This document shows positions 1 to 64,000 of a DNA stretch of 64,000 nucleotides, piece by piece (the first letter of the stretch is position 1; every line of letters starts with the position of its first letter). The position numbers were made by a program, and so were the translations under genes. The DNA is taken from assembly GCA_025929585.1 (NCBI GenBank), contig JAICPY010000010.1, forward strand, positions 1 through 64,000, in the 5' to 3' direction. Origin of the DNA: Steroidobacter sp. (GTDB taxonomy: Bacteria > Pseudomonadota > Gammaproteobacteria > Steroidobacterales > Steroidobacteraceae). The notes under the pieces are model-generated. The model was not told the DNA's origin. It did not search any database and saw nothing but the letters and a program-made list of their open reading frames with translations.

Positions 1-60
1 AAGGCGACGCCTCTGACGATCCGCGAGTCACACGATCACGAATCACCCCTCTGCGAGATT

Positions 61-97
61 CCCTCCCCTGCTCGAGGGGGAGGGTTAGGGAGGGGGC
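61..97. repeat. G/C palindrome upstream of first gene
   Basis: CCCTCCCC, then a short TGCTCGA spacer, then GGGGGAGGG, forms a near-perfect hairpin that continues as GGGTTAGGGAGGGGG. It is one of many intergenic palindromes in this window made from a short iterated word. No gene is seen in positions 1-334. Confidence 0.5.
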
Positions 98-104
98 CTC
101 TTGA

Positions 105-230
105 AACACAGTCCACAGTCTTGCAGCTAGAGGGTGCAACGGGCGAAGACGCGGAACGCGGCCAACGGAAACCCTCGAAGGGAGAGTCCCTCCCCTCGAC
201 CTGCGGACTGCGGACTGCGGACTGCGGCTA
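105..230. repeat. Iterated GGACTGC element
   Basis: The left part carries CAGTCCACAGTC and the right part four iterations of the word CTGCGGA/GGACTGC (about 200-228), so the same word lies on both strands around a central spacer. A single further copy (GGACTGTGGACTGC) occurs near 51268. Function is unknown. Confidence 0.5.
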
Positions 231-334
231 GATTCTCCCACTCCACCCTTCTTTACATCTCGCTTCTTCCTCTCCCACGCGGTCGCGCTATGCTGCGCGC
301 GCTCGGAGACTCAACAACTCGAACAGGAGGTCAC

Positions 335-1891
335 GTGCATTCCTTGCAAGGCCGAACCAAGATGCTCGCAGTCGCCGCTTTGGGAAGCGGACTTATCTGT
401 GCACTTTCACCGCTCGCTTACGCATCACCGAATGGGGGACCGATGGGAGTGTTCACCTCGCACGCCGATATTGGCGAGCCGAAGCTCAAAGGTGCGGCGA
501 CATACAACGCGGCGACGCAGGAATATCGGCTGACCGCAGGCGGCACGAACGTCTGGGGCGAGCGCGATGAGTTTCATTTTGCTTCGCGGACGATGAAGGG
601 TGACTTCATTCTGCAAGCACGTACGGAGTTCGTCGGCGCCGGTGTCGATCCCCACCGCAAGGCAGGCTGGATGGTTCGTCAAGGATTAGACGCGGATGCC
701 CCATATGTCGATGCGGTCGTGCATGGCGATGGACTCACCTCGCTCCAGTTCCGGCGCCAGAAAGGCGGCATCACCGAGCAAATCGAATCGACAGTGAAAG
801 GCGCGGACGTCATTCAGCTCGAACGACGTGCCGGCACGTATACCTTCTCGGCGGCGCGCTTCGGCGATCCATTCTCGGCCGTGAAGATCGCCGATCTGCC
901 GCTAGGCGATGAAGTGCAAATCGGATTGTTCTTGAGCTCCCACAATCCGGACGTGATCGAACAGATCGTATTCCGCGACGTGAGGGTCATCCGTCCCGCG
1001 AAGCCTGATTTCACTCCTTATCGTGACTACATCGGCAGTCAGCTAGAGCTGCTCGATGTCAGAACGGGACACCGCCACATTTGGCATCGCTCGCAGCTGC
1101 CCTTCGAGGCTCCGAACTGGACTCCGGATGGCGCCGCGGTGATCTTCAACGCAAGCGGCTCAAATCCGGATTGGCGCGGACGGCTGTATCGCTATGACTT
1201 CAGCACGCGTCAGCCGACCCTCATCGACACTGGTTTCGCAATTCGCAACAACAACGACCATGTGTTGTCCTTCGACGGCAAGATGATGGGCATCTCCGAT
1301 CAAAGCACGGATCAAGGTCAATCCACGATTTTCACTCTGCCAAGCACGGGTGGAGTGCCCAAGCGCATCACACCGCTCACGCCTTCTTATCTGCACGGCT
1401 GGTCGCCCGACGGTAAATTTCTCGTTTACACCGGCGGGCGCAAAGGTGAATTCGACATCTACAAAATTCCATCCGATGGAAGCGGTCCGGAGATTCGTCT
1501 GACGACTGCGAAAGGCGTCGATGACGGTCCGGAATACACACCGGATGGCAAGTACATTTACTTCAACTCCGTGCGCAGCGGCAAAATGCAGATTTGGCGC
1601 ATGACAGCGGATGGCAAGAATCAGGAACGCGTCACTCACGACGACTTCAACAATTGGTTCCCGCACATTTCGCCCGACGGCAAGTGGATCGCGATGATCA
1701 GCTATGGCGATGATGTCGCACCGCCCGAGCATCCTTACTACAAGCACACGTACCTGCGGCTCATGCCCATCGAAGGCGGCACACCCAAAGTGATTGCCTA
1801 TGTGTATGGCGGCCAAGGCACGATCAACGTTCCATCATGGTCCCCCGACAGCACGACGATCGCATTCGTCAGCAACACGGATGAGTTATAG
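335..1891 (+). CDS. Secreted TolB-like beta-propeller protein
   Basis: Predicted exported protein of 518 residues. I chose the GTG at 335 because AGGAGG lies at 325-330 and the product then begins with a good signal peptide: short basic N-region, hydrophobic core MLAVAALGSGLICAL, cleavage after AYA. An ATG at 362 is an alternative. The first ~200 residues resemble the concanavalin-like DUF1349 fold (FHFASRTMKGDF, AGWMVRQGL). The remainder carries repeated PD40/TolB blades with W/YTPDG, WSPDGK, ISPDGKW and WSPDST signatures. The family is usually annotated as a TolB-related periplasmic protein, but true Tol-Pal TolB is encoded beside tolA and pal, which are absent here. Its ligand or enzymatic role cannot be told from the sequence. 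Confidence 0.8.
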   Translation: MHSLQGRTKMLAVAALGSGLICALSPLAYASPNGGPMGVFTSHADIGEPKLKGAATYNAATQEYRLTAGGTNVWGERDEFHFASRTMKGDFILQARTEFVGAGVDPHRKAGWMVRQGLDADAPYVDAVVHGDGLTSLQFRRQKGGITEQIESTVKGADVIQLERRAGTYTFSAARFGDPFSAVKIADLPLGDEVQIGLFLSSHNPDVIEQIVFRDVRVIRPAKPDFTPYRDYIGSQLELLDVRTGHRHIWHRSQLPFEAPNWTPDGAAVIFNASGSNPDWRGRLYRYDFSTRQPTLIDTGFAIRNNNDHVLSFDGKMMGISDQSTDQGQSTIFTLPSTGGVPKRITPLTPSYLHGWSPDGKFLVYTGGRKGEFDIYKIPSDGSGPEIRLTTAKGVDDGPEYTPDGKYIYFNSVRSGKMQIWRMTADGKNQERVTHDDFNNWFPHISPDGKWIAMISYGDDVAPPEHPYYKHTYLRLMPIEGGTPKVIAYVYGGQGTINVPSWSPDSTTIAFVSNTDEL

Positions 1892-1892
1892 C

Positions 1893-1960
1893 TCTCGCGC
1901 TTGGCGCGAGAAACGCGACGAAGTGAGGGGTGAGCGAGTCTGAAGACGCTCACCCCTCGC
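1893..1960. terminator. Tandem hairpins after propeller gene
   Basis: Two hairpins follow the stop codon: CTCGCGC/GCGCGAG at 1894-1910 and a perfect 12-bp stem, GAGGGGTGAGCG (1925-1936) pairing with CGCTCACCCCTC (1947-1958). There is no T-tract, so this could be a bidirectional structural end or simply another palindromic repeat. Confidence 0.45.
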
Positions 1961-2147
1961 TCCTAAATGCAAGCCCACAAAACCATGCAGACCTAGTAGC
2001 CACACCTGCATGTTGCGAAGCGTGAGCGAAGCCATATGCGCGCACGACAACGTTGTCTGATCATTCTTACAGTATTAGACCCGCGTGCTTCCTACCTGTT
2101 GACCCTAAAGGTTGAGCGAATAGCCGATACGCAGTAAGGTTCGGTGG

Positions 2148-2903
2148 ATGCCGCACGACGCAGCCAGTCATGACGCGCGTTGGGCCTTGTTTCTCGATGT
2201 GGACGGCACTTTGCTCGAAATCGCCGCCACGCCCGAAAGCGTCTTCGTCTCCGAAAGCCTCAAGACATTGCTGAAGGAGGCGAGCGAGCGCCTCGACGGC
2301 GCACTCGCGCTCATCAGTGGTCGAGCAATCGCGGATCTCGACCGATTGTTTGCTCCACTGAAGTTCTGCGCCGCTGGCATCCATGGCGCCGAGCTCAGAG
2401 GCGCAGATGGACGCGTTGTTCGCGCAGCATTGAACACCACCGTATTGCGAGAAGCGCGCGAGGACTTGGAGAGCTTCGCCGCGCTGCATCCGGGAATTTT
2501 GCTCGAAGACAAGTCGTTCGCGCTGGCAGTGCACTTCCGACTTGCTCCTCATCTCGAAAGCACGGTACGCACGAAGCTGCACTCTGTGATGGATCGCGTT
2601 GGCGCTGACTACGTCCTGCAACCAGGCAAGCTCGTCTTCGAGATACGCCCCGCTGCTTGGACGAAGGGCACCGCGGTACGTTCGCTATTGAGCGACGCAC
2701 CATTCGCCGGGCGCATGCCGGTCTATATCGGCGATGATCTCACCGACGAGCATGCGTTCGAAGCAGTCAATGATTTGCGCGGCATCTCGGTTCGAGTAGG
2801 TGAGATCACCGCGACCAAAGCGCGGTTTCGCCTCGGGAACGTGGCACACGTTCAGCGCTGGTTGCGCGAGCCTTTCTTGGATGCTCTGGAACCCGTTGGC
2901 TGA
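2148..2903 (+). CDS. otsB: Trehalose-6-phosphate phosphatase
   Basis: HAD-superfamily phosphatase of 251 residues that removes phosphate from trehalose 6-phosphate, the second step of trehalose synthesis. Motif I, FLDVDGTLLEIA, gives the nucleophile Asp17 and general acid Asp19. The Ser/Thr motif LISGRA follows near residue 58, and the Mg-binding motif YIGDDLTDEHAFEA lies near residue 190. Length is normal for OtsB. It precedes otsA on the same strand with a 66-bp gap, so the two probably form an operon for osmotic and desiccation protection. The start at 2148 has only a weak ribosome site, so a few residues of uncertainty remain. Confidence 0.93.
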   Translation: MPHDAASHDARWALFLDVDGTLLEIAATPESVFVSESLKTLLKEASERLDGALALISGRAIADLDRLFAPLKFCAAGIHGAELRGADGRVVRAALNTTVLREAREDLESFAALHPGILLEDKSFALAVHFRLAPHLESTVRTKLHSVMDRVGADYVLQPGKLVFEIRPAAWTKGTAVRSLLSDAPFAGRMPVYIGDDLTDEHAFEAVNDLRGISVRVGEITATKARFRLGNVAHVQRWLREPFLDALEPVG

Positions 2904-2969
2904 TCATAGGAGGAATATTGTTTTGACGATCGCTCGACACTACATGCGGATTGATAGGAGCCCTCGCGG

Positions 2970-4385
2970 ATGGCGGCACGGCTAATCTGCGTATCCAATC
3001 GCGTGTCGCTCCCGCGCAAAGCGGCAGCGCCGGGCGGACTTGCTGTTGGCGTGCTCAGTGCATTGAAGCGCACCGGCGGAGTGTGGTTCGGATGGGGTGG
3101 AGATTTATCCGAAGACGACCCGTCCGAGCCCGAAATCCACATCCGAGACGGCGTCACGTACGCGCTGCTCGAGTTGCGCCGCGACTTATTCGAACCGTAC
3201 TACAACGGCTTTTCCAATGAATCCCTCTGGCCGCTGTTTCATTATATGCCGACGAAGTTTCGCTTCCGGCATGAAGAGCGCGAAGCCTATGAAGCAGTCA
3301 ACCGTCAGTTTGCTCAGAAGCTCGCGCCGCTCATCAAACCCAACGATGTCATCTGGGTACATGACTATCACCTGATCCCGCTCGCATCCCGTTTGCGTGA
3401 GCTTGGTGTACGCGTGCCGATCGGGTTCTTTCTGCATATTCCGTTTCCGTACATCGAAACGTTGCGAGTTCTGCCGACGTATGCAGAGCTGGTACGCGAC
3501 TTGACTGCCTACGATCTGGTCGGCTTTCAGGCCGACAGCGACTTGCGCTCCTTCCACTCCGCCGTCGCGCACTGCGTGGAAACCGCTCGAATCGAACCGG
3601 ACGGGCTGATCAGATTAGGCGATCGAAGCTTCAGAAGCGGTGTGTTCTCGATCGGCGTCGACGTAGAAGGAATTGAAGGAGAGGCCGCTCGCGCGGCAGA
3701 CACGCAAATCGTTCGCAAGATGGTCGATAGTCTCGTCGGCCGCAAACTCGTGATCGGTGTGGACCGTCTGGATTACAGCAAAGGACTCGTCGAGCGCTTC
3801 TCGGCTTACGAACAGTTTCTGGAAACGTTTCCCGATAACCGCGGGCACGTCACGTATTTGCAGATTGCCCCGCTGTCACGCAAGGACGTGCAGTCATACG
3901 CAGAAATTCGCCGTTCACTGGAGCAGGCATCCGGACGGACGAATGGGCGCTTTGCGGATGCGGACTGGACACCGATTCGTTATCTCAATCGCAACTTCCC
4001 GCACGAATCTTTGATGGGATTCTTGCGGGCTGCGCAGGTTGGATTGGTTACCCCGCTTCGCGACGGGATGAACTTGGTCGCGAAGGAATATCTAGCCGCC
4101 CAGGATCCGGCGGATCCTGGCGTGCTCGTGCTGTCTCAATTGGCGGGCGCAGCTCGCGAGCTGAGTGCTGCGCTGCAAATCAATCCTTACGATTCCCGCG
4201 CCGTCGGGCATGCCATTCAAACCGCTCTCACGATGTCGCTCAGCGAACGCCGCGATAGACATTCTGCCATGCTCGAAATACTGCGCTCCAACGACATCGG
4301 AGTATGGGCAAATCGCTTCATTTCGACTTTGCGTCAGACTCGCGAGTCGCCCTCGCCCGTTTCGAGACTACCGGCGGTGGGGTGA
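2970..4385 (+). CDS. otsA: Trehalose-6-phosphate synthase (GT20)
   Basis: Retaining glycosyltransferase of family GT20, 471 residues, joining UDP-glucose and glucose 6-phosphate to give trehalose 6-phosphate in the cytoplasm. The N-terminus RLICVSNRVSLPRK is the usual donor-loop start, and WVHDYHL, GFFLHIPFP and DRLDYSKGL are active-site signatures. RDGMNLVAKEY near residue 370 binds the nucleotide sugar. TAGGAG lies about 9 bases before the ATG. The partner phosphatase otsB is just upstream. The C-terminal ~20 residues are Ser/Pro/Arg rich and not conserved. Confidence 0.95.
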   Translation: MAARLICVSNRVSLPRKAAAPGGLAVGVLSALKRTGGVWFGWGGDLSEDDPSEPEIHIRDGVTYALLELRRDLFEPYYNGFSNESLWPLFHYMPTKFRFRHEEREAYEAVNRQFAQKLAPLIKPNDVIWVHDYHLIPLASRLRELGVRVPIGFFLHIPFPYIETLRVLPTYAELVRDLTAYDLVGFQADSDLRSFHSAVAHCVETARIEPDGLIRLGDRSFRSGVFSIGVDVEGIEGEAARAADTQIVRKMVDSLVGRKLVIGVDRLDYSKGLVERFSAYEQFLETFPDNRGHVTYLQIAPLSRKDVQSYAEIRRSLEQASGRTNGRFADADWTPIRYLNRNFPHESLMGFLRAAQVGLVTPLRDGMNLVAKEYLAAQDPADPGVLVLSQLAGAARELSAALQINPYDSRAVGHAIQTALTMSLSERRDRHSAMLEILRSNDIGVWANRFISTLRQTRESPSPVSRLPAVG

Positions 4386-4404
4386 GTGTGAGTGGAAGAA
4401 GCGG

Positions 4405-4530
4405 GTAGTGACTAGCGGGTCGCGGGTCGCAAGAGAAGAGGCAAGCGAGTGCTACCGCTCCGACGACCCGCCAATCTCTGACGACCCGCTAATCAGGAGT
4501 CACGAATCACTACTCCTGATCACTACTCCT
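4405..4530. repeat. Palindromic iterated GCGGGTCG element
   Basis: Between the convergent ends of otsA and azurin, the left arm (about 4405-4430) reads GTAGTGACTAGCGGGTCGCG and the right arm (about 4461-4515) repeats GACGACCCGC twice, followed by TAATCAGGAGTCACG and ACTACTCC. The word GCGGGTCG is therefore iterated on both strands around a ~30-bp centre. It may double as a bidirectional terminator. Confidence 0.6.
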
Positions 4531-4994
4531 CAGCCGCCGAAGACTAGCTTGCCCTTCATCAGCGACCAGTGGCCGGGGAACGAGCAGAAGAAGGTGTAAT
4601 CGCCGCCTTTCGTGAGCTTCGAGGTCGGGAACTTGATCGTCGTCGACTCACCGCCGCCCACTAGCTTTGTCGCGACGATCACACGCGCGTCGTCCTTCGG
4701 TACATAGTTATTGGCGGGGCCGGCCGAGGTGCCTGCGGTCGCCACGGCTTGGAAATCCGCGGTCTTCGTGAGAACCCAATTGTGACCCATCGCTGTCACG
4801 GGCAACTTGCCGGAATGCTTGAGCGTGAGCTCGACTTCGGTGCAGTCGGCGGCAACTGGGATGGACGTCTTGCTGAACTGCATTTGATCGTTGCCTTCGA
4901 TGCTGACGGCACACGTCTTCGCGAAGGCGACCGAGCTCATGGCGCTCAACAGTCCCGAAAGCAATACGACCTTTAAAACTTTGGAGGTAGCCAT
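4530..4994 (-). CDS. azu: Azurin, periplasmic blue copper protein
   Basis: Small periplasmic electron carrier of 154 residues including its signal peptide. The chosen ATG (4994) follows AGGTGG on the minus strand and gives a clear signal peptide (VLKVVLLSGLLSAMSSVAFA) before the mature start KTCAVSIEGND. All copper ligands of the azurin fold are visible: Gly-His in AMGHNW, then Cys, His and Met in CSFPGHWSLMKG. The disulfide Cys near the mature N-terminus pairs with the Cys in ADCTEV. Azurins accept electrons from cytochromes c and pass them to terminal oxidases or to nitrite or peroxide reductases. A caa3-type oxidase operon lies 1.5 kb downstream, a plausible but unproven partner. Confidence 0.95.
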   Translation of the reverse strand: MATSKVLKVVLLSGLLSAMSSVAFAKTCAVSIEGNDQMQFSKTSIPVAADCTEVELTLKHSGKLPVTAMGHNWVLTKTADFQAVATAGTSAGPANNYVPKDDARVIVATKLVGGGESTTIKFPTSKLTKGGDYTFFCSFPGHWSLMKGKLVFGG

Positions 4995-5227
4995 CAATCC
5001 ACCTATATGTGTGTAGGAACGACAAACCGACATTGAATCCGTGGCTGTGAATTGTCCGGTGCGGACGATGCGCTTTCAAGCTCCGTCTGATGCCAGCTCA
5101 TGAGTCTCCGCAATGCCATCCGAAGTTCCCGAGAGATGCCTCGGAGTGTTCAGGAACCGCGTCACGACTCAGGCATTGGTTCGGTGCGAAGGAATTTCTT
5201 CATCGTCCGTTCAGATTGGAGCTTTTG

Positions 5228-6031
5228 ATGCTACGCACGCTCGAAGACCTGAAACACATGACGATCGGTGCGACCGACGGTTCCATCGGCAAGGTTCGAG
5301 ACGCGTACTTCGACGATCAGAGCTGGACGATGCGATATATGGTCGTCGATACCGGCGGTTGGCTGAGCCGTCAGGTACTGATCACGCCGCTTGCGATCGA
5401 GCGGCTCGACTGGCCGGAACGACGGATCGATGTGCGAATGACGCGCGAGCAAATCAAGAACGGCCCCAACATCGACACCGAGAAGCCGGTCTCGCGTCAG
5501 CACGAGATGCTGTATCTGAATCATTACGGACTGCCCTATTACTGGGGCGGCCCGATGCTCTGGGGACCGACCGACTCCCCTCCCGGGCTGGGCGCAGAGG
5601 TACGCGCGGATTCTCCGCGGGCGATCCACCGATCGGACGAGGACCTCGACCGATCCACACATTCCGATCCGCACTTGCGAAGCTGCAAGGCAGTTTCCGG
5701 TTATCACATCGAAGCGAACGATGGCGGGATCGGACACATCGATGACTATCTATTCGACGATGAAAGTTGGGCGATTCGTTATTTGGTCATCGACACTCGC
5801 AATTGGTTGCCGGGCAAGCGCGTCGTGATCTCCTCGGAATGGGTCGATCGCGTGAGCTGGAACGAGCACAAGGCCTACGTTGCGATGTCGCGGCAATCAC
5901 TGCGCGATGCCCCGGAATACGATCGCGATCTCACGATCCATGATCGAGCCGAGTCGGACCTCGTTAGTCCCCATGCAACGACCCAACGCCGAGCCAGCAT
6001 CTCATCGGCGCAACGCGACGACCATCATTGA
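5228..6031 (+). CDS. Tandem PRC-barrel protein
   Basis: Protein of 267 residues with two PRC-barrel domains separated by a ~60-residue linker. The first (about residues 5-80) contains DGSIGKVRDAYFDDQ and MRYMVVDTGGWL; the second (about 155-235) contains DGGIGHIDDYLFDDE and IRYLVIDTRNWL. The start is the ATG at 5228, preceded by GGAG at 5218-5221; a longer reading frame from 5090 lacks such a site. PRC barrels occur in the photosynthetic reaction-centre H subunit, RimM and many stress proteins, where they mediate protein contacts. No enzymatic motif is seen. It diverges from azurin across a 233-bp region. Confidence 0.85.
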   Translation: MLRTLEDLKHMTIGATDGSIGKVRDAYFDDQSWTMRYMVVDTGGWLSRQVLITPLAIERLDWPERRIDVRMTREQIKNGPNIDTEKPVSRQHEMLYLNHYGLPYYWGGPMLWGPTDSPPGLGAEVRADSPRAIHRSDEDLDRSTHSDPHLRSCKAVSGYHIEANDGGIGHIDDYLFDDESWAIRYLVIDTRNWLPGKRVVISSEWVDRVSWNEHKAYVAMSRQSLRDAPEYDRDLTIHDRAESDLVSPHATTQRRASISSAQRDDHH

Positions 6032-6059
6032 GAGACTCGATCTCTCCCGAGAAATCATC

Positions 6060-6146
6060 ATGCTGAAATTCCTAGCGAGTACCGTGGGCATTATTTTCCT
6101 GATCGGCCTGCTGGTCGTGATCGGTGTTCTCGCGCTGATCTTCTGA
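6060..6146 (+). CDS. Possible 28-residue membrane peptide
   Basis: A short reading frame, MLKFLASTVGIIFLIGLL..., ends in a single hydrophobic helix (VVIGVLALIF) and begins 28 bases after the PRC-barrel gene. The ribosome site (CGAGAAATC) is weak. The hydrophobic composition over its whole length argues against chance, but there is no family assignment. Confidence 0.35.
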   Translation: MLKFLASTVGIIFLIGLLVVIGVLALIF

Positions 6147-6157
6147 AGAACTCGCCG

Positions 6158-6529
6158 TCAACACTCGCTCGAGAGTAACCATACCGGCAGTACATTGAAG
6201 AACATCGCGAGTAACGCGATGAGGCTGATCGTCAGTGCTAAGAAGTACATGAATCCGGACGGTCCATCGTCACGATCGCGCCAGCGGCCAAGGACAACCC
6301 TCACCAATGCCGCAGTCGCTAATCCAGCGAGCAGGGTCACCGACGTGCCAATGAATGTGACGAACGGCACACCTGCGATCGAGGAGGCAGCGTAACCCTT
6401 GGCGCAGGCTACTGCGGCGACGACATAGACGATCAAGAAGTCCGCCGCCCAAATCAACAAGCCGCCGCACAACAGCAGCGCAGTCGGCGTGAACCGGTGA
6501 GTCGAGCTCGAATCGGAGGGAGGACTCAT
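6158..6529 (-). CDS. Small three-helix membrane protein of oxidase operon
   Basis: Protein of 123 residues with three or four hydrophobic segments (LLLCGGLLIWAADFLIVYV, GVPFVTFIGTSVTLLAGL, FMYFLALTISLIALLAMFF). Its ATG overlaps the stop of the fused oxidase subunit gene as ATGA, so it is translationally coupled as the last gene of the operon. Position, size and topology suggest a small oxidase subunit (subunit IV-like) or assembly partner. No haem or copper ligand motif is obvious, so the role is inferred from context only. Confidence 0.75.
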   Translation of the reverse strand: MSPPSDSSSTHRFTPTALLLCGGLLIWAADFLIVYVVAAVACAKGYAASSIAGVPFVTFIGTSVTLLAGLATAALVRVVLGRWRDRDDGPSGFMYFLALTISLIALLAMFFNVLPVWLLSSEC

Positions 6530-9045
6530 GAGAACAGTCGAGGCACCTGCAGCACGGCTAGTGCAACAACGCCCTGGGCCACCGAGTAGTGCCACATCAG
6601 ACGCGTGTTATCGAAGGTATTTCGCCGCCGATCATCGAGTAAACCTGCGATCAGACGTGCAATCGTGTAGCTGCCCATCAGCGCGAGCAACACCCCATGG
6701 AGTCCTTGCCAAGCCAATAGTGCATAGATCACCGCGCCGTATGCGTGTTCAGCAGGCTGCACGTTCGCGGTTGTGAAAGTATGCATGTTGGTTGCGAATG
6801 CAGCGATCACACACAGAATCGCACTGACGATTACCCCGCATATCGCAGCGCGGCTCGCCGCCTTTCGCAGCAAGACCTTGGCAATTGCGAATAGCAAACT
6901 GCTCAACGACCACAGCAATGCACACCCCACTGTCCAACTGAGCGAGGGAATGTCGAACGGCGCGGGCGGCCACCCTTGCGTGATAGTCCACAAATAGAAA
7001 TATGCAAATACCAGGCTCGCGAAGATCGAGCCATCGACGAGCATCAGCACGACCATTGCCCACCACGAATGCGATTTGCTGCCACTCGCGTGATCCGGAA
7101 GCTCGATTCCTTCACCGATGTGATACAGCTTAGCCGTCGGTGCCGGTTCGCTTTTCCACAGCCATTTGAAGATGCTCACGAGCGCAACGATTCCGCCCAG
7201 TGCGGACGCGACGAACATCTTCACCGTCAGAAAGAGAAAGAATGCGGCGGTGCCGACGCCCGCGAGCACCGGCAGCCAACTCGGTCCCGGTAATTTCAAT
7301 AGATATTCAGGCCGCGCATCGATCGGACTGGTCACGATCGTTTCTCGATGACCGGTCACAGTGTTCGGAAGATAGTGCTGACCCCGATCCACCTCTTCAC
7401 GCAAGCTCGGCGTGTCCCAAAGCGGCTCTCGACTCGTGATCCTTGGAATGCTGCGCACACCGTAGTTATCCAGCGGCAGCCATTCGAGCGTGCCCGCATT
7501 CCAAGGGTTGACGTTCACTTTCCCCGCGGGACGAAGGTGCAACAACAGATCGAGCAAGGCGATAAAGAATCCGGCTGCGAGAACGAAGGCGCCGATCGTC
7601 GACAACAGGTTCCAGATGTCCCAGCCCAAGGTGTCGGAGTAGGTCCACACTCGTCGTGGCATACCCAGCAAACCGGAAATATGCATCGGAAAGAACGCCA
7701 AGTTGAAACCCCCGAACATCAACCCGCAGGCCCACTTCCCCATGCGCTCCGAAAGCGGCCTGCCACTGACGAACGGCGCCCAGTAGTAGATGCCCGCAAA
7801 CACCGGGAACACCATGCCACCGATCAGTACATAGTGCAGATGCGCAACGACGAAGTACGTGTCATGCACCTGCCAGTCGTAAGGAGCGACCGCCAGCATG
7901 ACGCCGGTCAATCCTCCGAGAACGAAAATGCCGAAGAAGCCGAGGATGAACCATGTCGGTGTCGCGAGTTGCACCCTGCCTCGACGTAGAGTTGCGATCC
8001 ACGCGAACACTTGAATTCCAGCGGGAATAGCCACAGCCATGCTGGCGGCCGAGAAGAAGCTAGTCGTGAGATGCGGCATGCCGGTTGCAAACATGTGATG
8101 CACCCACAACGCGAACGAGATGAACCCGGTCGCAACGATCGCAAGCACAACCCACCGATAACCTACCAGCGGTATTTGTGCCATGGTCGGAACGATCATC
8201 GACACCAAACCAGCCGCGGGTAGAAAGATGATGTAGACATCGGGATGGCCGAACAGCCAGAACAGATGCTGCCACAACACCGGATCACCGCCCTGCTCAG
8301 CGATGAAGAATGGCCAATGAAAGGCACGTTCCAACTCGAGCAATGCTGTAGCAAGAATGACAGGTGGAAAACCGAAGATGATCATGCCGCCGACGATCAG
8401 CATCGCCCACACGTAGACAGGCATTTTGTCCAAAGTCATGCCTGGCGGTCGTGTGCGAAGGATGCCGACCACGATTTCGATCGCACCCGCGATCGCCGAG
8501 ATCTCGATGAAGCCGATCCCGAGCAACCAGAAATCCGACCGCAATCCCGGCGAAAATTCGAAGCTAGTGAGCGGCGGGTACATGAACCAGCCGCCATCCG
8601 GCGCTACATCGAAGAAGATCGTGGCGAAGAACACCAAACCGCCGACGAAATAAGCCCAGAACGCATATGCGGACAAGCGCGGAAAAGGCAGATCGCGTGC
8701 GCCTAGCATTGCGGGTAGCAGCAAAATTCCGATCGCCTCCACAACCGGCACAGCGAACAAGAACATCATCACCGAGCCGTGCATCGTGAACAGCTGGTTG
8801 TAGAGGTCGAAGTCGATCAGATCGTTCTCTGGCACCGCGAGCTGCAAGCGCATCATCAAGGCGAGAATGCCGCCCAGAACGAGGAACAGCAGTGCAGCAC
8901 CCACGTAGAACAGTCCGATCCAGGTATTGTTCACCGCCGAGAGGATTCGCCAGCCTTTCGGCGGCTCCCAGACGCTTTCCAATTGTTGGAGCTCGCCCGG
9001 CGGACGAGGGAGTGAATTCGGTAACCCGTGTGCTGGAGCAGTCAC
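6526..9045 (-). CDS. ctaD: Cytochrome c oxidase subunits I and III fusion
   Basis: Catalytic subunit of a haem-copper oxidase in the inner membrane, 839 residues, reducing oxygen to water and pumping protons. Residues 1 to ~560 are subunit I: low-spin haem His near residue 89 (MHGSVMMFLF), Cu-B ligands in GHPDVY (His267, cross-linking Tyr271) and VHHMF (His316-317), and haem ligands in HDTYFVVAHLHY (about 394-405). From ~640 a subunit III domain follows (WWAMVVLMLVDGSIFASLVF). I chose the GTG at 9045, overlapping the coxB stop as GTGA with GGAG 6-9 bases before it; a GTG at 9063 is also possible. I/III fusions are known from several caa3-type operons. No ctaB, ctaG or sco gene is nearby. Confidence 0.93.
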   Translation of the reverse strand: MTAPAHGLPNSLPRPPGELQQLESVWEPPKGWRILSAVNNTWIGLFYVGAALLFLVLGGILALMMRLQLAVPENDLIDFDLYNQLFTMHGSVMMFLFAVPVVEAIGILLLPAMLGARDLPFPRLSAYAFWAYFVGGLVFFATIFFDVAPDGGWFMYPPLTSFEFSPGLRSDFWLLGIGFIEISAIAGAIEIVVGILRTRPPGMTLDKMPVYVWAMLIVGGMIIFGFPPVILATALLELERAFHWPFFIAEQGGDPVLWQHLFWLFGHPDVYIIFLPAAGLVSMIVPTMAQIPLVGYRWVVLAIVATGFISFALWVHHMFATGMPHLTTSFFSAASMAVAIPAGIQVFAWIATLRRGRVQLATPTWFILGFFGIFVLGGLTGVMLAVAPYDWQVHDTYFVVAHLHYVLIGGMVFPVFAGIYYWAPFVSGRPLSERMGKWACGLMFGGFNLAFFPMHISGLLGMPRRVWTYSDTLGWDIWNLLSTIGAFVLAAGFFIALLDLLLHLRPAGKVNVNPWNAGTLEWLPLDNYGVRSIPRITSREPLWDTPSLREEVDRGQHYLPNTVTGHRETIVTSPIDARPEYLLKLPGPSWLPVLAGVGTAAFFLFLTVKMFVASALGGIVALVSIFKWLWKSEPAPTAKLYHIGEGIELPDHASGSKSHSWWAMVVLMLVDGSIFASLVFAYFYLWTITQGWPPAPFDIPSLSWTVGCALLWSLSSLLFAIAKVLLRKAASRAAICGVIVSAILCVIAAFATNMHTFTTANVQPAEHAYGAVIYALLAWQGLHGVLLALMGSYTIARLIAGLLDDRRRNTFDNTRLMWHYSVAQGVVALAVLQVPRLFS

Positions 9046-10049
9046 TCGAGACTCTCCAGCCACGCGGCTAGAGCTCGCAACTGTGACCCTGTATGGATTT
9101 CGCTATCGGGCATCAGATTGCCTGGCTTCACATCCTGCGAACCGGCGATCCACCCCGCCATCGTGCCGATGTGATTCTTGAGCACGCCCGCTGCAAGCGA
9201 GTGTCGCCCGCCGATATGCGTGAGATCCGGACCGCTCGTGCCTTCCGCCGGCGTGCCTCGCACAGTGTGGCACTCGGGACATCGGCCTTGCATGAACGCG
9301 TCGTATCCGGAACGCAGGAACGGATCCGTTGGCGCTCGCGCAGGCTGAGCTTGGTTGCGGAGCCAGTCGTAGAAGCGCTCGCGCGGCTCGGCAACGACGT
9401 ACAGCGCCATGAGTGCGTGCTGCCCACCGCAGTACTCGGCGCATTGGCCGCGATAGATGCCCGGCTCGCTGGTTCGAACCACCAGACGATTCGTGCGTCC
9501 TGGGATCATGTCCACTTTGCCGGCAAGCGAAGGCACCCAGAAGCTGTGGATCACATCGCCGCTGGACACCATCAATTCGACCGGCTCATCTACCGGAATG
9601 CGAAGCTCGTTTGCCAATGGCACGTTGCGCAATTCGCCATCGGCAGCGCGATACCTGACCTCCCACCACCATTGTTTGCCTACGACGTTGATCCGCAGCG
9701 TCCCTGGGAGCGGTGGCGGAATGCGCGCATTCGAGTCGATGCCGAAACAATTCAACAACAACTGTAGCGCGGTTCCGCTGTTGAGCGCGGAAACCGCACT
9801 GCCCACTGCCAGAGAATAGGTCAACAGCACGAACAACGTGACCGCCGGGAAGACAATCCCGCCACCTATCACCCACGCACGTGCGCTTGCACGTAATCGG
9901 CGAGAGAAGACCGCATGCAGCAACAAGCCCATCACGACCACGAAGATCAGTGCCGCTCCGACATACAACACCATACCGAGCTCTTCCAAGAGCTCGGCAC
10001 CACTGCCCGGTGCGGAATGCAGGACCGACTGTACGTGCTGCTCGCTCAT
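9042..10049 (-). CDS. ctaC: caa3-type cytochrome c oxidase subunit II
   Basis: Subunit II with a fused cytochrome c domain, 335 residues. Two N-terminal membrane helices (MVLYVGAALIFVVVMGLLL and VFPAVTLFVLLTYSLAV) anchor a periplasmic cupredoxin domain. The Cu-A site is intact: His in VIHSFWVP and Cys/Cys/His/Met in GQCAEYCGGQHALM. The C-terminal ~90 residues hold a class-I cytochrome c with the haem motif CPECH and a distal Met in GNLMPD. The ATG at 10049 overlaps the preceding cytochrome gene by one base (TGATG). It passes electrons from soluble or lipoprotein cytochromes to the subunit I/III fusion. Confidence 0.94.
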   Translation of the reverse strand: MSEQHVQSVLHSAPGSGAELLEELGMVLYVGAALIFVVVMGLLLHAVFSRRLRASARAWVIGGGIVFPAVTLFVLLTYSLAVGSAVSALNSGTALQLLLNCFGIDSNARIPPPLPGTLRINVVGKQWWWEVRYRAADGELRNVPLANELRIPVDEPVELMVSSGDVIHSFWVPSLAGKVDMIPGRTNRLVVRTSEPGIYRGQCAEYCGGQHALMALYVVAEPRERFYDWLRNQAQPARAPTDPFLRSGYDAFMQGRCPECHTVRGTPAEGTSGPDLTHIGGRHSLAAGVLKNHIGTMAGWIAGSQDVKPGNLMPDSEIHTGSQLRALAAWLESLE

Positions 10050-10417
10050 CACAATGAATATAGATAGGCCGCTATGTCGCGCGCTTGCGCTTCGCTCATT
10101 TCGATCGCAGGCATTGCGGTATCCGGCGACATGGACGGCGCGTCGCGAACAAAGCGCGTGAGGATATCGGGATCGTTCGGATAACGACCCGCGATATAGA
10201 CATTGCGTTTGTAATCCGCAAGCGCTGGACCGACACGCCCGCGTGCGCCGGGAACGCCGGGAATCACATGGCACACTCCGCATTCCAATTCGGCGAGCAC
10301 TTCTCGACCTTGTCGCGGATCTCCTTCTGGTACGTGCGGCTCGTACCCTTCAGGGGCCATGCAGCCGCACAGCACTAGATAGAGCCAGCCGATTGCAATC
10401 CTTGCGGTCACGCTCAT
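10049..10417 (-). CDS. Lipoprotein mono-haem cytochrome c
   Basis: Small cytochrome c of 122 residues. The N-terminus (IGWLYLVLCGCMAPEG) has a lipobox-like LVLC/LCGC, so it is probably a lipoprotein facing the periplasm. One haem site, CGVCH, lies near residue 47, and a likely axial Met lies in TAMPAI near the C-terminus. The start overlaps the stop of the upstream di-haem gene as ATGA, and its own stop overlaps ctaC. It probably feeds electrons to the caa3 oxidase. Confidence 0.87.
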   Translation of the reverse strand: MSVTARIAIGWLYLVLCGCMAPEGYEPHVPEGDPRQGREVLAELECGVCHVIPGVPGARGRVGPALADYKRNVYIAGRYPNDPDILTRFVRDAPSMSPDTAMPAIEMSEAQARDIAAYLYSL

Positions 10418-11289
10418 TCCAGCTCGAGCAGATAGCGCGCCATTTGACGAGCGTGTGCGGGGGCGACCTCCAACTTGGGCATCAGCGAGTGAGGACGTAC
10501 CGCCTGAGGATCGAGAATGAACCGGACTAGATTTTCTTCATTGTTAGGCAGCGTACCGGCTAGGTATTTCCGATGTGACCACTCGACCAATGCAGGGCCT
10601 ACATAGCTCTTAGGTCCCACGACACCTTCGATGCGATGGCAGCTATGACAGGCATACTGTCTGAATACGATCTTCGTACGATCTTCGGAGGCTTGCATCT
10701 CAGCGCCTTCGGCGCTCTCGCACTCGAGCTGCGCGCTGTATTGAGATAGCTGCGCATACTCTGCTCTAGTCAAAGAGGGCAGGCGCGTGAGGAAAGCCAC
10801 CGTCGACCAAAGGCTTTCCTCGGACATGCGGAATTCCCAGGCAGGCATGCCGGACATTCGCACGCCCTTCTTCGTCACGTAGTAAAGCCATTCAGCCGGC
10901 CATTCGCGCGCCGACTGCGCCAGGTTGCTCGCAATTGGCAGCATCCCCCTACCCTCTTCGTCCGGCGCAATTCCTGGCGCACCGTGACACTGCGCGCAGT
11001 GCAGTCGATAGCACGCAGCGCCCTGCTCGTACTTATGCGGTTCATCGAGTATCGGTGCTTGTATATCGCTGGCACTGGCGCGTACCGAATACCTTAAACC
11101 TGCATCGAGCAAGCGATGAGTGATCTTGAAGTGTTGCGTCGTAGCTGCGGTGCTGTAAGCACCGGAGAGCAAGACCACTGCTGCGCCCAATGCGCCGAAC
11201 AGGACCAACGCAATCGCGCCGGTGACCAGCAACACAATCTTGCGCGTAGGCTTGTGAACCCAAGAAGGCTTGTGAATCCACGAGGGCAT
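10414..11289 (-). CDS. Membrane-anchored di-haem cytochrome c
   Basis: Protein of 291 residues that opens the oxidase operon. After a basic N-terminus containing a small tandem repeat (PSWIHKP, SWVHKPT), one membrane helix follows (IVLLVTGAIALVLFGALGAAVVLL). Two class-I cytochrome c domains come next, with haem motifs CAQCH (about residue 98) and CHSCH (about 215); axial Met candidates lie in GMPAW and LMPKL. It is a candidate electron entry point for the oxidase. A terminal-oxidase-associated, quinol-linked role is possible but not shown. Confidence 0.9.
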   Translation of the reverse strand: MPSWIHKPSWVHKPTRKIVLLVTGAIALVLFGALGAAVVLLSGAYSTAATTQHFKITHRLLDAGLRYSVRASASDIQAPILDEPHKYEQGAACYRLHCAQCHGAPGIAPDEEGRGMLPIASNLAQSAREWPAEWLYYVTKKGVRMSGMPAWEFRMSEESLWSTVAFLTRLPSLTRAEYAQLSQYSAQLECESAEGAEMQASEDRTKIVFRQYACHSCHRIEGVVGPKSYVGPALVEWSHRKYLAGTLPNNEENLVRFILDPQAVRPHSLMPKLEVAPAHARQMARYLLELE

Positions 11290-11295
11290 GTGAAG

Positions 11296-11344
11296 CCCTA
11301 TCGATGAGAGCGAACGATTGTTCCCTATCGATGATGGAAACGTC
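11296..11344 (-). promoter_or_regulatory. 12-bp direct repeat before oxidase operon
   Basis: The sequence CCCTATCGATGA occurs exactly twice, at 11296-11307 and 11333-11344, 37 bp apart, in the 79-bp gap just upstream of the first cytochrome gene. On the transcribed strand it reads TCATCGATAGGG. The spacing and position suggest an operator pair, but no known regulator consensus is recognised. Confidence 0.4.
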
Positions 11345-11368
11345 GCAAACGAGACGGTCGAGTCGATC

Positions 11369-12391
11369 TCAAGGTCTAAGTATCATGGAGGGTGCGCGTT
11401 TTCGGGTGCGCGCTAGCAATACTGCAGCCGCCGCTATGCCGGCCGCGGCAAGCAAGGCAGAACGGTTCGAAGTCAGCGACCATTGCCAGCTTCGCGTACG
11501 CGCCACCTTATCGAAGCGCCCGTGCGCACCCGCATCGTAATCGCACGGCTGATAGAGATTCTCGCAGCGATCTGCACGCTTCGGTTCTTCCGTAAGCTGG
11601 CCTGCGTATCCCTCCTTAGCCAGGACTCGATCGAGTACACCGGGAACAAGTTTGTTGGCGAGCACAGCCTTCAACGAAGGCCAGCCTACATAGACTTCTC
11701 GTCGACGATGCTCGGAAGCCCAAACGATCGCACGCGCCGCAAGCTCGGGCTGGAAGATTGGCGGGACAGGCTCAGGACGTCGATCCATCAAGTTCTTCGC
11801 CCAATCGAACTGCGGAGTGTTGAAAGCGGAGAGGTGTACGTTCGTCACATGTATCGGGCTTCTCTCATGCATGAGCTCGCTGCGCAGCGCATCGGTGAAC
11901 CCTCGCAGTGCGTGCTTCGCGGCACAGTACGGCGCCTGCAGCGGAATCGCACGGTAAGCCAGCGCCGATCCGACTTGCACGATGACACCGCTCGCTCGTG
12001 CGCGCATTCGTTTCAACGCGGCCATCGTCCCGTAGGCCGCGCCTAGATAAGTGACCTCGGTTGCACGCTTCAGATCTTCCGGATCGAGCTTCTCGATGGG
12101 TCCGAATACCGTCACCATCGCATTATTCACCCAAACATCGATGCGCCCCCACTTGCGCTCGACTTCACTCGCGGCATGTTCGACTTGATCTGCATCGGCC
12201 ATGTCAGTGGGCAGCACGAGCGCTTCCGCTCCTGCCTCTTCCACTTCGCGTCTCGCGGCCGCCAAGCCCTTCTCACCGCGCGCCAGCAACGCGATGCGCG
12301 CACCAGGCCTTGCAAACTCCCGCGCTGTCGCGCGACCGATGCCACCCGATGCACCGGTGATGACAATCACCTTTCCTGATTCGCCGCGCAC
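11369..12391 (-). CDS. SDR-family oxidoreductase with C-terminal membrane tail
   Basis: Short-chain dehydrogenase of 340 residues. The NAD(P)-binding motif TGASGGIG is at residues 13-20, the NNA motif at about 88-90, and the catalytic Ser and Tyr-x3-Lys (YCAAKHA) near residue 154. Beyond the catalytic domain there is an extra ~100 residues ending in a hydrophobic helix (ALLAAAGIAAAAVLLA) and a basic tail, suggesting membrane association. This is seen in a subgroup of SDR proteins of unknown substrate. It lies upstream of the oxidase operon on the same strand with a 79-bp gap, but a functional link is not established. Confidence 0.88.
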   Translation of the reverse strand: MRGESGKVIVITGASGGIGRATAREFARPGARIALLARGEKGLAAARREVEEAGAEALVLPTDMADADQVEHAASEVERKWGRIDVWVNNAMVTVFGPIEKLDPEDLKRATEVTYLGAAYGTMAALKRMRARASGVIVQVGSALAYRAIPLQAPYCAAKHALRGFTDALRSELMHERSPIHVTNVHLSAFNTPQFDWAKNLMDRRPEPVPPIFQPELAARAIVWASEHRRREVYVGWPSLKAVLANKLVPGVLDRVLAKEGYAGQLTEEPKRADRCENLYQPCDYDAGAHGRFDKVARTRSWQWSLTSNRSALLAAAGIAAAAVLLARTRKRAPSMILRP

Positions 12392-12471
12392 TGCAGACTC
12401 CTGTTGGAATGCTTCTACAGCGACGAACGCTTAGTTGAGGCTGCGGTTCCGGTGGCGTGCCCCCAAGGGGG

Positions 12472-12588
12472 GTTCCCGTTGGTCTCGGCGAATTGTGCGT
12501 CGTGATGAGAGCGCGCCAGCTCAGCTGTCGACTCCTGAAACTAACGCTTCGCGTCAGCGCTCTGGCTCGGACCGAGACCAACGGGAAC
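12472..12588. repeat. 17-bp perfect inverted repeat, possible MITE
   Basis: The 17-bp GTTCCCGTTGGTCTCGG (12472-12488) recurs as its exact reverse complement at 12572-12588, bounding a 117-bp unit. Inside, AGAGCGC and GCGCTCT form a second nested pair. No ORF or T-tract is seen. The unit fits a miniature inverted-repeat element or a long hairpin between two convergent-free genes. Confidence 0.55.
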
Positions 12589-12624
12589 ACCCAGGCGGTG
12601 CAGACCGCGGACCGCAGAGCCTCT

Positions 12625-13548
12625 TTATCCCTCCAACCCCCAACTATCCAGATCGAACAGCTGGCCATGCACGATTCCCTTTCCGGTGGCGATCGCGTTC
12701 TTTCTCGTGAATACATCGTCGCGATACTTCTGGCGCGCACTGTCCGCAACCAAGCGAGCGAGCAATTCGCGACGGGCGCTTTGAGAGTGACTTCGCCGCG
12801 AGCCGCTCGTAACTTTCACATAGGCAGCTTCGTCCGCCGATTTCACGCCGCCGTTCTGGACATGGGTGTCGAAACACAACGCAATGCCTCGTTCGGCAGT
12901 AAGAGACAGGCGCGCAGCGGTCGCAAGTGCCGGATCGAAATACTTCTCGCGAGCACGGCGGCGCTGCAACTCTTGCACGAGCGGCTGCCCGCCCAGCTTC
13001 GCAAAACCAGACCGCCACGGCTCGCTGACCAACTGACCGCGCGCGCCCACGCTGATCGAATCTGCCCATCTCATTAGCGCAGCGGGTTTATGCGTCCTGA
13101 TACGGGTAACGAGCTCCGCCGCCGGCTCTTGACCGAAGGCCTCGGCTAACAACTCAGGTGCGCGTGCATCGACTTCATTGATGAGAACCTGAATCTCGCC
13201 ATGGCGCAGTGTGAAGCCGACGATGCCCCAGGTGAGCCCCGCCCCGTCGAAGTTGCCGACGATAAGCGTGTATCCGTGACCTTCGAAGCGCGAGGTGAGT
13301 TGCAGGCAACGCTGAAACAAGCTTGGCCAGGGCAACCCCGTCGCGGTCTGCCAAATATTTGGGTCCGTTTTCCCCGTCGATGCTCGCCGCATATCCAACT
13401 GCAAACTGCGCACGGCGCTTTCCGTCCCGCCGCCGTAATCTCCATCGACTTTGCGCGTGTAATGTCCGAGTGTCGCAAGCCCGTTCTGCAGCACTCCGAT
13501 CAGATCACCGAAGGACCCTCGCCCGAAAGACACATCTTGATTAGACAA
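12625..13548 (-). CDS. Peptidoglycan-binding chitosanase-like hydrolase
   Basis: Protein of 307 residues with no signal peptide. Residues ~5-70 resemble a PG_binding_1 module (LQNGLATLGHYTRKVDGDYG, ESAVRSLQL). The rest resembles the lysozyme-superfamily GH46/chitosanase fold: FEGHGY supplies a candidate catalytic Glu and GNFDGAGLTWGIVGF a candidate Asp. The start appears to be TTG at 13548, with AGGGAGAG 6-11 bases upstream. The absence of an export signal is odd for a wall hydrolase and could mean a non-canonical export route or a mis-set start. Substrate is unproven. Confidence 0.75.
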   Translation of the reverse strand: MSNQDVSFGRGSFGDLIGVLQNGLATLGHYTRKVDGDYGGGTESAVRSLQLDMRRASTGKTDPNIWQTATGLPWPSLFQRCLQLTSRFEGHGYTLIVGNFDGAGLTWGIVGFTLRHGEIQVLINEVDARAPELLAEAFGQEPAAELVTRIRTHKPAALMRWADSISVGARGQLVSEPWRSGFAKLGGQPLVQELQRRRAREKYFDPALATAARLSLTAERGIALCFDTHVQNGGVKSADEAAYVKVTSGSRRSHSQSARRELLARLVADSARQKYRDDVFTRKNAIATGKGIVHGQLFDLDSWGLEG

Positions 13549-13559
13549 GCCACTCTCCC

Positions 13560-13785
13560 TTACCCGCTGCTACGCTCGCGACCTCTCACGCAACGGGAGA
13601 GGCGATGAACAGAGGAACATGTTCAGCCGAGGTTCCTCTTTACACTCGTACTTTTCCATTGTCCCTCCGTCTTGTCCTTTCTCGCTCTCGGAGGAGGCTT
13701 GGGACGAGGTCCACGAAGCGACGAGCTCTATCAACTCCGTCTCTGGCTTTGTCACCCCGTCATTTCGTCACCCGTCACTTGTTCT
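13560..13785. repeat. Intergenic repeat stretch with iterated GTCACCC
   Basis: This 3'-flank of the DUF1428 gene contains CCTCTC/GAGAGG hairpin arms (about 13580-13600) and a run of the word CGTCACCC (GTCACCCCGTCATTTCGTCA at 13751-13770, then CCCGTCACTT). Only one arm of the word is present. No gene is seen here. Confidence 0.4.
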
Positions 13786-14148
13786 TCACGCCTCCACTAC
13801 CACCTTGAACCCACCATAGATCATTCGCTTGCCATCGAAAGGCATCATTTCGGGAGGGCCCATGTTGGCGATGCGCGGATCCGCCATGACCTTCTTGTTG
13901 ACTGCGTCGCGATGCTTGCGGGACTTGTAGACGATGTACGAAAACCAGACGACTTCGTTCGGCTTGAGTTTCACACTCTGTGGAAATGAGGTGTACTTGC
14001 CGGGCTTGACGTCATCGGCAATGCATTCGCGATATTCCAGCGCACCGTGCTCACGCCAGATCTTGCCGGCCTTGCGCGCGATCTTTCGATAGGCTTCAGC
14101 GTTCTTCTTCGGTATCGGGAGGATGAACCCATCCACGTAGTTAGCCAT
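13786..14148 (-). CDS. DUF1428 family protein (YbaA-like)
   Basis: Cytoplasmic protein of 120 residues that matches the DUF1428/YbaA family from start (YVDGFILPIPKKN) to end (PFDGKRMIYGGF), including KPNEVVWFSYIVYKSRKHRD. It has a ferredoxin-like dimeric alpha-beta-barrel fold in related proteins; function is unknown. Its ATG is preceded by AGGAGACTCGACA. It diverges from the GFA-like gene across ~90 bp. Confidence 0.9.
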   Translation of the reverse strand: MANYVDGFILPIPKKNAEAYRKIARKAGKIWREHGALEYRECIADDVKPGKYTSFPQSVKLKPNEVVWFSYIVYKSRKHRDAVNKKVMADPRIANMGPPEMMPFDGKRMIYGGFKVVVEA

Positions 14149-14240
14149 TGTCGAGTCTCCTTTACATGCGGTGAGGATATATCTACCTGTGCTTTACGAT
14201 AGGCACAATAGCCAATCGGGCGTCGATGCAAGGACGAACA

Positions 14241-14663
14241 ATGCAGTCAAATACCGACATAGAGGGCGGATGCTTCTGTGGTGCCGTGCGATATCGGGCA
14301 ATTTCCGCACCGATCGGGAGCATGGTGTGCCACTGCCAAACCTGCCGCCAAGTCTCGGGCGCGCCAGCCGTGCCGTGGGTCACGTTCATGAAGGGCCACT
14401 TTGCGTTCGTAACCGGGCAGCCGGAGACTTTGCATTCTTCTCAAAACGTGGTGCGCACATTTTGCTCTAACTGTGGAACGCCACTGTCGTACACCAGCAC
14501 GGCGTTCCCGGATGAAGTCGACATCACGACGTGCACGCTCGACGAGCCGAACGCATATCCACCGACACACCATTCCTGGACCAGTCATCGGTTGTCCTGG
14601 ACTCGCATCGATGATGGTTTGCCTAGATACATACGCTCGAAGCAGGACGGCGAAGAAGAATAG
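14241..14663 (+). CDS. GFA-like zinc-binding protein
   Basis: Protein of 140 residues of the GFA (formaldehyde-activating-enzyme-like) family. Zinc-binding cysteines are visible in GGCFCGAVRY, CHCQTCRQ and CSNCGTPL. The ATG at 14241 has AAGGA at 14230-14234; an ATG at 14226 would add five residues but has no site. Many GFA-fold proteins are not formaldehyde enzymes and have unknown substrates, so a role in glutathione-dependent detoxification is only a possibility. Confidence 0.88.
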   Translation: MQSNTDIEGGCFCGAVRYRAISAPIGSMVCHCQTCRQVSGAPAVPWVTFMKGHFAFVTGQPETLHSSQNVVRTFCSNCGTPLSYTSTAFPDEVDITTCTLDEPNAYPPTHHSWTSHRLSWTRIDDGLPRYIRSKQDGEEE

Positions 14664-14783
14664 CCCAAGCTTGAATGGGGCGCGTAGTGCAGGAAAAGAG
14701 CAAGACTTCTTGGGAGTTCGGAACAGGACTACCTGGACGACAGTTGCTCAGATGTCATTCCACTTCGAAGGTAGCAGCGCCTC

Positions 14784-15110
14784 GTGTTTAGCCGCGTCAT
14801 CGGGAAAGTCAAAGCGGACTTTGCGGATCTGAAGCACGGCACCCCGGGCAGGCGCTTCATTGACCACCACGAGCGACATAGACAATCAGAGGGTCGCGGC
14901 ACCGCCAAATGGAAGACCATTGCCTACGTGGTCGCAGGCCTCGTATTGCTGCTAGTAGGCGCACTACTCTCTCTGGTACCCGGCGTGCCGGGGATTCTAC
15001 TGGGGATTCCGGCCATCGGATTGTTGGTCGCTCGGCTCAGATTCTTTGCCATTGCGATGGATAAAACGGAACTGGCGCTCACCCGCATTTATCGCAAGCT
15101 TCGCAACTGA
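14784..15110 (+). CDS. PGPGW-type membrane protein
   Basis: Protein of 108 residues. A hydrophilic N-terminus (~40 residues) is followed by two close membrane helices (IAYVVAGLVLLLVGALLSL and PGILLGIPAIGLLVARL) joined by a VPGVPG turn, as in the PGPGW family of small membrane proteins. The start is a GTG at 14784 with an imperfect AAGG upstream, so the true start could lie further in. Function is unknown. Confidence 0.7.
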   Translation: MFSRVIGKVKADFADLKHGTPGRRFIDHHERHRQSEGRGTAKWKTIAYVVAGLVLLLVGALLSLVPGVPGILLGIPAIGLLVARLRFFAIAMDKTELALTRIYRKLRN

Positions 15111-15114
15111 GAGC

Positions 15115-16485
15115 TCAGCTCAACACTTTCTCTCGCCACAAAGCCTCATAGGCGGGCAACTCCGGCATCTGAGCTGCGCGCGCCACACTCAGAATTTCCG
15201 ATTTGACCTTGAATCCCGCGAGATGCAGAGCGACGCGCGCGCCACCCGCTTCGCCGAAATTCCTTCTCACTGTACGTCCAGTCAAAGCAGCCAAAACCGA
15301 ACCGAAAACAGAGTTGGCGGCCAGCGGTCCATCGATCAAGATCTCTCCATTCTCACCGAGCGATTCGATGCTGAGCGAAGTCATCAACACCGAGTAAAGC
15401 GTCGCAAGAGATGCGCGCTGCGTGCCGGATAAATGCTCCGCTCGATCGATATAGCCCACTCTGCCATTGAACGGACCCGCGGGAGCAAACGATGGCAACG
15501 CCATTGCGCCCATGCTCATGATCTCCGCCACGCCATCCAGCGTTGGGGCATCCGTTCCTCCTGCAATCGTTTCATACTCGCGCCCACCCATGAAGCGTGC
15601 GGTGGGAACAGGCCGCCCGAGCGCGTTGACGTTCGCAAGCATGTCGTTGCGCTCCTTCAAGCGCGATAGATCACCGTCGTTCGCCATTACGATCGTCCAT
15701 GTGCCGCTCGAGACAGCGACGAACGGCGTGTGCTCGCGTCCAATCAAGAATTTCAAGTACGAAGCATTCGAGTCATGAATGCCGCATGCGATTCCACATG
15801 CGGGTGACAGACCGGTTTGTCGCGCGAGTGCCGGATCGATGCTGCCTATCTTCTCGCTAGCGCGGCGCAAAGGCGGAAAGAGCCTCGCCCATCCACGATG
15901 CTCGGCGAGAGCGGAAAAAGTTGCGCTCTTCGGCCGCCACAGATCGGTGTGACATCCCAGCGAGGTGACCTCGCTCACCGCCACCGCGCTCAAGCGCCAT
16001 GCCCAGTATTGCGGATACATTAGGAGCATCGAAGCTCTCTCGAACAACTCTCGTTGTTCGTGTTGCAAATAGAACAGTTGACGACCGAGGTTCAACCCGA
16101 GCGGGAGCTTCGGCGAGAATGTCTGCTCGAACGCATCACGCTGCTCATCGTAAGCCGCGTTGATCGATTCGAAGCACGAATCCTCATAGTCCGGTGCGGC
16201 CAACACTTGCCCATTCCCATCGATCAGCACTGCCGCCGCGCCATGTGCCACGGGGACGATGCATTGGATGCGCTCCTTGTTGGGCGCGCGCGCAAGCGTT
16301 TCGATCAACCAACGCCCGATGCCCTCGACGTCGAGCGCACGCCCGTACGTAGCACTCGCGGGTTGATTGGTGCGCCGCTCGTGCCAAATCTCGATGCCCC
16401 GATCGGCATCGATTAGCGAAAGCTTCGAATTCGTCTTGCCGACGTCGAAAAGCGCAACGAGCGGTGCAGTAGCATTTTCCATCAT
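15115..16485 (-). CDS. rhaK: L-rhamnulose kinase (FGGY family)
   Basis: Sugar kinase of 456 residues with the FGGY ATPase fold: phosphate-1 motif DVGKTNSKLSLID near residue 14, SSGTWTI adenosine-pocket motif near 255, and an HDSNASY loop near 238. It would phosphorylate L-rhamnulose to L-rhamnulose 1-phosphate. Assignment rests on the flanking rhaD, rhaI and importer genes, an arrangement like the rhizobial rhaSTPQ(U)K operon. The start overlaps the rhaQ stop as ATGA. A mutarotase gene (rhaU), present in the rhizobial cluster, is not found here. By fold alone it could also be an L-fuculokinase. Confidence 0.85.
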   Translation of the reverse strand: MMENATAPLVALFDVGKTNSKLSLIDADRGIEIWHERRTNQPASATYGRALDVEGIGRWLIETLARAPNKERIQCIVPVAHGAAAVLIDGNGQVLAAPDYEDSCFESINAAYDEQRDAFEQTFSPKLPLGLNLGRQLFYLQHEQRELFERASMLLMYPQYWAWRLSAVAVSEVTSLGCHTDLWRPKSATFSALAEHRGWARLFPPLRRASEKIGSIDPALARQTGLSPACGIACGIHDSNASYLKFLIGREHTPFVAVSSGTWTIVMANDGDLSRLKERNDMLANVNALGRPVPTARFMGGREYETIAGGTDAPTLDGVAEIMSMGAMALPSFAPAGPFNGRVGYIDRAEHLSGTQRASLATLYSVLMTSLSIESLGENGEILIDGPLAANSVFGSVLAALTGRTVRRNFGEAGGARVALHLAGFKVKSEILSVARAAQMPELPAYEALWREKVLS

Positions 16486-17444
16486 GAGGTCTTGCGAAGC
16501 CTCGCCTGCGGCCAGCGCTCGGCAATCGCTGGAATCGCGACGACCGTGATGAGCAGCGCGCCGACAATGATCGACATGACAATTCCTGGAATGTTGAGCA
16601 ATCCTAAACCGAAGTTCACCAAGCCGAGCACGATGGCGGCGAGCACCACTCCAAGTATGGTGCCTTTACCGCCCCACACGGAGACACCGCCTAAGATCAC
16701 CATGCTGATGATCTCGAGCTCCCAGCCTTGCGCTATCGAGGGCCGAGTAGAGCCGAGGCGCGAAGTGAGCATCACGGCCGCCAGACCACTGAACAAGCCG
16801 GTGATCGAGAACAGAACGAACTTGTATCGATCCACCGCAATACCAGAGCAGCGGCTGGCGATCGGGTTCGCGCCGATCGCAAAGATCGCGCGTCCCCAGC
16901 GCGTGTAGTGCAGCACGAGTGCGAATGCGATTGCGAGCAACCCGAATGTCAGTAGCTCGAGTGATATCGGCCCGAATGCATATCCTTGTCCGAACACGGC
17001 AAAAGAAGCCGGATATTCCTTGAGAACACGATCGCCGAGCACGGCATAGGCGCCGCCGCGAAACAACGTCATCGTGCCGATGGTGGCGACGATGGAAGGA
17101 ACGCGGCCGATTGTGACGAGCGCGCCATTGATGGCGCCCGCAACCAATCCTGTTCCCATTCCGATTGCGACCAGGGCTGGAGTATCCACCCCGTGAGCGG
17201 CAGCAAGACCCATCGCGACCGATGCAAGCGCCATGATGGCAGCCACCGAAATGTCGATCTCTCCGGCAATGATCAACAACGCGAGCGGTAGCGCAACGAT
17301 GGCCCGTTCAGTGAAATTGAAGCTCGCATCCGACAAAGTCCATACATCTAGGAAATAAGGAGAGGTCGATGCAAAGAAGACGAACTCGACGATCAGCACG
17401 GCCGCGAGCATCGACTCCCATCGAAGCCACCGCGCCGCGTTCAT
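16482..17444 (-). CDS. rhaQ: Rhamnose ABC importer permease 2
   Basis: Inner-membrane permease of 320 residues of the RbsC/BPD_transp_2 type, with about 8-10 hydrophobic helices. The EAA-like signature region GEIDISVAAIMALAS and the later AIGANPIASRCSGIAVDRYK and GGVSVWGGKGT are typical of sugar importers. The ATG at 17444 overlaps the rhaP stop as ATGA; a much longer open frame upstream is antisense-like noise within rhaP. It forms the channel together with RhaP. Confidence 0.9.
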   Translation of the reverse strand: MNAARWLRWESMLAAVLIVEFVFFASTSPYFLDVWTLSDASFNFTERAIVALPLALLIIAGEIDISVAAIMALASVAMGLAAAHGVDTPALVAIGMGTGLVAGAINGALVTIGRVPSIVATIGTMTLFRGGAYAVLGDRVLKEYPASFAVFGQGYAFGPISLELLTFGLLAIAFALVLHYTRWGRAIFAIGANPIASRCSGIAVDRYKFVLFSITGLFSGLAAVMLTSRLGSTRPSIAQGWELEIISMVILGGVSVWGGKGTILGVVLAAIVLGLVNFGLGLLNIPGIVMSIIVGALLITVVAIPAIAERWPQARLRKTS

Positions 17445-18415
17445 ACTGCCTCCAAGATGGAGCGCTTGCGTTCGCGCTGCCTTGCGCTCAACAACACCGC
17501 GGCTAGGATCACCAGACCGTTGATGAACATTTGCCAGAACGCCGAGATACCGACCAACGGCAAGGCATTGCGGATGATGCCGATGAATAAGCAGCCAAGA
17601 ACCACGCCGAACACACTGCCGACGCCGCCCGCAATCGCAACACCCCCGATCAGACACGCAGCGATGACCTGGAGCTCGAAGCCTAACGCAATGTCTGTAT
17701 AGGCAACCGCGAACCGCGCTACCCATAAGTATCCGCATACGCCGGCAAGTGCGCCGCTGATTACGTACGCGATGAACTGCATGCGTCCCGGATCGATTCC
17801 GCAATACTGAGCCGCCGTGGGATTGCCACCGGCCGCGTACATATCGCGACCAGCACCCGAATATCGCAAAGCGATGAACCCCAACAGCGCAACAACTATC
17901 GCTAGCCACGAGAGCGTCGTGAGTTCGACAAAGTCCCATCGTACGAAACGCAAGAACTCGCGCGACATTTCGTTCTCGTTGACCCAAGCGCCCTGCGAGA
18001 GCAAGTAGATGACGCCGCGATAAATCGACATGGTGCCCAACGTCACGACGATGGGAGGCAGCCGTAGTTTCCACACCAGCAGGCCGTTGAACGCGCCTAG
18101 CACACCGCCGCTCAAAGCCGCGATGCAAATGATCGGTAGCACGCCGATTGCAGGGAAGCTTCGATTCAGCAAAGCGACGATCATGCCGCTGAGCGCCAAG
18201 TTTGCTGCAACGGACAGATCGATGCCGCGGGTCACGATAACGAGCATCTGACCTAGTGCGAGCAATATCAGAATCGAGGTGTCATTCAGCACATCGGCAA
18301 GATTCGCAGGCGAAGCAAAGCTTGGAAACGCGACGCTCACCGCCGCAAGCAGTGCGACAGTGAGAATTCCGAAAACGAGGTCGCGGCGCGAAGCGGCGCT
18401 CAAGGAGGCGTTCAT
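17441..18415 (-). CDS. rhaP: Rhamnose ABC importer permease 1
   Basis: Permease of 324 residues, paralogous to its neighbour, with RGIDLSVAANLALSGM, TLGTMSIYRG and AAGGNPTAAQYCGID signatures. The ATG at 18415 has AAGGAGAG ending 4 bases upstream; a GTG at 18430 in the same frame overlaps the rhaT stop but lies inside that ribosome site. It forms a heterodimeric channel with RhaQ. Confidence 0.9.
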   Translation of the reverse strand: MNASLSAASRRDLVFGILTVALLAAVSVAFPSFASPANLADVLNDTSILILLALGQMLVIVTRGIDLSVAANLALSGMIVALLNRSFPAIGVLPIICIAALSGGVLGAFNGLLVWKLRLPPIVVTLGTMSIYRGVIYLLSQGAWVNENEMSREFLRFVRWDFVELTTLSWLAIVVALLGFIALRYSGAGRDMYAAGGNPTAAQYCGIDPGRMQFIAYVISGALAGVCGYLWVARFAVAYTDIALGFELQVIAACLIGGVAIAGGVGSVFGVVLGCLFIGIIRNALPLVGISAFWQMFINGLVILAAVLLSARQRERKRSILEAV

Positions 18416-18426
18416 CGTTCTCTCCT

Positions 18427-19905
18427 TCACGCGTCGGTTGCCGCTCTGATGACAGCTTCGCTAGTTGCTTCTTCGCGAGTGAAGAGCGCGCGCACGCGAC
18501 CACGCCGCATGACGAGAATGCGATCGGACATGCCGAGGATTTCGGGCAGATCCGAGGAGATCATGATGACTGCGCAGCCTCGATGAACGAATTGATCCAT
18601 GACCGCGTGCACGGCACGCTTGGCGCCCACATCGATGCCCTTTGTCGGTTCGTCGAGAATCAGAATCTTAGGTTTACGAGCCAGCCATTTCGCGATCACG
18701 ACCTTCTGTTGATTACCGCCGGAAAGATCTTGCACGACAGTCGCCGTATTGGCTGTTTTGACTTTGAGCGTTTCGACCCACTCATCCGCGAGCTGGGTTT
18801 CGCGCTGAGCGCTCCACCACCCGCGTGGTGCCAGAGCGGTGAGATTGGGCAGCGCAAGGTTCGAGGCGATAGAGAACGGCAGAATCGCGCCCTGGGTTTG
18901 TCGGTCCTCCGGCACGTATGCAATCCCTTCGCGAACCGCTTCTTGGACTGATTTCACCGCAACGCGCCGGCCGCAGACCTCGATCGAACCTGAGTCCGCG
19001 CTCTCCAAGCCGAACAACACTTGCGCAAGCTCAGTGCGCCCGGCACCGACCAACCCGTAGATTCCGAGAATCTCACCGCGGCGCACATCGAACGAGATAT
19101 CTTGGAACTCACCCGTTCGCGATAGATGCTCCACTCGCATCAAAGGCTCACCGAGTTCGGGCGGGGTTTTTGGAAACAACTGTTCCACCGGCCGACCGAC
19201 CATCAACCGAATCAATTCATCTCGACTACTGGCGGCAAGCTCGCCTTCTCCGACCGAGGCTCCATCTCGAAACACGCTATAACGATTGGCAATGTCGAAG
19301 ACTTCTTCGAACTTGTGACTGATGAAGAGCACCGAGCAACCTGCCGCCGAGAGTTTGCGAGTGAGCCCAAACAGCTCTTCGACTTCACGATGGGCGAGCG
19401 AAGCCGTCGGCTCATCCATGATGAGCACGCGCGCACGGCGCGTCAGGCCTCGCGCGATCTGAATCACGTGTTTCTGTGCGATGCTGAGCGAACCTGCGGG
19501 CGCATCGGGATCGAATGTCGCATCCAGTTGCTTTAGCACTTCTGCTGCGCGTTGGCGCATCGTGCGCCAGGACACCCACCCGCGTTCTCGAGGACGATCG
19601 CCGACGAACATATTCTCTGCAACCGAGAGATTATCGAACACCACAGATTCCTGATGCACGACGCTGATTCCGAGCTCGCGCGCGTGCTCGGGATGATCGA
19701 TTCGAACCGCTTGGCCTTCGAGCTGGATTTCACCCGCATCGGGCTGATGCACGCCCGAGAGTATTTTCACGAGCGTCGATTTTCCCGCTCCGTTCTCACC
19801 GATCAACGCGGTCACCTGCCCCGCATGCAAACTCAGATTCGCATCCGTGAGCGCACGCGTGCCCCCAAAGGACTTCTGGATGTGAGAGAGGGTGAGGAAA
19901 GGCAC
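18427..19905 (-). CDS. rhaT: Rhamnose ABC importer ATPase (two-domain)
   Basis: Cytoplasmic ATPase of 492 residues with two tandem ABC domains, as in RbsA/XylG. Domain 1 has Walker A GENGAGKST (about residue 36), signature LSIAQK and Walker B VLIMDEPTASL. Domain 2 has a degenerate Walker A (GLVGAGRTE), signature LSGGNQQK and Walker B ILILDEPTKG. The initiator is a GTG. The gap of ~100 bp to rhaS contains a palindromic repeat, so expression may be modulated between the two genes. Confidence 0.92.
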   Translation of the reverse strand: MPFLTLSHIQKSFGGTRALTDANLSLHAGQVTALIGENGAGKSTLVKILSGVHQPDAGEIQLEGQAVRIDHPEHARELGISVVHQESVVFDNLSVAENMFVGDRPRERGWVSWRTMRQRAAEVLKQLDATFDPDAPAGSLSIAQKHVIQIARGLTRRARVLIMDEPTASLAHREVEELFGLTRKLSAAGCSVLFISHKFEEVFDIANRYSVFRDGASVGEGELAASSRDELIRLMVGRPVEQLFPKTPPELGEPLMRVEHLSRTGEFQDISFDVRRGEILGIYGLVGAGRTELAQVLFGLESADSGSIEVCGRRVAVKSVQEAVREGIAYVPEDRQTQGAILPFSIASNLALPNLTALAPRGWWSAQRETQLADEWVETLKVKTANTATVVQDLSGGNQQKVVIAKWLARKPKILILDEPTKGIDVGAKRAVHAVMDQFVHRGCAVIMISSDLPEILGMSDRILVMRRGRVRALFTREEATSEAVIRAATDA

Positions 19906-19916
19906 GTTCTGCTTTA

Positions 19917-20003
19917 GTTGACGGTTGACAGTTGACGGTTGGCAGTCAGAAGCGCAACGGCTCTATCTGGGCCGTCAACTGACAACTGTCAACCGTCAAC
20001 CGA
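19917..20003. repeat. Palindromic iterated GTTGACGG element (copy 1)
   Basis: Between rhaS and rhaT, the left arm (19917-19944) reads GTTGACGGTTGACAGTTGAC and the right arm (19972-20001) carries its reverse complement (GACAACTGTCAACCGTCAAC). The 7-9 bp word GTTGACGG/GTTGACAG is iterated within each arm. A second copy with the same words is at 57386-57458. Confidence 0.65.
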
Positions 20004-20005
20004 AA

Positions 20006-21013
20006 TCAGAATACCTTCTCGAATTCCGCCACGTTGCTGGCGTCGTAGATGAAGGGTTTGCCCATTGCGCCGATGCCGCTGGTATCGAAGGTCACTGTGC
20101 CCAAGCGCTCCATCGATACAGGTTGTTGTGCGGATTCGCCGCGCGCAAGGCGAACCGCGATTTGCGTAGCGGCGTAGCCCAGATCGATGGGATTCCAAAT
20201 CGCGAATTTCGGAACGATACCGTTGCGAACGTAGCCGGCGAGCTCGGATGGCAAACCGAGGCCAGTGACATGCACCTTGCCACCGAGACCTTGATCTTCG
20301 ATCGCTTTCGCGGCAGCGACCAAACCGACTGAGCTCAATGAGATCACGACGTTCAAATCTGGATGCTGCTTCACGAGCGCGACGGTCTCGCGATACGACT
20401 TGTCCGAAACATCATCGCCATAGACGACGCTGACGAGCGAAAGACCCGGATATTGCGGCAGCGCTTTGCGTAGTTCCGCGAGCCACGCATTTTGATTGGT
20501 CGAGGTCGGCGTCGCCGACACGACCGCGATCTTGCCCGCGCCGTTCGGGGCCAACTCTGCCGCGAGTTGTGCAACGGTTTGTCCGATCAGCTCATCTGAG
20601 GACGGCGCGAGATGCGCGATTCGGCCTTCCGGGGCGACCGCCGAGTCGTATGAAATGACCTCGATGCCGCGCTGCATCGCACGTTTGAGCGTCGGCACCA
20701 GTGCATCGGGATCATTCGCGGAAACCGCAATCGCATCGACCCGCTGCGCAATCAGAGCATTGAGCACCTCGATCTGTCCTTCGGCAGTCGGCGTAGTGGG
20801 CCCCGTGAAGATCACTTGCGCACCAAGCGCGCCAGCAGCCTCGTCGGCACCCTTGTGAACCGCATCGAAGAAGCCATTGCCAAGGGACTTCGCAACCAAA
20901 CCGATGCGGATGGGCTGCTCGCCTTGCGGCTCAGGCGCTTTGTCCGCGCATCCGGCGATGGCAGCACTCAAGATCGCCGCGATGCTGAGCAGCACGAATC
21001 TTCTCATCGACAC
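20006..21013 (-). CDS. rhaS: Rhamnose-binding lipoprotein of ABC importer
   Basis: Periplasmic-binding protein of the RbsB/type-1 sugar class, 335 residues. An N-terminal signal with lipobox AIAGC (Cys ~22) makes it a lipoprotein. The mature part starts IRIGLVAKSLGNGFFDAV and contains the hinge regions ITSYDSAV-like VISYDSAVAPEG and VHVTGLGLPSELAGYV. GTG at 21013 follows AAGGGGG by 4 bases; an ATG two codons later is an alternative. It captures the sugar, by context L-rhamnose, for RhaPQT. Confidence 0.9.
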   Translation of the reverse strand: MSMRRFVLLSIAAILSAAIAGCADKAPEPQGEQPIRIGLVAKSLGNGFFDAVHKGADEAAGALGAQVIFTGPTTPTAEGQIEVLNALIAQRVDAIAVSANDPDALVPTLKRAMQRGIEVISYDSAVAPEGRIAHLAPSSDELIGQTVAQLAAELAPNGAGKIAVVSATPTSTNQNAWLAELRKALPQYPGLSLVSVVYGDDVSDKSYRETVALVKQHPDLNVVISLSSVGLVAAAKAIEDQGLGGKVHVTGLGLPSELAGYVRNGIVPKFAIWNPIDLGYAATQIAVRLARGESAQQPVSMERLGTVTFDTSGIGAMGKPFIYDASNVAEFEKVF

Positions 21014-21054
21014 GAATCCCCCTTACTTTTTCACCACAGGCCGGTGATTCCGGC

Positions 21055-21858
21055 TCATGCGAGCGCTTTGAGCTCGTCCTCTTCATTGACCTTGGCCACG
21101 ATCAGCTTGATGCCCGCGGCGCTGAACGGTTCGAGCTCTTCGGGTCGCGCGCCATCATCGGTGATGATGGTCGAAATGCGTTCCAGACCAGCGACGATCA
21201 TGGCCGACTTGCGACGCAGCTTGGAGCTATCGGCCATCACGACGACGTGCTCGGTGCGCTTCAGCAGCTTGGTCTGCGCTTGCACGATCAAAGGATCAGC
21301 TTCCATGATCCCGAAGCGGTTGAGCCCGTAGCACCCGGTGAACAGCTTGTTACCCCAGAAGTTTTCGACCGTGTCGTTCTCGAACGGACTGAGCACGATG
21401 TTCTGTTCGCGAAAGATGGTGCCGCCCGGCAAGGTGATGCGGTTGCGACTCGTGGCAAGCAACTTCGCGGCAATCGGAAACGAATTCGTCAGAATGTCCA
21501 AATCTCTATCGGCCAGGAACTCGACCAGCGCGAACGTCGTCGTGCCGCCATTGATGATGATGCTCTCGCCGGGCTCGATGAGCTCGGCAGCCGCACGCGC
21601 AATCGCGCGTTTTTGCGGCACATCAATATCCTGACTCAGCGCGAACGGCATCCCGACCAGATGAGGTTGGTGTCTTGGCCGAACGGCTTCGGCGCCGCCG
21701 CGAATACGCTTAATCTCCCCTCGCTCGGCAAGCGTATTGATGTCGCGCCGAATCGTGGCTTCAGAGGCCCCGAGGAGGTCTAAAAGATCGGCGACGCTCA
21801 CGATGGAGCGCTCCTCGACCAGCTTCAAGATCAGGTTATGACGTTCTCGTTCCAGCAT
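21055..21858 (-). CDS. rhaR: DeoR-family rhamnose regulator
   Basis: DeoR/GlpR-type repressor of 267 residues. The N-terminal helix-turn-helix includes VADLLDLLGASEATIRRDI, and the effector domain contains NGGTTTFALVEFL and ADSSKL typical of sugar-phosphate binding. It heads the leftward rha operon and is separated from rhaD by a 283-bp divergent region containing a paired direct repeat. In rhizobia a DeoR-type regulator controls the same pathway. A rhamnose-phosphate effector is an inference. Confidence 0.9.
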   Translation of the reverse strand: MLERERHNLILKLVEERSIVSVADLLDLLGASEATIRRDINTLAERGEIKRIRGGAEAVRPRHQPHLVGMPFALSQDIDVPQKRAIARAAAELIEPGESIIINGGTTTFALVEFLADRDLDILTNSFPIAAKLLATSRNRITLPGGTIFREQNIVLSPFENDTVENFWGNKLFTGCYGLNRFGIMEADPLIVQAQTKLLKRTEHVVVMADSSKLRRKSAMIVAGLERISTIITDDGARPEELEPFSAAGIKLIVAKVNEEDELKALA

Positions 21859-22001
21859 GGGATACCTGTATGAGGTCGATGAACCTAAGCGTTCTTGGCT
21901 TCAACTTCAGCACTGCAGCCGCGCGGGACCATGACGACAGCAAACCCCTGAAACCGCGCGCCCTGCCCCAGACCGTCCGACCGGTCATCCGTCACATTGA
22001 G

Positions 22002-22041
22002 TGATCGTTTCTGCTCGTGATTGATTGTATATGATCATTTC
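22002..22041. promoter_or_regulatory. Candidate operator pair in rha divergent region
   Basis: TGATCGTTTC (22002-22011) and TGATCATTTC (22032-22041) are direct repeats differing by one base, spaced exactly 30 bp apart, about three helical turns. ATGATCAT (22031-22038) is also palindromic. They lie in the 283-bp gap between rhaR and rhaD. T-rich TTTC boxes resemble DeoR-family operators, so binding by the adjacent regulator is likely, though untested. Confidence 0.5.
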
Positions 22042-22141
22042 GTATGGTACACAGCGGTCTTTCTAATTTCGTATTGAATCGGCCCCTGGGATGCCGGCTT
22101 TCACTAAGCTTCCCCGGCCGTAACCGTCCGTGGGAGATTAG

Positions 22142-24259
22142 ATGAGTTGGAGTCAGCCGGCGCAAGCTGCGTCGTCGCATCTTATCGAGAATCGTTGGGA
22201 CGACGCGGTCGCGGCCCGTCTGTCGGCTCCCCAGCTATTACTTTATCGCTCGAATCTTCTCGGTTCGGACAAGCGCATTACGAACTACGGCGGCGGCAAC
22301 ACCTCGGCGAAGCTTCCCGGCAAAGATCCTCTGACAGGCCAGGAAGTGGAAGTCCTTTGGGTCAAGGGCTCCGGCGGCGACCTCGGCACGATGAAGCTGG
22401 ATGGGTTCGCCACCTTATATATGGAGAAGTTCCGCGCACTCGAGCGGTTCTACCAAGGTCCGGCCAGCGACACCGTTCTCGTCCCGCTGTATGCGCATTG
22501 CACTTTCGATCTGAATCCGCGCGCAGCGAGCATCGACACACCGTTGCATGGGTTGGTCGACCGCGCTCACGTCGATCACATGCATCCGGATGCGCTCATT
22601 GCAATCGCCGCCTCGGCCGACAGCCGCGCGCTCACTAAAGAAATTTTCGGCGACGAGATCGGCTGGCTTCCATGGGTTCGCCCCGGGTACGAGCTCGGCT
22701 TGCGATTGCGCGAATTCGTGCGAGCAAATCCACGCGCTCGCGGCGTCGTCTTAGAAGCGCACGGTCTATTCACCTGGGCCGATACGTCCAAAGCGTGCTA
22801 CGAAAACACGCTCGACATCATCAATCGAGCGACCGCTTGGCTTCATGAACGCAGCCGCGGTCAAAAGCCCTTCGGCAGCATCACGGCATCGCCGCTGTCC
22901 GCGGAACGCAGACGCGAAGTCGCTGCTGCAATCATGCCTCTGATCCGGGGAGCTATTTCGAGCAACTCGCGCAAGGTGGGGCACTTCGAAGACAGCGAAG
23001 CTGTGCTGGAATTCGTCGGCGGTGAGAAGCTCGCGCCCTTGGCCGCGCTCGGAACATCCTGCCCTGATCACTTTCTGCGCACGAAGATCTGGCCGCTCGT
23101 GCTGCCCTTCGATGCAGCGCGCGAATCGGTCGATCAACTCGCTGCCCGAGTGCGACCCGGGATCGAACAGTATCGCGAACGCTATGCGAGTTATTACGAG
23201 CGCTGCAAACGCGAAGGCTCACCGAAGATGCGCGATCCGAATCCGGTTGTTTATCTCGTGCCCGGTGTCGGTATGTTCACGTTCGCGACGGATAAGGCGA
23301 CTGCGCGCATCGCGGGGGAGTTCTACATCAATGCCATCAACGTGATGCGTGGCGCCGCGAGCGTGTCGACTTATCGCGGATTGCCCGAACAAGAAGCCTT
23401 CGACATCGAGTACTGGGATTTGGAAGAGGCGAAGCTGCAGCGCATGCCAAAGCCGAAACCCTTGGCAGGCCGTGTGGCATTGATCACCGGTGGCGCCGGC
23501 GGCATTGGTCTTGCGAGCGCGCGTCGCTTGATGGACGAGGGCTCCTGCATCGTGCTGTGCGACATCGATCGTGACGCGCTTGCCGCCGCAGAAGGATCGC
23601 TGAAAAAGCAGTACGGTTCGGATGTGGTGTCGACCTGCTGGGTCGACGTCACGCGAGAAGATGCAGTCAGCAATGGCTTCCGTGAAGGTGCATGGAAGTT
23701 CGGTGGGCTCGATATCTGCGTTTCCAACGCCGGTATTGCGTCTGCTTCCCCAGTCGAGGAAACCAGCCTTGCGACCTGGCAGAAGAACATGGATATCCTT
23801 TCGACCGGTTACTTTTTGATCGCCCGCCAGGCATTCCAGCTGTTCAAGTCGCAAGCAATCGGCGGTTCGATCGTGTTCATCGGTTCGAAGAACGCGCTCG
23901 CCGCCTCTCCCGGCGCCGCCGCCTATTGCACGGCAAAGGCAGCTGAGCTGCATTTGGCGCGCTGTCTCGCGCTTGAAGGTGCGCCGATTGGCATTCGCGT
24001 GAATGTCGTCAATCCGGATGCCGTATTGCGTGGCTCGCGGATCTGGCAAGGCGAATGGGCGCAGCAGCGAGCAGCACAATACAAGACGAGCGTCGATGAA
24101 TTGGAAGCGATCTACCGCGAGCGTAGTTTGCTCAAGCGCAGCGTCTATCCCGAGGACGTGGCGGAAGCTGTGTTCTTCTTGGCATCGGAGAGTTCGGCAA
24201 AATCCACCGGCAACATCATCAATGTCGATGCGGGTAACGCTGCGGCCTTCACTCGCTGA
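22142..24259 (+). CDS. rhaD: Bifunctional rhamnulose-1-phosphate aldolase/L-lactaldehyde dehydrogenase
   Basis: Two-domain enzyme of 705 residues. Residues ~20-400 are a class II aldolase with an extended insert: TNYGGGNTSAKLPGKD, the HVDHMHPDA zinc-site histidines near 145, and LEAHGLFTW. Residues ~440-705 are an SDR domain with TGGAGGIG, VSNAGIAS and catalytic YCTAKAAE. It cleaves L-rhamnulose 1-phosphate to dihydroxyacetone phosphate and L-lactaldehyde, and the SDR half oxidises the lactaldehyde to L-lactate. GGGAG lies 5 bases before the ATG. rhaI follows after 9 bp. Confidence 0.94.
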   Translation: MSWSQPAQAASSHLIENRWDDAVAARLSAPQLLLYRSNLLGSDKRITNYGGGNTSAKLPGKDPLTGQEVEVLWVKGSGGDLGTMKLDGFATLYMEKFRALERFYQGPASDTVLVPLYAHCTFDLNPRAASIDTPLHGLVDRAHVDHMHPDALIAIAASADSRALTKEIFGDEIGWLPWVRPGYELGLRLREFVRANPRARGVVLEAHGLFTWADTSKACYENTLDIINRATAWLHERSRGQKPFGSITASPLSAERRREVAAAIMPLIRGAISSNSRKVGHFEDSEAVLEFVGGEKLAPLAALGTSCPDHFLRTKIWPLVLPFDAARESVDQLAARVRPGIEQYRERYASYYERCKREGSPKMRDPNPVVYLVPGVGMFTFATDKATARIAGEFYINAINVMRGAASVSTYRGLPEQEAFDIEYWDLEEAKLQRMPKPKPLAGRVALITGGAGGIGLASARRLMDEGSCIVLCDIDRDALAAAEGSLKKQYGSDVVSTCWVDVTREDAVSNGFREGAWKFGGLDICVSNAGIASASPVEETSLATWQKNMDILSTGYFLIARQAFQLFKSQAIGGSIVFIGSKNALAASPGAAAYCTAKAAELHLARCLALEGAPIGIRVNVVNPDAVLRGSRIWQGEWAQQRAAQYKTSVDELEAIYRERSLLKRSVYPEDVAEAVFFLASESSAKSTGNIINVDAGNAAAFTR

Positions 24260-24268
24260 GAAACTGTC

Positions 24269-25570
24269 ATGAGCAGTGCTACGGATCCACGCGATCCTAA
24301 CTACATCGCAAGCGCAAACGAGTCGCTCAAAGTACAACAAGAGAGCGACTACTCCATGCTCGGCTCGATGCTCGAGCGGCGTGGCATCGATATCGAGCGA
24401 ATCACCCAAGCGGTCGGCCGCTTCGGCGTTGCCATTCCTTCTTGGGGAGTCGGAACAGGCGGCACGCGGTTCGCACGTTTTCCCGGTGTCGGCGAGCCAC
24501 GCAATATTTTCGAGAAACTCGAGGACTGCGCGGTGATCCATCGCCTCACAGGAGCGACACCGACGGTATCTTTACATCTGCCTTGGGATTACACCGACGA
24601 CATCGATGGACTGCGCGAACGAGGCCTGAGTCTTGGACTCGGATTCGATGCCGTGAATTCGAATACGTTTCAGGATCGACCCGGCCAAGCACTCTCGTAC
24701 AAGTTCGGCAGCATCACGCATACGGACGCTGCCGTGCGCGCTCAAGCGGTCGCACACAACGTCGACTGCATTCGGGTCGGCAAGATACTGGGCTCGAAGG
24801 CGCTAACGTTATGGATCGGAGATGGCGCGAATTTCCCCGGTCAACAACACACCGCACGAGCATTCGAGCGATATTTGCAATCGGCTCAAGAGATCTATGC
24901 AGCGCTGCCTGACGATTGGCGCTTGCTGATCGAGCACAAGATGTATGAACCCGCGTTCTACGCCACGGTCATCCAAGATTGGGGCAGCTCCCTGCTCGCT
25001 GCTCAAACGTTAGGCCCGAAAGCCTTCTGCTTGGTCGATCTCGGTCATCACGCACCGAACGTCAACATCGAGATGATCGTTGCGCGCCTGGTGCACGCGC
25101 GCAAGCTGGGCGGATTTCATTTTAACGATTCGAAATACGGCGACGATGATCTGGATACCGGATCGATCGATCCCTTCCGGCTGTTTCTCATATTCAACGA
25201 GCTCGTCGATGCCGAGTTGCGCAAGGCGCCGAACTTTCAGCCCGCACACATGCTCGACCAATCGCACAATGTGACCGATCCGATCGAAAGCCTGATGTCG
25301 AGCGCCATCGAGCTGCAACGTGCCTACGCCCAGGCGCTGCTGGTCGATCGTGCCGCGCTCGACCAGTATCAACAGGACAACGATGCGCTCATGGCCGCGC
25401 AAACCTTGAAGCGCGCGTTTACCACCGACGTCCAGCCAATTCTCGCTCAAGCTCGCCTACAGAAAGGCGCCGCGATCGATCCCATCGGCTCGTATCGAAA
25501 AAGCGGCTATCGCACCGACTGCGCGAACCGCCGCCCGGCATCGAAGAATTTCGGCGGGGGAATAGTTTAG
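24269..25570 (+). CDS. rhaI: L-rhamnose isomerase (rhizobial RhaI type)
   Basis: Isomerase of 433 residues that converts L-rhamnose to L-rhamnulose, the first pathway step. The sequence has the TIM-barrel isomerase features of the rhizobial L-rhamnose isomerase family: VSLHLPWD, the metal-binding stretch IEHKMYEPAFYATV, LVDLGHHAPN and GGFHFNDSKYGDDDLD. It differs from the E. coli RhaA family. It starts 9 bp after rhaD, so the two are co-transcribed. Confidence 0.93.
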   Translation: MSSATDPRDPNYIASANESLKVQQESDYSMLGSMLERRGIDIERITQAVGRFGVAIPSWGVGTGGTRFARFPGVGEPRNIFEKLEDCAVIHRLTGATPTVSLHLPWDYTDDIDGLRERGLSLGLGFDAVNSNTFQDRPGQALSYKFGSITHTDAAVRAQAVAHNVDCIRVGKILGSKALTLWIGDGANFPGQQHTARAFERYLQSAQEIYAALPDDWRLLIEHKMYEPAFYATVIQDWGSSLLAAQTLGPKAFCLVDLGHHAPNVNIEMIVARLVHARKLGGFHFNDSKYGDDDLDTGSIDPFRLFLIFNELVDAELRKAPNFQPAHMLDQSHNVTDPIESLMSSAIELQRAYAQALLVDRAALDQYQQDNDALMAAQTLKRAFTTDVQPILAQARLQKGAAIDPIGSYRKSGYRTDCANRRPASKNFGGGIV

Positions 25571-25571
25571 G

Positions 25572-25725
25572 AGAGAAGGCGATAGGGGATAGCGGATAGG
25601 CGATGGTCGGAGCGAACGCATTGTTCGCAGAAGCCATGTCTCGGGCGTGGTGTATCTCTTATCCTATGGCACCTAGCTTCTCTGTTCTACCTATCCCCTA
25701 TCCCCCTATCCCCTATCCCCTTCCC
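25572..25725. repeat. Palindromic iterated GATAGGGGATAG element
   Basis: Right after the rhaI stop, a left arm GATAGGGGATAGCGGATAGG (about 25581-25600) pairs with a right arm CTATCCCCTATCCCC repeated twice (about 25690-25720). The word GATAGGG is iterated in both arms around a ~85-bp centre. No gene is seen. Confidence 0.65.
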
Positions 25726-25730
25726 TCTTC

Positions 25731-26894
25731 ATGCCTATCATCAACTGCATTGCCGATCTGCGCGAGCTGGCTCGACGGCGGATTCCGCACGCCATTTTCG
25801 AGTATGCGGATCGAGGCTCGTACGATGAGGTGACGTTCAATCGCAATCGTCGTGATCTCGAAGCTATCGAGTTTCGCCAGCGGGTGATGGTCGATGTTTC
25901 GAAGCAGCAGTTGAGCACGACTGTATTGGGCGAGACCTGGTCGATTCCTGTCGGCATCGCGCCAACTGGATTGAGCGGATTGTTCCATGCAAATGGCGAG
26001 ATGCTCGGTGCTCGCGCAGCGGAAGCATACGGCGTGCCGTTTTGTTTGAGCACGATGTCGATCTGTTCGATCGAAGATGTGCGCAGCGCCGTGAAGAAGC
26101 CATTTTGGTTTCAGCTCTATCTGATGCGCGATCGCGGCTTCAACGAAGAGCTGATCGAGCGCGCGAAGGCGGCGCAGTGTTCTGCGTTGATGCTCACGGT
26201 GGACATGCCGATTCAAGGCCTGCGACGCCGGGACCCAAAGAATGGCTTGAGCATTCCGCCGCGACTCACCGCCCGCAACATGCTGGAAGTCGCGATGCGT
26301 CCCGCGTGGGCAATGAAGGTTTTGATGGGCAGGCGCCGCACGTTCGGCAATCTCGCCGGACGCATGTCGGATACCGGGGGATTGACGACTTTATCGCAGT
26401 GGATCGGCTCGCAGTTCGATCCGACGGTGACCTGGAAAGATATCGAATGGGTTCGCAACCGCTGGCCGGGCAAACTCATCTTGAAAGGGGTTCTCGATGC
26501 GGAAGATGCACGTCTCGCGTGCGAGCACGCGGCCGACGCACTCGTCGTTTCCAATCATGGTGGCCGGCAGCTCGACGGCGCACCATCGACGATTTCGGTG
26601 TTACCTGAGATCACCGAAGCCGTCGATCATCGCTGCGAAGTTCTGTTCGACGGCGGCGTCCAATCCGGCCAAGACGTATTGAAAGCACTCGCGCTCGGCG
26701 CACGCGGCTGCTTGATCGGAAAAACATTCTTGTATGCCCTAGCCGCGCAGGGCCAAGCCGGCGTCACCGCTGCTCTCGATATCATCAGCAAAGAACTACA
26801 AGTCAGCCTCGCCCTCACCGGCACGAACGACGTGCGCAGCGTGAGTCGCGATGTTCTGCGATCCGCCGTGCGTAGCGAACCTTCCGCCAGGTGA
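25731..26894 (+). CDS. lldD: FMN-dependent L-lactate dehydrogenase
   Basis: Alpha-hydroxyacid oxidase family flavoprotein of 387 residues. Visible residues: PTGLSGLFH near the N-terminus, QLYLMRDR, and the active-site SNHGGRQLDGAPST with the catalytic His (about 268), plus DGGVQSGQDVLKALALGA for FMN phosphate. It oxidises L-lactate to pyruvate at the membrane face. Its position right after rhaD-rhaI completes the pathway, because the RhaD dehydrogenase half yields L-lactate. The upstream palindrome may separate its transcript from rhaI. Confidence 0.92.
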   Translation: MPIINCIADLRELARRRIPHAIFEYADRGSYDEVTFNRNRRDLEAIEFRQRVMVDVSKQQLSTTVLGETWSIPVGIAPTGLSGLFHANGEMLGARAAEAYGVPFCLSTMSICSIEDVRSAVKKPFWFQLYLMRDRGFNEELIERAKAAQCSALMLTVDMPIQGLRRRDPKNGLSIPPRLTARNMLEVAMRPAWAMKVLMGRRRTFGNLAGRMSDTGGLTTLSQWIGSQFDPTVTWKDIEWVRNRWPGKLILKGVLDAEDARLACEHAADALVVSNHGGRQLDGAPSTISVLPEITEAVDHRCEVLFDGGVQSGQDVLKALALGARGCLIGKTFLYALAAQGQAGVTAALDIISKELQVSLALTGTNDVRSVSRDVLRSAVRSEPSAR

Positions 26895-26924
26895 TCTCCG
26901 GCGCCGGAGCGCGATAAGAAGGTT

Positions 26925-27112
26925 CTCGCAGGGCACGCATAGACCGCTGAGGTCAGAGGAAGAAGGAGAGCTGAGCAAGGTGCTAGGTTCGACGGATTCG
27001 GCGTACGCGAACTTTCGCAAGAATCTCTCGCAGCGGCGCGACGGCGCAGCGGGATAGATATTGATTTGATCTAATCTCTTATCTCTGCGAGATACCATCT
27101 TCATCTTGCTCG
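26925..27112. repeat. MITE-like repeat, copy 1
   Basis: The stretch begins AAGAAGGTTCTCGCAGGG and ends ATCTCTGCGAGATACCATCT followed by TCATCTTG, forming loose inverted ends. The right end closely resembles positions 42640-42690 (CTCCGCGAGATTCATCTTCA) and the left end the reverse complement of about 42868-42895. It is likely one copy of a dispersed palindromic family of 200-300 bp. Confidence 0.5.
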
Positions 27113-27118
27113 AGGTGA

Positions 27119-28024
27119 CTATTCCGCCGTGCCGCCGCGAGACGATCTGGTCCGCACCGAAGTCACCTGTCTGTGCTCATCCAGACGCACGACGATATCT
27201 GCGCGCTCAGGCATCTGATTCAAGATATGACGAGTGAGCCGCTCATAGTATTGGATGAATGTTGCGATCTCTGCTTCGCCCATAATTCGCGTCGACCCCG
27301 ATCCGACCCGCTCCCTCAGTTTCTGCTCCTGCTCCAGTCGCCAGCGATATACGACCTCGAAAGTTGGCGCTTGCAAGAAGATGAGCGTGTCGAGCCGCCG
27401 GAATAGCTTTTGATAAACACCTCCGAGTTGCTCATTGACGTAACGCCGCCAGGCGCCTTGCGGATCGAATTCCCTCTCCAGTGCATTGATCGGGTGCTCT
27501 AAAGCCGGCTGCGATTCCGGAGCAACTCCGATACACCACCCCTCCAATATCGCTAGGCGCACGGGTGTACGAATGCGCGGCCAGTCGTGTTCGGGTTTTC
27601 GATCATCTTGTGCTTTGTCGAAAGACGGTAGCGCAATGGTCCGCTGCTCGGACAGCGCATCGAGTGTGCGTAACGCGAGATCAACATCGTGCGTACCGGG
27701 AACGCCTCGAGTCGCAAGGAGAGGATGAACGGTCTCGGCAAGTCTGGTTCGTTCTGGCCGCGTCAGATAAAAATCATCCAGAGAGATGACCGCCGTCGCT
27801 ATGCCCTGTTCTTCGAGCAATCCCTTGAGCACCAGAGCCATTGTGGATTTGCCGCTACCCTGCGCTCCGCACAGCCCTGCTATCAGCATCTTCTCAGTGC
27901 TTTGGCGTGTTTTCGCCGCGAGAGCGTTCGCGATCGGTACATGCACATTGGCGATCACATGCCGATACTGTTCGGGCAGCTGTTCGATAGACAGTAGGCG
28001 CTCGATATCCACCGATGCTTCCAT
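27119..28024 (-). CDS. P-loop kinase, D-glycerate 3-kinase-like
   Basis: Protein of 301 residues with Walker A GAQGSGKST near residue 52 and the LDDFYLT motif near 83, both characteristic of the phosphoribulokinase/uridine-kinase-type P-loop superfamily. The C-terminal WRLEQEQKLR region resembles plant-type D-glycerate 3-kinase (GLYK) and yeast YGR205W. The chosen start is the ATG at 28024. Glycerate phosphorylation is the best guess; the substrate is not proved by sequence. Confidence 0.8.
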   Translation of the reverse strand: MEASVDIERLLSIEQLPEQYRHVIANVHVPIANALAAKTRQSTEKMLIAGLCGAQGSGKSTMALVLKGLLEEQGIATAVISLDDFYLTRPERTRLAETVHPLLATRGVPGTHDVDLALRTLDALSEQRTIALPSFDKAQDDRKPEHDWPRIRTPVRLAILEGWCIGVAPESQPALEHPINALEREFDPQGAWRRYVNEQLGGVYQKLFRRLDTLIFLQAPTFEVVYRWRLEQEQKLRERVGSGSTRIMGEAEIATFIQYYERLTRHILNQMPERADIVVRLDEHRQVTSVRTRSSRGGTAE

Positions 28025-28276
28025 TACGCGATGTGCGGCTAGCCTATGTGAAACCGCGCCTGACGGCATCCCCGATGCATGAGCGTCTCCAAAGACAGGT
28101 AGACGAAGCAGATACGAAGTCCCCGATTTAACCGTGCGCGCAGGAAAGCCCTGAAGTTTGTACGCGGGACGCCCGGATCAACCGCGCCTGCGGGGCCCGT
28201 AGTACCATGCACGCTGCTGGGGGGCAGGCACGAGCCTGGATATTGGCTTACAACGGCAACGATCGAGGAGCAAATC

Positions 28277-28483
28277 ATGGACCTGGAAGTGCGAACGATT
28301 AGCTTTCTGAGCAGTGGCGCTTTATCTGTTGAGGTCAACGGCGGCCTCGGGGGAGGCTCATCCAACAAAGCGGCGCTCGATGTCGTCAAGCTGTGGGTCT
28401 ATATCCCCGAATACGAGAAAAAATCCTCCATCGAAGAGGTCATGAACGCCGCACTGAAGGTCGCACGCGAATCCTTGAAATGA
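28277..28483 (+). CDS. Small conserved-looking protein of unknown function
   Basis: 68-residue protein MDLEVRTISFLSS... with a Gly/Ser-rich middle (GGLGGGSSNKAAL) and an amphipathic C-terminus (IEEVMNAALKVARESLK). The ATG has GAGGAG 7 bases upstream, a strong ribosome site, which favours a real gene. I do not recognise the family. Confidence 0.55.
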   Translation: MDLEVRTISFLSSGALSVEVNGGLGGGSSNKAALDVVKLWVYIPEYEKKSSIEEVMNAALKVARESLK

Positions 28484-28578
28484 CTCGGCGGATTACGAAG
28501 CAAGAAGCGGAGTGAGGTATTGAGTGCTAGGCGGTACGGTTTTCGAGAGTGGTCATTCGCATTCTCGAGGAGTACTTC

Positions 28579-29343
28579 ATGCCAGCACTCGACAACAAAG
28601 TCGCCATCATCACGGGCGCGAGCTCTGGGATCGGCCGCGCCACCGCCGTGCTATTCGCACGAGAGGGAGCACGGCTCGTTCTAAGCGCGCGCAACCGCGA
28701 GACGTTGAACTCGTTAGCGGACGAGCTCGCCGACTCGGGCTGCGAAGCTCGTGTGTTGGCGGGTGATGTCAAAGACGAGCGCTATGCGCAAGCGCTGGTC
28801 TCTGAGGCGATCGGTCGCTTCGGTGGACTTGACGTCGCATTCAACAATGCGGGCACGCTCGGTCCAATGGCACCGACGCCGGATGTGTCCGCTGCGGATT
28901 GGCATGAGGCTATCCAAACGAATCTCACCGCCGCATTCCTCGGCGCCAAATACCAGCTGCCGGCGATGGAGCGTCGAGGTGCCGGGTCTTTGATCTTCAC
29001 CAGCACCTTCGTTGGTTACACGGCGGCCTTTCCGGGCGCTGCGGCCTACGCCGCGAGCAAAGCAGGTCTCATCGGCCTGACACAGGCATTGGCAGTCGAG
29101 TATGGAGCGCGAGGTATTCGAGTCAACGCGCTGCTTCCCGGTGGAACGGATACGCCAATGGCACGAGCGATGAACTCAACTGAAGCTGCCATGCGATCGG
29201 TCGCGTCTCTACACGCTTTGAAGCGTATCGCAAGGCCTGAGGAGCAAGCACAAGCCGTTCTGTTCCTGGCTTCGGACGCTTCGAGTTTCACGACGGGCAG
29301 CGCGCTACTAGTCGATGGCGGTGTATCGATCAATCGATCATGA
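28579..29343 (+). CDS. SDR-family NAD(P)-dependent oxidoreductase
   Basis: Classical short-chain dehydrogenase of 254 residues: TGASSGIGRA at residues 13-22, NNAG near 91, catalytic Tyr-x3-Lys in YAASKAGL near 158, and a C-terminal DASSFTTGSALLVDGG as in glucose-1-dehydrogenase-type enzymes. GAGGAG is 6 bases before the ATG; an earlier in-frame ATG at 28549 lacks a site. The substrate cannot be told. Confidence 0.9.
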   Translation: MPALDNKVAIITGASSGIGRATAVLFAREGARLVLSARNRETLNSLADELADSGCEARVLAGDVKDERYAQALVSEAIGRFGGLDVAFNNAGTLGPMAPTPDVSAADWHEAIQTNLTAAFLGAKYQLPAMERRGAGSLIFTSTFVGYTAAFPGAAAYAASKAGLIGLTQALAVEYGARGIRVNALLPGGTDTPMARAMNSTEAAMRSVASLHALKRIARPEEQAQAVLFLASDASSFTTGSALLVDGGVSINRS

Positions 29344-29430
29344 GCGCTCGCGAGGAAAGCGAAACGAAGACTCACCTGGGCGCCTCTCCCCTTTGCGCTC
29401 CTACCCTCCTTCGCGATCTGCTTTTCACTC

Positions 29431-31968
29431 TCACTGCGTCTTCGCCGTACCTGCCGCATGACGTGCGGCGATCATCTCCTGTACGCGTTGGGCGAGCGCT
29501 TCCATTTGGAACGGCTTGGTCATCATTCTCATGCCAGCCGCCAGGCCCTCCTTCTCTTGAATGGCGTGCTCGGCATACCCTGTCATGAGCAACACTTTGA
29601 GTTTCGGACGATGCTGCCGTGCGCTGTCCGCCATTTGACGTCCGTTCAATTCAGGCAAACCCACGTCGGTGATCAACAACTCGATAGGCTCATTCGACAA
29701 CAGAATATCCAAACCGGACTTGCCATCGCCGGCTTCGATCACTCGATAGCCAAGTTCCTGCAGCAGTTCCGCGATCAAGCGGCGCACGACGGGCTCGTCT
29801 TCCACGACTAGCACTGTGTGCTCTTGCAGCGCGCGGAAAGATCCCGTCCCGCCGACATCGTGCGTGGAGCTTGCGATCTCGCCGCGATAGCGAGGCAAGT
29901 ACAGCGAGATGGACGAACCCTCGCCCACTTGCGAGCGCATCGTGATGTCGCCTCCGGACTGCATAACGAATCCATAGATCATCGACAGTCCCAGACCCGT
30001 GCCTTGTCCGAGAGGTTTGGTCGTGAAGAAAGGATCGAACGCCTTCGCGATCACTTCGGGCGACATCCCTGTGCCGTTGTCCGTGACCGAAATGCAGACA
30101 TACTGACCCGGCTTCAGCACATTGCTCGAGTCAATTTCGGCGTTACTCGCCTCGATCGTGATATCGCCGCCGTTGGGCATCGCATCGCGAGCGTTGATGA
30201 CCAGATTCAATATGGCGTTTTCCAACTGATTGGAATCGCAACGAGTGAGCCAAAGATCAGCACCCGCGAGAATATGTAGCTGTATGCTCTCGCCGAGAGC
30301 GCGCCGGAGCATGTCCTCGACGCTTGCGATCAGGGAATTCACCGCGACGGGCTTGGGATCCAGCGGCTGTCGGCGCGCGAACGCAAGCAGCCGATGCGTG
30401 AGGGCAGCAGCGCGATTCGCCGATGCTATCGCCGCTTTCGCATACTCCCCGACGCGTTCGTAACGGCGCTCTGTGATGCGGCGCTCCATCATGTCGAGCG
30501 AGCCGATGATTCCCGTCAGCAGATTATTGAAATCATGCGCGATGCCGCCAGTAAGTTGTCCAATCGCCTCCATCTTCTGTGATTGACGCAGCCGCTCTTC
30601 GGTCTGCAGGAGCGGCGTGACATCCACGGCCTCTGGCACGATGCCGATCACCTCGCCTCTCTCGTCTTTAACGGGCCGCATGGAAAAATCGAAGGTTCGC
30701 TGGCCCACAGGCAATTGCACATCGATGCGCTGACGCATGCTCTCGCCTGCGGCGACGAGCGCGACCGCCTCGCGCACCATTTGCGGCATTCCAGGAGTGT
30801 CCGAAAACCAAGGTGTCTCCCAGAAGTACTTGCCCACGACATCTTCGGCCTTGCAGTCGATACCTTCTAGCGAGGCGGCGTTCGCTTCTAGAAGCACACC
30901 GTCGGGCCTCATGTAGCCCTGATAGATCAAGCTCGTCTGCAGAGTCGTACGCAAGCGATACACGAGAGTTTGCTGCTCGCGCAACGCGCTGGACAGCTCG
31001 GACGTACGCTCCTGTACGAGCGCCTCCAGATGCTCGTTCAAGCGCCGCAGATTCTCTTCCGATGAGCGCAGCGCCGCTTCGGCCTGTGCGCGCTCCGTGA
31101 CATCGTGCGCTTGGACGAAGATGCCATCGACATCGCCGTGACGGCGGATGGGCTGGAACACGAAATCCAGCAGGCGGTTTTCCGCAGGCGCGCCTGGTCT
31201 GCGCCTGAGCGGCACCAAAGTCGACGCGGCGACGTACGGCACACCGCTACGATAGACCTGGTCGAGCACCTCACCGAATCCCTGTTCGACCACTTCGGGC
31301 AATACTTCGGCTACTGGCTTGCCAAGGATGTCGCGCCTGCCTATCAGCTGGAGATACGCAGCGTTGGCCAAGATGTACTTGTGCTCGGGACCTTCCAGCC
31401 AAGCCACCGCACCGGGCGCTTGTTGGAATAATTCGCGGAATCGATCGAGCTCGCCTTCTCTGGCGCGTTCCGCTTTCACCTTGGCAGTCGTCTCGTGACC
31501 TTGATTGAAGATCCCGACCACATCGCCGCGTTCATCGCGAATCGGCGACAGACTGTAGTTCCAATAAGTTTCTTCGATGCGCCCGCCGCGATCGATCGGC
31601 AACATTTGATCGTACGTTGCGAATCCCTCGCCCGATGTCCACACCCGGGCAAACTGCGGCTCGACGATTTCCCAGATATCGCTCCACACTTCCCGAGCAG
31701 GCCGTCCGAGCGCCCAGGGGTGGCGATGCGCCGGTACTGGGGCCCACGCGTCGTTGTACAGCAGCCGCAAGTCAGCACCCCAATAGATCGAAGTCGGGAT
31801 GCTGGAATTGAGGCACAAACCCAAGGTAGACCGCAGCGCCGTGTGCCACGTCGTAATCGGCCCGAGCGGGGTTTGGGACCAATCGTAGAGGCGGATTCGC
31901 TCCGCCATTTCGCCGCTCTCGGGCAGAAATCGCAGCGTGCGCGGCGAGATCTCTGCTGTCACTCGCAT
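29431..31968 (-). CDS. Soluble hybrid histidine kinase with PAS domains
   Basis: Cytoplasmic sensor kinase of 845 residues with no membrane segment. Three PAS/GAF-like sensor regions (about 45-160, 180-300, 340-455) precede a short coiled region. HisKA has GGIAHDFNN with phospho-accepting His478; HATPase boxes include NLVINARDAMP, DNGTGM and GQGTGLGLSM. A C-terminal receiver has Asp768 in LLITDVGLPELNG. This class usually phosphorylates its own receiver or a partner regulator. The start codon is either ATG 31968 (against a G-run) or GTG 31962. No cognate DNA-binding regulator is adjacent, so the output is unknown. Confidence 0.9.
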   Translation of the reverse strand: MRVTAEISPRTLRFLPESGEMAERIRLYDWSQTPLGPITTWHTALRSTLGLCLNSSIPTSIYWGADLRLLYNDAWAPVPAHRHPWALGRPAREVWSDIWEIVEPQFARVWTSGEGFATYDQMLPIDRGGRIEETYWNYSLSPIRDERGDVVGIFNQGHETTAKVKAERAREGELDRFRELFQQAPGAVAWLEGPEHKYILANAAYLQLIGRRDILGKPVAEVLPEVVEQGFGEVLDQVYRSGVPYVAASTLVPLRRRPGAPAENRLLDFVFQPIRRHGDVDGIFVQAHDVTERAQAEAALRSSEENLRRLNEHLEALVQERTSELSSALREQQTLVYRLRTTLQTSLIYQGYMRPDGVLLEANAASLEGIDCKAEDVVGKYFWETPWFSDTPGMPQMVREAVALVAAGESMRQRIDVQLPVGQRTFDFSMRPVKDERGEVIGIVPEAVDVTPLLQTEERLRQSQKMEAIGQLTGGIAHDFNNLLTGIIGSLDMMERRITERRYERVGEYAKAAIASANRAAALTHRLLAFARRQPLDPKPVAVNSLIASVEDMLRRALGESIQLHILAGADLWLTRCDSNQLENAILNLVINARDAMPNGGDITIEASNAEIDSSNVLKPGQYVCISVTDNGTGMSPEVIAKAFDPFFTTKPLGQGTGLGLSMIYGFVMQSGGDITMRSQVGEGSSISLYLPRYRGEIASSTHDVGGTGSFRALQEHTVLVVEDEPVVRRLIAELLQELGYRVIEAGDGKSGLDILLSNEPIELLITDVGLPELNGRQMADSARQHRPKLKVLLMTGYAEHAIQEKEGLAAGMRMMTKPFQMEALAQRVQEMIAARHAAGTAKTQ

Positions 31969-32257
31969 CCCCCCCGGTAGCGCGTGCCATACGAATTCCC
32001 CTCAGCAGCGCGCCGTACTTTCCCCGAAATCACACTCCCCCTCATGCTCACTACTTAACATTCTTGCCGAAGTTGTGCATCGTGAGCAGACGCTACAAAG
32101 ACTGTGTCTCGCAGGCTACAGTGGGGAACAAGTTTCGGTTTGTATATTTGTAAGACTTACGCACCCGCCCGTTAGCACGGAAGAGTGGGCGTAGGGGCGA
32201 CAACAAACAAAAGCAGGTGCCGGCTCGGGCCGTCCACCTTCACGAGGATGTGAGCGC

Positions 32258-34204
32258 ATGAGAGTGACCATTTCTTACCCACCGAAACCACCCGCGAAAA
32301 TTTGCAGGCACGTCATGAGTGCCATCGTCTTGATTGGCACTGCCGTATCCACGCAGGCTCGCGCCGCCAGTGAGCTGGAGAGTCTCGCGCAGCTTTCCTT
32401 GGAAGAGCTGGCGAATCTAGAAGTAACCTCGGTTTCCAAATCCAGCGAGCTGTTGCGCCTCGCACCTTCCTCCATCTATGTCATCACGCACGATGAGATC
32501 CTGCGCTCTGGCGTGACGACGATCCCGGATGCGCTGCGCCTTGCGCCCAATCTGCAAATCACGCAATTCACCTCGAATCATTACGTCGCGGGTGCGAGAG
32601 GATTCGGCGGCGCGCAAGAGGCGCAAAATTTTTCCAACAAGCTCCTCATCTTGATCGACGGCCGCAGCGTCTATTCGCCGCTGTATTCGGGTGTCTATCT
32701 CGATGTGCAGGATGTCGTCATCGAGGACATCGATCGCATCGAGGTCATCAGCGGACCAGGTGCGACGTTATGGGGAGCGAATGCCATGAACGGCGTGATC
32801 AACATCATCACGCGCCCCGCGTATCTGACGGAAGGAATCTCATCTACCGTCGGAGCAGGCAATCAGGAACGTCACGCAAGTTTTCGCTTTGGCGACAAGC
32901 CCTCGCAGGACCTTGCCTATCGCGTGTATGCGAAAGGATTCGAGCGGGATGCGGTGGAACTTGCCGACGGATCGAGCGCCGGGGACAAGTGGCATCGCGG
33001 CCAGGCCGGATTCCGATTGGATTGGACTGACACCGACGACACTGTCACTGCACAAGCAGATGCCTATACCGGCGATATACATCAGGGCCAACGCAACAAT
33101 GTCGATGTCAGCGGGCACAACGCACTTGGCCGCTGGCAGCGGCGCACCAACCGCGGTACATGGCAAGTGCAGGCTTACTACGATCAAACCGAAAGAGCTC
33201 AACCTCAGGATGGCGCCGCGTTCGACCTTCAATCCTATGACATAGAGCTACAGCATCAAATCGAGTTGGGTGCGGCACACCGATTCGTCTGGGGCGCCGG
33301 CGGACGCTGGCATCGATACGAGATCGTCAACTCCGTGCCCCTGGCGTTCGAACCTTCGCAGCGCAATCTCTCGTTGTTCAACATTTTCGCGCAAGACACG
33401 ATCGCACTGACGGATTCACTCGATTTGACCTTGGGGCTGAAGCTCGAAGACAGTCCGTTCGCGGGTTGGGAAGCGATGCCCGACATCCGCTTAGGCTGGC
33501 GATTCGCGGAAGAGCATCTTCTATGGGCGGCGGCTTCGCGCGCCATTCGTGCCGCGACTCCTTTCGATGTGGATGTCGTCGAGAGAGACAGCGGAACGGT
33601 GTTTCTGATGGGCAACGAGTCGTTCGACGCCGAACGTGTGGATGCGTTCCAAATCGGTTATCGCGGTCAGGTAATGACAGCTCTGTCGCTCTCGATATCC
33701 GCCTTTTACAACATTCACGAGGATTTGCGCACCATCGAACCCACGCCTGGCACGTTCGTGCCGCTGCGTTGGGACAATCTGATGGAAGGGGAAACCTATG
33801 GCCTCGAAGCTTGGGCTAAATGGCAAGTGACGCCTTGGTGGCGTCTGTCGCCAGGTTTGCGCTTATTGAGAAAACGGCTGGAGTTCTTGCCTGGAGCGAG
33901 CGCTTTGTTGGGCTTGGAGCAAAGCGGCAACGATCCTCGCTCGCAGGCATTGTTGAGCTCCTCCATGGATTTGCCCATGGACCTTACGTTCGATTTATCG
34001 CTGCGTTACGTAGACGATCTGCCCGAGCCTGCGTTTCCTTCTTATCATGAGCTAAACGCTTCGCTGTCTTGGCGCGCCTTGCAAAATCTCGATGTATCGA
34101 TCAGCGGCTTCAACCTGCTCGACTCTCGTCATCAGGAGTATCTCCCAGACAGCGGCAGGTGGATCCGACGCAGCGTCATCGCGCAAGCCAGGTGGCGTTT
34201 CTAA
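32258..34204 (+). CDS. TonB-dependent outer-membrane receptor
   Basis: Outer-membrane receptor of 648 residues. A signal peptide ends near AQARA; a plug domain begins LEELANLEVTSVSKSSELL, followed by the strong plug signature DRIEVISGPGATLWGANAMN. The remainder is a beta-barrel, ending in the aromatic IAQARWRF typical of outer-membrane proteins. It belongs to a subgroup commonly found next to YfiR-type proteins and CHASE-type hybrid kinases. Here YfiR starts 1 base after its stop. This suggests signalling rather than, or besides, iron uptake. No iron-regulated Fur box was identified. Confidence 0.92.
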   Translation: MRVTISYPPKPPAKICRHVMSAIVLIGTAVSTQARAASELESLAQLSLEELANLEVTSVSKSSELLRLAPSSIYVITHDEILRSGVTTIPDALRLAPNLQITQFTSNHYVAGARGFGGAQEAQNFSNKLLILIDGRSVYSPLYSGVYLDVQDVVIEDIDRIEVISGPGATLWGANAMNGVINIITRPAYLTEGISSTVGAGNQERHASFRFGDKPSQDLAYRVYAKGFERDAVELADGSSAGDKWHRGQAGFRLDWTDTDDTVTAQADAYTGDIHQGQRNNVDVSGHNALGRWQRRTNRGTWQVQAYYDQTERAQPQDGAAFDLQSYDIELQHQIELGAAHRFVWGAGGRWHRYEIVNSVPLAFEPSQRNLSLFNIFAQDTIALTDSLDLTLGLKLEDSPFAGWEAMPDIRLGWRFAEEHLLWAAASRAIRAATPFDVDVVERDSGTVFLMGNESFDAERVDAFQIGYRGQVMTALSLSISAFYNIHEDLRTIEPTPGTFVPLRWDNLMEGETYGLEAWAKWQVTPWWRLSPGLRLLRKRLEFLPGASALLGLEQSGNDPRSQALLSSSMDLPMDLTFDLSLRYVDDLPEPAFPSYHELNASLSWRALQNLDVSISGFNLLDSRHQEYLPDSGRWIRRSVIAQARWRF

Positions 34205-34205
34205 C

Positions 34206-34853
34206 ATGCATTCGCGACACCTTTCTCGACCAGATCGGATTTCTGGCGCACTCGCCGCTGCGCTGATGCTCATCGCGCTTGCGATCACGCAAACTGCTTT
34301 CGGCCAGGAACGCTATCGTGAGGAGGCGGTGAAAGCGGCATTCCTCTATCGGTTCGCCGGTTATATCGAGTGGCCGCCCGAGGCGCTGAATGCCGAACAC
34401 TTCACCATCGCCGTGCTGGGCTCCGGCCAGATCGCGACGGAACTGGAGCGATTGTTACCCGCGCGTTCGATCAAGGATTTGCCCGCGCAGGTCAAACGCA
34501 TCAACCGACTGAACCAGCTCGAGGATGCACAAATTCTGTTCATCTCGTCACGCCATCCGCAGAGCACGGCATCGATCGTTCGGGCGCTGCGCTCCAAGCC
34601 GGTGTTGGTCGTCACCGACCGGCCGAATGGGCTCGATGAGGGAAGCGTGATCAACTTTCTGTCCATCGATCGGCGTGTGCGTTTCGAGATCTCGGTGGCC
34701 GCTGCCCAGAAAGCAAAGTTGAAAGTCGGCGCGGAACTGTTGTCGGTAGCGGCGCGTGTTCGCGGCGCGCCTGAACGCGCCGATCGGCCGTGCACGTCCT
34801 TTGAGAACTGCGCCTGTCGAGATCAATGTCTCGCCTATGCGCTAGTGCCATGA
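34206..34853 (+). CDS. YfiR-family periplasmic regulator
   Basis: Secreted protein of 215 residues of the YfiR/DUF4154 family: signal peptide ending in TQTAFGQ, then YREEAVKAAFLYRFAGYIEWP, the hallmark start, and LVVTDRPNGLDEGSVINFL. In Pseudomonas, YfiR is a periplasmic inhibitor of the diguanylate cyclase YfiN. Here the following gene is a histidine kinase, so a periplasmic input to the kinase is likely. The C-terminal tail carries four clustered cysteines in CTSFENCACRDQC, which is unusual. The stop overlaps the kinase start (ATGA). Confidence 0.88.
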   Translation: MHSRHLSRPDRISGALAAALMLIALAITQTAFGQERYREEAVKAAFLYRFAGYIEWPPEALNAEHFTIAVLGSGQIATELERLLPARSIKDLPAQVKRINRLNQLEDAQILFISSRHPQSTASIVRALRSKPVLVVTDRPNGLDEGSVINFLSIDRRVRFEISVAAAQKAKLKVGAELLSVAARVRGAPERADRPCTSFENCACRDQCLAYALVP

Positions 34854-37168
34854 GCAGCAAGCCTACGCAGGCGGGGCTCGCCGAGTCGCAGCGTGTGCCG
34901 GGGGTGGCCGCGAATCAGATCCCGGGCCGCTCGGTTCGCGCCAAGCTCATCGGACTGGTGCTGCTCACCACAGCATTGGCCTTGCTCGTTTCGAGCATTG
35001 CGATCTTGGCGTACGACTTGACGGTTTATCGCAAGTCTTGGACAGCGGGCCTGCAAACCCAAGCCGGCATCCTTGCGCTCTCGACTGCGCCTGCATTGGC
35101 TTTCGATGACCGTTCGGTTGCCGAGCGCAATCTTGCGGCATTGCAAGCTCGCCCCGACGTGATTGCGGCGGCGATCTATACACCGAGCGGCCAGCGTTAT
35201 GCACATTACGCTCGTGCCAATGAGCAGGAGCTGGACCTAAAGCAGACCGCGCTCGGTCCAGGCGCCTATGTTGCCGGCGAGCGCGTCGACATCATTCACG
35301 AGGTCGTGCAAAACGATGAGCTGCTCGGAACCATTCATCTGCGAGCCCGCTACGATCTGTGGGCTCAGATACGCGCCTACCTGGGCATCCTGGTTTTCGC
35401 CGGTCTGCTCAGCATCGGCGCGGCACTCGTCCTGACGACGCGCCTGCAGCGCGCGATCACACTGCCGTTGGAAGACATCGCGGATGTTGCCCATCGAGTC
35501 GTGCGTCAACGCGACTACACGTTGCGGGCCACTCAAACGACAGACGACGAGATCGGCATCGTGGTCGATGCCTTCAACAACATGCTCGATGAAGTGCAGT
35601 CGCGCGCTCGAGCGTTGGAGGAATCGAACGCATCCTTGCGGGAAAGCGAAAAGCGCTATCGCGCGATCGGTGAGTCGATCAATTATGGCGTTTGGGTCTG
35701 CGATGCACAGGGCCGCAACGTATACGCGAGCGAATCGTTTCTCAAGTTGACCGGGATGACGCAAACGCAGTGTTCGCAGCTCGGCTGGGCGCAAATGCTG
35801 CATCCCGAGGACGTGGAAGCAACGATCACAGCCTGGGAGGAATGCGTTCTTAGCGGCCAGCCTTGGTATCGCGAACTTCGCTTTCTCGGAGTGGACGGAC
35901 AGTATCATCCGATGCTGTCGCAAGGCGTTGCGATCCGCGGTGACGATGGTTCGATCAGCGGATGGGCCGGCATCAATCTCGACATCAGCCGCCTGAAGCA
36001 AACCGAGGAAGCCTTGCGCGAGGCCGATCGGCGCAAGGACGAATTCCTGGCGACGCTTGCGCATGAACTGCGCAATCCGCTTGCGCCGGTGCGGCACGCC
36101 ACCAAGATCCTCGACTTGCCCGCTGCAAACGAGACACAACGGCGCTGGGCACGCGATGTGATCGCTCGGCAAGTCCAACACATGGCTTTGCTGCTCGATG
36201 ATTTGCTCGACGTCTCGCGCATCACACGCGGACGTTTGGAGTTGAAGCGCGACTATGTTGAGCTGGACAAACTGGTCTCTACGGCCGTGGAGACGGCGGC
36301 GCCTCTGATCGAGGCGAAGAATCATGTGTTCAAAACGCAGCTTCCCGATGAACCTGTCGGCCTGAACGTCGATCCGCTACGGATGGCGCAAGCGCTCTCG
36401 AACTTGCTGACCAATGCCGCGAAGTACACGGACACCGGCGGGCATATCGAGGTATCGGCAAGGCTTGTCGAAGGCGGAGTCACGATCACGGTGACAGACA
36501 CGGGCATCGGCCTGACCGATGCCATGCTGCTGCGAATCTTCGAAATGTTTTCTCAAGTCGAAAGCGCCAAAGAGCGTAGCCAGGGAGGGTTGGGTATCGG
36601 GCTCGCGCTCGTCAAAGGATTGGTTACGCTGCACGGCGGTAAGGTCGAGGCGGTCAGCGGCGGATTAGGACAAGGAAGCAGCTTCACGATCCGCTTGCCG
36701 GAGAGCTGTCTGGTGCGTCAAGCGATCCGTTTGCCCGGGTCGGAGCAATTGCACGAATCATTCGCAGGCGATGCCGCGACCAAGATTCTGGTCGCGGACG
36801 ACAACCACGATGCTGCGGATTCCTTGTCGATGCTGCTGCAAATCTCCGGCTATCAAGTCGTTCTTGCCCATTCAGGCCGCGAAGCTATCGCCATAGCGGA
36901 GCAAGAGCGACCCGACGCCCTCGTGCTCGACATCGGCATGCCGGACATGAGTGGTTATGAAGTCGCCCGCCATTTGCGCAAAACCGGTTGGGGTCGCGAC
37001 GTACTGCTCATCGCGGTAACCGGCTGGGGGCAACTGGAAGACAAGCAGCAGGCCCGCGATGCCGGCTTCGATCATCACCTCACCAAGCCCGTCGCCGGCC
37101 AACAGCTCGAAAAAATTCTGCAGCGTTTGCGCCGTCCGACGACGCGCTCAGTCGATCCGGTCAGTTGA
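34850..37168 (+). CDS. Membrane hybrid histidine kinase, CHASE8-like sensor
   Basis: Sensor kinase of 772 residues. An N-terminal membrane helix (about 30-55), a periplasmic CHASE8-like region (about 60-165) and a second helix (about 175-200) are followed by HAMP, a PAS domain (about 265-380) and HisKA with AHELRNPLAPVR (His405). HATPase has NLLTNAAKY, DTGIGL and GGLGIGLALVK. A receiver follows with Asp694 in LVLDIGMPDMSG. The ATG overlaps the YfiR stop. The TonB receptor-YfiR-kinase trio is a recurrent module in proteobacteria that probably couples outer-membrane ligand sensing to phosphorelay. The downstream target is not encoded here. Confidence 0.9.
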   Translation: MSSKPTQAGLAESQRVPGVAANQIPGRSVRAKLIGLVLLTTALALLVSSIAILAYDLTVYRKSWTAGLQTQAGILALSTAPALAFDDRSVAERNLAALQARPDVIAAAIYTPSGQRYAHYARANEQELDLKQTALGPGAYVAGERVDIIHEVVQNDELLGTIHLRARYDLWAQIRAYLGILVFAGLLSIGAALVLTTRLQRAITLPLEDIADVAHRVVRQRDYTLRATQTTDDEIGIVVDAFNNMLDEVQSRARALEESNASLRESEKRYRAIGESINYGVWVCDAQGRNVYASESFLKLTGMTQTQCSQLGWAQMLHPEDVEATITAWEECVLSGQPWYRELRFLGVDGQYHPMLSQGVAIRGDDGSISGWAGINLDISRLKQTEEALREADRRKDEFLATLAHELRNPLAPVRHATKILDLPAANETQRRWARDVIARQVQHMALLLDDLLDVSRITRGRLELKRDYVELDKLVSTAVETAAPLIEAKNHVFKTQLPDEPVGLNVDPLRMAQALSNLLTNAAKYTDTGGHIEVSARLVEGGVTITVTDTGIGLTDAMLLRIFEMFSQVESAKERSQGGLGIGLALVKGLVTLHGGKVEAVSGGLGQGSSFTIRLPESCLVRQAIRLPGSEQLHESFAGDAATKILVADDNHDAADSLSMLLQISGYQVVLAHSGREAIAIAEQERPDALVLDIGMPDMSGYEVARHLRKTGWGRDVLLIAVTGWGQLEDKQQARDAGFDHHLTKPVAGQQLEKILQRLRRPTTRSVDPVS

Positions 37169-37171
37169 CGA

Positions 37172-40100
37172 TCAAAACCCGTTTGCGCCGTCTTCGATCC
37201 ATTGGCGAATTGCTTGAAGCTGACCTGCGGTGAACATGCCGCCACCGTGGCCGCCGCAGGTTCCCATTGGCCAGCACAACAATCCGCTGCTATTCACAGT
37301 AGCCGTGCTTTCAGCCGGTATGACGTATGCACGCGGTTGACCCGCAACGGTATTGATCATGTTGCGGTAGGAACCATCCGCGTTGCGGAAGATGCCGAAC
37401 ACTTGCGCTGCGCTTTGATCGTAGTTGGGACGGTTCATCGCCGAGCCGTCATGGCAACCGCCAGACGAACATCCTTGCCCGCTGAAGACCGGCATGACAT
37501 CCGAGGCGAAGCTGGTGCGCGCATTGATCTGAATGCGCAACGTCGCGGTATTGCTCTGCTCCACTACATTGCCGTCCTCGTCAAACCGTACGAGGCGGTA
37601 GGGCACGGTGTCGAAGATAGGCTGCCCGCCGCTGGTCAATCCCGTGCCGCCCGTGCGGGAATGCGTCGAAAGTCTGAGAGCAGGGGTATAGGAAACGAGT
37701 CGCTCGCGAGCGGGAGTGCCACTCGAGCTCACATCGAGCACGCCGGCATTGTCGTTGAAGTTGCGCAGCACCATCTGCGTTCCTGACGGAAACTCCACGC
37801 CGAGATCGCTACGCGCACCGAATGATGCGGAGTTCAATGCCAGCATATCGATGCTTGCGCTGAAGCCCACACCCGCCACACAGTCCGCGAGACTGCTCGT
37901 GAGGTTTGCTCCACTTAAGTTCGCTCGGGTGCAAATCGTACGGTCCCCCGCGGCAATCGTGCTCGTAACGGAGACCGGATAGGTCGCTTGCACGGCGGTA
38001 GAATCGTCGGCGTCGCGCACTGCCAATGTAAAGCTCGAAGTGAGCGGCACGAGGCTCGTGGAAGAAAGTACGATTGCGGTCGTCGCATCGCAGCTGCTGG
38101 GCGCGATGCAAGTCGCAGGCTCGACTTCCAATTCGGCTGATGCGACAGAGACAGAGACGCTGTGCTCAGCCGCGGTACCGTTACCCAGCACCTCGATCAA
38201 AGGAGACACTGGAGCGGACGCACCGAGACTGAAGGTAGTGCTCGCCGATGCCGGTGCGAGTTGCGGCGTCTTGTTCGCGACGGTGAAGAGTTGCGTGGCG
38301 ATGGCGGCATCATCACCGTTCACTCTGAGCTCCGCTTGATACGCGCCCGGACTTTCAATTCGAGCCGAGGCGATCGCTTCCGAAGCATTGCTCGTCGCGA
38401 TCGGAGTTGTGCATGTGCTCAAATCCGCCGCATCGGCACATTGCAGCACGCGCCACTCGTAAGACCGCACGAATGCGGCATTGCGTACAGCCAATTGCAC
38501 GTAGTGGCCCATGTCCAGTGAGGATTCTTCTTCCACCTCGCCGTTCGGATTGTTGAACTGAAGCTCCAGGCTCGCGGCCTGCGTGCCGGGTGTATTGATG
38601 TGCCCGTTCGCGCCGAGAACCGCTTCAAGATGTTCAGCGAAGGTCTCGCCCGCCGGCCTCTGAGCACCGTCTGCTTGGATCCAGAAGCGATCCATCGTGA
38701 GCCGAGACAACGGCATGATGCCCTCGGACACACGTCGCGCCAGTCGAGGTTCCGAAGCCATTTGCCAATAACACCCCATGGGCCGCTGCCGGCCCGCGCC
38801 CGGCGTCGCCTCGGTCATCGGCCGATCGGCATCGCACAACGCACTTTGCCGCACGTCGCCGACAGCTGGATTCGGAGCCTGAGCGGTGTGACAGCTGCGG
38901 CAGAAGGGCCCGAACACTTGCGTGTAGATCGCCGCAGAATCGGCCGGGTTGTCATCGCTCCCCGCGGCGACTCCATCCACACCATTCGCAGTCCAGCCTT
39001 CCGGCACGTATGCCCCGAAATGTGCGCCGCTCAAGACCTGATCCAGCTGCGCAATAGGCAAAGCGGCGGGTGTGTACCAGCCTTCAATGAGCTCACGCGT
39101 GAGCGCGAAACGGTCGGCATCGCCATAGGTGAGATACGCAGCCGCATTGAGTTTGCGCAGCTCGGACTCCTGTTCGACGCGTGTCAACGCGGTGCGCAAC
39201 TGAGCATCCAAAGGATCTGAGGTGAACGAAGGATCGGTATCGCTGAACAACAACGTATCCAAATCCCAGGGCAAGAACGCGGCATTCACGTCGCCACCGT
39301 TCGCGTATTCGCCGGCTGCAGCCAGTCCACCCGGCGTGCCGCCGTGGCAGACCGTGCACGCTTCGGGCAAGTACTTCTCACCTCGCCCATCGAGATTCAC
39401 GCTATGGATCCGCTTGTAGTCTCCCGAGGCGCTGCGTGCATCGGGTGCGTACGCGTAGAACTTGACGATGCGACGGCCGTTGCTGCTCGGCGTCGCCTTG
39501 TACTCCATCGCAACTGCAATGATCGGGGAGAGCTTCTTAGCGGCCGCTTCCAGAGAAGGATAGTTCACGACCACGGAGGCGACATCGCACGCACCCAGAG
39601 CAAGCAAAGGAGTGTCGCAGGCGCCGATCTTCATATACATATCGCGGCCGAAACCGAGATCGAAGTTGTTGGTGTACACCGCGTGCGCATCCGCGCCGAA
39701 ATTCGGTGCCGTTCGCTCGAAGCCGTTCGCATCCAGCCATTCGAAGAACGTCGCCTTCGTGGTCTCTTCCCCCAGCGTGCGGTAATAAGCGCGGGCCGAG
39801 GCAAGCGTATCCAACGCATCGCTCGGGCTGCCTCTGAGAGCAGAAATCGGAATTGTCGTCGAGGCTAGTCCTTCGGTGAGCGGAGCGGTGCTCGCATCAT
39901 CGGGATTCAAGATACACAGCCGAGGCGCGAAGGAGCCTGTCTGCTGCTCGATCGTGATCTGCAACTGCAGCGAGGCCTCATCGATATCCGCAAACTCCAA
40001 CTGCTGATTTCGATCGCCGGTTTGCACCAGCACGTTGAGATCTTCCTGATCCAGACTCGGAATTTCCAGTATGTAGCGCGGGTTTTGCGGCGCATTGAGG

Positions 40101-40792
40101 CAGCTCGCGCTCGCTCCCGTACGAGCCAGCCACTTGCCCTGTACTTGTATAGGCGCGGCATTCGGCGCGACATCCAGGGGCACATTCTCGCGCAATGTAC
40201 CGACTCGATCTCGATAGGTAAGCAGACGCCGCACGGTGATGGTGAATTCGCCAGCCGCCGCGTCAATTGGCGCACCGTTATCGGCTGGGATGGTCTGAGC
40301 CGGCACCACAACGACGGTGTAAGTACCCGGTGCTGGCCCATAGGTCAGAAAGCGGTTCGGATCGAGGATCGGTTTGACTAAGACATTCACCTCGCCCTCG
40401 TCACTCGCGCCGTTCGCGTCCGTGACTTTGAGCTTGAATGTCATCGTCGTATCGCTCGTTACGGCCGGCGCGGCGAAGCTAACGCTATTGCGAGATCTAG
40501 ACAGCAGCGCGACGCGCGGATGTTCGTCGGTTTGCTCGAACGAGAAATCCAGAATCGGCGAATTGCCCACTGCACTGTCTTTGGCAGACAGCGTAACTTC
40601 GCTTTGCGCACGCACCGTCGTAGTCGTCGGACCGCTTGTGCCGACGCGATAAGGATGACCGATGACGGTCACGATAGCCGTCGGCGCAACGCCAGGCCGA
40701 TCGCCGACGTCACTGGGACTTCCTCCACAGGAAGCGAGCGTGGCAGATACGATGAGACACGCTGCGGTACGCACCGTATTGATTACTTGCAT
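37172..40792 (-). CDS. Large putative multihaem lipoprotein
   Basis: Protein of 1206 residues. Its N-terminus VSATLASC is a lipobox, giving a lipid-anchored surface or periplasmic protein. An Ig/PKD-like segment (about 40-145) precedes haem-type motifs CTVCH (about residue 477) and CRSCH (about 630). A third site, CSSGGCH (about 1107), has CX4CH spacing, which is an atypical haem motif. Between them lie Ig-like stretches and ELQFNN-type repeats. The motif density is low for its length, so it is not a classic multihaem wire. It could be a surface redox protein or a peroxidase/DUF1592-like relative. It is followed on the same strand by an autotransporter-type barrel, 55 bp upstream in transcription. 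Confidence 0.7.
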   Translation of the reverse strand: MQVINTVRTAACLIVSATLASCGGSPSDVGDRPGVAPTAIVTVIGHPYRVGTSGPTTTTVRAQSEVTLSAKDSAVGNSPILDFSFEQTDEHPRVALLSRSRNSVSFAAPAVTSDTTMTFKLKVTDANGASDEGEVNVLVKPILDPNRFLTYGPAPGTYTVVVVPAQTIPADNGAPIDAAAGEFTITVRRLLTYRDRVGTLRENVPLDVAPNAAPIQVQGKWLARTGASASCLNAPQNPRYILEIPSLDQEDLNVLVQTGDRNQQLEFADIDEASLQLQITIEQQTGSFAPRLCILNPDDASTAPLTEGLASTTIPISALRGSPSDALDTLASARAYYRTLGEETTKATFFEWLDANGFERTAPNFGADAHAVYTNNFDLGFGRDMYMKIGACDTPLLALGACDVASVVVNYPSLEAAAKKLSPIIAVAMEYKATPSSNGRRIVKFYAYAPDARSASGDYKRIHSVNLDGRGEKYLPEACTVCHGGTPGGLAAAGEYANGGDVNAAFLPWDLDTLLFSDTDPSFTSDPLDAQLRTALTRVEQESELRKLNAAAYLTYGDADRFALTRELIEGWYTPAALPIAQLDQVLSGAHFGAYVPEGWTANGVDGVAAGSDDNPADSAAIYTQVFGPFCRSCHTAQAPNPAVGDVRQSALCDADRPMTEATPGAGRQRPMGCYWQMASEPRLARRVSEGIMPLSRLTMDRFWIQADGAQRPAGETFAEHLEAVLGANGHINTPGTQAASLELQFNNPNGEVEEESSLDMGHYVQLAVRNAAFVRSYEWRVLQCADAADLSTCTTPIATSNASEAIASARIESPGAYQAELRVNGDDAAIATQLFTVANKTPQLAPASASTTFSLGASAPVSPLIEVLGNGTAAEHSVSVSVASAELEVEPATCIAPSSCDATTAIVLSSTSLVPLTSSFTLAVRDADDSTAVQATYPVSVTSTIAAGDRTICTRANLSGANLTSSLADCVAGVGFSASIDMLALNSASFGARSDLGVEFPSGTQMVLRNFNDNAGVLDVSSSGTPARERLVSYTPALRLSTHSRTGGTGLTSGGQPIFDTVPYRLVRFDEDGNVVEQSNTATLRIQINARTSFASDVMPVFSGQGCSSGGCHDGSAMNRPNYDQSAAQVFGIFRNADGSYRNMINTVAGQPRAYVIPAESTATVNSSGLLCWPMGTCGGHGGGMFTAGQLQAIRQWIEDGANGF

Positions 40793-40847
40793 GCTAGGTA
40801 TCCGCGGCAGACAGCTTTGCGAGATTCGATCGGCACGAGATCAGGCT

Positions 40848-42335
40848 TCAGAACTCGAAGCGCACTCCACCGGCAATCGCCTGGTCATCGATGTGTTCGA
40901 GCTGGAAGGTTTGCTGATACTGCAGAAAGCCTTGCAAGCCATGCTTGAATACCAAGGAAAAGCCCGCAGCACCGACATAGAACTGGTCATCCGGATCGTT
41001 CGTCGACAAATTGAAATTCTGCGCGCTCTCCAAACCGGTTGCCTCGGCGATACCGGAGTACACAGCGTCGATCGTGCGCTCATCGTTTCCGAAGTCGCGA
41101 TGCATCTCCGCTCGCAGGAATGGAATGACGATGCCGAACGAGGGCGTGAACACGTGTTGAACCTTCAAACCGATCGCCGCGTCGAACGAATTGATACTTT
41201 GATCGCCGTAGGTGAAGTCGAAGCCTGCCGCGTTGCGCTCACTGAAACCATCGATCTTGATGCTTTGAAATTCGCCGCGCAGATAAGGTTCGACGGTGAA
41301 ACCGCCGCGACGCCAGTCATGGCCGATCGCAAAGCTTGCAAGCCAGGTTTGGCTATCCGTCGAAGACAGTGCGGTTTCATCGACCGGCGCGATCAACGGG
41401 TTCAAGGATGGATATGCGATCCGACGTACCAAATCGTGCCCGAGCGATTGCACACCGATCGAGCCGGAGATGAACGTCTCCTCACGCTCCCAAAGCGCAT
41501 AGAGCATCAGACTTTGCCCATCAGCATCGATCGTGCCGTCCACGATGCTCTTGCTCGAGTCAAAATCGATTCGACGCTCCGTGTGACCCAAGATCACGCC
41601 TAGAACGGTGTTGTTGCCGAATCGATAATCCAGCCCAGCCGTGACATCGAGCCCGTCGTAGTCGAACGCGTTCTCGCTTCCGGGCATCGTCAGCTGAGTC
41701 GTGTCGTCCTGCCTTCCATAACCGAATGAGCCGTCGACGAATCCGCCCCAACGCTTGGCGATACCCTCTTCGTCGGCCGACGCTCCGCCGCCGAGCGGAA
41801 CGATGCCCGTGGCTGCAAGCCACTCATCGGTGCCCGATTCGGCGTTGACGACCCGGAAGCCGCGCGCACCGAATCGCAAGGCAGAAAGTCGCGCCGACAG
41901 GCTGTTCAACTGACTGCCCGAGAATCTTGTCGCCGCGCTGCCTTGCGCCGCGAGCTCTTCCGCCGCCGTCCACCGAAGCGCAAACCCTAGACGTTGCCTA
42001 TCCAGCCCGAGACTAAAGGCAGTGGGCCCTTCTCCAAGCAATTCGTTCGCGTTATGCACGAGCTCGCGTACTTGATTGAAGACGCGAAACACATTGCCCG
42101 TGCAAGCACCCTCGCCCGGATCGGCGGTCAAGAGCGGATCGCACGTCGGACCCTGCGCCGTACCCTGCGGTGTCGTCAACAAATCGTAGACCGATTGATT
42201 CGCACGAGCAGCCGAGATTTCGATCGGGCTCTGCAGCTGCGGAATCAAATCCACCAGATCGGCACTTGCTACCGTAGGTAATGCAGCCGCGATTAGAACA
42301 GCCGCAGGGGGCATTAGTGCAAATCTTCGTTCCAT
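40848..42335 (-). CDS. Autotransporter-type outer-membrane barrel protein
   Basis: Protein of 495 residues beginning with a signal peptide (MERRFALMPPAAVLIAAALP, cleavage near ASA); start chosen at the ATG 42335 with GAGGG upstream, rather than a 27-residue longer frame. The N-terminal ~150 residues are a short passenger-like region, and the C-terminal ~300 residues form an autotransporter barrel (WGGFVDGSFGYG, GHTERRIDFD) ending in the outer-membrane signature GGVRFEF. It may export or anchor a surface factor. Its neighbour, the haem lipoprotein, may be functionally linked. The passenger has no recognised enzymatic motif. Confidence 0.85.
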   Translation of the reverse strand: MERRFALMPPAAVLIAAALPTVASADLVDLIPQLQSPIEISAARANQSVYDLLTTPQGTAQGPTCDPLLTADPGEGACTGNVFRVFNQVRELVHNANELLGEGPTAFSLGLDRQRLGFALRWTAAEELAAQGSAATRFSGSQLNSLSARLSALRFGARGFRVVNAESGTDEWLAATGIVPLGGGASADEEGIAKRWGGFVDGSFGYGRQDDTTQLTMPGSENAFDYDGLDVTAGLDYRFGNNTVLGVILGHTERRIDFDSSKSIVDGTIDADGQSLMLYALWEREETFISGSIGVQSLGHDLVRRIAYPSLNPLIAPVDETALSSTDSQTWLASFAIGHDWRRGGFTVEPYLRGEFQSIKIDGFSERNAAGFDFTYGDQSINSFDAAIGLKVQHVFTPSFGIVIPFLRAEMHRDFGNDERTIDAVYSGIAEATGLESAQNFNLSTNDPDDQFYVGAAGFSLVFKHGLQGFLQYQQTFQLEHIDDQAIAGGVRFEF

Positions 42336-43133
42336 TCGAACCCTCGAGCGTGATCTAAGCTGTCGCATCGCCCGCGACCAACGTTTTGTTGTTGTTGAGT
42401 TGGAGGCAGCACACACGCAGAAATCGCGTTTGGCCGCCGTTATGATGACATGACCCTACGCCTATCTGGAAATTGTCCTAAAGGACGTAAAACACAGATG
42501 GCGCGATGCAATGTCAGATGTCGAATATTTTTACGAAGACGAACAGGTATCAAGGATCCGAACCTCGACTCTCAAGCTCGGCTGCTCGACTCGCGGCGGC
42601 GCGGCGGATAGTTGATTAGATGCAGTTCGTCTGTATCTCTGCGGTCTCCGCGTCTCCGCGAGATTCATCTTCATCTTGTTCGATCTGACTTATCCGCCGC
42701 GCCGCTGCGCCGCTGCGAGATTTCGATGGCACAAGGATCGCGAGGACACGACGGCGGAGGATGTCGTGAGAGCGACAAGAGGAGGTCTCGCTGAGCACGC
42801 AGAGGTCAAGAGAGTGAAACAAGGAGTTCTGGGCTTCAGAGTCTTTGGATTTCGTTCCTAGCTCGCGGGCTCAGCGTCTCTGCGAGAATCTTCTTATTAG
42901 GGATGATCAGGCTCTACCCTGACAGTAGATCCTGTCACCTCCTTGCCGGCCCTGATGGCGACGCGCAGTTCTTCGCGTCGTGGGGCGGAACGCGACGAAG
43001 GTGAACTCGACCCGGCGAGTCCGCAGTTTCCGGATCCTCTTGCGGGAAACCCCGCGCGTGACTGTGTTCCTAATGCGTTGCCCGGAACAATAGACCACGC
43101 GCCGGGATTAGTTTTGCAACGTACTGAGGACAT
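42336..43133. other. 800-bp repeat-rich intergenic stretch
   Basis: No credible gene is seen. Positions 42595-42900 hold a second copy of the CTCTGCG/CATCTTCATCTTG repeat family (compare 26925-27112), with inverted ends and internal CGCCGCTGCG. Short overlapping frames at 42897-43133 on both strands lack ribosome sites and look like chance. Confidence 0.5.
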
Positions 43134-43391
43134 GTGCAGGAGATGAAAGCTCGACGCTCACACAATCGCAGGAACGTGCCTGCACGCCGTGACCGCGGCA
43201 ACAGTTACGATCTGAAGTTCGTCCCAATCGGTGCGGGAAAGCGCAGCGCAGGTGGCTGGTATCGAGAACTTCCTGACGATCAGATCGAGGTGATGAGCCG
43301 CGGACAGATGGAGCGCGTCCCATTGGATCACGAAGATCCGGAAGAGAAAGCAAAATCCGTGGTACGAAACATCATCAAGCGAGCGCATTGA
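43134..43391 (+). CDS. Small basic protein of unknown function
   Basis: 85-residue basic protein (Arg/Lys-rich N-terminus, KFVPIGAGKRSAGGW, then an acidic EDPEEKAKSVVRNIIKR tail). The start is a GTG at 43134 after GAGGA, or an ATG at 43143 that sits directly against AGGAG. I do not recognise the family. Its stop is 87 bp before the next small gene, which also lacks a known family. Confidence 0.5.
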   Translation: MQEMKARRSHNRRNVPARRDRGNSYDLKFVPIGAGKRSAGGWYRELPDDQIEVMSRGQMERVPLDHEDPEEKAKSVVRNIIKRAH

Positions 43392-43477
43392 AATCGATGC
43401 TCGAGCTAAGCACTAAGCAGCATCGTTGGCGTTCGGATCGCACGACTATTGATTCATCAGGTTATCCAGGAGCTCCC

Positions 43478-43729
43478 ATGCCCAAACACACTTCCGGTTC
43501 CGGCAAGAAACAAGACACGCCCGGCAGGCCGAGCTCTTCGAGCAGCCGGCAGCAGACTCATCCAAACCAGGGTACTCAAACAGGCTCTCCCGAGATCGAT
43601 CGGAAGAGCGGCGACAGCGTGCCGCGCGAGGACATGCGTAAGCGCGGAGAGGCTACCTATCACGACCGACCCACCAATGATGGCATGCACGGGGATGGCG
43701 ATCAGGCGCCCAACCCTCGTCCCTCTTAA
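43478..43729 (+). CDS. Small hydrophilic, disordered protein
   Basis: 83-residue, highly polar protein rich in Gly, Ser, Pro, Arg, Asp and Gln (GSGKKQDTPGRPSSSSS, HDRPTNDGMHGDGDQ). AGGAG lies 5 bases before the ATG. Composition resembles stress- or desiccation-associated disordered small proteins, but no family is recognised. Confidence 0.55.
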   Translation: MPKHTSGSGKKQDTPGRPSSSSSRQQTHPNQGTQTGSPEIDRKSGDSVPREDMRKRGEATYHDRPTNDGMHGDGDQAPNPRPS

Positions 43730-43760
43730 TGACTATCAGCTAAGCAGCGTCTTCGAGCGC

Positions 43761-43806
43761 TGCTTGTTTCTGAAGGGGACACTCCTCGAGAACGAGGAGC
43801 GTCCCC
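43761..43806. repeat. GGGGACACTCCTCG palindrome, copy 1
   Basis: The 14-bp arm GGGGACACTCCTCG (43775-43788) pairs with CGAGGAGCGTCCCC (43793-43806), with one mismatch and a 4-bp loop. It is preceded by CTGCTTGTTTCTGAAG, which also precedes the copy at 55276, so the flank is part of the repeat. Confidence 0.65.
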
Positions 43807-43903
43807 AACGCGTATTCGCTGAACAGCATCCACGCAGCGATTCAGTAGTTTCTCATCGCCGCTAATATCGGCGCTCTCGGGTATTATCGACGCAACTTCT
43901 TTG

Positions 43904-44818
43904 ATGCTGCGCCGGCCCGTGATGATCTTCACTGCGATCAACTCTGCCGCATACCGGCGCGATAGCTTCGTGTTGCTCTCGTTGATTCTCGTAGCCACGC
44001 CGCTTTGGGCTCGCGAGCCGGCAGAGTCGCCGCAGGAGCGTCGCTCCGCCTGTGACCGGGAATTCGGCGTGCGAATTGGCAACGAGGGCAAGGACGTCAT
44101 TTGGGTTCCAACTCACGACAAGCTCACCACAGCGATGCTGGCCGCGGCTGCAACGACGCCGCACGATTACGTTATCGATCTGGGCGCAGGTGATGGCAAG
44201 ATTCCGATCGCAGCCGCAAAAGAATTCGGCGCGAAGGCGCTTGGCATCGAGTACGACTCCGACATGGTGCGACTCGCACAATGCTACGTCAGAGCCGAGG
44301 GCTTAGCCGATCGCGTCGAGATCAGGCAAGCAGATATCTTCAGGACCGATATCAGTGAAGCCACTGTCGTAACGGCGTACTTGCTGCCGAAGCTCAACAT
44401 GAAACTTCGACCCATGCTCCTGGCGCTCGCACCCGGCACGCGCGTTGTTTCGAATCGATTCAAGTTCGGACAATGGCAACCCGACCGCACCATCACGGTG
44501 GAGGGTGTCGCAAATCAAGCCTATCTTTGGTACGTGCCGGCACGCGTTGCGGGTACCTGGCGCTTCGAGAGCGAGACCACCCCTGGTGAGAGCTTTCGCG
44601 TGCGATTCGATCAGCGGTTCCAGAAAATACGGGCTCGGCTTCTAGCCGAACGACACCGCAAAATCGGCACCGCAAAGCTCGTTGGTCGAGATATGGAAAT
44701 CTCGCTGCGATCATCTAAGCAAACGCTCCGCTTGTTTGGACGGGTAGCTGACGAAGACATACAACTAAGTGGCTCGGCCGACGGCGATGAGGTTCGCTAC
44801 GTTGGCCGCCGGCAGTGA
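43904..44818 (+). CDS. Exported class I SAM-dependent methyltransferase
   Basis: Protein of about 304 residues. A hydrophobic signal (FVLLSLILVATPLWA) precedes a Rossmann methyltransferase core: WVPTHDKLTTAML, VIDLGAGDGKIPIAA (SAM motif I, near residue 90), GIEYDSDMV, and VVTAYLLPKLN (motif IV region). The start is ambiguous (ATG 43904 or 43922). Export to the periplasm or membrane is predicted, although SAM is cytosolic. Related secreted methyltransferases of this group exist and their substrates are unknown. Confidence 0.85.
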   Translation: MLRRPVMIFTAINSAAYRRDSFVLLSLILVATPLWAREPAESPQERRSACDREFGVRIGNEGKDVIWVPTHDKLTTAMLAAAATTPHDYVIDLGAGDGKIPIAAAKEFGAKALGIEYDSDMVRLAQCYVRAEGLADRVEIRQADIFRTDISEATVVTAYLLPKLNMKLRPMLLALAPGTRVVSNRFKFGQWQPDRTITVEGVANQAYLWYVPARVAGTWRFESETTPGESFRVRFDQRFQKIRARLLAERHRKIGTAKLVGRDMEISLRSSKQTLRLFGRVADEDIQLSGSADGDEVRYVGRRQ

Positions 44819-44925
44819 CACGCCGCTAGCTCGGACCGGCCGATCGTTCGGGCCGACTGCCACAATTCGCCACATCACAGCACCGCGATGCCATGTTCGA
44901 TCTTTACTCTATTGTGAGGCATCTA

Positions 44926-45849
44926 ATGAGCGTAGATATGAGCAACATCGAACCGTCGAAGGGAGGTGAGCGATGGATCGCATGCCTTTGCGCATTACTC
45001 TTTCCGGTCTTGAGCATGCTTACGATCGAGCCGGCGCGTGCCGAGAACCCGCTTTGGGTGAAGCAGCAAGCACCATTCAAGATCTTCGGTAATACCTACT
45101 ACGTAGGAACTCGTGGGCTGAGCTCAGTGTTGGTGACCTCGAATGATGGTCATGTGCTGATCGATGGCACGTTGCCGCAGAACGCGAGCGCCATTGCGGC
45201 GAACGTCCGCTCGCTCGGATTCAAGATCGAGGACGTAAAGCTCATCCTGAACTCGCATGCGCATAGCGATCATGCTGGCGCCATCGCAGAATTGCAGAGA
45301 TTGAGCGGCGCAGCGGTCGTGAGCAGTGCGGCCGGTGCAGCAGCTTTGCGGGCCGGCCGAGGGGGAAAAGATGATCCGCAGTTCGAGTATGGCGACTCTT
45401 TTCCACCCGTTCCTGCTGCACAAGCGGTGAGCGATGGTGAGACCCTGCATCCTAATGGCGCAGCCATCACGGCGCACTACACACCCGGCCACACACCCGG
45501 CGCGATGAGCTGGAGTTGGAAATCCTGCGAGAAGGAGCGTTGCTTGAAGCTGGTTTACGCCGATAGCCTCAACGCGGTATCGGATGGCAGTTTCAAATTC
45601 ACCGGCGATGCTCGTTATCCTTCGGTGCTGAAAGATTTCGAGCAGAGTTTTCGAACTGTCGAAGCCCTGCCCTGCGATATCTTGATCGCAGCACACCCAG
45701 AGTTCGCCGATCTATGGAGCCACTTCGAACGTCAGCAGGCCGGCATCGCGGATGCATTCGTCGACACTTCGTCGTGTCGAGGTTATGCCGCGGCAGCCCG
45801 CAAGCGACTCGAACAGCGAGTCACGCAAGAACGAACCGTGGCCGAATAG
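44926..45849 (+). CDS. Subclass B3-like metallo-beta-lactamase family protein
   Basis: Exported metallohydrolase of 307 residues. The ATG at 44926 has GAGG 6 bases upstream, and a signal peptide ends near ARA. Zinc ligands fit the subclass B3 pattern: HAHSDH (H-x-H-x-D-H, about residues 111-116), HYTPGHTPG (third His) and a later AAHPE His. Membership of the B3-like group is supported by these motifs. Hydrolysis of beta-lactams is a property of the group but not shown for this protein. Nothing nearby suggests mobility, so it appears to be a resident chromosomal gene. It lies just after the exported methyltransferase on the same strand. Confidence 0.85.
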   Translation: MSVDMSNIEPSKGGERWIACLCALLFPVLSMLTIEPARAENPLWVKQQAPFKIFGNTYYVGTRGLSSVLVTSNDGHVLIDGTLPQNASAIAANVRSLGFKIEDVKLILNSHAHSDHAGAIAELQRLSGAAVVSSAAGAAALRAGRGGKDDPQFEYGDSFPPVPAAQAVSDGETLHPNGAAITAHYTPGHTPGAMSWSWKSCEKERCLKLVYADSLNAVSDGSFKFTGDARYPSVLKDFEQSFRTVEALPCDILIAAHPEFADLWSHFERQQAGIADAFVDTSSCRGYAAAARKRLEQRVTQERTVAE

Positions 45850-46086
45850 TAGAGAACGCGAAAAAGCAGCAGACGGTGACTTTCACTCAACCATGCATCG
45901 AAGAATTCAACTGCACATAATCTGTGCGGTTTGAGCGCGTCGATTCTGCGGCTCAGATGAATATGCGCGTTTGCGAATTTGTTCGCCCCAATCTGTGAGG
46001 CGCATCACGGGGGTGTTCACGCACTAATTGAACCTTTGCTCATATTCGCACTATACGCGGAGGCACACTTGCGCTTTCCCCGGTAG

Positions 46087-49000
46087 TTGAGCGTGCAAGC
46101 ACTTATCCGCGTCATTCCCGAAGCTCTGCGTCGAAGCCGAAAAGTCGCTTTGTCGCTCGCGAGCTTTGCACTTCTCGTGCTGACGATCGTCATTACGGCG
46201 GCTGTCCTGCAAGGGTTTACGCTTTTCGGCGCTACCCGTACTTCCATCAATGATCTCAAACGCCTGCGCGCAGGTGAGATCGCGCACCTTCAGGGAGTGG
46301 TGACTTTCGCCAATCCAGCATCGCGCGCGGTGTACTTCCAAGATCAGTCCGGCGGACTGCGCATCGAACTTGCCCCCCAGGCAGTTATTCCCGACGTGGG
46401 AGATATCATCGAGGTGCGCGCTGCCATTGCAGATGGTGCCGCGGGGGCGGACGCGCAGGTGGGACGATCGAACCTGGATCTGAGTCAGATCGAAGTGTCG
46501 ATCAAGGGCCGAGGTAATCTTCCGCAGGCGCAAGCGATGTCATTGGCAGAGCAGTTCTCCAATGGCGGCCTCGGCGAGTCGAGATTCGTGCAGACATCTG
46601 GCATCGTGCGCGCCGCGAGTGTTCGCGACGGCGCACTCTCCTTGGAGCTGGCCGAGAAAGGCATGCGCATGCCGCTTTCGATTCTCAAGGCCGGCAATCC
46701 CGACGTGAGCTCTTTGTTGGATGCGCGAGTCAGCGTACGCGGCGTGCTGCAGCTCGATTACGAGGCGCCTGATATGACGAGCGCAGGCGCGCATCTTTGG
46801 GTTGCGAGTCTCGCGGATCTGCGTGTCGTTGAACCTGCTCCTGCCGAGATCGCGCGTGCACCTTCTGTCTGGGCGCTGATCTCGGACCGCGCGTGGTCGG
46901 ATCGAGGTTATCGCGTCCGAATGCGCGGCACAGTGCGCGCGGGAGGCACAGGCAACGCGCTGCTGATCGAGAACGGCGGAGTTTTCATGCCTGTGGAGAC
47001 ACCGCTCGCACAACACTTCGAGCCTGGCGCAGCGATCGAAGCGATCGGTTGGCCGAACAAGAGCCGGTTCTCGACAATCCTGCAGCGTGCCGAAGTGGTC
47101 CGCCTCAAGGACGAGGAAGCTCCATCGCTCGAGCGTAGCGATCCGCCCGCCGAGCCGATTACCAATCTGTTACGCGTGCGTGAGCTCGATCGCGAGCAAG
47201 CAAATCGATCTGTGCCGGTGGATCTCCTCGGCGTTGTTACGGCGATCCAAGCCCCGTACCAATTGTTCTTCTTTCAATCCGGTAAAGAGGGCATCTTCGT
47301 CGATGCACTCGATCAATCGCTTGCGCATCTGAAACCCGGCATGCGCATTCGCCTCAGAGGATTCACGGCCGCGGGTGACTTCGCACCCGTGATCAAGCAT
47401 CCACGCATCGACGTACTCGGTCAGGGTGAGTTGCCGGCGCCGCAAACGGTAGACGCGGCGGACGCGCCGACGGGCACTTATGATTCCGAGTGGGTGGAAG
47501 TAGAGGGTCTGATGCGCCCATTCAGATCGATAGGGGGCAATCCGACATTCAAGCTCATCGCACCGTTCGGCACGATCAACGGCGCGTTGATCAATCCAGG
47601 CGAGCCGGCCGACCTCGAACGTTTCGTCGATGCCAAGGTTCGCGTGCGCGGTGTGTTCGCGACAGTGTTCACCAAAGAAGGTGTGCTCGTCGGCTATCGC
47701 ATGTTTGCGCAGTCCTCTGAGTACTTCGAGATTCTTCGCGCACCGCCGAGCGATGCATCGAACCCCGAGCCGCGCGCCATCATCGACTTGCTGCGCTTCT
47801 CGGCAAAGGCCGAGGGAGGCCACCGAGCGCGCGTCCGAGGCATCGTCACTCGTCATTCACCGCGCCGCTTGTATGTACAGGATGAAAGCGGCAGCGTGCT
47901 GGTCCAGGCGGCTCATCCGGACGTACGAGTCGGCGATCTGGTCGAGGCGCTCGGCTATCCGGCACCGAGCGATTATGGCCCGATCCTCTCGGATGCCTCC
48001 GTTACCACGATTGCTCGCGACCAAACGGTCGTGCCCAGGAAAGTAGCGGCTGATGACATCTTGAGCGGTGCGTTGGACGGTCAGCTCGTTCAGATCGAAG
48101 CCAAGCTTCTGAGCCATATCCCCGGCACCGCACAACAAACGCTAGTGCTGCAGAACGGCTACACGAGCTTCAACGCGGTACTAGAGGGCAGCGCACCGTT
48201 GGTCGATCTGCGTGAAGGCAGCGTCGTCAGCATCGTGGGCGTCTGTGTCGTACAACGACAGCTCTTCAATCGTGAAGACTCTGCACTTCCCGTGTCTTTC
48301 AGAATGCTGCTGCGCTCGCCAGAGGATGCGCAAGTAATCGAAGCGGCCCCGTGGTGGAACGCGCGCTATGCACTGCCTGCGCTCGGTGTGCTCACCCTCT
48401 CGATCTTCGTTGCGATGCTTTGGGTCGCGGCGCTGCGCCGCCGCGTGCACGTTCAAACGGCAGAGTTGCAGAGTCAGCGCTCGTTCCTGCGGCAAGTGAT
48501 CGACATGTGCCCGACGTTCATCTTCGTAAAGGATTCACAAGGGCGCTTCACGCTGGTCAACCGAGCGTTCGCTCAAGCGCGTGGCTGTGCGCCCGAGCAG
48601 ATGGTGGGCAAGAACGACTTCGAGATCGGCACCGAGGGGGACCAAGCGCAAGCGTATCAACGCGATGATTCCGAAGTGCTGCGTGAGGGCCGAGAAAAGA
48701 CGGTGATCGAGCCGCATACCGACAGCGAAGGCCGCCAACTGTGGTTGCACACGATCAAACGGCGCTTGATGGATGAGCATGGAAGGCCGCAAGTCGTCGG
48801 CGTCTCCAACGACATCACGCTGCACAAGCACGCTGAGGAGACGCTGCGTAAGGCGCGCGAAGCCGCAGAAACCGCGAACCGCGCCAAGAGCGAGTTCCTG
48901 GCGAATATGAGTCATGAAATCCGCACGCCGTTGAACGGCATTCTCGGAATGACCGCGTTGTGGATGGACACGGACATGACGCGAGAACAGCGTGAGTACC

Positions 49001-50430
49001 TGGAAACGGTGAAATTATCGGCAGATGGACTGCTCACGGTCGTCAACGATGTGCTCGACTTTTCGAAAATCGAAGCCGGCAAGCTAGAGATTGACTCCGC
49101 CGAATTCGATCTGCGTGAAGTGCTCGAATCTGTCACCAAGACTCTGGCCGTGCGCGCGCACGAGAAAGGATTGGAGTTGGTATGCGACATCGCCGCGGAT
49201 GTGCCCGAAACGATTCGCGGAGATGCGAACCGCCTCCGTCAGGTTCTGCTGAACCTAGCCGGCAACGCAATCAAGTTCACTTCCTGCGGTGAAGTCGTCG
49301 TCGGCGTCGCACTCAAATCCAGTCAAAGCTCGACGAGCACGCTGATCTTCAGCGTACGAGACACAGGGATCGGGATCGAGGCGAATCGGCAGAAGTCGAT
49401 CTTCGATCCTTTCGTTCAAGCCGATAGCTCGACGACCCGAAGTTACGGCGGCACCGGCCTCGGGCTTACGATCTCCAGCCGCCTAGTCACGATGATGGGC
49501 GGCACGATGTGGGTGGACAGCACCGTCAGCAGCGGCAGCACCTTCTTCTTCACGCTGCGCGCGGAGTGCGTGCGGCGCCAGCACCAACCCGATCCCGCGG
49601 TGGCGCTTCACGATGCACGAGTGCTGATCGTCGATGACAACGCGGCCTCGCGCGCAGCGATGGTCAGTACGCTGAAACGATGGAAAGTTCGCTCAACCAC
49701 TGCGCCTGATTGCGCAGCAGCGTTGCAATGCTTGAGCAGCGCCGAAAGCGCTGGAGATCCTTATCAGGCGCTTATCGTGGACCTATCGATGCCGGGAAAC
49801 GACCCGATCGAGTTGATTCGGCAGGCTCGAACACACACATCGCGAATCCTTGCGCTGTCGTTGACTACGACGCAACGCGAGGACGAGGTCCACTGCCGCA
49901 AGCTCGATGTCGAAACCTACCTCATCAAGCCGGTGCGCGGCGTTGAGCTGCAAAAAGCACTGATTCGACTCATTCAAGACTCCCAGGCAGCGACCCTCAC
50001 GCCAGTTCGTAAGGCTTGCCCGAGCACAGCCTGCCTTAAGATCCTGCTCGCCGAAGACAATGCCGTGAATCAAATGTTGATGGTTCGGCTGTTGCAGAAG
50101 CGAGGTCACCAAGTCACTGTCGCCGGTACCGGCGCGGTCGCACTAAAGCATCTGGAAAAGGAAACGTTCGATTTAGTGCTCATGGACGTACAAATGCCGG
50201 AGCTCGACGGTCTCGCCGCCGCCCAGGAAATCCGCCGACGAGAACAGGCAACCAACGAACACATCCCCATCATCGCCCTCACTGCCCACGCGATGACCGG
50301 CGACAAGGAACGCTGCCTCGCAGCCGGTATGGACGCTTATCTCACCAAGCCGATCAACGTGAAAGAGCTCGACGAAGCCCTGAAGGTATTCGGAGACAAA
50401 GGATCGGAGGAAGAAAGAGCTGCGGGATGA
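46087..50430 (+). CDS. Giant hybrid kinase with seven OB-like extracytoplasmic repeats
   Basis: Sensor kinase of about 1447 residues. An N-terminal helix (about 20-45) and a second at about 765-785 enclose a ~720-residue extracytoplasmic region. In that region seven units start near residues 67, 170, 278, 379, 472, 582 and 670. Their openings vary on G-V/I-V/T (LQGVVTF, TSGIVRA, MRGTVRA, LLGVVTA, VEGLMRP, VRGIVTR, IEAKLLS), most followed by an FQD/VQD/LQN-like beta-strand. A PAS domain (about 800-920), HisKA MSHEIRTPLNG (His943), HATPase (GGTGLGL) and two receivers (Asp1232, Asp1367) follow. There is no Hpt domain. The start (TTG 46087 or GTG 46093) is uncertain. The ligand is unknown. Confidence 0.88.
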   Translation: MSVQALIRVIPEALRRSRKVALSLASFALLVLTIVITAAVLQGFTLFGATRTSINDLKRLRAGEIAHLQGVVTFANPASRAVYFQDQSGGLRIELAPQAVIPDVGDIIEVRAAIADGAAGADAQVGRSNLDLSQIEVSIKGRGNLPQAQAMSLAEQFSNGGLGESRFVQTSGIVRAASVRDGALSLELAEKGMRMPLSILKAGNPDVSSLLDARVSVRGVLQLDYEAPDMTSAGAHLWVASLADLRVVEPAPAEIARAPSVWALISDRAWSDRGYRVRMRGTVRAGGTGNALLIENGGVFMPVETPLAQHFEPGAAIEAIGWPNKSRFSTILQRAEVVRLKDEEAPSLERSDPPAEPITNLLRVRELDREQANRSVPVDLLGVVTAIQAPYQLFFFQSGKEGIFVDALDQSLAHLKPGMRIRLRGFTAAGDFAPVIKHPRIDVLGQGELPAPQTVDAADAPTGTYDSEWVEVEGLMRPFRSIGGNPTFKLIAPFGTINGALINPGEPADLERFVDAKVRVRGVFATVFTKEGVLVGYRMFAQSSEYFEILRAPPSDASNPEPRAIIDLLRFSAKAEGGHRARVRGIVTRHSPRRLYVQDESGSVLVQAAHPDVRVGDLVEALGYPAPSDYGPILSDASVTTIARDQTVVPRKVAADDILSGALDGQLVQIEAKLLSHIPGTAQQTLVLQNGYTSFNAVLEGSAPLVDLREGSVVSIVGVCVVQRQLFNREDSALPVSFRMLLRSPEDAQVIEAAPWWNARYALPALGVLTLSIFVAMLWVAALRRRVHVQTAELQSQRSFLRQVIDMCPTFIFVKDSQGRFTLVNRAFAQARGCAPEQMVGKNDFEIGTEGDQAQAYQRDDSEVLREGREKTVIEPHTDSEGRQLWLHTIKRRLMDEHGRPQVVGVSNDITLHKHAEETLRKAREAAETANRAKSEFLANMSHEIRTPLNGILGMTALWMDTDMTREQREYLETVKLSADGLLTVVNDVLDFSKIEAGKLEIDSAEFDLREVLESVTKTLAVRAHEKGLELVCDIAADVPETIRGDANRLRQVLLNLAGNAIKFTSCGEVVVGVALKSSQSSTSTLIFSVRDTGIGIEANRQKSIFDPFVQADSSTTRSYGGTGLGLTISSRLVTMMGGTMWVDSTVSSGSTFFFTLRAECVRRQHQPDPAVALHDARVLIVDDNAASRAAMVSTLKRWKVRSTTAPDCAAALQCLSSAESAGDPYQALIVDLSMPGNDPIELIRQARTHTSRILALSLTTTQREDEVHCRKLDVETYLIKPVRGVELQKALIRLIQDSQAATLTPVRKACPSTACLKILLAEDNAVNQMLMVRLLQKRGHQVTVAGTGAVALKHLEKETFDLVLMDVQMPELDGLAAAQEIRRREQATNEHIPIIALTAHAMTGDKERCLAAGMDAYLTKPINVKELDEALKVFGDKGSEEERAAG

Positions 50431-50540
50431 GATGATAGTGATGAGGTGATAAAGTGATGACGACAGAGATAATGAAGAGAGCGTGAGCCATCATCCATTT
50501 CTGTCGTCATCACGTCATCATCTTATCACCTCCATCACCT
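50431..50540. repeat. Palindromic iterated GTGATGA element
   Basis: Directly after the kinase stop, the left arm (50431-50468) holds GTGATGAGGTGATAAAGTGA and the right arm (50501-50539) its reverse complement CATCACGTCATCATCTTATC, with the 13-bp GTGATGACGACAG matching exactly. It lies in the 119-bp gap before the FMN reductase. Confidence 0.7.
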
Positions 50541-50549
50541 GCCTTCTGC

Positions 50550-51119
50550 ATGCTCACTCTCGTCGGCTTCTCCGGCAGCTTGCGCCGCGGCTCATACAAC
50601 GCTGCCCTGCTTCGTGCTGCGGCCAGCGTCATGCCTGCCGATAGTGAATTGAGAATCGAATCGATAGCGGGCATCCCGCTATACGATGCAGATGAAGAGG
50701 CGGAGCACGGCGTGCCCGAAGGTGCGAGGCGTCTCAAGGATGCCATCGCCGCCGCTGACGGCTTGCTGATCGTCACGCCGGAGTACAACAACAGCATTCC
50801 CGGCGTAACGAAGAATGCGGTCGATTGGTTGTCTCGACCCTCCACCGATATTCTTCGCGTTTTCGGCGGGCGCCCCGTGGCTATCACCGGCGCTTCGCCC
50901 GGAAGACTTGGAACCGTGCTCTCTCAGAATGCCTGGCTGCCAGTGCTAAAAACTCTGGGCGCAGATCTTTGGAGCGGTGGACGCTTGCTGGTCTCGCAAG
51001 CTTCGACATTGGTAGATTCGAACGGTGCAATCGTCGATCCCGCCACCCTCAAGAATCTCCGAAAGTTCATGGAAGGCTTCGTCGCCTACGCCAAGGAACG
51101 AAGCGCGCTGCGACAGTAG
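50550..51119 (+). CDS. NAD(P)H-dependent FMN reductase
   Basis: Flavodoxin-fold reductase of 189 residues of the ChrR/SsuE-like FMN_red family: GFSGSLRRGSYNAALLRAA for the FMN phosphate, PEYNNSIPGVTKNAVDWLSR in the middle, and GASPGRLGT for the second flavin contact. It reduces quinones, chromate or other electrophiles using NAD(P)H. A weak ribosome site precedes the ATG. Confidence 0.9.
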   Translation: MLTLVGFSGSLRRGSYNAALLRAAASVMPADSELRIESIAGIPLYDADEEAEHGVPEGARRLKDAIAAADGLLIVTPEYNNSIPGVTKNAVDWLSRPSTDILRVFGGRPVAITGASPGRLGTVLSQNAWLPVLKTLGADLWSGGRLLVSQASTLVDSNGAIVDPATLKNLRKFMEGFVAYAKERSALRQ

Positions 51120-51343
51120 CAAGCGGATTGCAAGCCGGAGGCTTGCGGTGCTTACCCCGTTGCGCACCAGAGAAGGTCGCAAGTGCATGCAACCTTTCTC
51201 ACCTCACCCGGCGTCAGAACCCGCGCGATTGCGTTAAGGCACCCTTCTTCTTTGCCCGTGGATCACGGACTGTGGACTGCAGAGCTGTGCTCGCGCCATC
51301 GCATATAGCGACAGTGACCAATCATCAGGGTGAAAAAAGAAAC

Positions 51344-52741
51344 ATGGCAAGGATCAATCGGCGTCAGGTCGTAGCGGGAGCATTGACGTTAGGCGCATGG
51401 AGCCATCTGGCGCTTGCGCGAGAAATCGCGCAGCCATCGCATGACTCCGGAGCACCGCTGGATGATGGCCGAATTCTCCAGATCCTCGAGCAGCGCATCG
51501 AGGCGCGGCAGGCAGTAGGCATTGCAGTCGGGGTGCTCGAAGGAGGGCGAAGGCGAATCATAACGGCCGGAAAAATCGCCAAAGGTGAGGTGCGAGCCGT
51601 CGACGGCAACACGATCTTCGGCATCGCTTCCGTGACCAAACCGTTCATTGCGCTATTGCTCGCCAGTGCCGTGTTGCGCGGCGAGCTGGAATACGAAGCC
51701 GCCGCAGAGCGCTATCTACCTGGACAGGAGCGCTTGCCAGAGCTGAACGGACGCAAGATTACCTTGCTCGACCTCGCCACGCACACCTCGGGCCTGCCTC
51801 ACGAGCTCCCGAACGAGATTGCGGCGGAAGCCAGAACGCAGCGACCGGACGCAACGCGCAAGACAATGTATGACCATCTCGCCTCGTACGCGCTTAAAGC
51901 TACACCCGGCAGTCAGTGGTCCTATTCGAATCTTGGCTACGCAGTGCTTGCCCATGTTTTGGAGAGCGCAGCGCGGCTCGACTATGCAACCCTGCTGCGC
52001 ACACGAATCACAGACGAGCTCAGCTTATCGAGCACTGTCCCGGAGCTCACTGCGGAAATGCGCGAGCGACGCGCAGCGCCACACCTGGCCTCGCTGCACC
52101 CTTCACCGGAATGGAACAAGCCCTGGACTCGGCCTCTCTTGCAATCCAGCGTCAACGATCTGCTGACCTTCGTTGAAGCTTGCGTGGGCCAAAAGCAAAC
52201 CGTGCTCGCCCCAGCAGTTGCAGCCATGCTCAGGCAACGACGCCCCGCTCCAGCGCTAAATGCCGAGCAAGCTTTAGGTTGGTATGTCTATCCCGATCGC
52301 CAGGGACCGCTGGTCGCTCATTCCGGCGGTGGAGGCGGATTCGCTGCAAGCGTGCTATTCGATCAGCATGCGAAAAACGGCGTAGTGCTGCTATCTAATA
52401 CTGAGCTGCTGCAGGAGGACGTGGCCCGACATATTCTGCGCAAGGAGTTTCCGCTGAACCCAATTCAGACCGAAATCCATCTGGATCCTTCCACGCTGGA
52501 TGCCTACCTGGGCGATTACCAAGACGCAGCGGGTGCCATCACCGGCATCCGCAGGCAACCTGATGGACTGATGCTACTAATGCCCGCCGGTCACAAAGCG
52601 CCACTCACGCCGGCCAGTCCGACGTCGTTTTTCGTGCGGGGTTACCCAGGACTCACGGTTTCATTCGACGATTACAGAAATGGCCGATTCGGCACCGTCA
52701 ATTGGACCTTGAACGGGCAGACCATCACGGCGCGCCGCTAA
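51344..52741 (+). CDS. Class C-like serine beta-lactamase/esterase
   Basis: Exported serine hydrolase of 465 residues of the beta-lactamase (PBP-type) fold. The N-terminus MARINRRQVVAGALTLGAW has a twin-arginine-like signal ending near ALA. The Ser-x-x-Lys nucleophile motif is SVTK (Ser96), the second motif is YSN (Tyr194), and HSG (about 326) replaces the usual KTG. Members include esterases, D-aminopeptidases and AmpC-type enzymes, so the activity is not certain. An open frame extends upstream to 50825 but runs antiparallel to no signal and overlaps the FMN reductase, so I excluded it. Confidence 0.85.
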   Translation: MARINRRQVVAGALTLGAWSHLALAREIAQPSHDSGAPLDDGRILQILEQRIEARQAVGIAVGVLEGGRRRIITAGKIAKGEVRAVDGNTIFGIASVTKPFIALLLASAVLRGELEYEAAAERYLPGQERLPELNGRKITLLDLATHTSGLPHELPNEIAAEARTQRPDATRKTMYDHLASYALKATPGSQWSYSNLGYAVLAHVLESAARLDYATLLRTRITDELSLSSTVPELTAEMRERRAAPHLASLHPSPEWNKPWTRPLLQSSVNDLLTFVEACVGQKQTVLAPAVAAMLRQRRPAPALNAEQALGWYVYPDRQGPLVAHSGGGGGFAASVLFDQHAKNGVVLLSNTELLQEDVARHILRKEFPLNPIQTEIHLDPSTLDAYLGDYQDAAGAITGIRRQPDGLMLLMPAGHKAPLTPASPTSFFVRGYPGLTVSFDDYRNGRFGTVNWTLNGQTITARR

Positions 52742-52746
52742 GCGGC

Positions 52747-52781
52747 AAAGAGGCGCTGAAGGCGCCGTTCCGGGCCTCTTT
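52747..52781. terminator. Hairpin after serine hydrolase
   Basis: AAAGAGGC (52747-52754) pairs with GCCTCTTT (52774-52781) around a 19-base loop just after the stop codon. It is a plausible terminator or attenuator before fusA, without a strong T-run. Confidence 0.45.
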
Positions 52782-52837
52782 CGCCCCGGAAACCCTGGAT
52801 TTTTCGAACATACGCCCCGATAAACCGGGACTTCGGC

Positions 52838-52843
52838 TAGAAT
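52838..52843 (+). promoter_or_regulatory. Possible -10 box for fusA
   Basis: TAGAAT lies in the context GGCTAGAATGCG, a frequent form of gammaproteobacterial -10 elements, 157 bp before the fusA start. A clear -35 box is not seen. Confidence 0.3.
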
Positions 52844-52999
52844 GCGCGGCTTTGAAATTCTTGCCGAGCGAAATCAGTTGCTGGAGGGAAAATTCCAGCG
52901 AAAACCTCATTGGTGTTGTTAGGCAGGACCCCTATTCTCCCCGCCGCCCCGGCCAAGGGACCGGTTTCGAATTGCCCGCAACTGTAACGGAAATCTGCT

Positions 53000-55156
53000 A
53001 TGCCCCGCACTACACCCCTTTCTGACATCCGCAACATCGGCATCATTGCCCACGTCGATGCCGGAAAGACCACGACCACCGAGCGCATCCTTTATTACAC
53101 GGGGCGCAAGCACACGATCGTCGACGTGCACGAAACGAAGGACCTCAAAACTTCGACGACGACGGATTACATGGAGCAGGAACAGAAGCGCGGCATCACG
53201 ATCCAATCGGCCGCCGTGTCCACGTTCTGGCGCAAGAAAAAGATCAACGTCATCGACACTCCGGGGCACGTCGACTTCACGATTGAAGTCAATCGCTCGC
53301 TTCGCGTGCTCGACGGCGCGGTCGTGGTATTCGACGGCGTTGCAGGTGTAGAGCCACAGTCCGAAACAAACTGGCGACTCGCCGACAACTACGGCGTGCC
53401 GCGTATTTGCTACGTGAACAAGATGGACCGCAGCGGCGCTGGCTTCCTGCGTTGCGTCGATATGATCAAGAAGCGTCTCGGCGCGCGTCCGTTGCCCGTC
53501 CAACTGCCGATCGGCTCGGAAGATAACTTCAAGGGCATGATCGATCTGGTCGAGATGAAGGCGCTGGTGTGGGAGTCCGACGATCGCGATGCGAAGCCGG
53601 TCGAGCACGAAATTACGCCTGATGTCGCCGATAAGCTGAACATCACTGTTCCGAGCGACCGGGCGATCTTGGCGCAAATCGAGCAGTTCCGCACCGAGCT
53701 CATCGACACCTGCCTGGAACAAGATGACGAGGCGATGGAAGCCTATCTGAACGACGGCACCATTCCGTCAGCAGACGTGCTCCGCAAGTGTTTGCGTAAG
53801 GGCACGCTTGGCGGCGCATTCAATCCCGTCCTCTGCGGTTCTTCCTACAAGAACAAGGGCGTGACTCAGGTACTCGATGCTGTCGTCGACTACCTGCCGG
53901 CTCCAACGGACGTCGAGGCGATCAAGACCGTGGATGCCGACGGTAATCCGATCGGCGAGCGTATTTGCTCGGACGACGAGCCGTTCGCAGGTCTTGCGTT
54001 CAAAGTAATCAACGACGCCTACGGCGCGCTCACGTTCGTGCGCGTGTACTCAGGTGTATTGACCAAAGGCATGTCGGTCATGAATTCGACGCGCGGCAAG
54101 CGCGAGAAGATCGGCCGCATGGTGGAGATGTTCGCGCAACAGGCGAACCCGATCGAAGAAGCGCGCGCCGGCGACATCATTGCGCTCGTTTCGCTCGCTG
54201 AAACCGACACGGGCGATACGTTGTGCGATTCCGCAGCTCCGGTCGTACTCGAGCGCATGCGCTTCCCGGACCCTGTCATCAGTGTATCGGTGAAGTCGAA
54301 GAACAAGCAGGATCAGGAAAAGTTCGGCGCCGCACTCGGCAAGATGGTGCGTGCCGATCCATCGTTGTATCTGGAAACGGATCGCGAAACGGGCCAGACG
54401 ATTCTGCGCGGCATGGGCGAGTTGCATCTTGAAGTCACGCTCGATCGTATCCGCACCGAGTTCGGCGTCGAGGGTGTGATGGGTCAGCCACAGGTTGCCT
54501 ATCGAGAAACGTTCACGAAGCCGATCAACGAACAATACGTGCACAAGAAACAGACCGGTGGTTCGGGTCAGTTCGCCGAAGTCTGGATCACGTTCGAACC
54601 TCTGGAGCGCGGTAAGGGCTTCGAGTTCGTCGACGAAACGGTCGGTGGCTCGGTTCCGAAAGAGTTCGTACCTTCGGTCGAAAAAGGCCTCAAGGTGCAG
54701 AAGGAAGACGGTGTGCTCGCGCACTATCCAACCGTCGACTTCCGAGCCCGTTTGACGGATGGCAGCTATCACGACGTCGACTCGAACGCGATGACGTTCG
54801 AAATTGCGGCGAAGGCCTGCTTCCGCGAGGCGATCCGCAAGGCGAATCCGATCCTGCTCGAGCCGGTGATGAGAGTCGAGACCGTGACCCCAGCCGACTA
54901 TCTGGGCGATGTCATCGGCGACATCAATCGCCGTCGCGGCATGATTCAGGAACAGCTCGAGCGCGGCACCAACATTGCGGTCGTCGCAACCGTCCCGCTG
55001 TCGGAAATGTTTGGCTACATCGGCCACCTGCGTGGCATGACGAGCGGTCGCGCTTCGTACACGATGGAGTTCTCGCACTACGATCCAGTGCCGAAGAACG
55101 TCGCCGACGCAGTGATTGCAGATGTCGCGAAGGCGAAGGCCGCCGCCGTCGCCTAA
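53000..55156 (+). CDS. fusA: Elongation factor G
   Basis: Translational GTPase of 718 residues that moves tRNA-mRNA through the ribosome. P-loop HVDAGKTTT (about 18-26), DTPGHVDFT (G3), NKMD (G4) and the domain IV-V sequence through [12 protein letters not shown] are present. Switch I, from [18 protein letters not shown] to [13 protein letters not shown], is about five residues longer than the pattern I recall for E. coli-type EF-G. The gene stands alone, without rpsL, rpsG or tuf, so it may be a second EF-G copy (FusA2-like). It ends with a strong terminator. Confidence 0.95.
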
Positions 55157-55188
55157 CCAACCAGCCTCGACCCGGTTCATCCGGACAA

Positions 55189-55222
55189 GGGAGCGGATCG
55201 CAAGATCCGCTCCCTTTTTTTT
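55189..55222 (+). terminator. Rho-independent terminator of fusA
   Basis: GGGAGCGGATC (55189-55199), loop GCAA, then GATCCGCTCCC (55204-55214) forms a perfect 11-bp stem followed by eight T residues. It is a textbook intrinsic terminator. Confidence 0.9.
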
Positions 55223-55228
55223 GTTTTT

Positions 55229-55325
55229 GGGGACGCTCCTCCTCTTTCGAGGAGTGTCCCCTGCTTCTTTCTGAAGGGGACACTCCTCGAGGACGAAGAG
55301 CGTCCCCGGAAGACGAGGAGCGCCC
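55229..55325. repeat. GGGGACACTCCTCG palindromes, copies 2 and 3
   Basis: One palindrome (55229-55260) carries GGGGACGCTCCTC and its complement; a second (55276-55307) carries GGGGACACTCCTCG with CGAAGAGCGTCCCC. A half-copy CGAGGAGCGCCC follows at about 55314. The flank CTGCTTCTTTCTGAAG matches that at 43761, with one base changed. They lie between convergent fusA and the MFS gene. Confidence 0.7.
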
Positions 55326-55327
55326 GC

Positions 55328-56482
55328 TTACTCTTTCAAGTGATACGCGAGCGCTGCGATGGTGAAAGAGAGCAGCACTAAGACACAGAGAGCGAAGCGC
55401 AAAGAGCTTGCTTCAGCGAGCCAGCCGACGGCGGGCGGGCCGACGAGGAATCCGCCGTAACCGAGAGTGGCCATCGCGGCAATCCCATGGCCTGCGCCCG
55501 AACGCGAGCGTTTGCCAGCTGCGCGAAACACGAGCGGAGCCACAGTCGCCACGCCGATTCCGACGAGGGCGAGCGCAACCATCATCAATCCGATGTTCAG
55601 CATCCATAACGCTGCCGCAAACATCAGCGCCGACACGATGTTCGTCCAGCGTAACAGACTCGTTGCATTCCAATGCGAGACCACGCGATCACCAGCAAAG
55701 CGCATTCCCATCATCGCCAGCGAGAAAGCAGCGTAACCGAGCGCCGCTGTCGCCTCGCTCGTCGCAAAGCTGTCTCGTAACAATACTGCACTCCAATCCG
55801 CCATCGCTCCTTCGATCAAGAATGAGCAGAACACGATGATGCCAAGACCCAACATCGCGGCCTCAGGCCGTACGAAATGAGGCGAGGAATCGGACGCAAC
55901 GACCCGACTCGCAGGGAGCCAGCGCTTTGCGACGACCAGCGTCGCAACCAACACCGCGCTTGCGATCAGCAAGTGCGTTTGCACCGGGACGTTCTGCCTC
56001 GCGAACAAGCTTCCGGTCACTGCACCGGCTAATCCGCCCGCGCTCCACATGCCATGCAGGGACGACATGATCGGTTTCGCGATGAGATCCTCCACTTCTA
56101 CCGCGATCGCGTTCATCGCCACATCCATGGCGCCGCTCGCAAGACCGAAGAAAAATAGACACAGTGCCAGCGTTCCAAGACCCGCGGCGAATCCTGGCCC
56201 AGACAATACCAAGCAGTATGCGATTGCGCTGACCACCGTTACGGTCCTCGCCCCTTTGATGGTCGTACCTCGCCCTGCAAGGGGAAAGGCGACCAACGCG
56301 CCGGCGGCGAGTGCAAAGAGTGCGGTACCGAGTTGACCTTCGCTCAACGTAAGCGCGTCACGCACCGCCGGGATGCGAGACACCCAGGTGGCAAAGCCGA
56401 AACCATTGATGAAGAAAACAATCCCGACCGCGGCGCGTGCTGCTCCGGGTCGCATCGGCCTGCCAACATCACTCGTCATCAT
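55328..56482 (-). CDS. MFS transporter (YbjJ-like)
   Basis: Inner-membrane transporter of 384 residues with about 12 hydrophobic helices (GIVFFINGFGFATWVSRI, LALCLFFFGLASGAMDVAMN and others). It resembles the YbjJ/FucP-type group of major-facilitator proteins. I chose the ATG at 56482; an open frame of 53 more residues upstream is polar and lacks a ribosome site. Substrate and direction are unknown. Confidence 0.86.
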   Translation of the reverse strand: MMTSDVGRPMRPGAARAAVGIVFFINGFGFATWVSRIPAVRDALTLSEGQLGTALFALAAGALVAFPLAGRGTTIKGARTVTVVSAIAYCLVLSGPGFAAGLGTLALCLFFFGLASGAMDVAMNAIAVEVEDLIAKPIMSSLHGMWSAGGLAGAVTGSLFARQNVPVQTHLLIASAVLVATLVVAKRWLPASRVVASDSSPHFVRPEAAMLGLGIIVFCSFLIEGAMADWSAVLLRDSFATSEATAALGYAAFSLAMMGMRFAGDRVVSHWNATSLLRWTNIVSALMFAAALWMLNIGLMMVALALVGIGVATVAPLVFRAAGKRSRSGAGHGIAAMATLGYGGFLVGPPAVGWLAEASSLRFALCVLVLLSFTIAALAYHLKE

Positions 56483-56665
56483 TTTGTTCTTAGAAGCTGC
56501 CGCAACATGTACCCTCAAGTGCGCAAGCAGCAACTCGGTTCCAGCTGCATGCCTATACGGGATATCTTCGAAAGAAAATACCTCCTCCGAAAGAGCGACC
56601 TCGGATCCGCTCCCGCGAAAACCAAATCGGCGCTCCGACATGCGAGCGCCGATTTCTCCTCAAGG

Positions 56666-57028
56666 CTACCGCAAAACAGCGCTGACTTTCTCGCTTCTCG
56701 AACCGCGGCGAGCAGCCGCATATTCCTGAAACGTTGGATCGGACAACTGCGCTACGGCCTTGCTCATTGCATCATTCACGCAATGTCGAAGCAGAAGCGC
56801 TTTGCGCAACTCGTGCCGCGAGTCTACGTCGATGCACGCTTGCTTTGCCGCTGTTTGTAAGCGGCGATAGACAATGCCGCGGCCCTCCTCGCTCTGCAGA
56901 TCGTGGGCTGCGACGCGCACGATCACCGTACGACGCTCGTTGAAATCATCGGCGCGCGACTGCGCAGAGTGCGGGAGCAAGCAGATCATCGAAACTGTCA
57001 GAGCTCCAATATTAAACAAGATTTTCAT
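56666..57028 (-). CDS. UrcA family protein
   Basis: Exported protein of 120 residues: signal peptide, then TVIVRVAAHDLQSEEGRG, two conserved cysteines in AKQACIDVDSR and LLRHCVNDAM, and an AVAQL helix. This fits the UrcA family of small secreted proteins found in many Alphaproteobacteria and Xanthomonadales-like Gammaproteobacteria. Function is unknown. It precedes a cysteine-rich metal-binding peptide on the same strand. Confidence 0.9.
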   Translation of the reverse strand: MKILFNIGALTVSMICLLPHSAQSRADDFNERRTVIVRVAAHDLQSEEGRGIVYRRLQTAAKQACIDVDSRHELRKALLLRHCVNDAMSKAVAQLSDPTFQEYAAARRGSRSEKVSAVLR

Positions 57029-57070
57029 GAGGCCTATTCCTTAACGGCCCAGCTCATCCGCTTCGTGCGA

Positions 57071-57238
57071 TCAAAGGGATTGAGCCGGTCTTGATTCAGC
57101 GGTGACGGATGTTTTCGCTTCCCTCAAGGTCGCAGCGCATTCTTCGCAGCAAACCTCGACTGTCTTTCCGCCGATCTTTACGGTAATGACAGGGTCTTCG
57201 AGCTTGCAGTCGCAAGCAGCACACGTTCTTTCGACCAT
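57071..57238 (-). CDS. Small cysteine-rich metal-binding protein
   Basis: 55-residue protein beginning MVERTCAACDCKL; cysteine pairs CAACDC and VCCEECA form a zinc-ribbon/TRASH-like site, with VITVKIGGKTVEV between. AGGAG is 7 bases before the ATG; a longer frame from 57310 lacks this. Such domains bind zinc or copper in metal-stress proteins, so a metal-binding role is likely. Confidence 0.75.
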   Translation of the reverse strand: MVERTCAACDCKLEDPVITVKIGGKTVEVCCEECAATLREAKTSVTAESRPAQSL

Positions 57239-57538
57239 GACAGTTCTCCTAGGTGAGCCCGCGTCGGGACGGACGTAGGAGACCACCAGCGGGTGTGCCG
57301 GCGCTGTCAAAATCTTTAGTGATTTAAAGGTGGCTAGCCACCGGCGGTGAAGTGCCGAGGTAAGGACAATGGCACTTACTTGGGAGTTGACAGTTGACGG
57401 TTGACGGTCAGATGAAGACGGCCTCTTGCTGCCAAACTGTCAACGGTCAACCGCCAACATGCCGCTCAACTAGGCGGCATTGAGGTTAAGGTGATACTAC
57501 GAACGGAATCCTTCTGCCTCATTCTTCATCGCTGAGCG
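57239..57538. repeat. Intergenic region with GTTGACGG palindrome, copy 2
   Basis: Positions 57386-57458 hold GTTGACAGTTGACGGTTGAC facing AACTGTCAACGGTCAACCGC, the same iterated words as at 19917-20003. The rest of this 300-bp gap has no gene. It lies between the metal-binding gene start and the AraC gene end. Confidence 0.6.
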
Positions 57539-58369
57539 TTAACGCATCCGAACGGCGCGCTGAAATTCCGCGGGCGTGCGGCCGTACATCCGACGGAAAG
57601 CGGAGCTGAAATGGCTATGGCTGGAGAAACCTAGATCGGCACTCAACGTGGTCAGATCATCGTAATCGCCCAGCATGTCCAAAGCGCGTGAAAGTCGCAG
57701 GCGGAGCTGATACTGATACAGCGGCATCGCTTCGACTTGTTGGAAGACTTGCGTGAGATAGACAGGCGATACGCCGACTTCCGCGGCAATCTCGGCGAGG
57801 CTCCAGCGGCGCGATAAGTCAGAAGACAGAATGACCTTGGCGCGGTCCACGAGTTTCTCGCGACCGGAAGTGGCTGCGCTGGCGTGCGAAGTACGTTCGC
57901 CCAACGCTCGGCGAACGAGCGTAAGCGCTAGCGTTTCGCCCTCGAGCGTCTCGGCCACCTTGCGTCGAAGACTGTGCCGCAGCAACGCGACCAATGCTTG
58001 TGCGCGCGCATCGATACGCAATCGCTGTCGTCGAAACTTCACCTTGTTGCCCGACGATACGTGCTGCTTGGGAGCGAGCTCATGCAGCAACGGCTCAGAA
58101 ATCTCGAACGAGAGACACGAATCTCCTCCCACAAGCGGATGACTAATCCGATAGGTTTCATCCGAATTGAAAAACAGCAGTTGGTTCGCCTCGGCAACCG
58201 AATCGTGCCGGCCGACATGGCGCACGAAGACGCCTCGATAAGGAAAGACCAAATGCGTCGCGCTGGAGCACTCCTCATCTCCTTTGTGTCTGCACAGCCC
58301 GCTGCACACGACGTCGCGTATCGTCGCCGTGTCAGTCGATAGCAAGGTGTCCACGTAGAATTGCGGCAT
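57539..58369 (-). CDS. AraC-family transcriptional regulator
   Basis: Regulator of 276 residues. The N-terminal ~150 residues are a cupin-like sensor with cysteines (VVCSGLCRHKGDEEC); the C-terminus has two AraC helix-turn-helix units, RWSLAEIAAEVGVSPVYLTQ and LTTLSADLGFSSHSHFSSAF followed by RRMYGRTPAEFQR. The ATG at 58369 is chosen because an upstream in-frame extension lacks a ribosome site. It diverges from the decayed gene at 58513 and could have controlled it. Its inducer is unknown. Confidence 0.88.
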   Translation of the reverse strand: MPQFYVDTLLSTDTATIRDVVCSGLCRHKGDEECSSATHLVFPYRGVFVRHVGRHDSVAEANQLLFFNSDETYRISHPLVGGDSCLSFEISEPLLHELAPKQHVSSGNKVKFRRQRLRIDARAQALVALLRHSLRRKVAETLEGETLALTLVRRALGERTSHASAATSGREKLVDRAKVILSSDLSRRWSLAEIAAEVGVSPVYLTQVFQQVEAMPLYQYQLRLRLSRALDMLGDYDDLTTLSADLGFSSHSHFSSAFRRMYGRTPAEFQRAVRMR

Positions 58370-58512
58370 GTTCCTGGATCTTTTGGAGCTGGCTGATTTG
58401 CGCAAATCGATGAAGAGCAATGATACGCCGCGAGTGTGGCGGTATTATCGGGGCGGCATCTTAAGGACCGCAATCATGCGCAGTGCAATAATTTCCCTGA
58501 CTCAATCTCGAA

Positions 58513-58760
58513 GTGATGAAGCAACATTGGGTCGGGCTCGGATTGATCCTGGAGATGAGCGGCGAGTTGAAGAATGGCGCCATGACCCTGGAAGGTCCCC
58601 TTCACTACGTGAGCGACTCGAAAACGACGCTGTTGCGAGGCACATGGACGTTGCTGCCGGACGGACGACTACGACAGCATTTGATCGAATCAGCCGACGG
58701 CGGAAAAACATGGACGAATGGTTCGATGGCTATTATCCAAAGGCGGCGGGCAAACGCTGA
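58513..58760 (+). pseudogene. Truncated, frameshifted remnant of a DUF1579-like protein
   Basis: In the first frame the protein reads ...LPDGRLRQHLIESADGGKTW, and the expected ending WFDGYYPKAAGKR lies in the next frame, so one base is missing at about 58717-58718 (ACGAA_TGG). The sequence also begins abruptly (KQHWVGLGLILEMSGELKNG), as if the N-terminal part were lost. The family is one of small exported proteins ending in DGGKTW-x-WFDGxY. A sequencing error could explain the frameshift, but not the missing N-terminus. Confidence 0.7.
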
Positions 58761-58784
58761 ACTTCATTTCGTCCTCGTTCGTAA

Positions 58785-59312
58785 CTACTCCGCGCTTGGC
58801 CGCCGCGCCAAACGAGACGCTGCAGATCGGAGCAGAACCAGCGAGTACATTTTGTGGAAACCCAGCAGCGCGCGGAATGCGAGCCCCAGTTCGCTGATGC
58901 CTGTCTTGGGGTTTGTCACCGGAACGATCGCGGATCCAAAGTACAAGCGCGTGCTGACTCGTTCCGAATCTTGGATCGGCACAGTCATTAGCCATGACCG
59001 CGTGCGCTCGATGTAGTCCGACAGCAGCAATTGATTGTCGGCGCGTGCCTCGACGCGCCAAGCAGCAAAATCATCTCGCAATCCTGAGGCGAGATCGGCG
59101 GCCTCCGAATCGGTCGATGGCTTCTGCACGGCCCACTCTAAGATCCATCTCTCGAGTTTGAACGGCACTGTCGTATAGAACGCGGAAACCAGAGCTTTGT
59201 GCGACACCAGGCCGGGTATCTCGGTAGCGTAGCAATCGGTATACGCGCCACCACGTGCGTAGCGGATAAGCAAAGCGGTTTCGGGCAGCGGGCAACGATG
59301 AACGCTCGGCAA
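58785..59312 (-). CDS. DUF2867-like protein of unknown function
   Basis: Protein of about 175 residues (start TTG 59312 with GAGG upstream; a longer frame from 59453 begins with unconserved sequence). Recognisable stretches include TDCYATEIPG, FYTTVPFKLERWIL, FAAWRVEARADNQLLLSDY and TGISELGLAFRALLGFHKMY. It appears to belong to the DUF2867 group of small proteins of unknown function. Its tail end overlaps no other gene, and the divergent pseudogene lies just beyond its stop. Confidence 0.6.
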   Translation of the reverse strand: MPSVHRCPLPETALLIRYARGGAYTDCYATEIPGLVSHKALVSAFYTTVPFKLERWILEWAVQKPSTDSEAADLASGLRDDFAAWRVEARADNQLLLSDYIERTRSWLMTVPIQDSERVSTRLYFGSAIVPVTNPKTGISELGLAFRALLGFHKMYSLVLLRSAASRLARRPSAE

Positions 59313-59560
59313 AGTGCATCCTCGACTGGTTCTACTATGAACATAACGTACACGAACGTCGATAACGGTGCAGACAACCTCATCTTCCGGCCCAAGAACG
59401 TGCGCTACAAATCCCGTTCCTAACGCGGAGTTCACATTCCTGAGTTTCCCCATTTCACAGATTACGCAGATCTACCGACTTCGTGATTCGCAGCACGCCG
59501 GAAGAACACCGAGAGGTAGATGCTTGCGCCCACGAAAAAAGGGACCAATGGCAGGATCCG

Positions 59561-60409
59561 ATGTCTTCGAATCTTACGGAATCTCTCAGCTCCACCCAGC
59601 GCCGCCAGGTACTGCCTTCGCTTCTGGATATCCCAGGCGAGGAGCGCGCCGCGACGGATCAAAATGGGTCGGCGATCAGCAGCGATGAAGAGCACCAAAC
59701 ACTTTATATAGCGTTCGAAGCACCGAACGAAGTGACCGTTCCGGCAGAAGCGGTTGACGGCTCGGGTAGAGAGGAGTTGTCGGAGCTCGTGGCGAGCCAA
59801 GCCTTGGAGCTCGCGGCGAATCGAGCGGAGATCGCCAGATACCAGCGCGAGCAGGAGGACCTGCAGCGCGGATTGCGGCTGCGAGAGACCTGGCTTCAAG
59901 AACTGCAGGCGGAACTCAAGACCGCGCAAGAGGAGCGGCAGGTATTTAGCTTGGAGGTCACCGAAGCTCGAGCCACCCTAGAACGAATGGAACGACGGCT
60001 TGCACAGCAGGCTGCGCAGATCAAGGCACTCGAGAGCGATGCTGCCGAGCGGATGGGCAAGACTCTGTTGCCGGCCGAGCGCGCACGTCCGTTAGCGCCC
60101 GCTCCGGCGGAGGTCCTGAACCTTGCCAATCCGCCCAGGCTACAGCCACTCGACGGCGACGCGGAACCGATCATCCTGAACCGCAAAGTCATGACAGTCG
60201 GGCGCACCCGCGATAATCACGTGTTCGTGCCCTCCCAACTGGTGAGCCGCGATCACGCACGAGTGCTCGTCGGTGAAGAGGGCGTGGTTGTATTCGACGT
60301 CGGCAGCGCAAACGGCTGCTTCGTGAACGATCACCAAGTTAAACGTCAGCTGCTGCGCGATGGCGACATCGTTCGCTTCGGCGATCGGCGGTTCAAATTC
60401 AGCGTGTGA
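59561..60409 (+). CDS. FHA-domain protein with coiled coil
   Basis: Protein of 282 residues. A polar N-terminus is followed by a long coiled coil (about residues 75-175, rich in Leu/Glu/Arg/Gln), then a C-terminal forkhead-associated domain: VGRTRDNHVFVPSQLVSRDHARV and VVFDVGSANGCFVNDHQV. FHA domains bind phosphothreonine peptides, so it is a signalling adaptor, but no kinase or phosphatase partner is adjacent. AGGA lies 6 bases before the ATG. Confidence 0.87.
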   Translation: MSSNLTESLSSTQRRQVLPSLLDIPGEERAATDQNGSAISSDEEHQTLYIAFEAPNEVTVPAEAVDGSGREELSELVASQALELAANRAEIARYQREQEDLQRGLRLRETWLQELQAELKTAQEERQVFSLEVTEARATLERMERRLAQQAAQIKALESDAAERMGKTLLPAERARPLAPAPAEVLNLANPPRLQPLDGDAEPIILNRKVMTVGRTRDNHVFVPSQLVSRDHARVLVGEEGVVVFDVGSANGCFVNDHQVKRQLLRDGDIVRFGDRRFKFSV

Positions 60410-60498
60410 GAGTCGGAGGTAAGCTACAGCACCCCATAGATGTAAAGCGCTAGTTTTTGCGGCCGACCACGCCATCCTCAGATCTCACGCCGCACGCG

Positions 60499-61557
60499 CT
60501 ACGTTCCCACCGACGCCTTATCGATCTTCTCGCGTGCCTCCTGCTTCTCCCCTTCCGTCGCCTGCAATGTTTCCTGCTCGTGTTGCGCATCGGGCTCGTA
60601 TGCCAGTTCGATGAACACGGGGAAGTGATCCGAGCCAACGTGTGGCAGCCGCTTGAACGAGCGTAGCCGGAAGTGCCGCGAGCTGAAGACGTGGTCGAGG
60701 GGAAACCGAATCAGCGGCCAGTTCGCATTGAACGTGTGAAAGAATCCGCGGCCGACTCGTGGATCTAACAAGCCACTGATCGATTGGAACAGATCGTTAG
60801 TGCGCGACCAGGCGACGTCATTCAGATCTCCGGCAACCAATGCAACCTTATCCTTCCCCTTCAGTTCTTTAGCGACGATGAGCAGCTCGGCGTCGCGTTC
60901 GGTCGTGCCGTCGCTCTCCTGAGGAGCTGGAGGCCGCGGATGAAGACAGCGTAACTCGACTTGCTGTCCGCTGCGCAACACTACGCGTGCATGTATCGAT
61001 GGAATGTCATCTTCGATCAAGAACTTCACTTGCGGGTTTCGCAGCTCGAGCTTGCTATACAGGAGCATTCCATAGGTGTTGTCTTGGGGACGTTTGACGG
61101 TATACGGATGAGTGCGCTCGAGCGACGCGAGCTCACGCTGCCAACGATCGTCGGTTTCAACCGTGAGAACGACATCAGGCTCGTGCTCCTGAATGAGACC
61201 GAGGAGCTTATCGCTCTTGTCGTTCTCCATTAGCACATTCGCTATCAACAGCCGAATTGTATTGTCGGCTTCGCCGTGCTTGCTTGCCTGCACCTGTTTT
61301 CGTGCCAAGCGTGTGTACGGATACATGCGAAAGCATTGGTAGAACACGCTCAGCGATAAGGCAGCAAGGAATACGTTCTCGGCGACGCCCGGATCTTCGC
61401 GAATAATCAAGTAAACAGCGAAGATCAGGATCAAGAGCACAGTGATCTGCAGGCGGGGAAAATCCAGCACGCGAATCCACCATGCATCCGCTCGCAGCAG
61501 CGCAAGCGCGGTAGCGACGATCATCAACGAACCGAGCGCGATCAGCAGAGCTTCCAC
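60499..61557 (-). CDS. Endonuclease/exonuclease/phosphatase family membrane protein
   Basis: Protein of 352 residues. Two N-terminal membrane helices (ALLIALGSLMIVATALALL and ITVLLILIFAVYLII) precede an EEP-superfamily domain: IRLLIANVLMEN with metal-binding Asn, DVVLTVETDD with the metal-binding Glu, VALVAGDLNDVAWS (Asp/Asn pair) and HVGSDHFPVF (catalytic His). It could be a membrane-anchored phosphodiesterase or nuclease of the YafD type. The start is a GTG at 61557. Confidence 0.85.
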   Translation of the reverse strand: MEALLIALGSLMIVATALALLRADAWWIRVLDFPRLQITVLLILIFAVYLIIREDPGVAENVFLAALSLSVFYQCFRMYPYTRLARKQVQASKHGEADNTIRLLIANVLMENDKSDKLLGLIQEHEPDVVLTVETDDRWQRELASLERTHPYTVKRPQDNTYGMLLYSKLELRNPQVKFLIEDDIPSIHARVVLRSGQQVELRCLHPRPPAPQESDGTTERDAELLIVAKELKGKDKVALVAGDLNDVAWSRTNDLFQSISGLLDPRVGRGFFHTFNANWPLIRFPLDHVFSSRHFRLRSFKRLPHVGSDHFPVFIELAYEPDAQHEQETLQATEGEKQEAREKIDKASVGT

Positions 61558-61647
61558 GATGTCCGAACCCTTATGGCGATGTCCTACACAATGCGGGGTG
61601 GGTCTGATTGGGTCCCACAACTCCCTACCCACGACTCCCTATAGGCT

Positions 61648-61674
61648 TGTCACAGCGGCGCAGAGTGCTTCGTC
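61648..61674 (+). promoter_or_regulatory. ECF41-type promoter upstream of sigma gene
   Basis: TGTCACA (61648-61654), a 16-bp spacer, then CGTC (61671-61674) matches the ECF41 consensus TGTCACA-N16-CGTC exactly, 111 bp before the sigma-factor start. It suggests autoregulation. The match is seen directly; transcription from it is inferred. Confidence 0.8.
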
Positions 61675-61784
61675 TTGGCTATGCGCGGCATTGGCCGCCT
61701 ACAGGCGCAGCCCGGTAAGCACACTTCGGGATTCTGCGGACTGGCATTGCAACGCGCGCCGTTTTAAATAGATGGGCTCATCGC

Positions 61785-62687
61785 ATGAACTCCAAAGATC
61801 AAGCGTTTGCAACATTGCGTCCGCGGTTGATGGCCACGGCTTATCGCATGCTCGGGACGCGTTCCGACGCCGAAGATGTGGTGCACGATGCATGGCTGCG
61901 TTGGCACGCCACGGATCACGAGCAAGTCCAATCCACTGAAGCGTGGCTCAAAACGACGGTCATGCGCTTGTCGATCGATCGGCTACGCAGAGCGAAAATC
62001 GAGCGCAACAAGTACTTCGGGCCTTGGCTCCCCGAACCGCTATCGGATGCGGATCTGCACTCTCCCGACATGGCGCTAGAACGCGATGAGGACGTCTCGA
62101 TCGCCTTCATGAACTTGCTCGAGACGCTTTCGCCCGAAGAGCGCGCCGTGTTCGTATTGCACGACATCCTCGATGATGACTATGTCGACATCGCCGAGAC
62201 GGTCGGTAAGTCGCAGGCTGCCTGCCGGCAGATGGTCCATCGGGCACGCGAGAAGTTGACCTCCAAGCGCCGGCGCTACTTGGTCGACGATGCGACTCGC
62301 ACAAGACTGCTGGAGCGATTCATCGAAGCTGCGAATCGGGGCGACCGTGAAGAGTTGATGAAGATCTTCAGTACGGACGCCGTTATGACGTCCGATGGCG
62401 GCGGCAAGGCCATTGCGGTGCAGCGCCCATTGGTCGGCGCCGAGAGAATCTCGTGGCTGTGGTTTGCCGTTTCGCGTCGTGCGCAATTACTTGCTGAACG
62501 GCGCATTGTCCGCGTCAATGGCGAGCCCGCGATTGCCTCCTTCTACAATGGCCGGCTTCATTCGGTCGCCACCGTCGACACCGATGGCGAATGCATTCGA
62601 GCGTTCTACACCATTGCCAATCCGGACAAGCTTCGTGCGTTCCAGAATCTTGTCACACAAACCGAGAGTGCCACGTCTTCAGGGTGA
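61785..62687 (+). CDS. ECF41-group RNA polymerase sigma factor
   Basis: Sigma-70-type factor of 300 residues. Region 2 has DVVHDAWLRW (about 34-43) and region 4 has VGKSQAACRQMVHRAREKL. The linker WLPEP (about 81) and C-terminal SnoaL-like extension with DGGGKAIA and NPDKL (about 280) are hallmarks of group ECF41, whose C-terminal domain replaces an anti-sigma factor. It lies upstream of an AhpD-like gene and a cupin, typical ECF41 targets. Two matching promoters flank it (61648 and 62651). Confidence 0.93.
   Translation: MNSKDQAFATLRPRLMATAYRMLGTRSDAEDVVHDAWLRWHATDHEQVQSTEAWLKTTVMRLSIDRLRRAKIERNKYFGPWLPEPLSDADLHSPDMALERDEDVSIAFMNLLETLSPEERAVFVLHDILDDDYVDIAETVGKSQAACRQMVHRAREKLTSKRRRYLVDDATRTRLLERFIEAANRGDREELMKIFSTDAVMTSDGGGKAIAVQRPLVGAERISWLWFAVSRRAQLLAERRIVRVNGEPAIASFYNGRLHSVATVDTDGECIRAFYTIANPDKLRAFQNLVTQTESATSSG
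62651..62677 (+). promoter_or_regulatory. ECF41-type promoter upstream of AhpD gene
   Basis: TGTCACA (62651-62657), a 16-bp spacer and CGTC (62674-62677) form a second exact ECF41 consensus, overlapping the last codons of the sigma gene and 61 bp before the AhpD-like start. Confidence 0.85.
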
Positions 62688-62737
62688 GCCTATGCCGCAC
62701 CGGTTGATGCGCAGGCTTTTTCAAACTGGAGGATTCC

Positions 62738-63223
62738 ATGGCTGCACGTATTTCATTCAACCCAACTCGCGATCGCGACGTCCTCGCGGCAATGTTCAAT
62801 CTAGGGGCGACGGTGAGGCGTTCAGGTCTCGAGCATTCGCTGGCCTCGCTGGTCAAGGTGCGGGTATCGCAGATCAACGGATGCGGCTTCTGCATCGACA
62901 TGCATACCAAAGACGGCAGAGCCGAGGGAGAGACAGAACAGCGGTTCTACTTACTGAGCGCCTGGCGTGAAGCCTCGATCTACTCCGATAGGGAACGTGC
63001 CGCACTTCGATGGGCGGAAGCCGTGACGAAGCTAGACCACCAGCATGTGCCGGACGAAATATACGCTGAAGTACGCAAGCATTTCAGCGAGCAAGAATTG
63101 GTCGCTTTGACTCTATTGATCGTAGAAATCAACGGCTGGAATCGTTTCGCAATTTCCTTCCAATATCCGGTGGGTGATTATCAACCGGGATCGCTACAGA
63201 CGTTGCGTACGGCGGCAACGTGA
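62738..63223 (+). CDS. AhpD/carboxymuconolactone decarboxylase-like peroxidase
   Basis: Protein of 161 residues of the AhpD-like fold: KVRVSQINGCGFCIDMH gives the redox-active CxxC pair with the following His, typical of alkylhydroperoxidase D. GGAGGA lies 5 bases before the ATG. It is the usual partner gene of ECF41 sigma factors and is preceded by an ECF41-type promoter. Its physiological substrate is not known. A cupin gene follows by 38 bp. Confidence 0.92.
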   Translation: MAARISFNPTRDRDVLAAMFNLGATVRRSGLEHSLASLVKVRVSQINGCGFCIDMHTKDGRAEGETEQRFYLLSAWREASIYSDRERAALRWAEAVTKLDHQHVPDEIYAEVRKHFSEQELVALTLLIVEINGWNRFAISFQYPVGDYQPGSLQTLRTAAT

Positions 63224-63261
63224 TCTGCACAGCCAGCCGTAGTCAATCCAGGAGCGAGCAT

Positions 63262-63681
63262 ATGAATTTATATCTTCTGAAAGTCCTGCCTCTGTGCATT
63301 CTTGCGGGCGCTACGTTGGCGGCTGGTCAAGCGCAGAACGCGCCGCCCGCTGTTGCGAAGCCGCTCCTTACTCGTTCATTGCCAGATCTCCCAGGCAAGG
63401 AAGCGGTGATGCTTACCGTGGAGTACCCTCCGGGCGGCGCTTCCGCGGCACATCGCCACGAGGCGAATACCTTCGTATATATGCTCGAAGGATCCGTCGT
63501 CATGCAGGTTCGCGGCGGGCAGGAAGTCACGTTGAAACCCGGCGACACGTTCTACGAGTCGCCGACCGATGTCCACAGCGTGTCGCGCAACGCGAGCGCC
63601 ACTCAGCCTGCGAAATTCCTAGTCGTGTTCATCAAAGATCAAGGCAAGCCCGGCACGATTGCCGTGTCCCACTCTCAATGA
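63262..63681 (+). CDS. Exported cupin-domain protein
   Basis: Protein of 139 residues. A signal peptide (LKVLPLCILAGATLAAGQ) precedes a single-domain cupin: PPGGASAAHRHEANTFVYMLEG (cupin motif 1 with His/Glu metal ligands) and PGDTFYESPTDVHSVS (motif 2). AGGAG lies 7 bases before the ATG. Part of the ECF41 module by position. Likely a metal-dependent small-molecule binding or dioxygenase-type protein. Confidence 0.88.
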   Translation: MNLYLLKVLPLCILAGATLAAGQAQNAPPAVAKPLLTRSLPDLPGKEAVMLTVEYPPGGASAAHRHEANTFVYMLEGSVVMQVRGGQEVTLKPGDTFYESPTDVHSVSRNASATQPAKFLVVFIKDQGKPGTIAVSHSQ

Positions 63682-63684
63682 TGT

Positions 63685-64000
63685 TCAGGTGAGTTGCGAG
63701 AGCACTAGGATCACGATGAATCCCACCGTCGCGGCGAGCGCACCGGATTGTTGATAGTGACGCTGTTCGGATTCAGGCAGCAAATCGGTAATCGTGAGAT
63801 AGAACATGCCGCCTGCGCCGGCCGCAAAGAGCAACGACAGCATCGGGTCTTCGAGTCCTCGTAGCAGGAACCAGCCCAGAATTGCAGAGAACAGCACAGA
63901 GGCACCTACTAGCGACGTCCAACCCAAGACCCTGCACCTGGTTCGGATCTGATTGGATCGAGACTCGCCGCGAATCAATTCGCCGATCGATAGCCCCTCA
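63685..64000 (-). CDS. ZIP-family metal transporter (partial, runs off the window)
   Basis: The visible 105 residues end at 63685 and the frame continues past 64000. The C-terminal part has three hydrophobic helices and the stretch AAGAGGMFYLTITDLLPESEQR; the part beyond reads EGLSIGELIRG, as in the ZIP zinc/iron transporter metal-site helix. The start of the gene lies outside this window. Confidence 0.7.
   Translation of the reverse strand, partial: EGLSIGELIRGESRSNQIRTRCRVLGWTSLVGASVLFSAILGWFLLRGLEDPMLSLLFAAGAGGMFYLTITDLLPESEQRHYQQSGALAATVGFIVILVLSQLT

Follow-up and report, generated by a model that had tools for sequence, protein, structure and literature searches.

A predicted ECF41 target promoter lies in frame within the last codons of the sigma factor gene upstream of an AhpD-like gene

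The ECF41 sigma factor gene described here, from a Steroidobacter sp. (contig JAICPY010000010.1; the whole stretch analyzed, 64,000 nucleotides, is called the window), carries in its last codons a sequence that, to judge from its letters and its place, is the promoter of the gene that follows; this target promoter is an in-frame part of the sigma gene, and the overlap is conserved among related loci. We read the locus as an autoregulated ECF41 module, with a probability of about 0.85, in which an upstream site (P1) would drive the sigma factor together with its targets, a second site (P2) in the last sigma codons would drive the targets alone, and the C-terminal tail of the sigma factor would be a by-product.

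The sigma factor gene (61785..62687, + strand) encodes 300 residues comprising sigma2 and sigma4 domains (PF04542, Sigma70_r2, 1.9e-13; PF08281, Sigma70_r4_2, 1.1e-12) and a C-terminal extension of about residues 165-300, in which no Pfam SnoaL match was found at 1e-3. The protein matches the full-length NCBIfam model SigJ (PRK09636) with 301.3 bits, above the cut-off of 271, and falls just below the cut-off for SigX4 (TIGR02957; 317.3 bits versus 323.25). Its closest solved structure is that of Mycobacterium tuberculosis SigJ (5xe7), a SnoaL-fused ECF41 factor, which aligns over residues 7-284 and leaves the end of the tail (285-300) beyond the aligned part. A predicted structure of the sigma factor was set aside, as its quality (mean pLDDT 58.7, pTM 0.37) was too poor to judge the extension. 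A sequence-only reading of this DNA had named DAWLRW, WLPEP, DGGGK, and NPDKL as ECF41 hallmarks, and all four are present in the open reading frame (ORF). DGGGK (residues 204-208) and NPDKL (279-283) both fall in the extension and are reportedly two of the three ECF41 extension motifs of Wecke et al. NPDKL was not found in the main text of that paper (PMC3426412), which names WLPEP, here residues 81-85, as characteristic of ECF41 in the sigma2-sigma4 linker.

Downstream lies a gene for an AhpD-like/carboxymuconolactone decarboxylase protein (62738..63223, + strand; PF02627, E = 1.9e-20; ahpD_dom above cut-off) with a CxxC motif (CGFC), which we predict to be the main target. A small cupin gene (63262..63681, + strand; Cupin_2, E = 3.9e-18) follows and probably shares its transcript; that the cupin may also be a target, as the earlier reading had it, is suggested by where it lies, 38 bases past the AhpD-like gene. 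Among same-genus loci, tblastn (E 1e-5 or better) detected a downstream cupin in L035, L037, and L020, and none in the six loci L036 and L021-L025. The divergent gene upstream of the sigma gene belongs to the endonuclease/exonuclease/phosphatase family (Pfam), and none of the neighbors scanned (this protein, the AhpD-like protein, and the cupin) is an anti-sigma factor. Searches of 61550-63800 found no terminator-like site and, on the + strand, no sigma-70-like site for basal sigma expression; 61500-62800 gave no Rfam match. In its sequence features, then, the locus is an ECF41 sigma module with an ECF41-type promoter, an AhpD target, and no adjoining anti-sigma gene.

The sequence-only reading had reported the motif TGTCACA-N16-CGTC at two places, and both are exact, on the + strand, with spacers of 16 bases. 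P1 (61648..61674) ends 110 bases before the sigma start codon. P2 (62651..62677) lies inside sigma codons, as had been noted, and wholly within the last 12, where it covers GTC ACA ... ACG TCT; from the last base of its -10 element to that of the sigma stop codon there are 10 bases. Shuffled versions of the window give an expectation of 0.05 exact matches, and two occurred in 0 of 100. The earlier reading had also proposed a genome scan, with random frequency counting against the motif. In the organism's own assembly (5.13 Mb, 297 contigs, 97.58% complete) there are two exact copies, both at the sigma locus, against two for the reversed control and about 2.4 expected from our own base counting, so that random frequency is indeed what the number amounts to; it is nevertheless the wrong test for a regulon of a single locus. 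The number, being equal to the control, therefore proves nothing, and the place does: the non-chance part is that both copies stand where ECF41 promoters are expected. Conservation in a first set of related loci supports this: sites carrying no more than one mismatch were present ahead of the sigma gene in 78 of 126 loci and near the sigma stop in 59 of 127; 59 letter-shuffled motifs gave means of 0.14 and 0.15 loci, respectively, and spacers of 14, 15, 17, and 18 bases occurred in none.

A larger set of 214 loci was assembled from the earlier matches under E-value limits and 87 of 101 new matches, with the duplicates L017-L019 dropped for L035-L037; the other 14 new matches had E-values of 3e-72 or above and were left out, while four equally weak ones were included. 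A locus was counted as having AhpD downstream if the window AhpD gave a tblastn match at E 1e-5 or better that began between -10 and 260 bases relative to the sigma stop; other target types, distant AhpD relatives, and loci cut by contig ends therefore count as lacking it, as does L028, whose contig ends in TGTCACAGAA just past the stop. A P2-type site (no more than two mismatches, a spacer of 16, and a position between -110 and +130 relative to the sigma stop) is present in 125 of the 127 loci that have AhpD downstream by this definition and absent from all 87 others, six of which have a "far" site beside a displaced AhpD. P1 and P2 occur together in 123/127 of the former, and P1 is still present in 41/87 of the latter. 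Within the genus, P1 is exact in 8 of 9 orthologous loci that have upstream DNA (the window counted in), the DNA around it has diverged in three aligned loci, and the P1 leaders of three relatives have little in common besides the motif; the same-genus locus L022 has no recognizable P1 (best site, three mismatches).

Several further features of the two sites were observed. The two sites agree in the seventh base of the -35 element (A or G) in 52 of 58 related loci; as a case of co-evolution this is not significant on the tree, where independent pairs number about two same, none opposite, and three undifferentiated (p about 0.5), and it stands as a lead only. The two spacers of the window (61655-61670 and 62658-62673) have AGAGTGC in common at an equal offset, and by eye the window P1 is closer to the P2 of relative G013 than to the P1 of G013, possibly reflecting a local copying event. 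Six bases past the CGTC of P1, an ATG begins a 28-codon ORF (61681-61767) in a frame other than that of sigma; 17 bases lie between its end and the sigma start, and G013 lacks an ATG at this place. Across 166 related loci with P1, 132 have an ATG in the sigma frame 6-9 bases past the CGTC (for example L066, L067, and L098), as compared with an ATG in any frame at such a distance for 55 of 996 control places. Sigma mRNA made from P1 would thus be leaderless or nearly so in these 132 loci; the window, with 110 bases from CGTC to sigma start, is an exception.

Among the 131 loci with P2, the site is embedded in the last sigma codons in 85, begins after the stop in 40 (-35 element 1-128 bases past it), and is far from it in six. 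A single reading frame is used in 85/85 embedded loci, and the "after" loci split 13, 18, and 9 among the three frames. The distance from the -35 start to the end of the stop codon is 34 or 37 bases in 83 of the 85, and 31 and 82 in the remaining two. Embedding is seen in G796, in 5 of the 10 orthologous loci from the window's own genus, and, in another family (f28), in 44 of the 47 rows of one branch (the other three being displaced) and in 35 of 65 loci with AhpD downstream from a broader sample; a further f28 branch, of 19 rows, lacks P2 throughout. Rows without P2 were left out of the trees with two exceptions, namely the tree used for the seventh-base comparison and the 47-row f28 branch, which kept such rows at 41% identity or more (the partial L034 was left out), and the state-change tree, which kept three outgroup rows. 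The best tree has nine switches between embedded and non-embedded states, at least six of them forced by well-supported branches. A reversible model (lnL -36.8; deepest node 3% embedded) and a loss-only model with an embedded ancestor (lnL -37.1) fit about equally; a gain-only model fits badly (lnL -78.6) because "far" rows nested among embedded rows need losses. Relic tail ends, present at 6 of 40 "after" loci versus 5 of 129 at P1, are weak evidence on direction.

The 17-residue tail that follows NPDKL (62634..62684, + strand) has its Val-Thr and Thr-Ser fixed by the letters of P2, and the corresponding pattern VT-x5-[APSTV]-S is found in 85/85 embedded sigma proteins and 0/129 others (0/40 "after", 0/6 "far", 0/83 without P2). 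On the tree of the 44 embedded f28 loci, promoter bases 2-6 and 24-27 show no change, base 1 shows two and base 7 three, and the 16 spacer positions show 4-14 each; since "embedded" allows at most two mismatches with a spacer of 16, the near-invariance of the 11 promoter letters is partly by definition, and this filter removed no row of the f28 branch used. At the protein level, the Val, Thr, and Ser codons of the tail have no amino-acid change, as compared with 12-19 in each of the five spacer codons and a mean of 2.8 for body columns. At the three fourfold sites that the promoter locks, the changes add up to three; sets of three drawn from the fourfold sites of conserved body codons (mean 6.6 changes per site; 32 columns, two with none) reach so low a total in 11 of 4960 cases. 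Three loci (L097, L100, and L117) have an additional gene between sigma and AhpD, some 160 codons long and of an orphan immunity type (Pfam Imm26 in L097 and L117, the two scanned); here P2, the old tail codons, and their stop are kept about 120-155 bases before the AhpD match, and the sigma factor ends in an unrelated tail. By sequence comparison, loss of the tail has thus been tolerated by the sigma factor and the promoter retained by AhpD in these three loci, which we do not count as independent events because well-supported branches force only one change, though the tree separates them.

These results bear on what the tail is. If Val-Thr ... Ser were a motif that the sigma protein needs, the promoter match would simply follow from the peptide, and the single frame in all embedded loci, together with the fact that the tail belongs to the regulatory extension, would fit. 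The freezing of synonymous sites as well, the absence of the pattern from non-embedded sigma proteins, and the three insertion loci, where the promoter stayed with AhpD and not with sigma, speak against this, as does the upstream copy P1, which encodes no tail; we find a protein requirement very hard to credit and consider the tail best explained by constraint at the DNA level. It is also quite improbable that a single site, P1 or P2, does the work and the other is a fossil or chance match. The chance-level number of exact matches genome-wide would suit such a locus, as would the fact that most of the >ECF> >COE> loci surveyed in PMC3426412 have one site or none, but the related loci with a downstream AhpD match nearly all keep both, and they hold the spacing of 16 strictly while the spacer sequences have diverged.

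A different matter is whether the overlap itself is of any use. It may be a neutral accident, in which the stop codon drifted through a promoter lying near the sigma end without regulatory meaning, and we regard this as somewhat more probable than not; it is compatible with the autoregulated module and opposes only the reading of the overlap as selected. The repeated state switches on the tree point to drift, as does the loose length of the tail: L020, sister to the window's clade, has an in-frame TGA right before the -35 element, past which the same frame reads on through P2 to a stop, and the sigma ORF of L037 (G005) has lost the stop after P2, extends 15 residues further, and ends at a new stop overlapping the AhpD start. 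Against drift stand the common frame and the 84 of 85 embedded loci that end 31-37 bases from the -35 start, yet a single ancestral embedding could explain both, because the loss-only and reversible models fit about equally. The alternative, which we consider doubtful, is that P2 is a selected part of the sigma coding sequence in a large gammaproteobacterial ECF41 branch, its frame kept so that the transcript starts at the stop and traffic from P1 tunes the ratio of target to sigma. If true, the end of a fused regulatory domain would be written by the promoter it controls, and the traffic would be transcription, or ribosomes stopping over P2.

For the autoregulated module, the order of events may be pictured as follows. 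Basal sigma factor would be kept inactive by its fused C-terminal domain, as expected by analogy with other ECF41 factors, in which truncation of the extension caused loss or gain of activity (PMC3426412), and a signal would lift this inhibition. Active sigma factor would then transcribe sigma, AhpD, and cupin genes from P1, giving positive feedback, and, from P2, an AhpD-cupin mRNA that does not include sigma, so that the target would be made in excess of its regulator. From the position of the -10 element, P2 mRNA would be expected to start at about the sigma stop codon. The adjoining antioxidant-type gene is probably switched on from P2, and the tail peptide, here LVTQTESATSSG, would be a by-product of promoter retention. 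The earlier proposal of a self-amplifying circuit is supported as regards ECF41 promoters at the sigma and AhpD genes, which agree with the published promoter and target (PMC3426412) and with the paired sites of related loci; the self-amplification we infer, and since published ECF41 activity is restrained by the fused domain, feedback would run only once the sigma factor is active.

Beyond the locus, nine further TGTCACA-N15-17-CGT matches occur in the organism's own genome, most of them inside long ORFs (by eye, ORFs of at least 100 residues); one with a spacer of 15, in L013, follows an ORF by 27 bases, and over 600 bases separate it from the next forward ORF listed. We put forward none of the nine as a promoter and thus no extended regulon in this genome. 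Across 14 genomes of the genus the exact motif occurs 40 times and the reversed control 14 times; the sigma locus accounts for 14 of the 40 and other places for 26, which leaves room for further targets and larger regulons in relatives. Among the 28 sites viewed (L038-L065), several are at the sigma locus and most others inside ORFs. One exact site (L048; G006 contig 116, positions 131-157) ends eight bases before the ATG of a gene for a 391-residue Pyr_redox_2 oxidoreductase; judging by this placement the gene is possibly a second ECF41 target in that relative, and oxidoreductases are among the target classes named for ECF41 (PMC3426412).

Much of this arrangement has precedent. The ECF41 promoter was published in 2012 (Wecke et al., PMC3426412), start-site-mapped and reporter-tested in two ECF41 systems, those of Bacillus licheniformis and Rhodobacter sphaeroides, with COE genes as the only targets that the study reports having detected. 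Among its 53 >ECF> >COE> loci, the motif was found before the ECF gene in 14 and before the COE gene in 24, with both promoters in about 20%; promoter and two-promoter loci being already published, the basic circuit is therefore known. The window locus resembles these two systems in its promoter, its CMD/AhpD neighbor with CxxC, its fused C-terminal extension, and the absence of an anti-sigma gene among its neighbors. It also resembles that of Sinorhizobium meliloti RpoE9, an ECF41 factor with one CxxC carboxymuconolactone decarboxylase target and an ECF41 motif upstream of the mapped target start (PMC6180224); there, however, the target precedes the sigma gene and a single mapped start lies upstream of the pair. 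Unlike in the account of PMC3426412, the target promoter here is embedded in the sigma gene at 85 of the 131 P2-bearing loci; wording on a promoter within coding sequence was not found in the main text of that paper, where "overlap" refers to two structural genes only.

Our search of the open-access literature found no earlier description of a conserved overlap between a promoter and a sigma tail. Promoters inside the codons of a preceding gene are a known bacterial arrangement; what sets the present ones apart from ordinary internal promoters is that the gene they overlap codes for the very sigma factor expected to recognize them and that the overlap keeps one frame in 85 loci. The sigma-AhpD circuit is thus ordinary and known, and the conserved in-frame overlap of promoter and sigma gene is, as far as that search shows, new.

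ECF41 is a widespread group of sigma factors without an obvious anti-sigma factor, and the present module, with what seems to be a regulon of one locus, is readily testable. Its promoter within codons is a clean natural case of selection at the DNA level overriding a protein tail. It also carries a warning for the family, in that conserved tail residues in sigma factor alignments can be promoter letters and not protein function.
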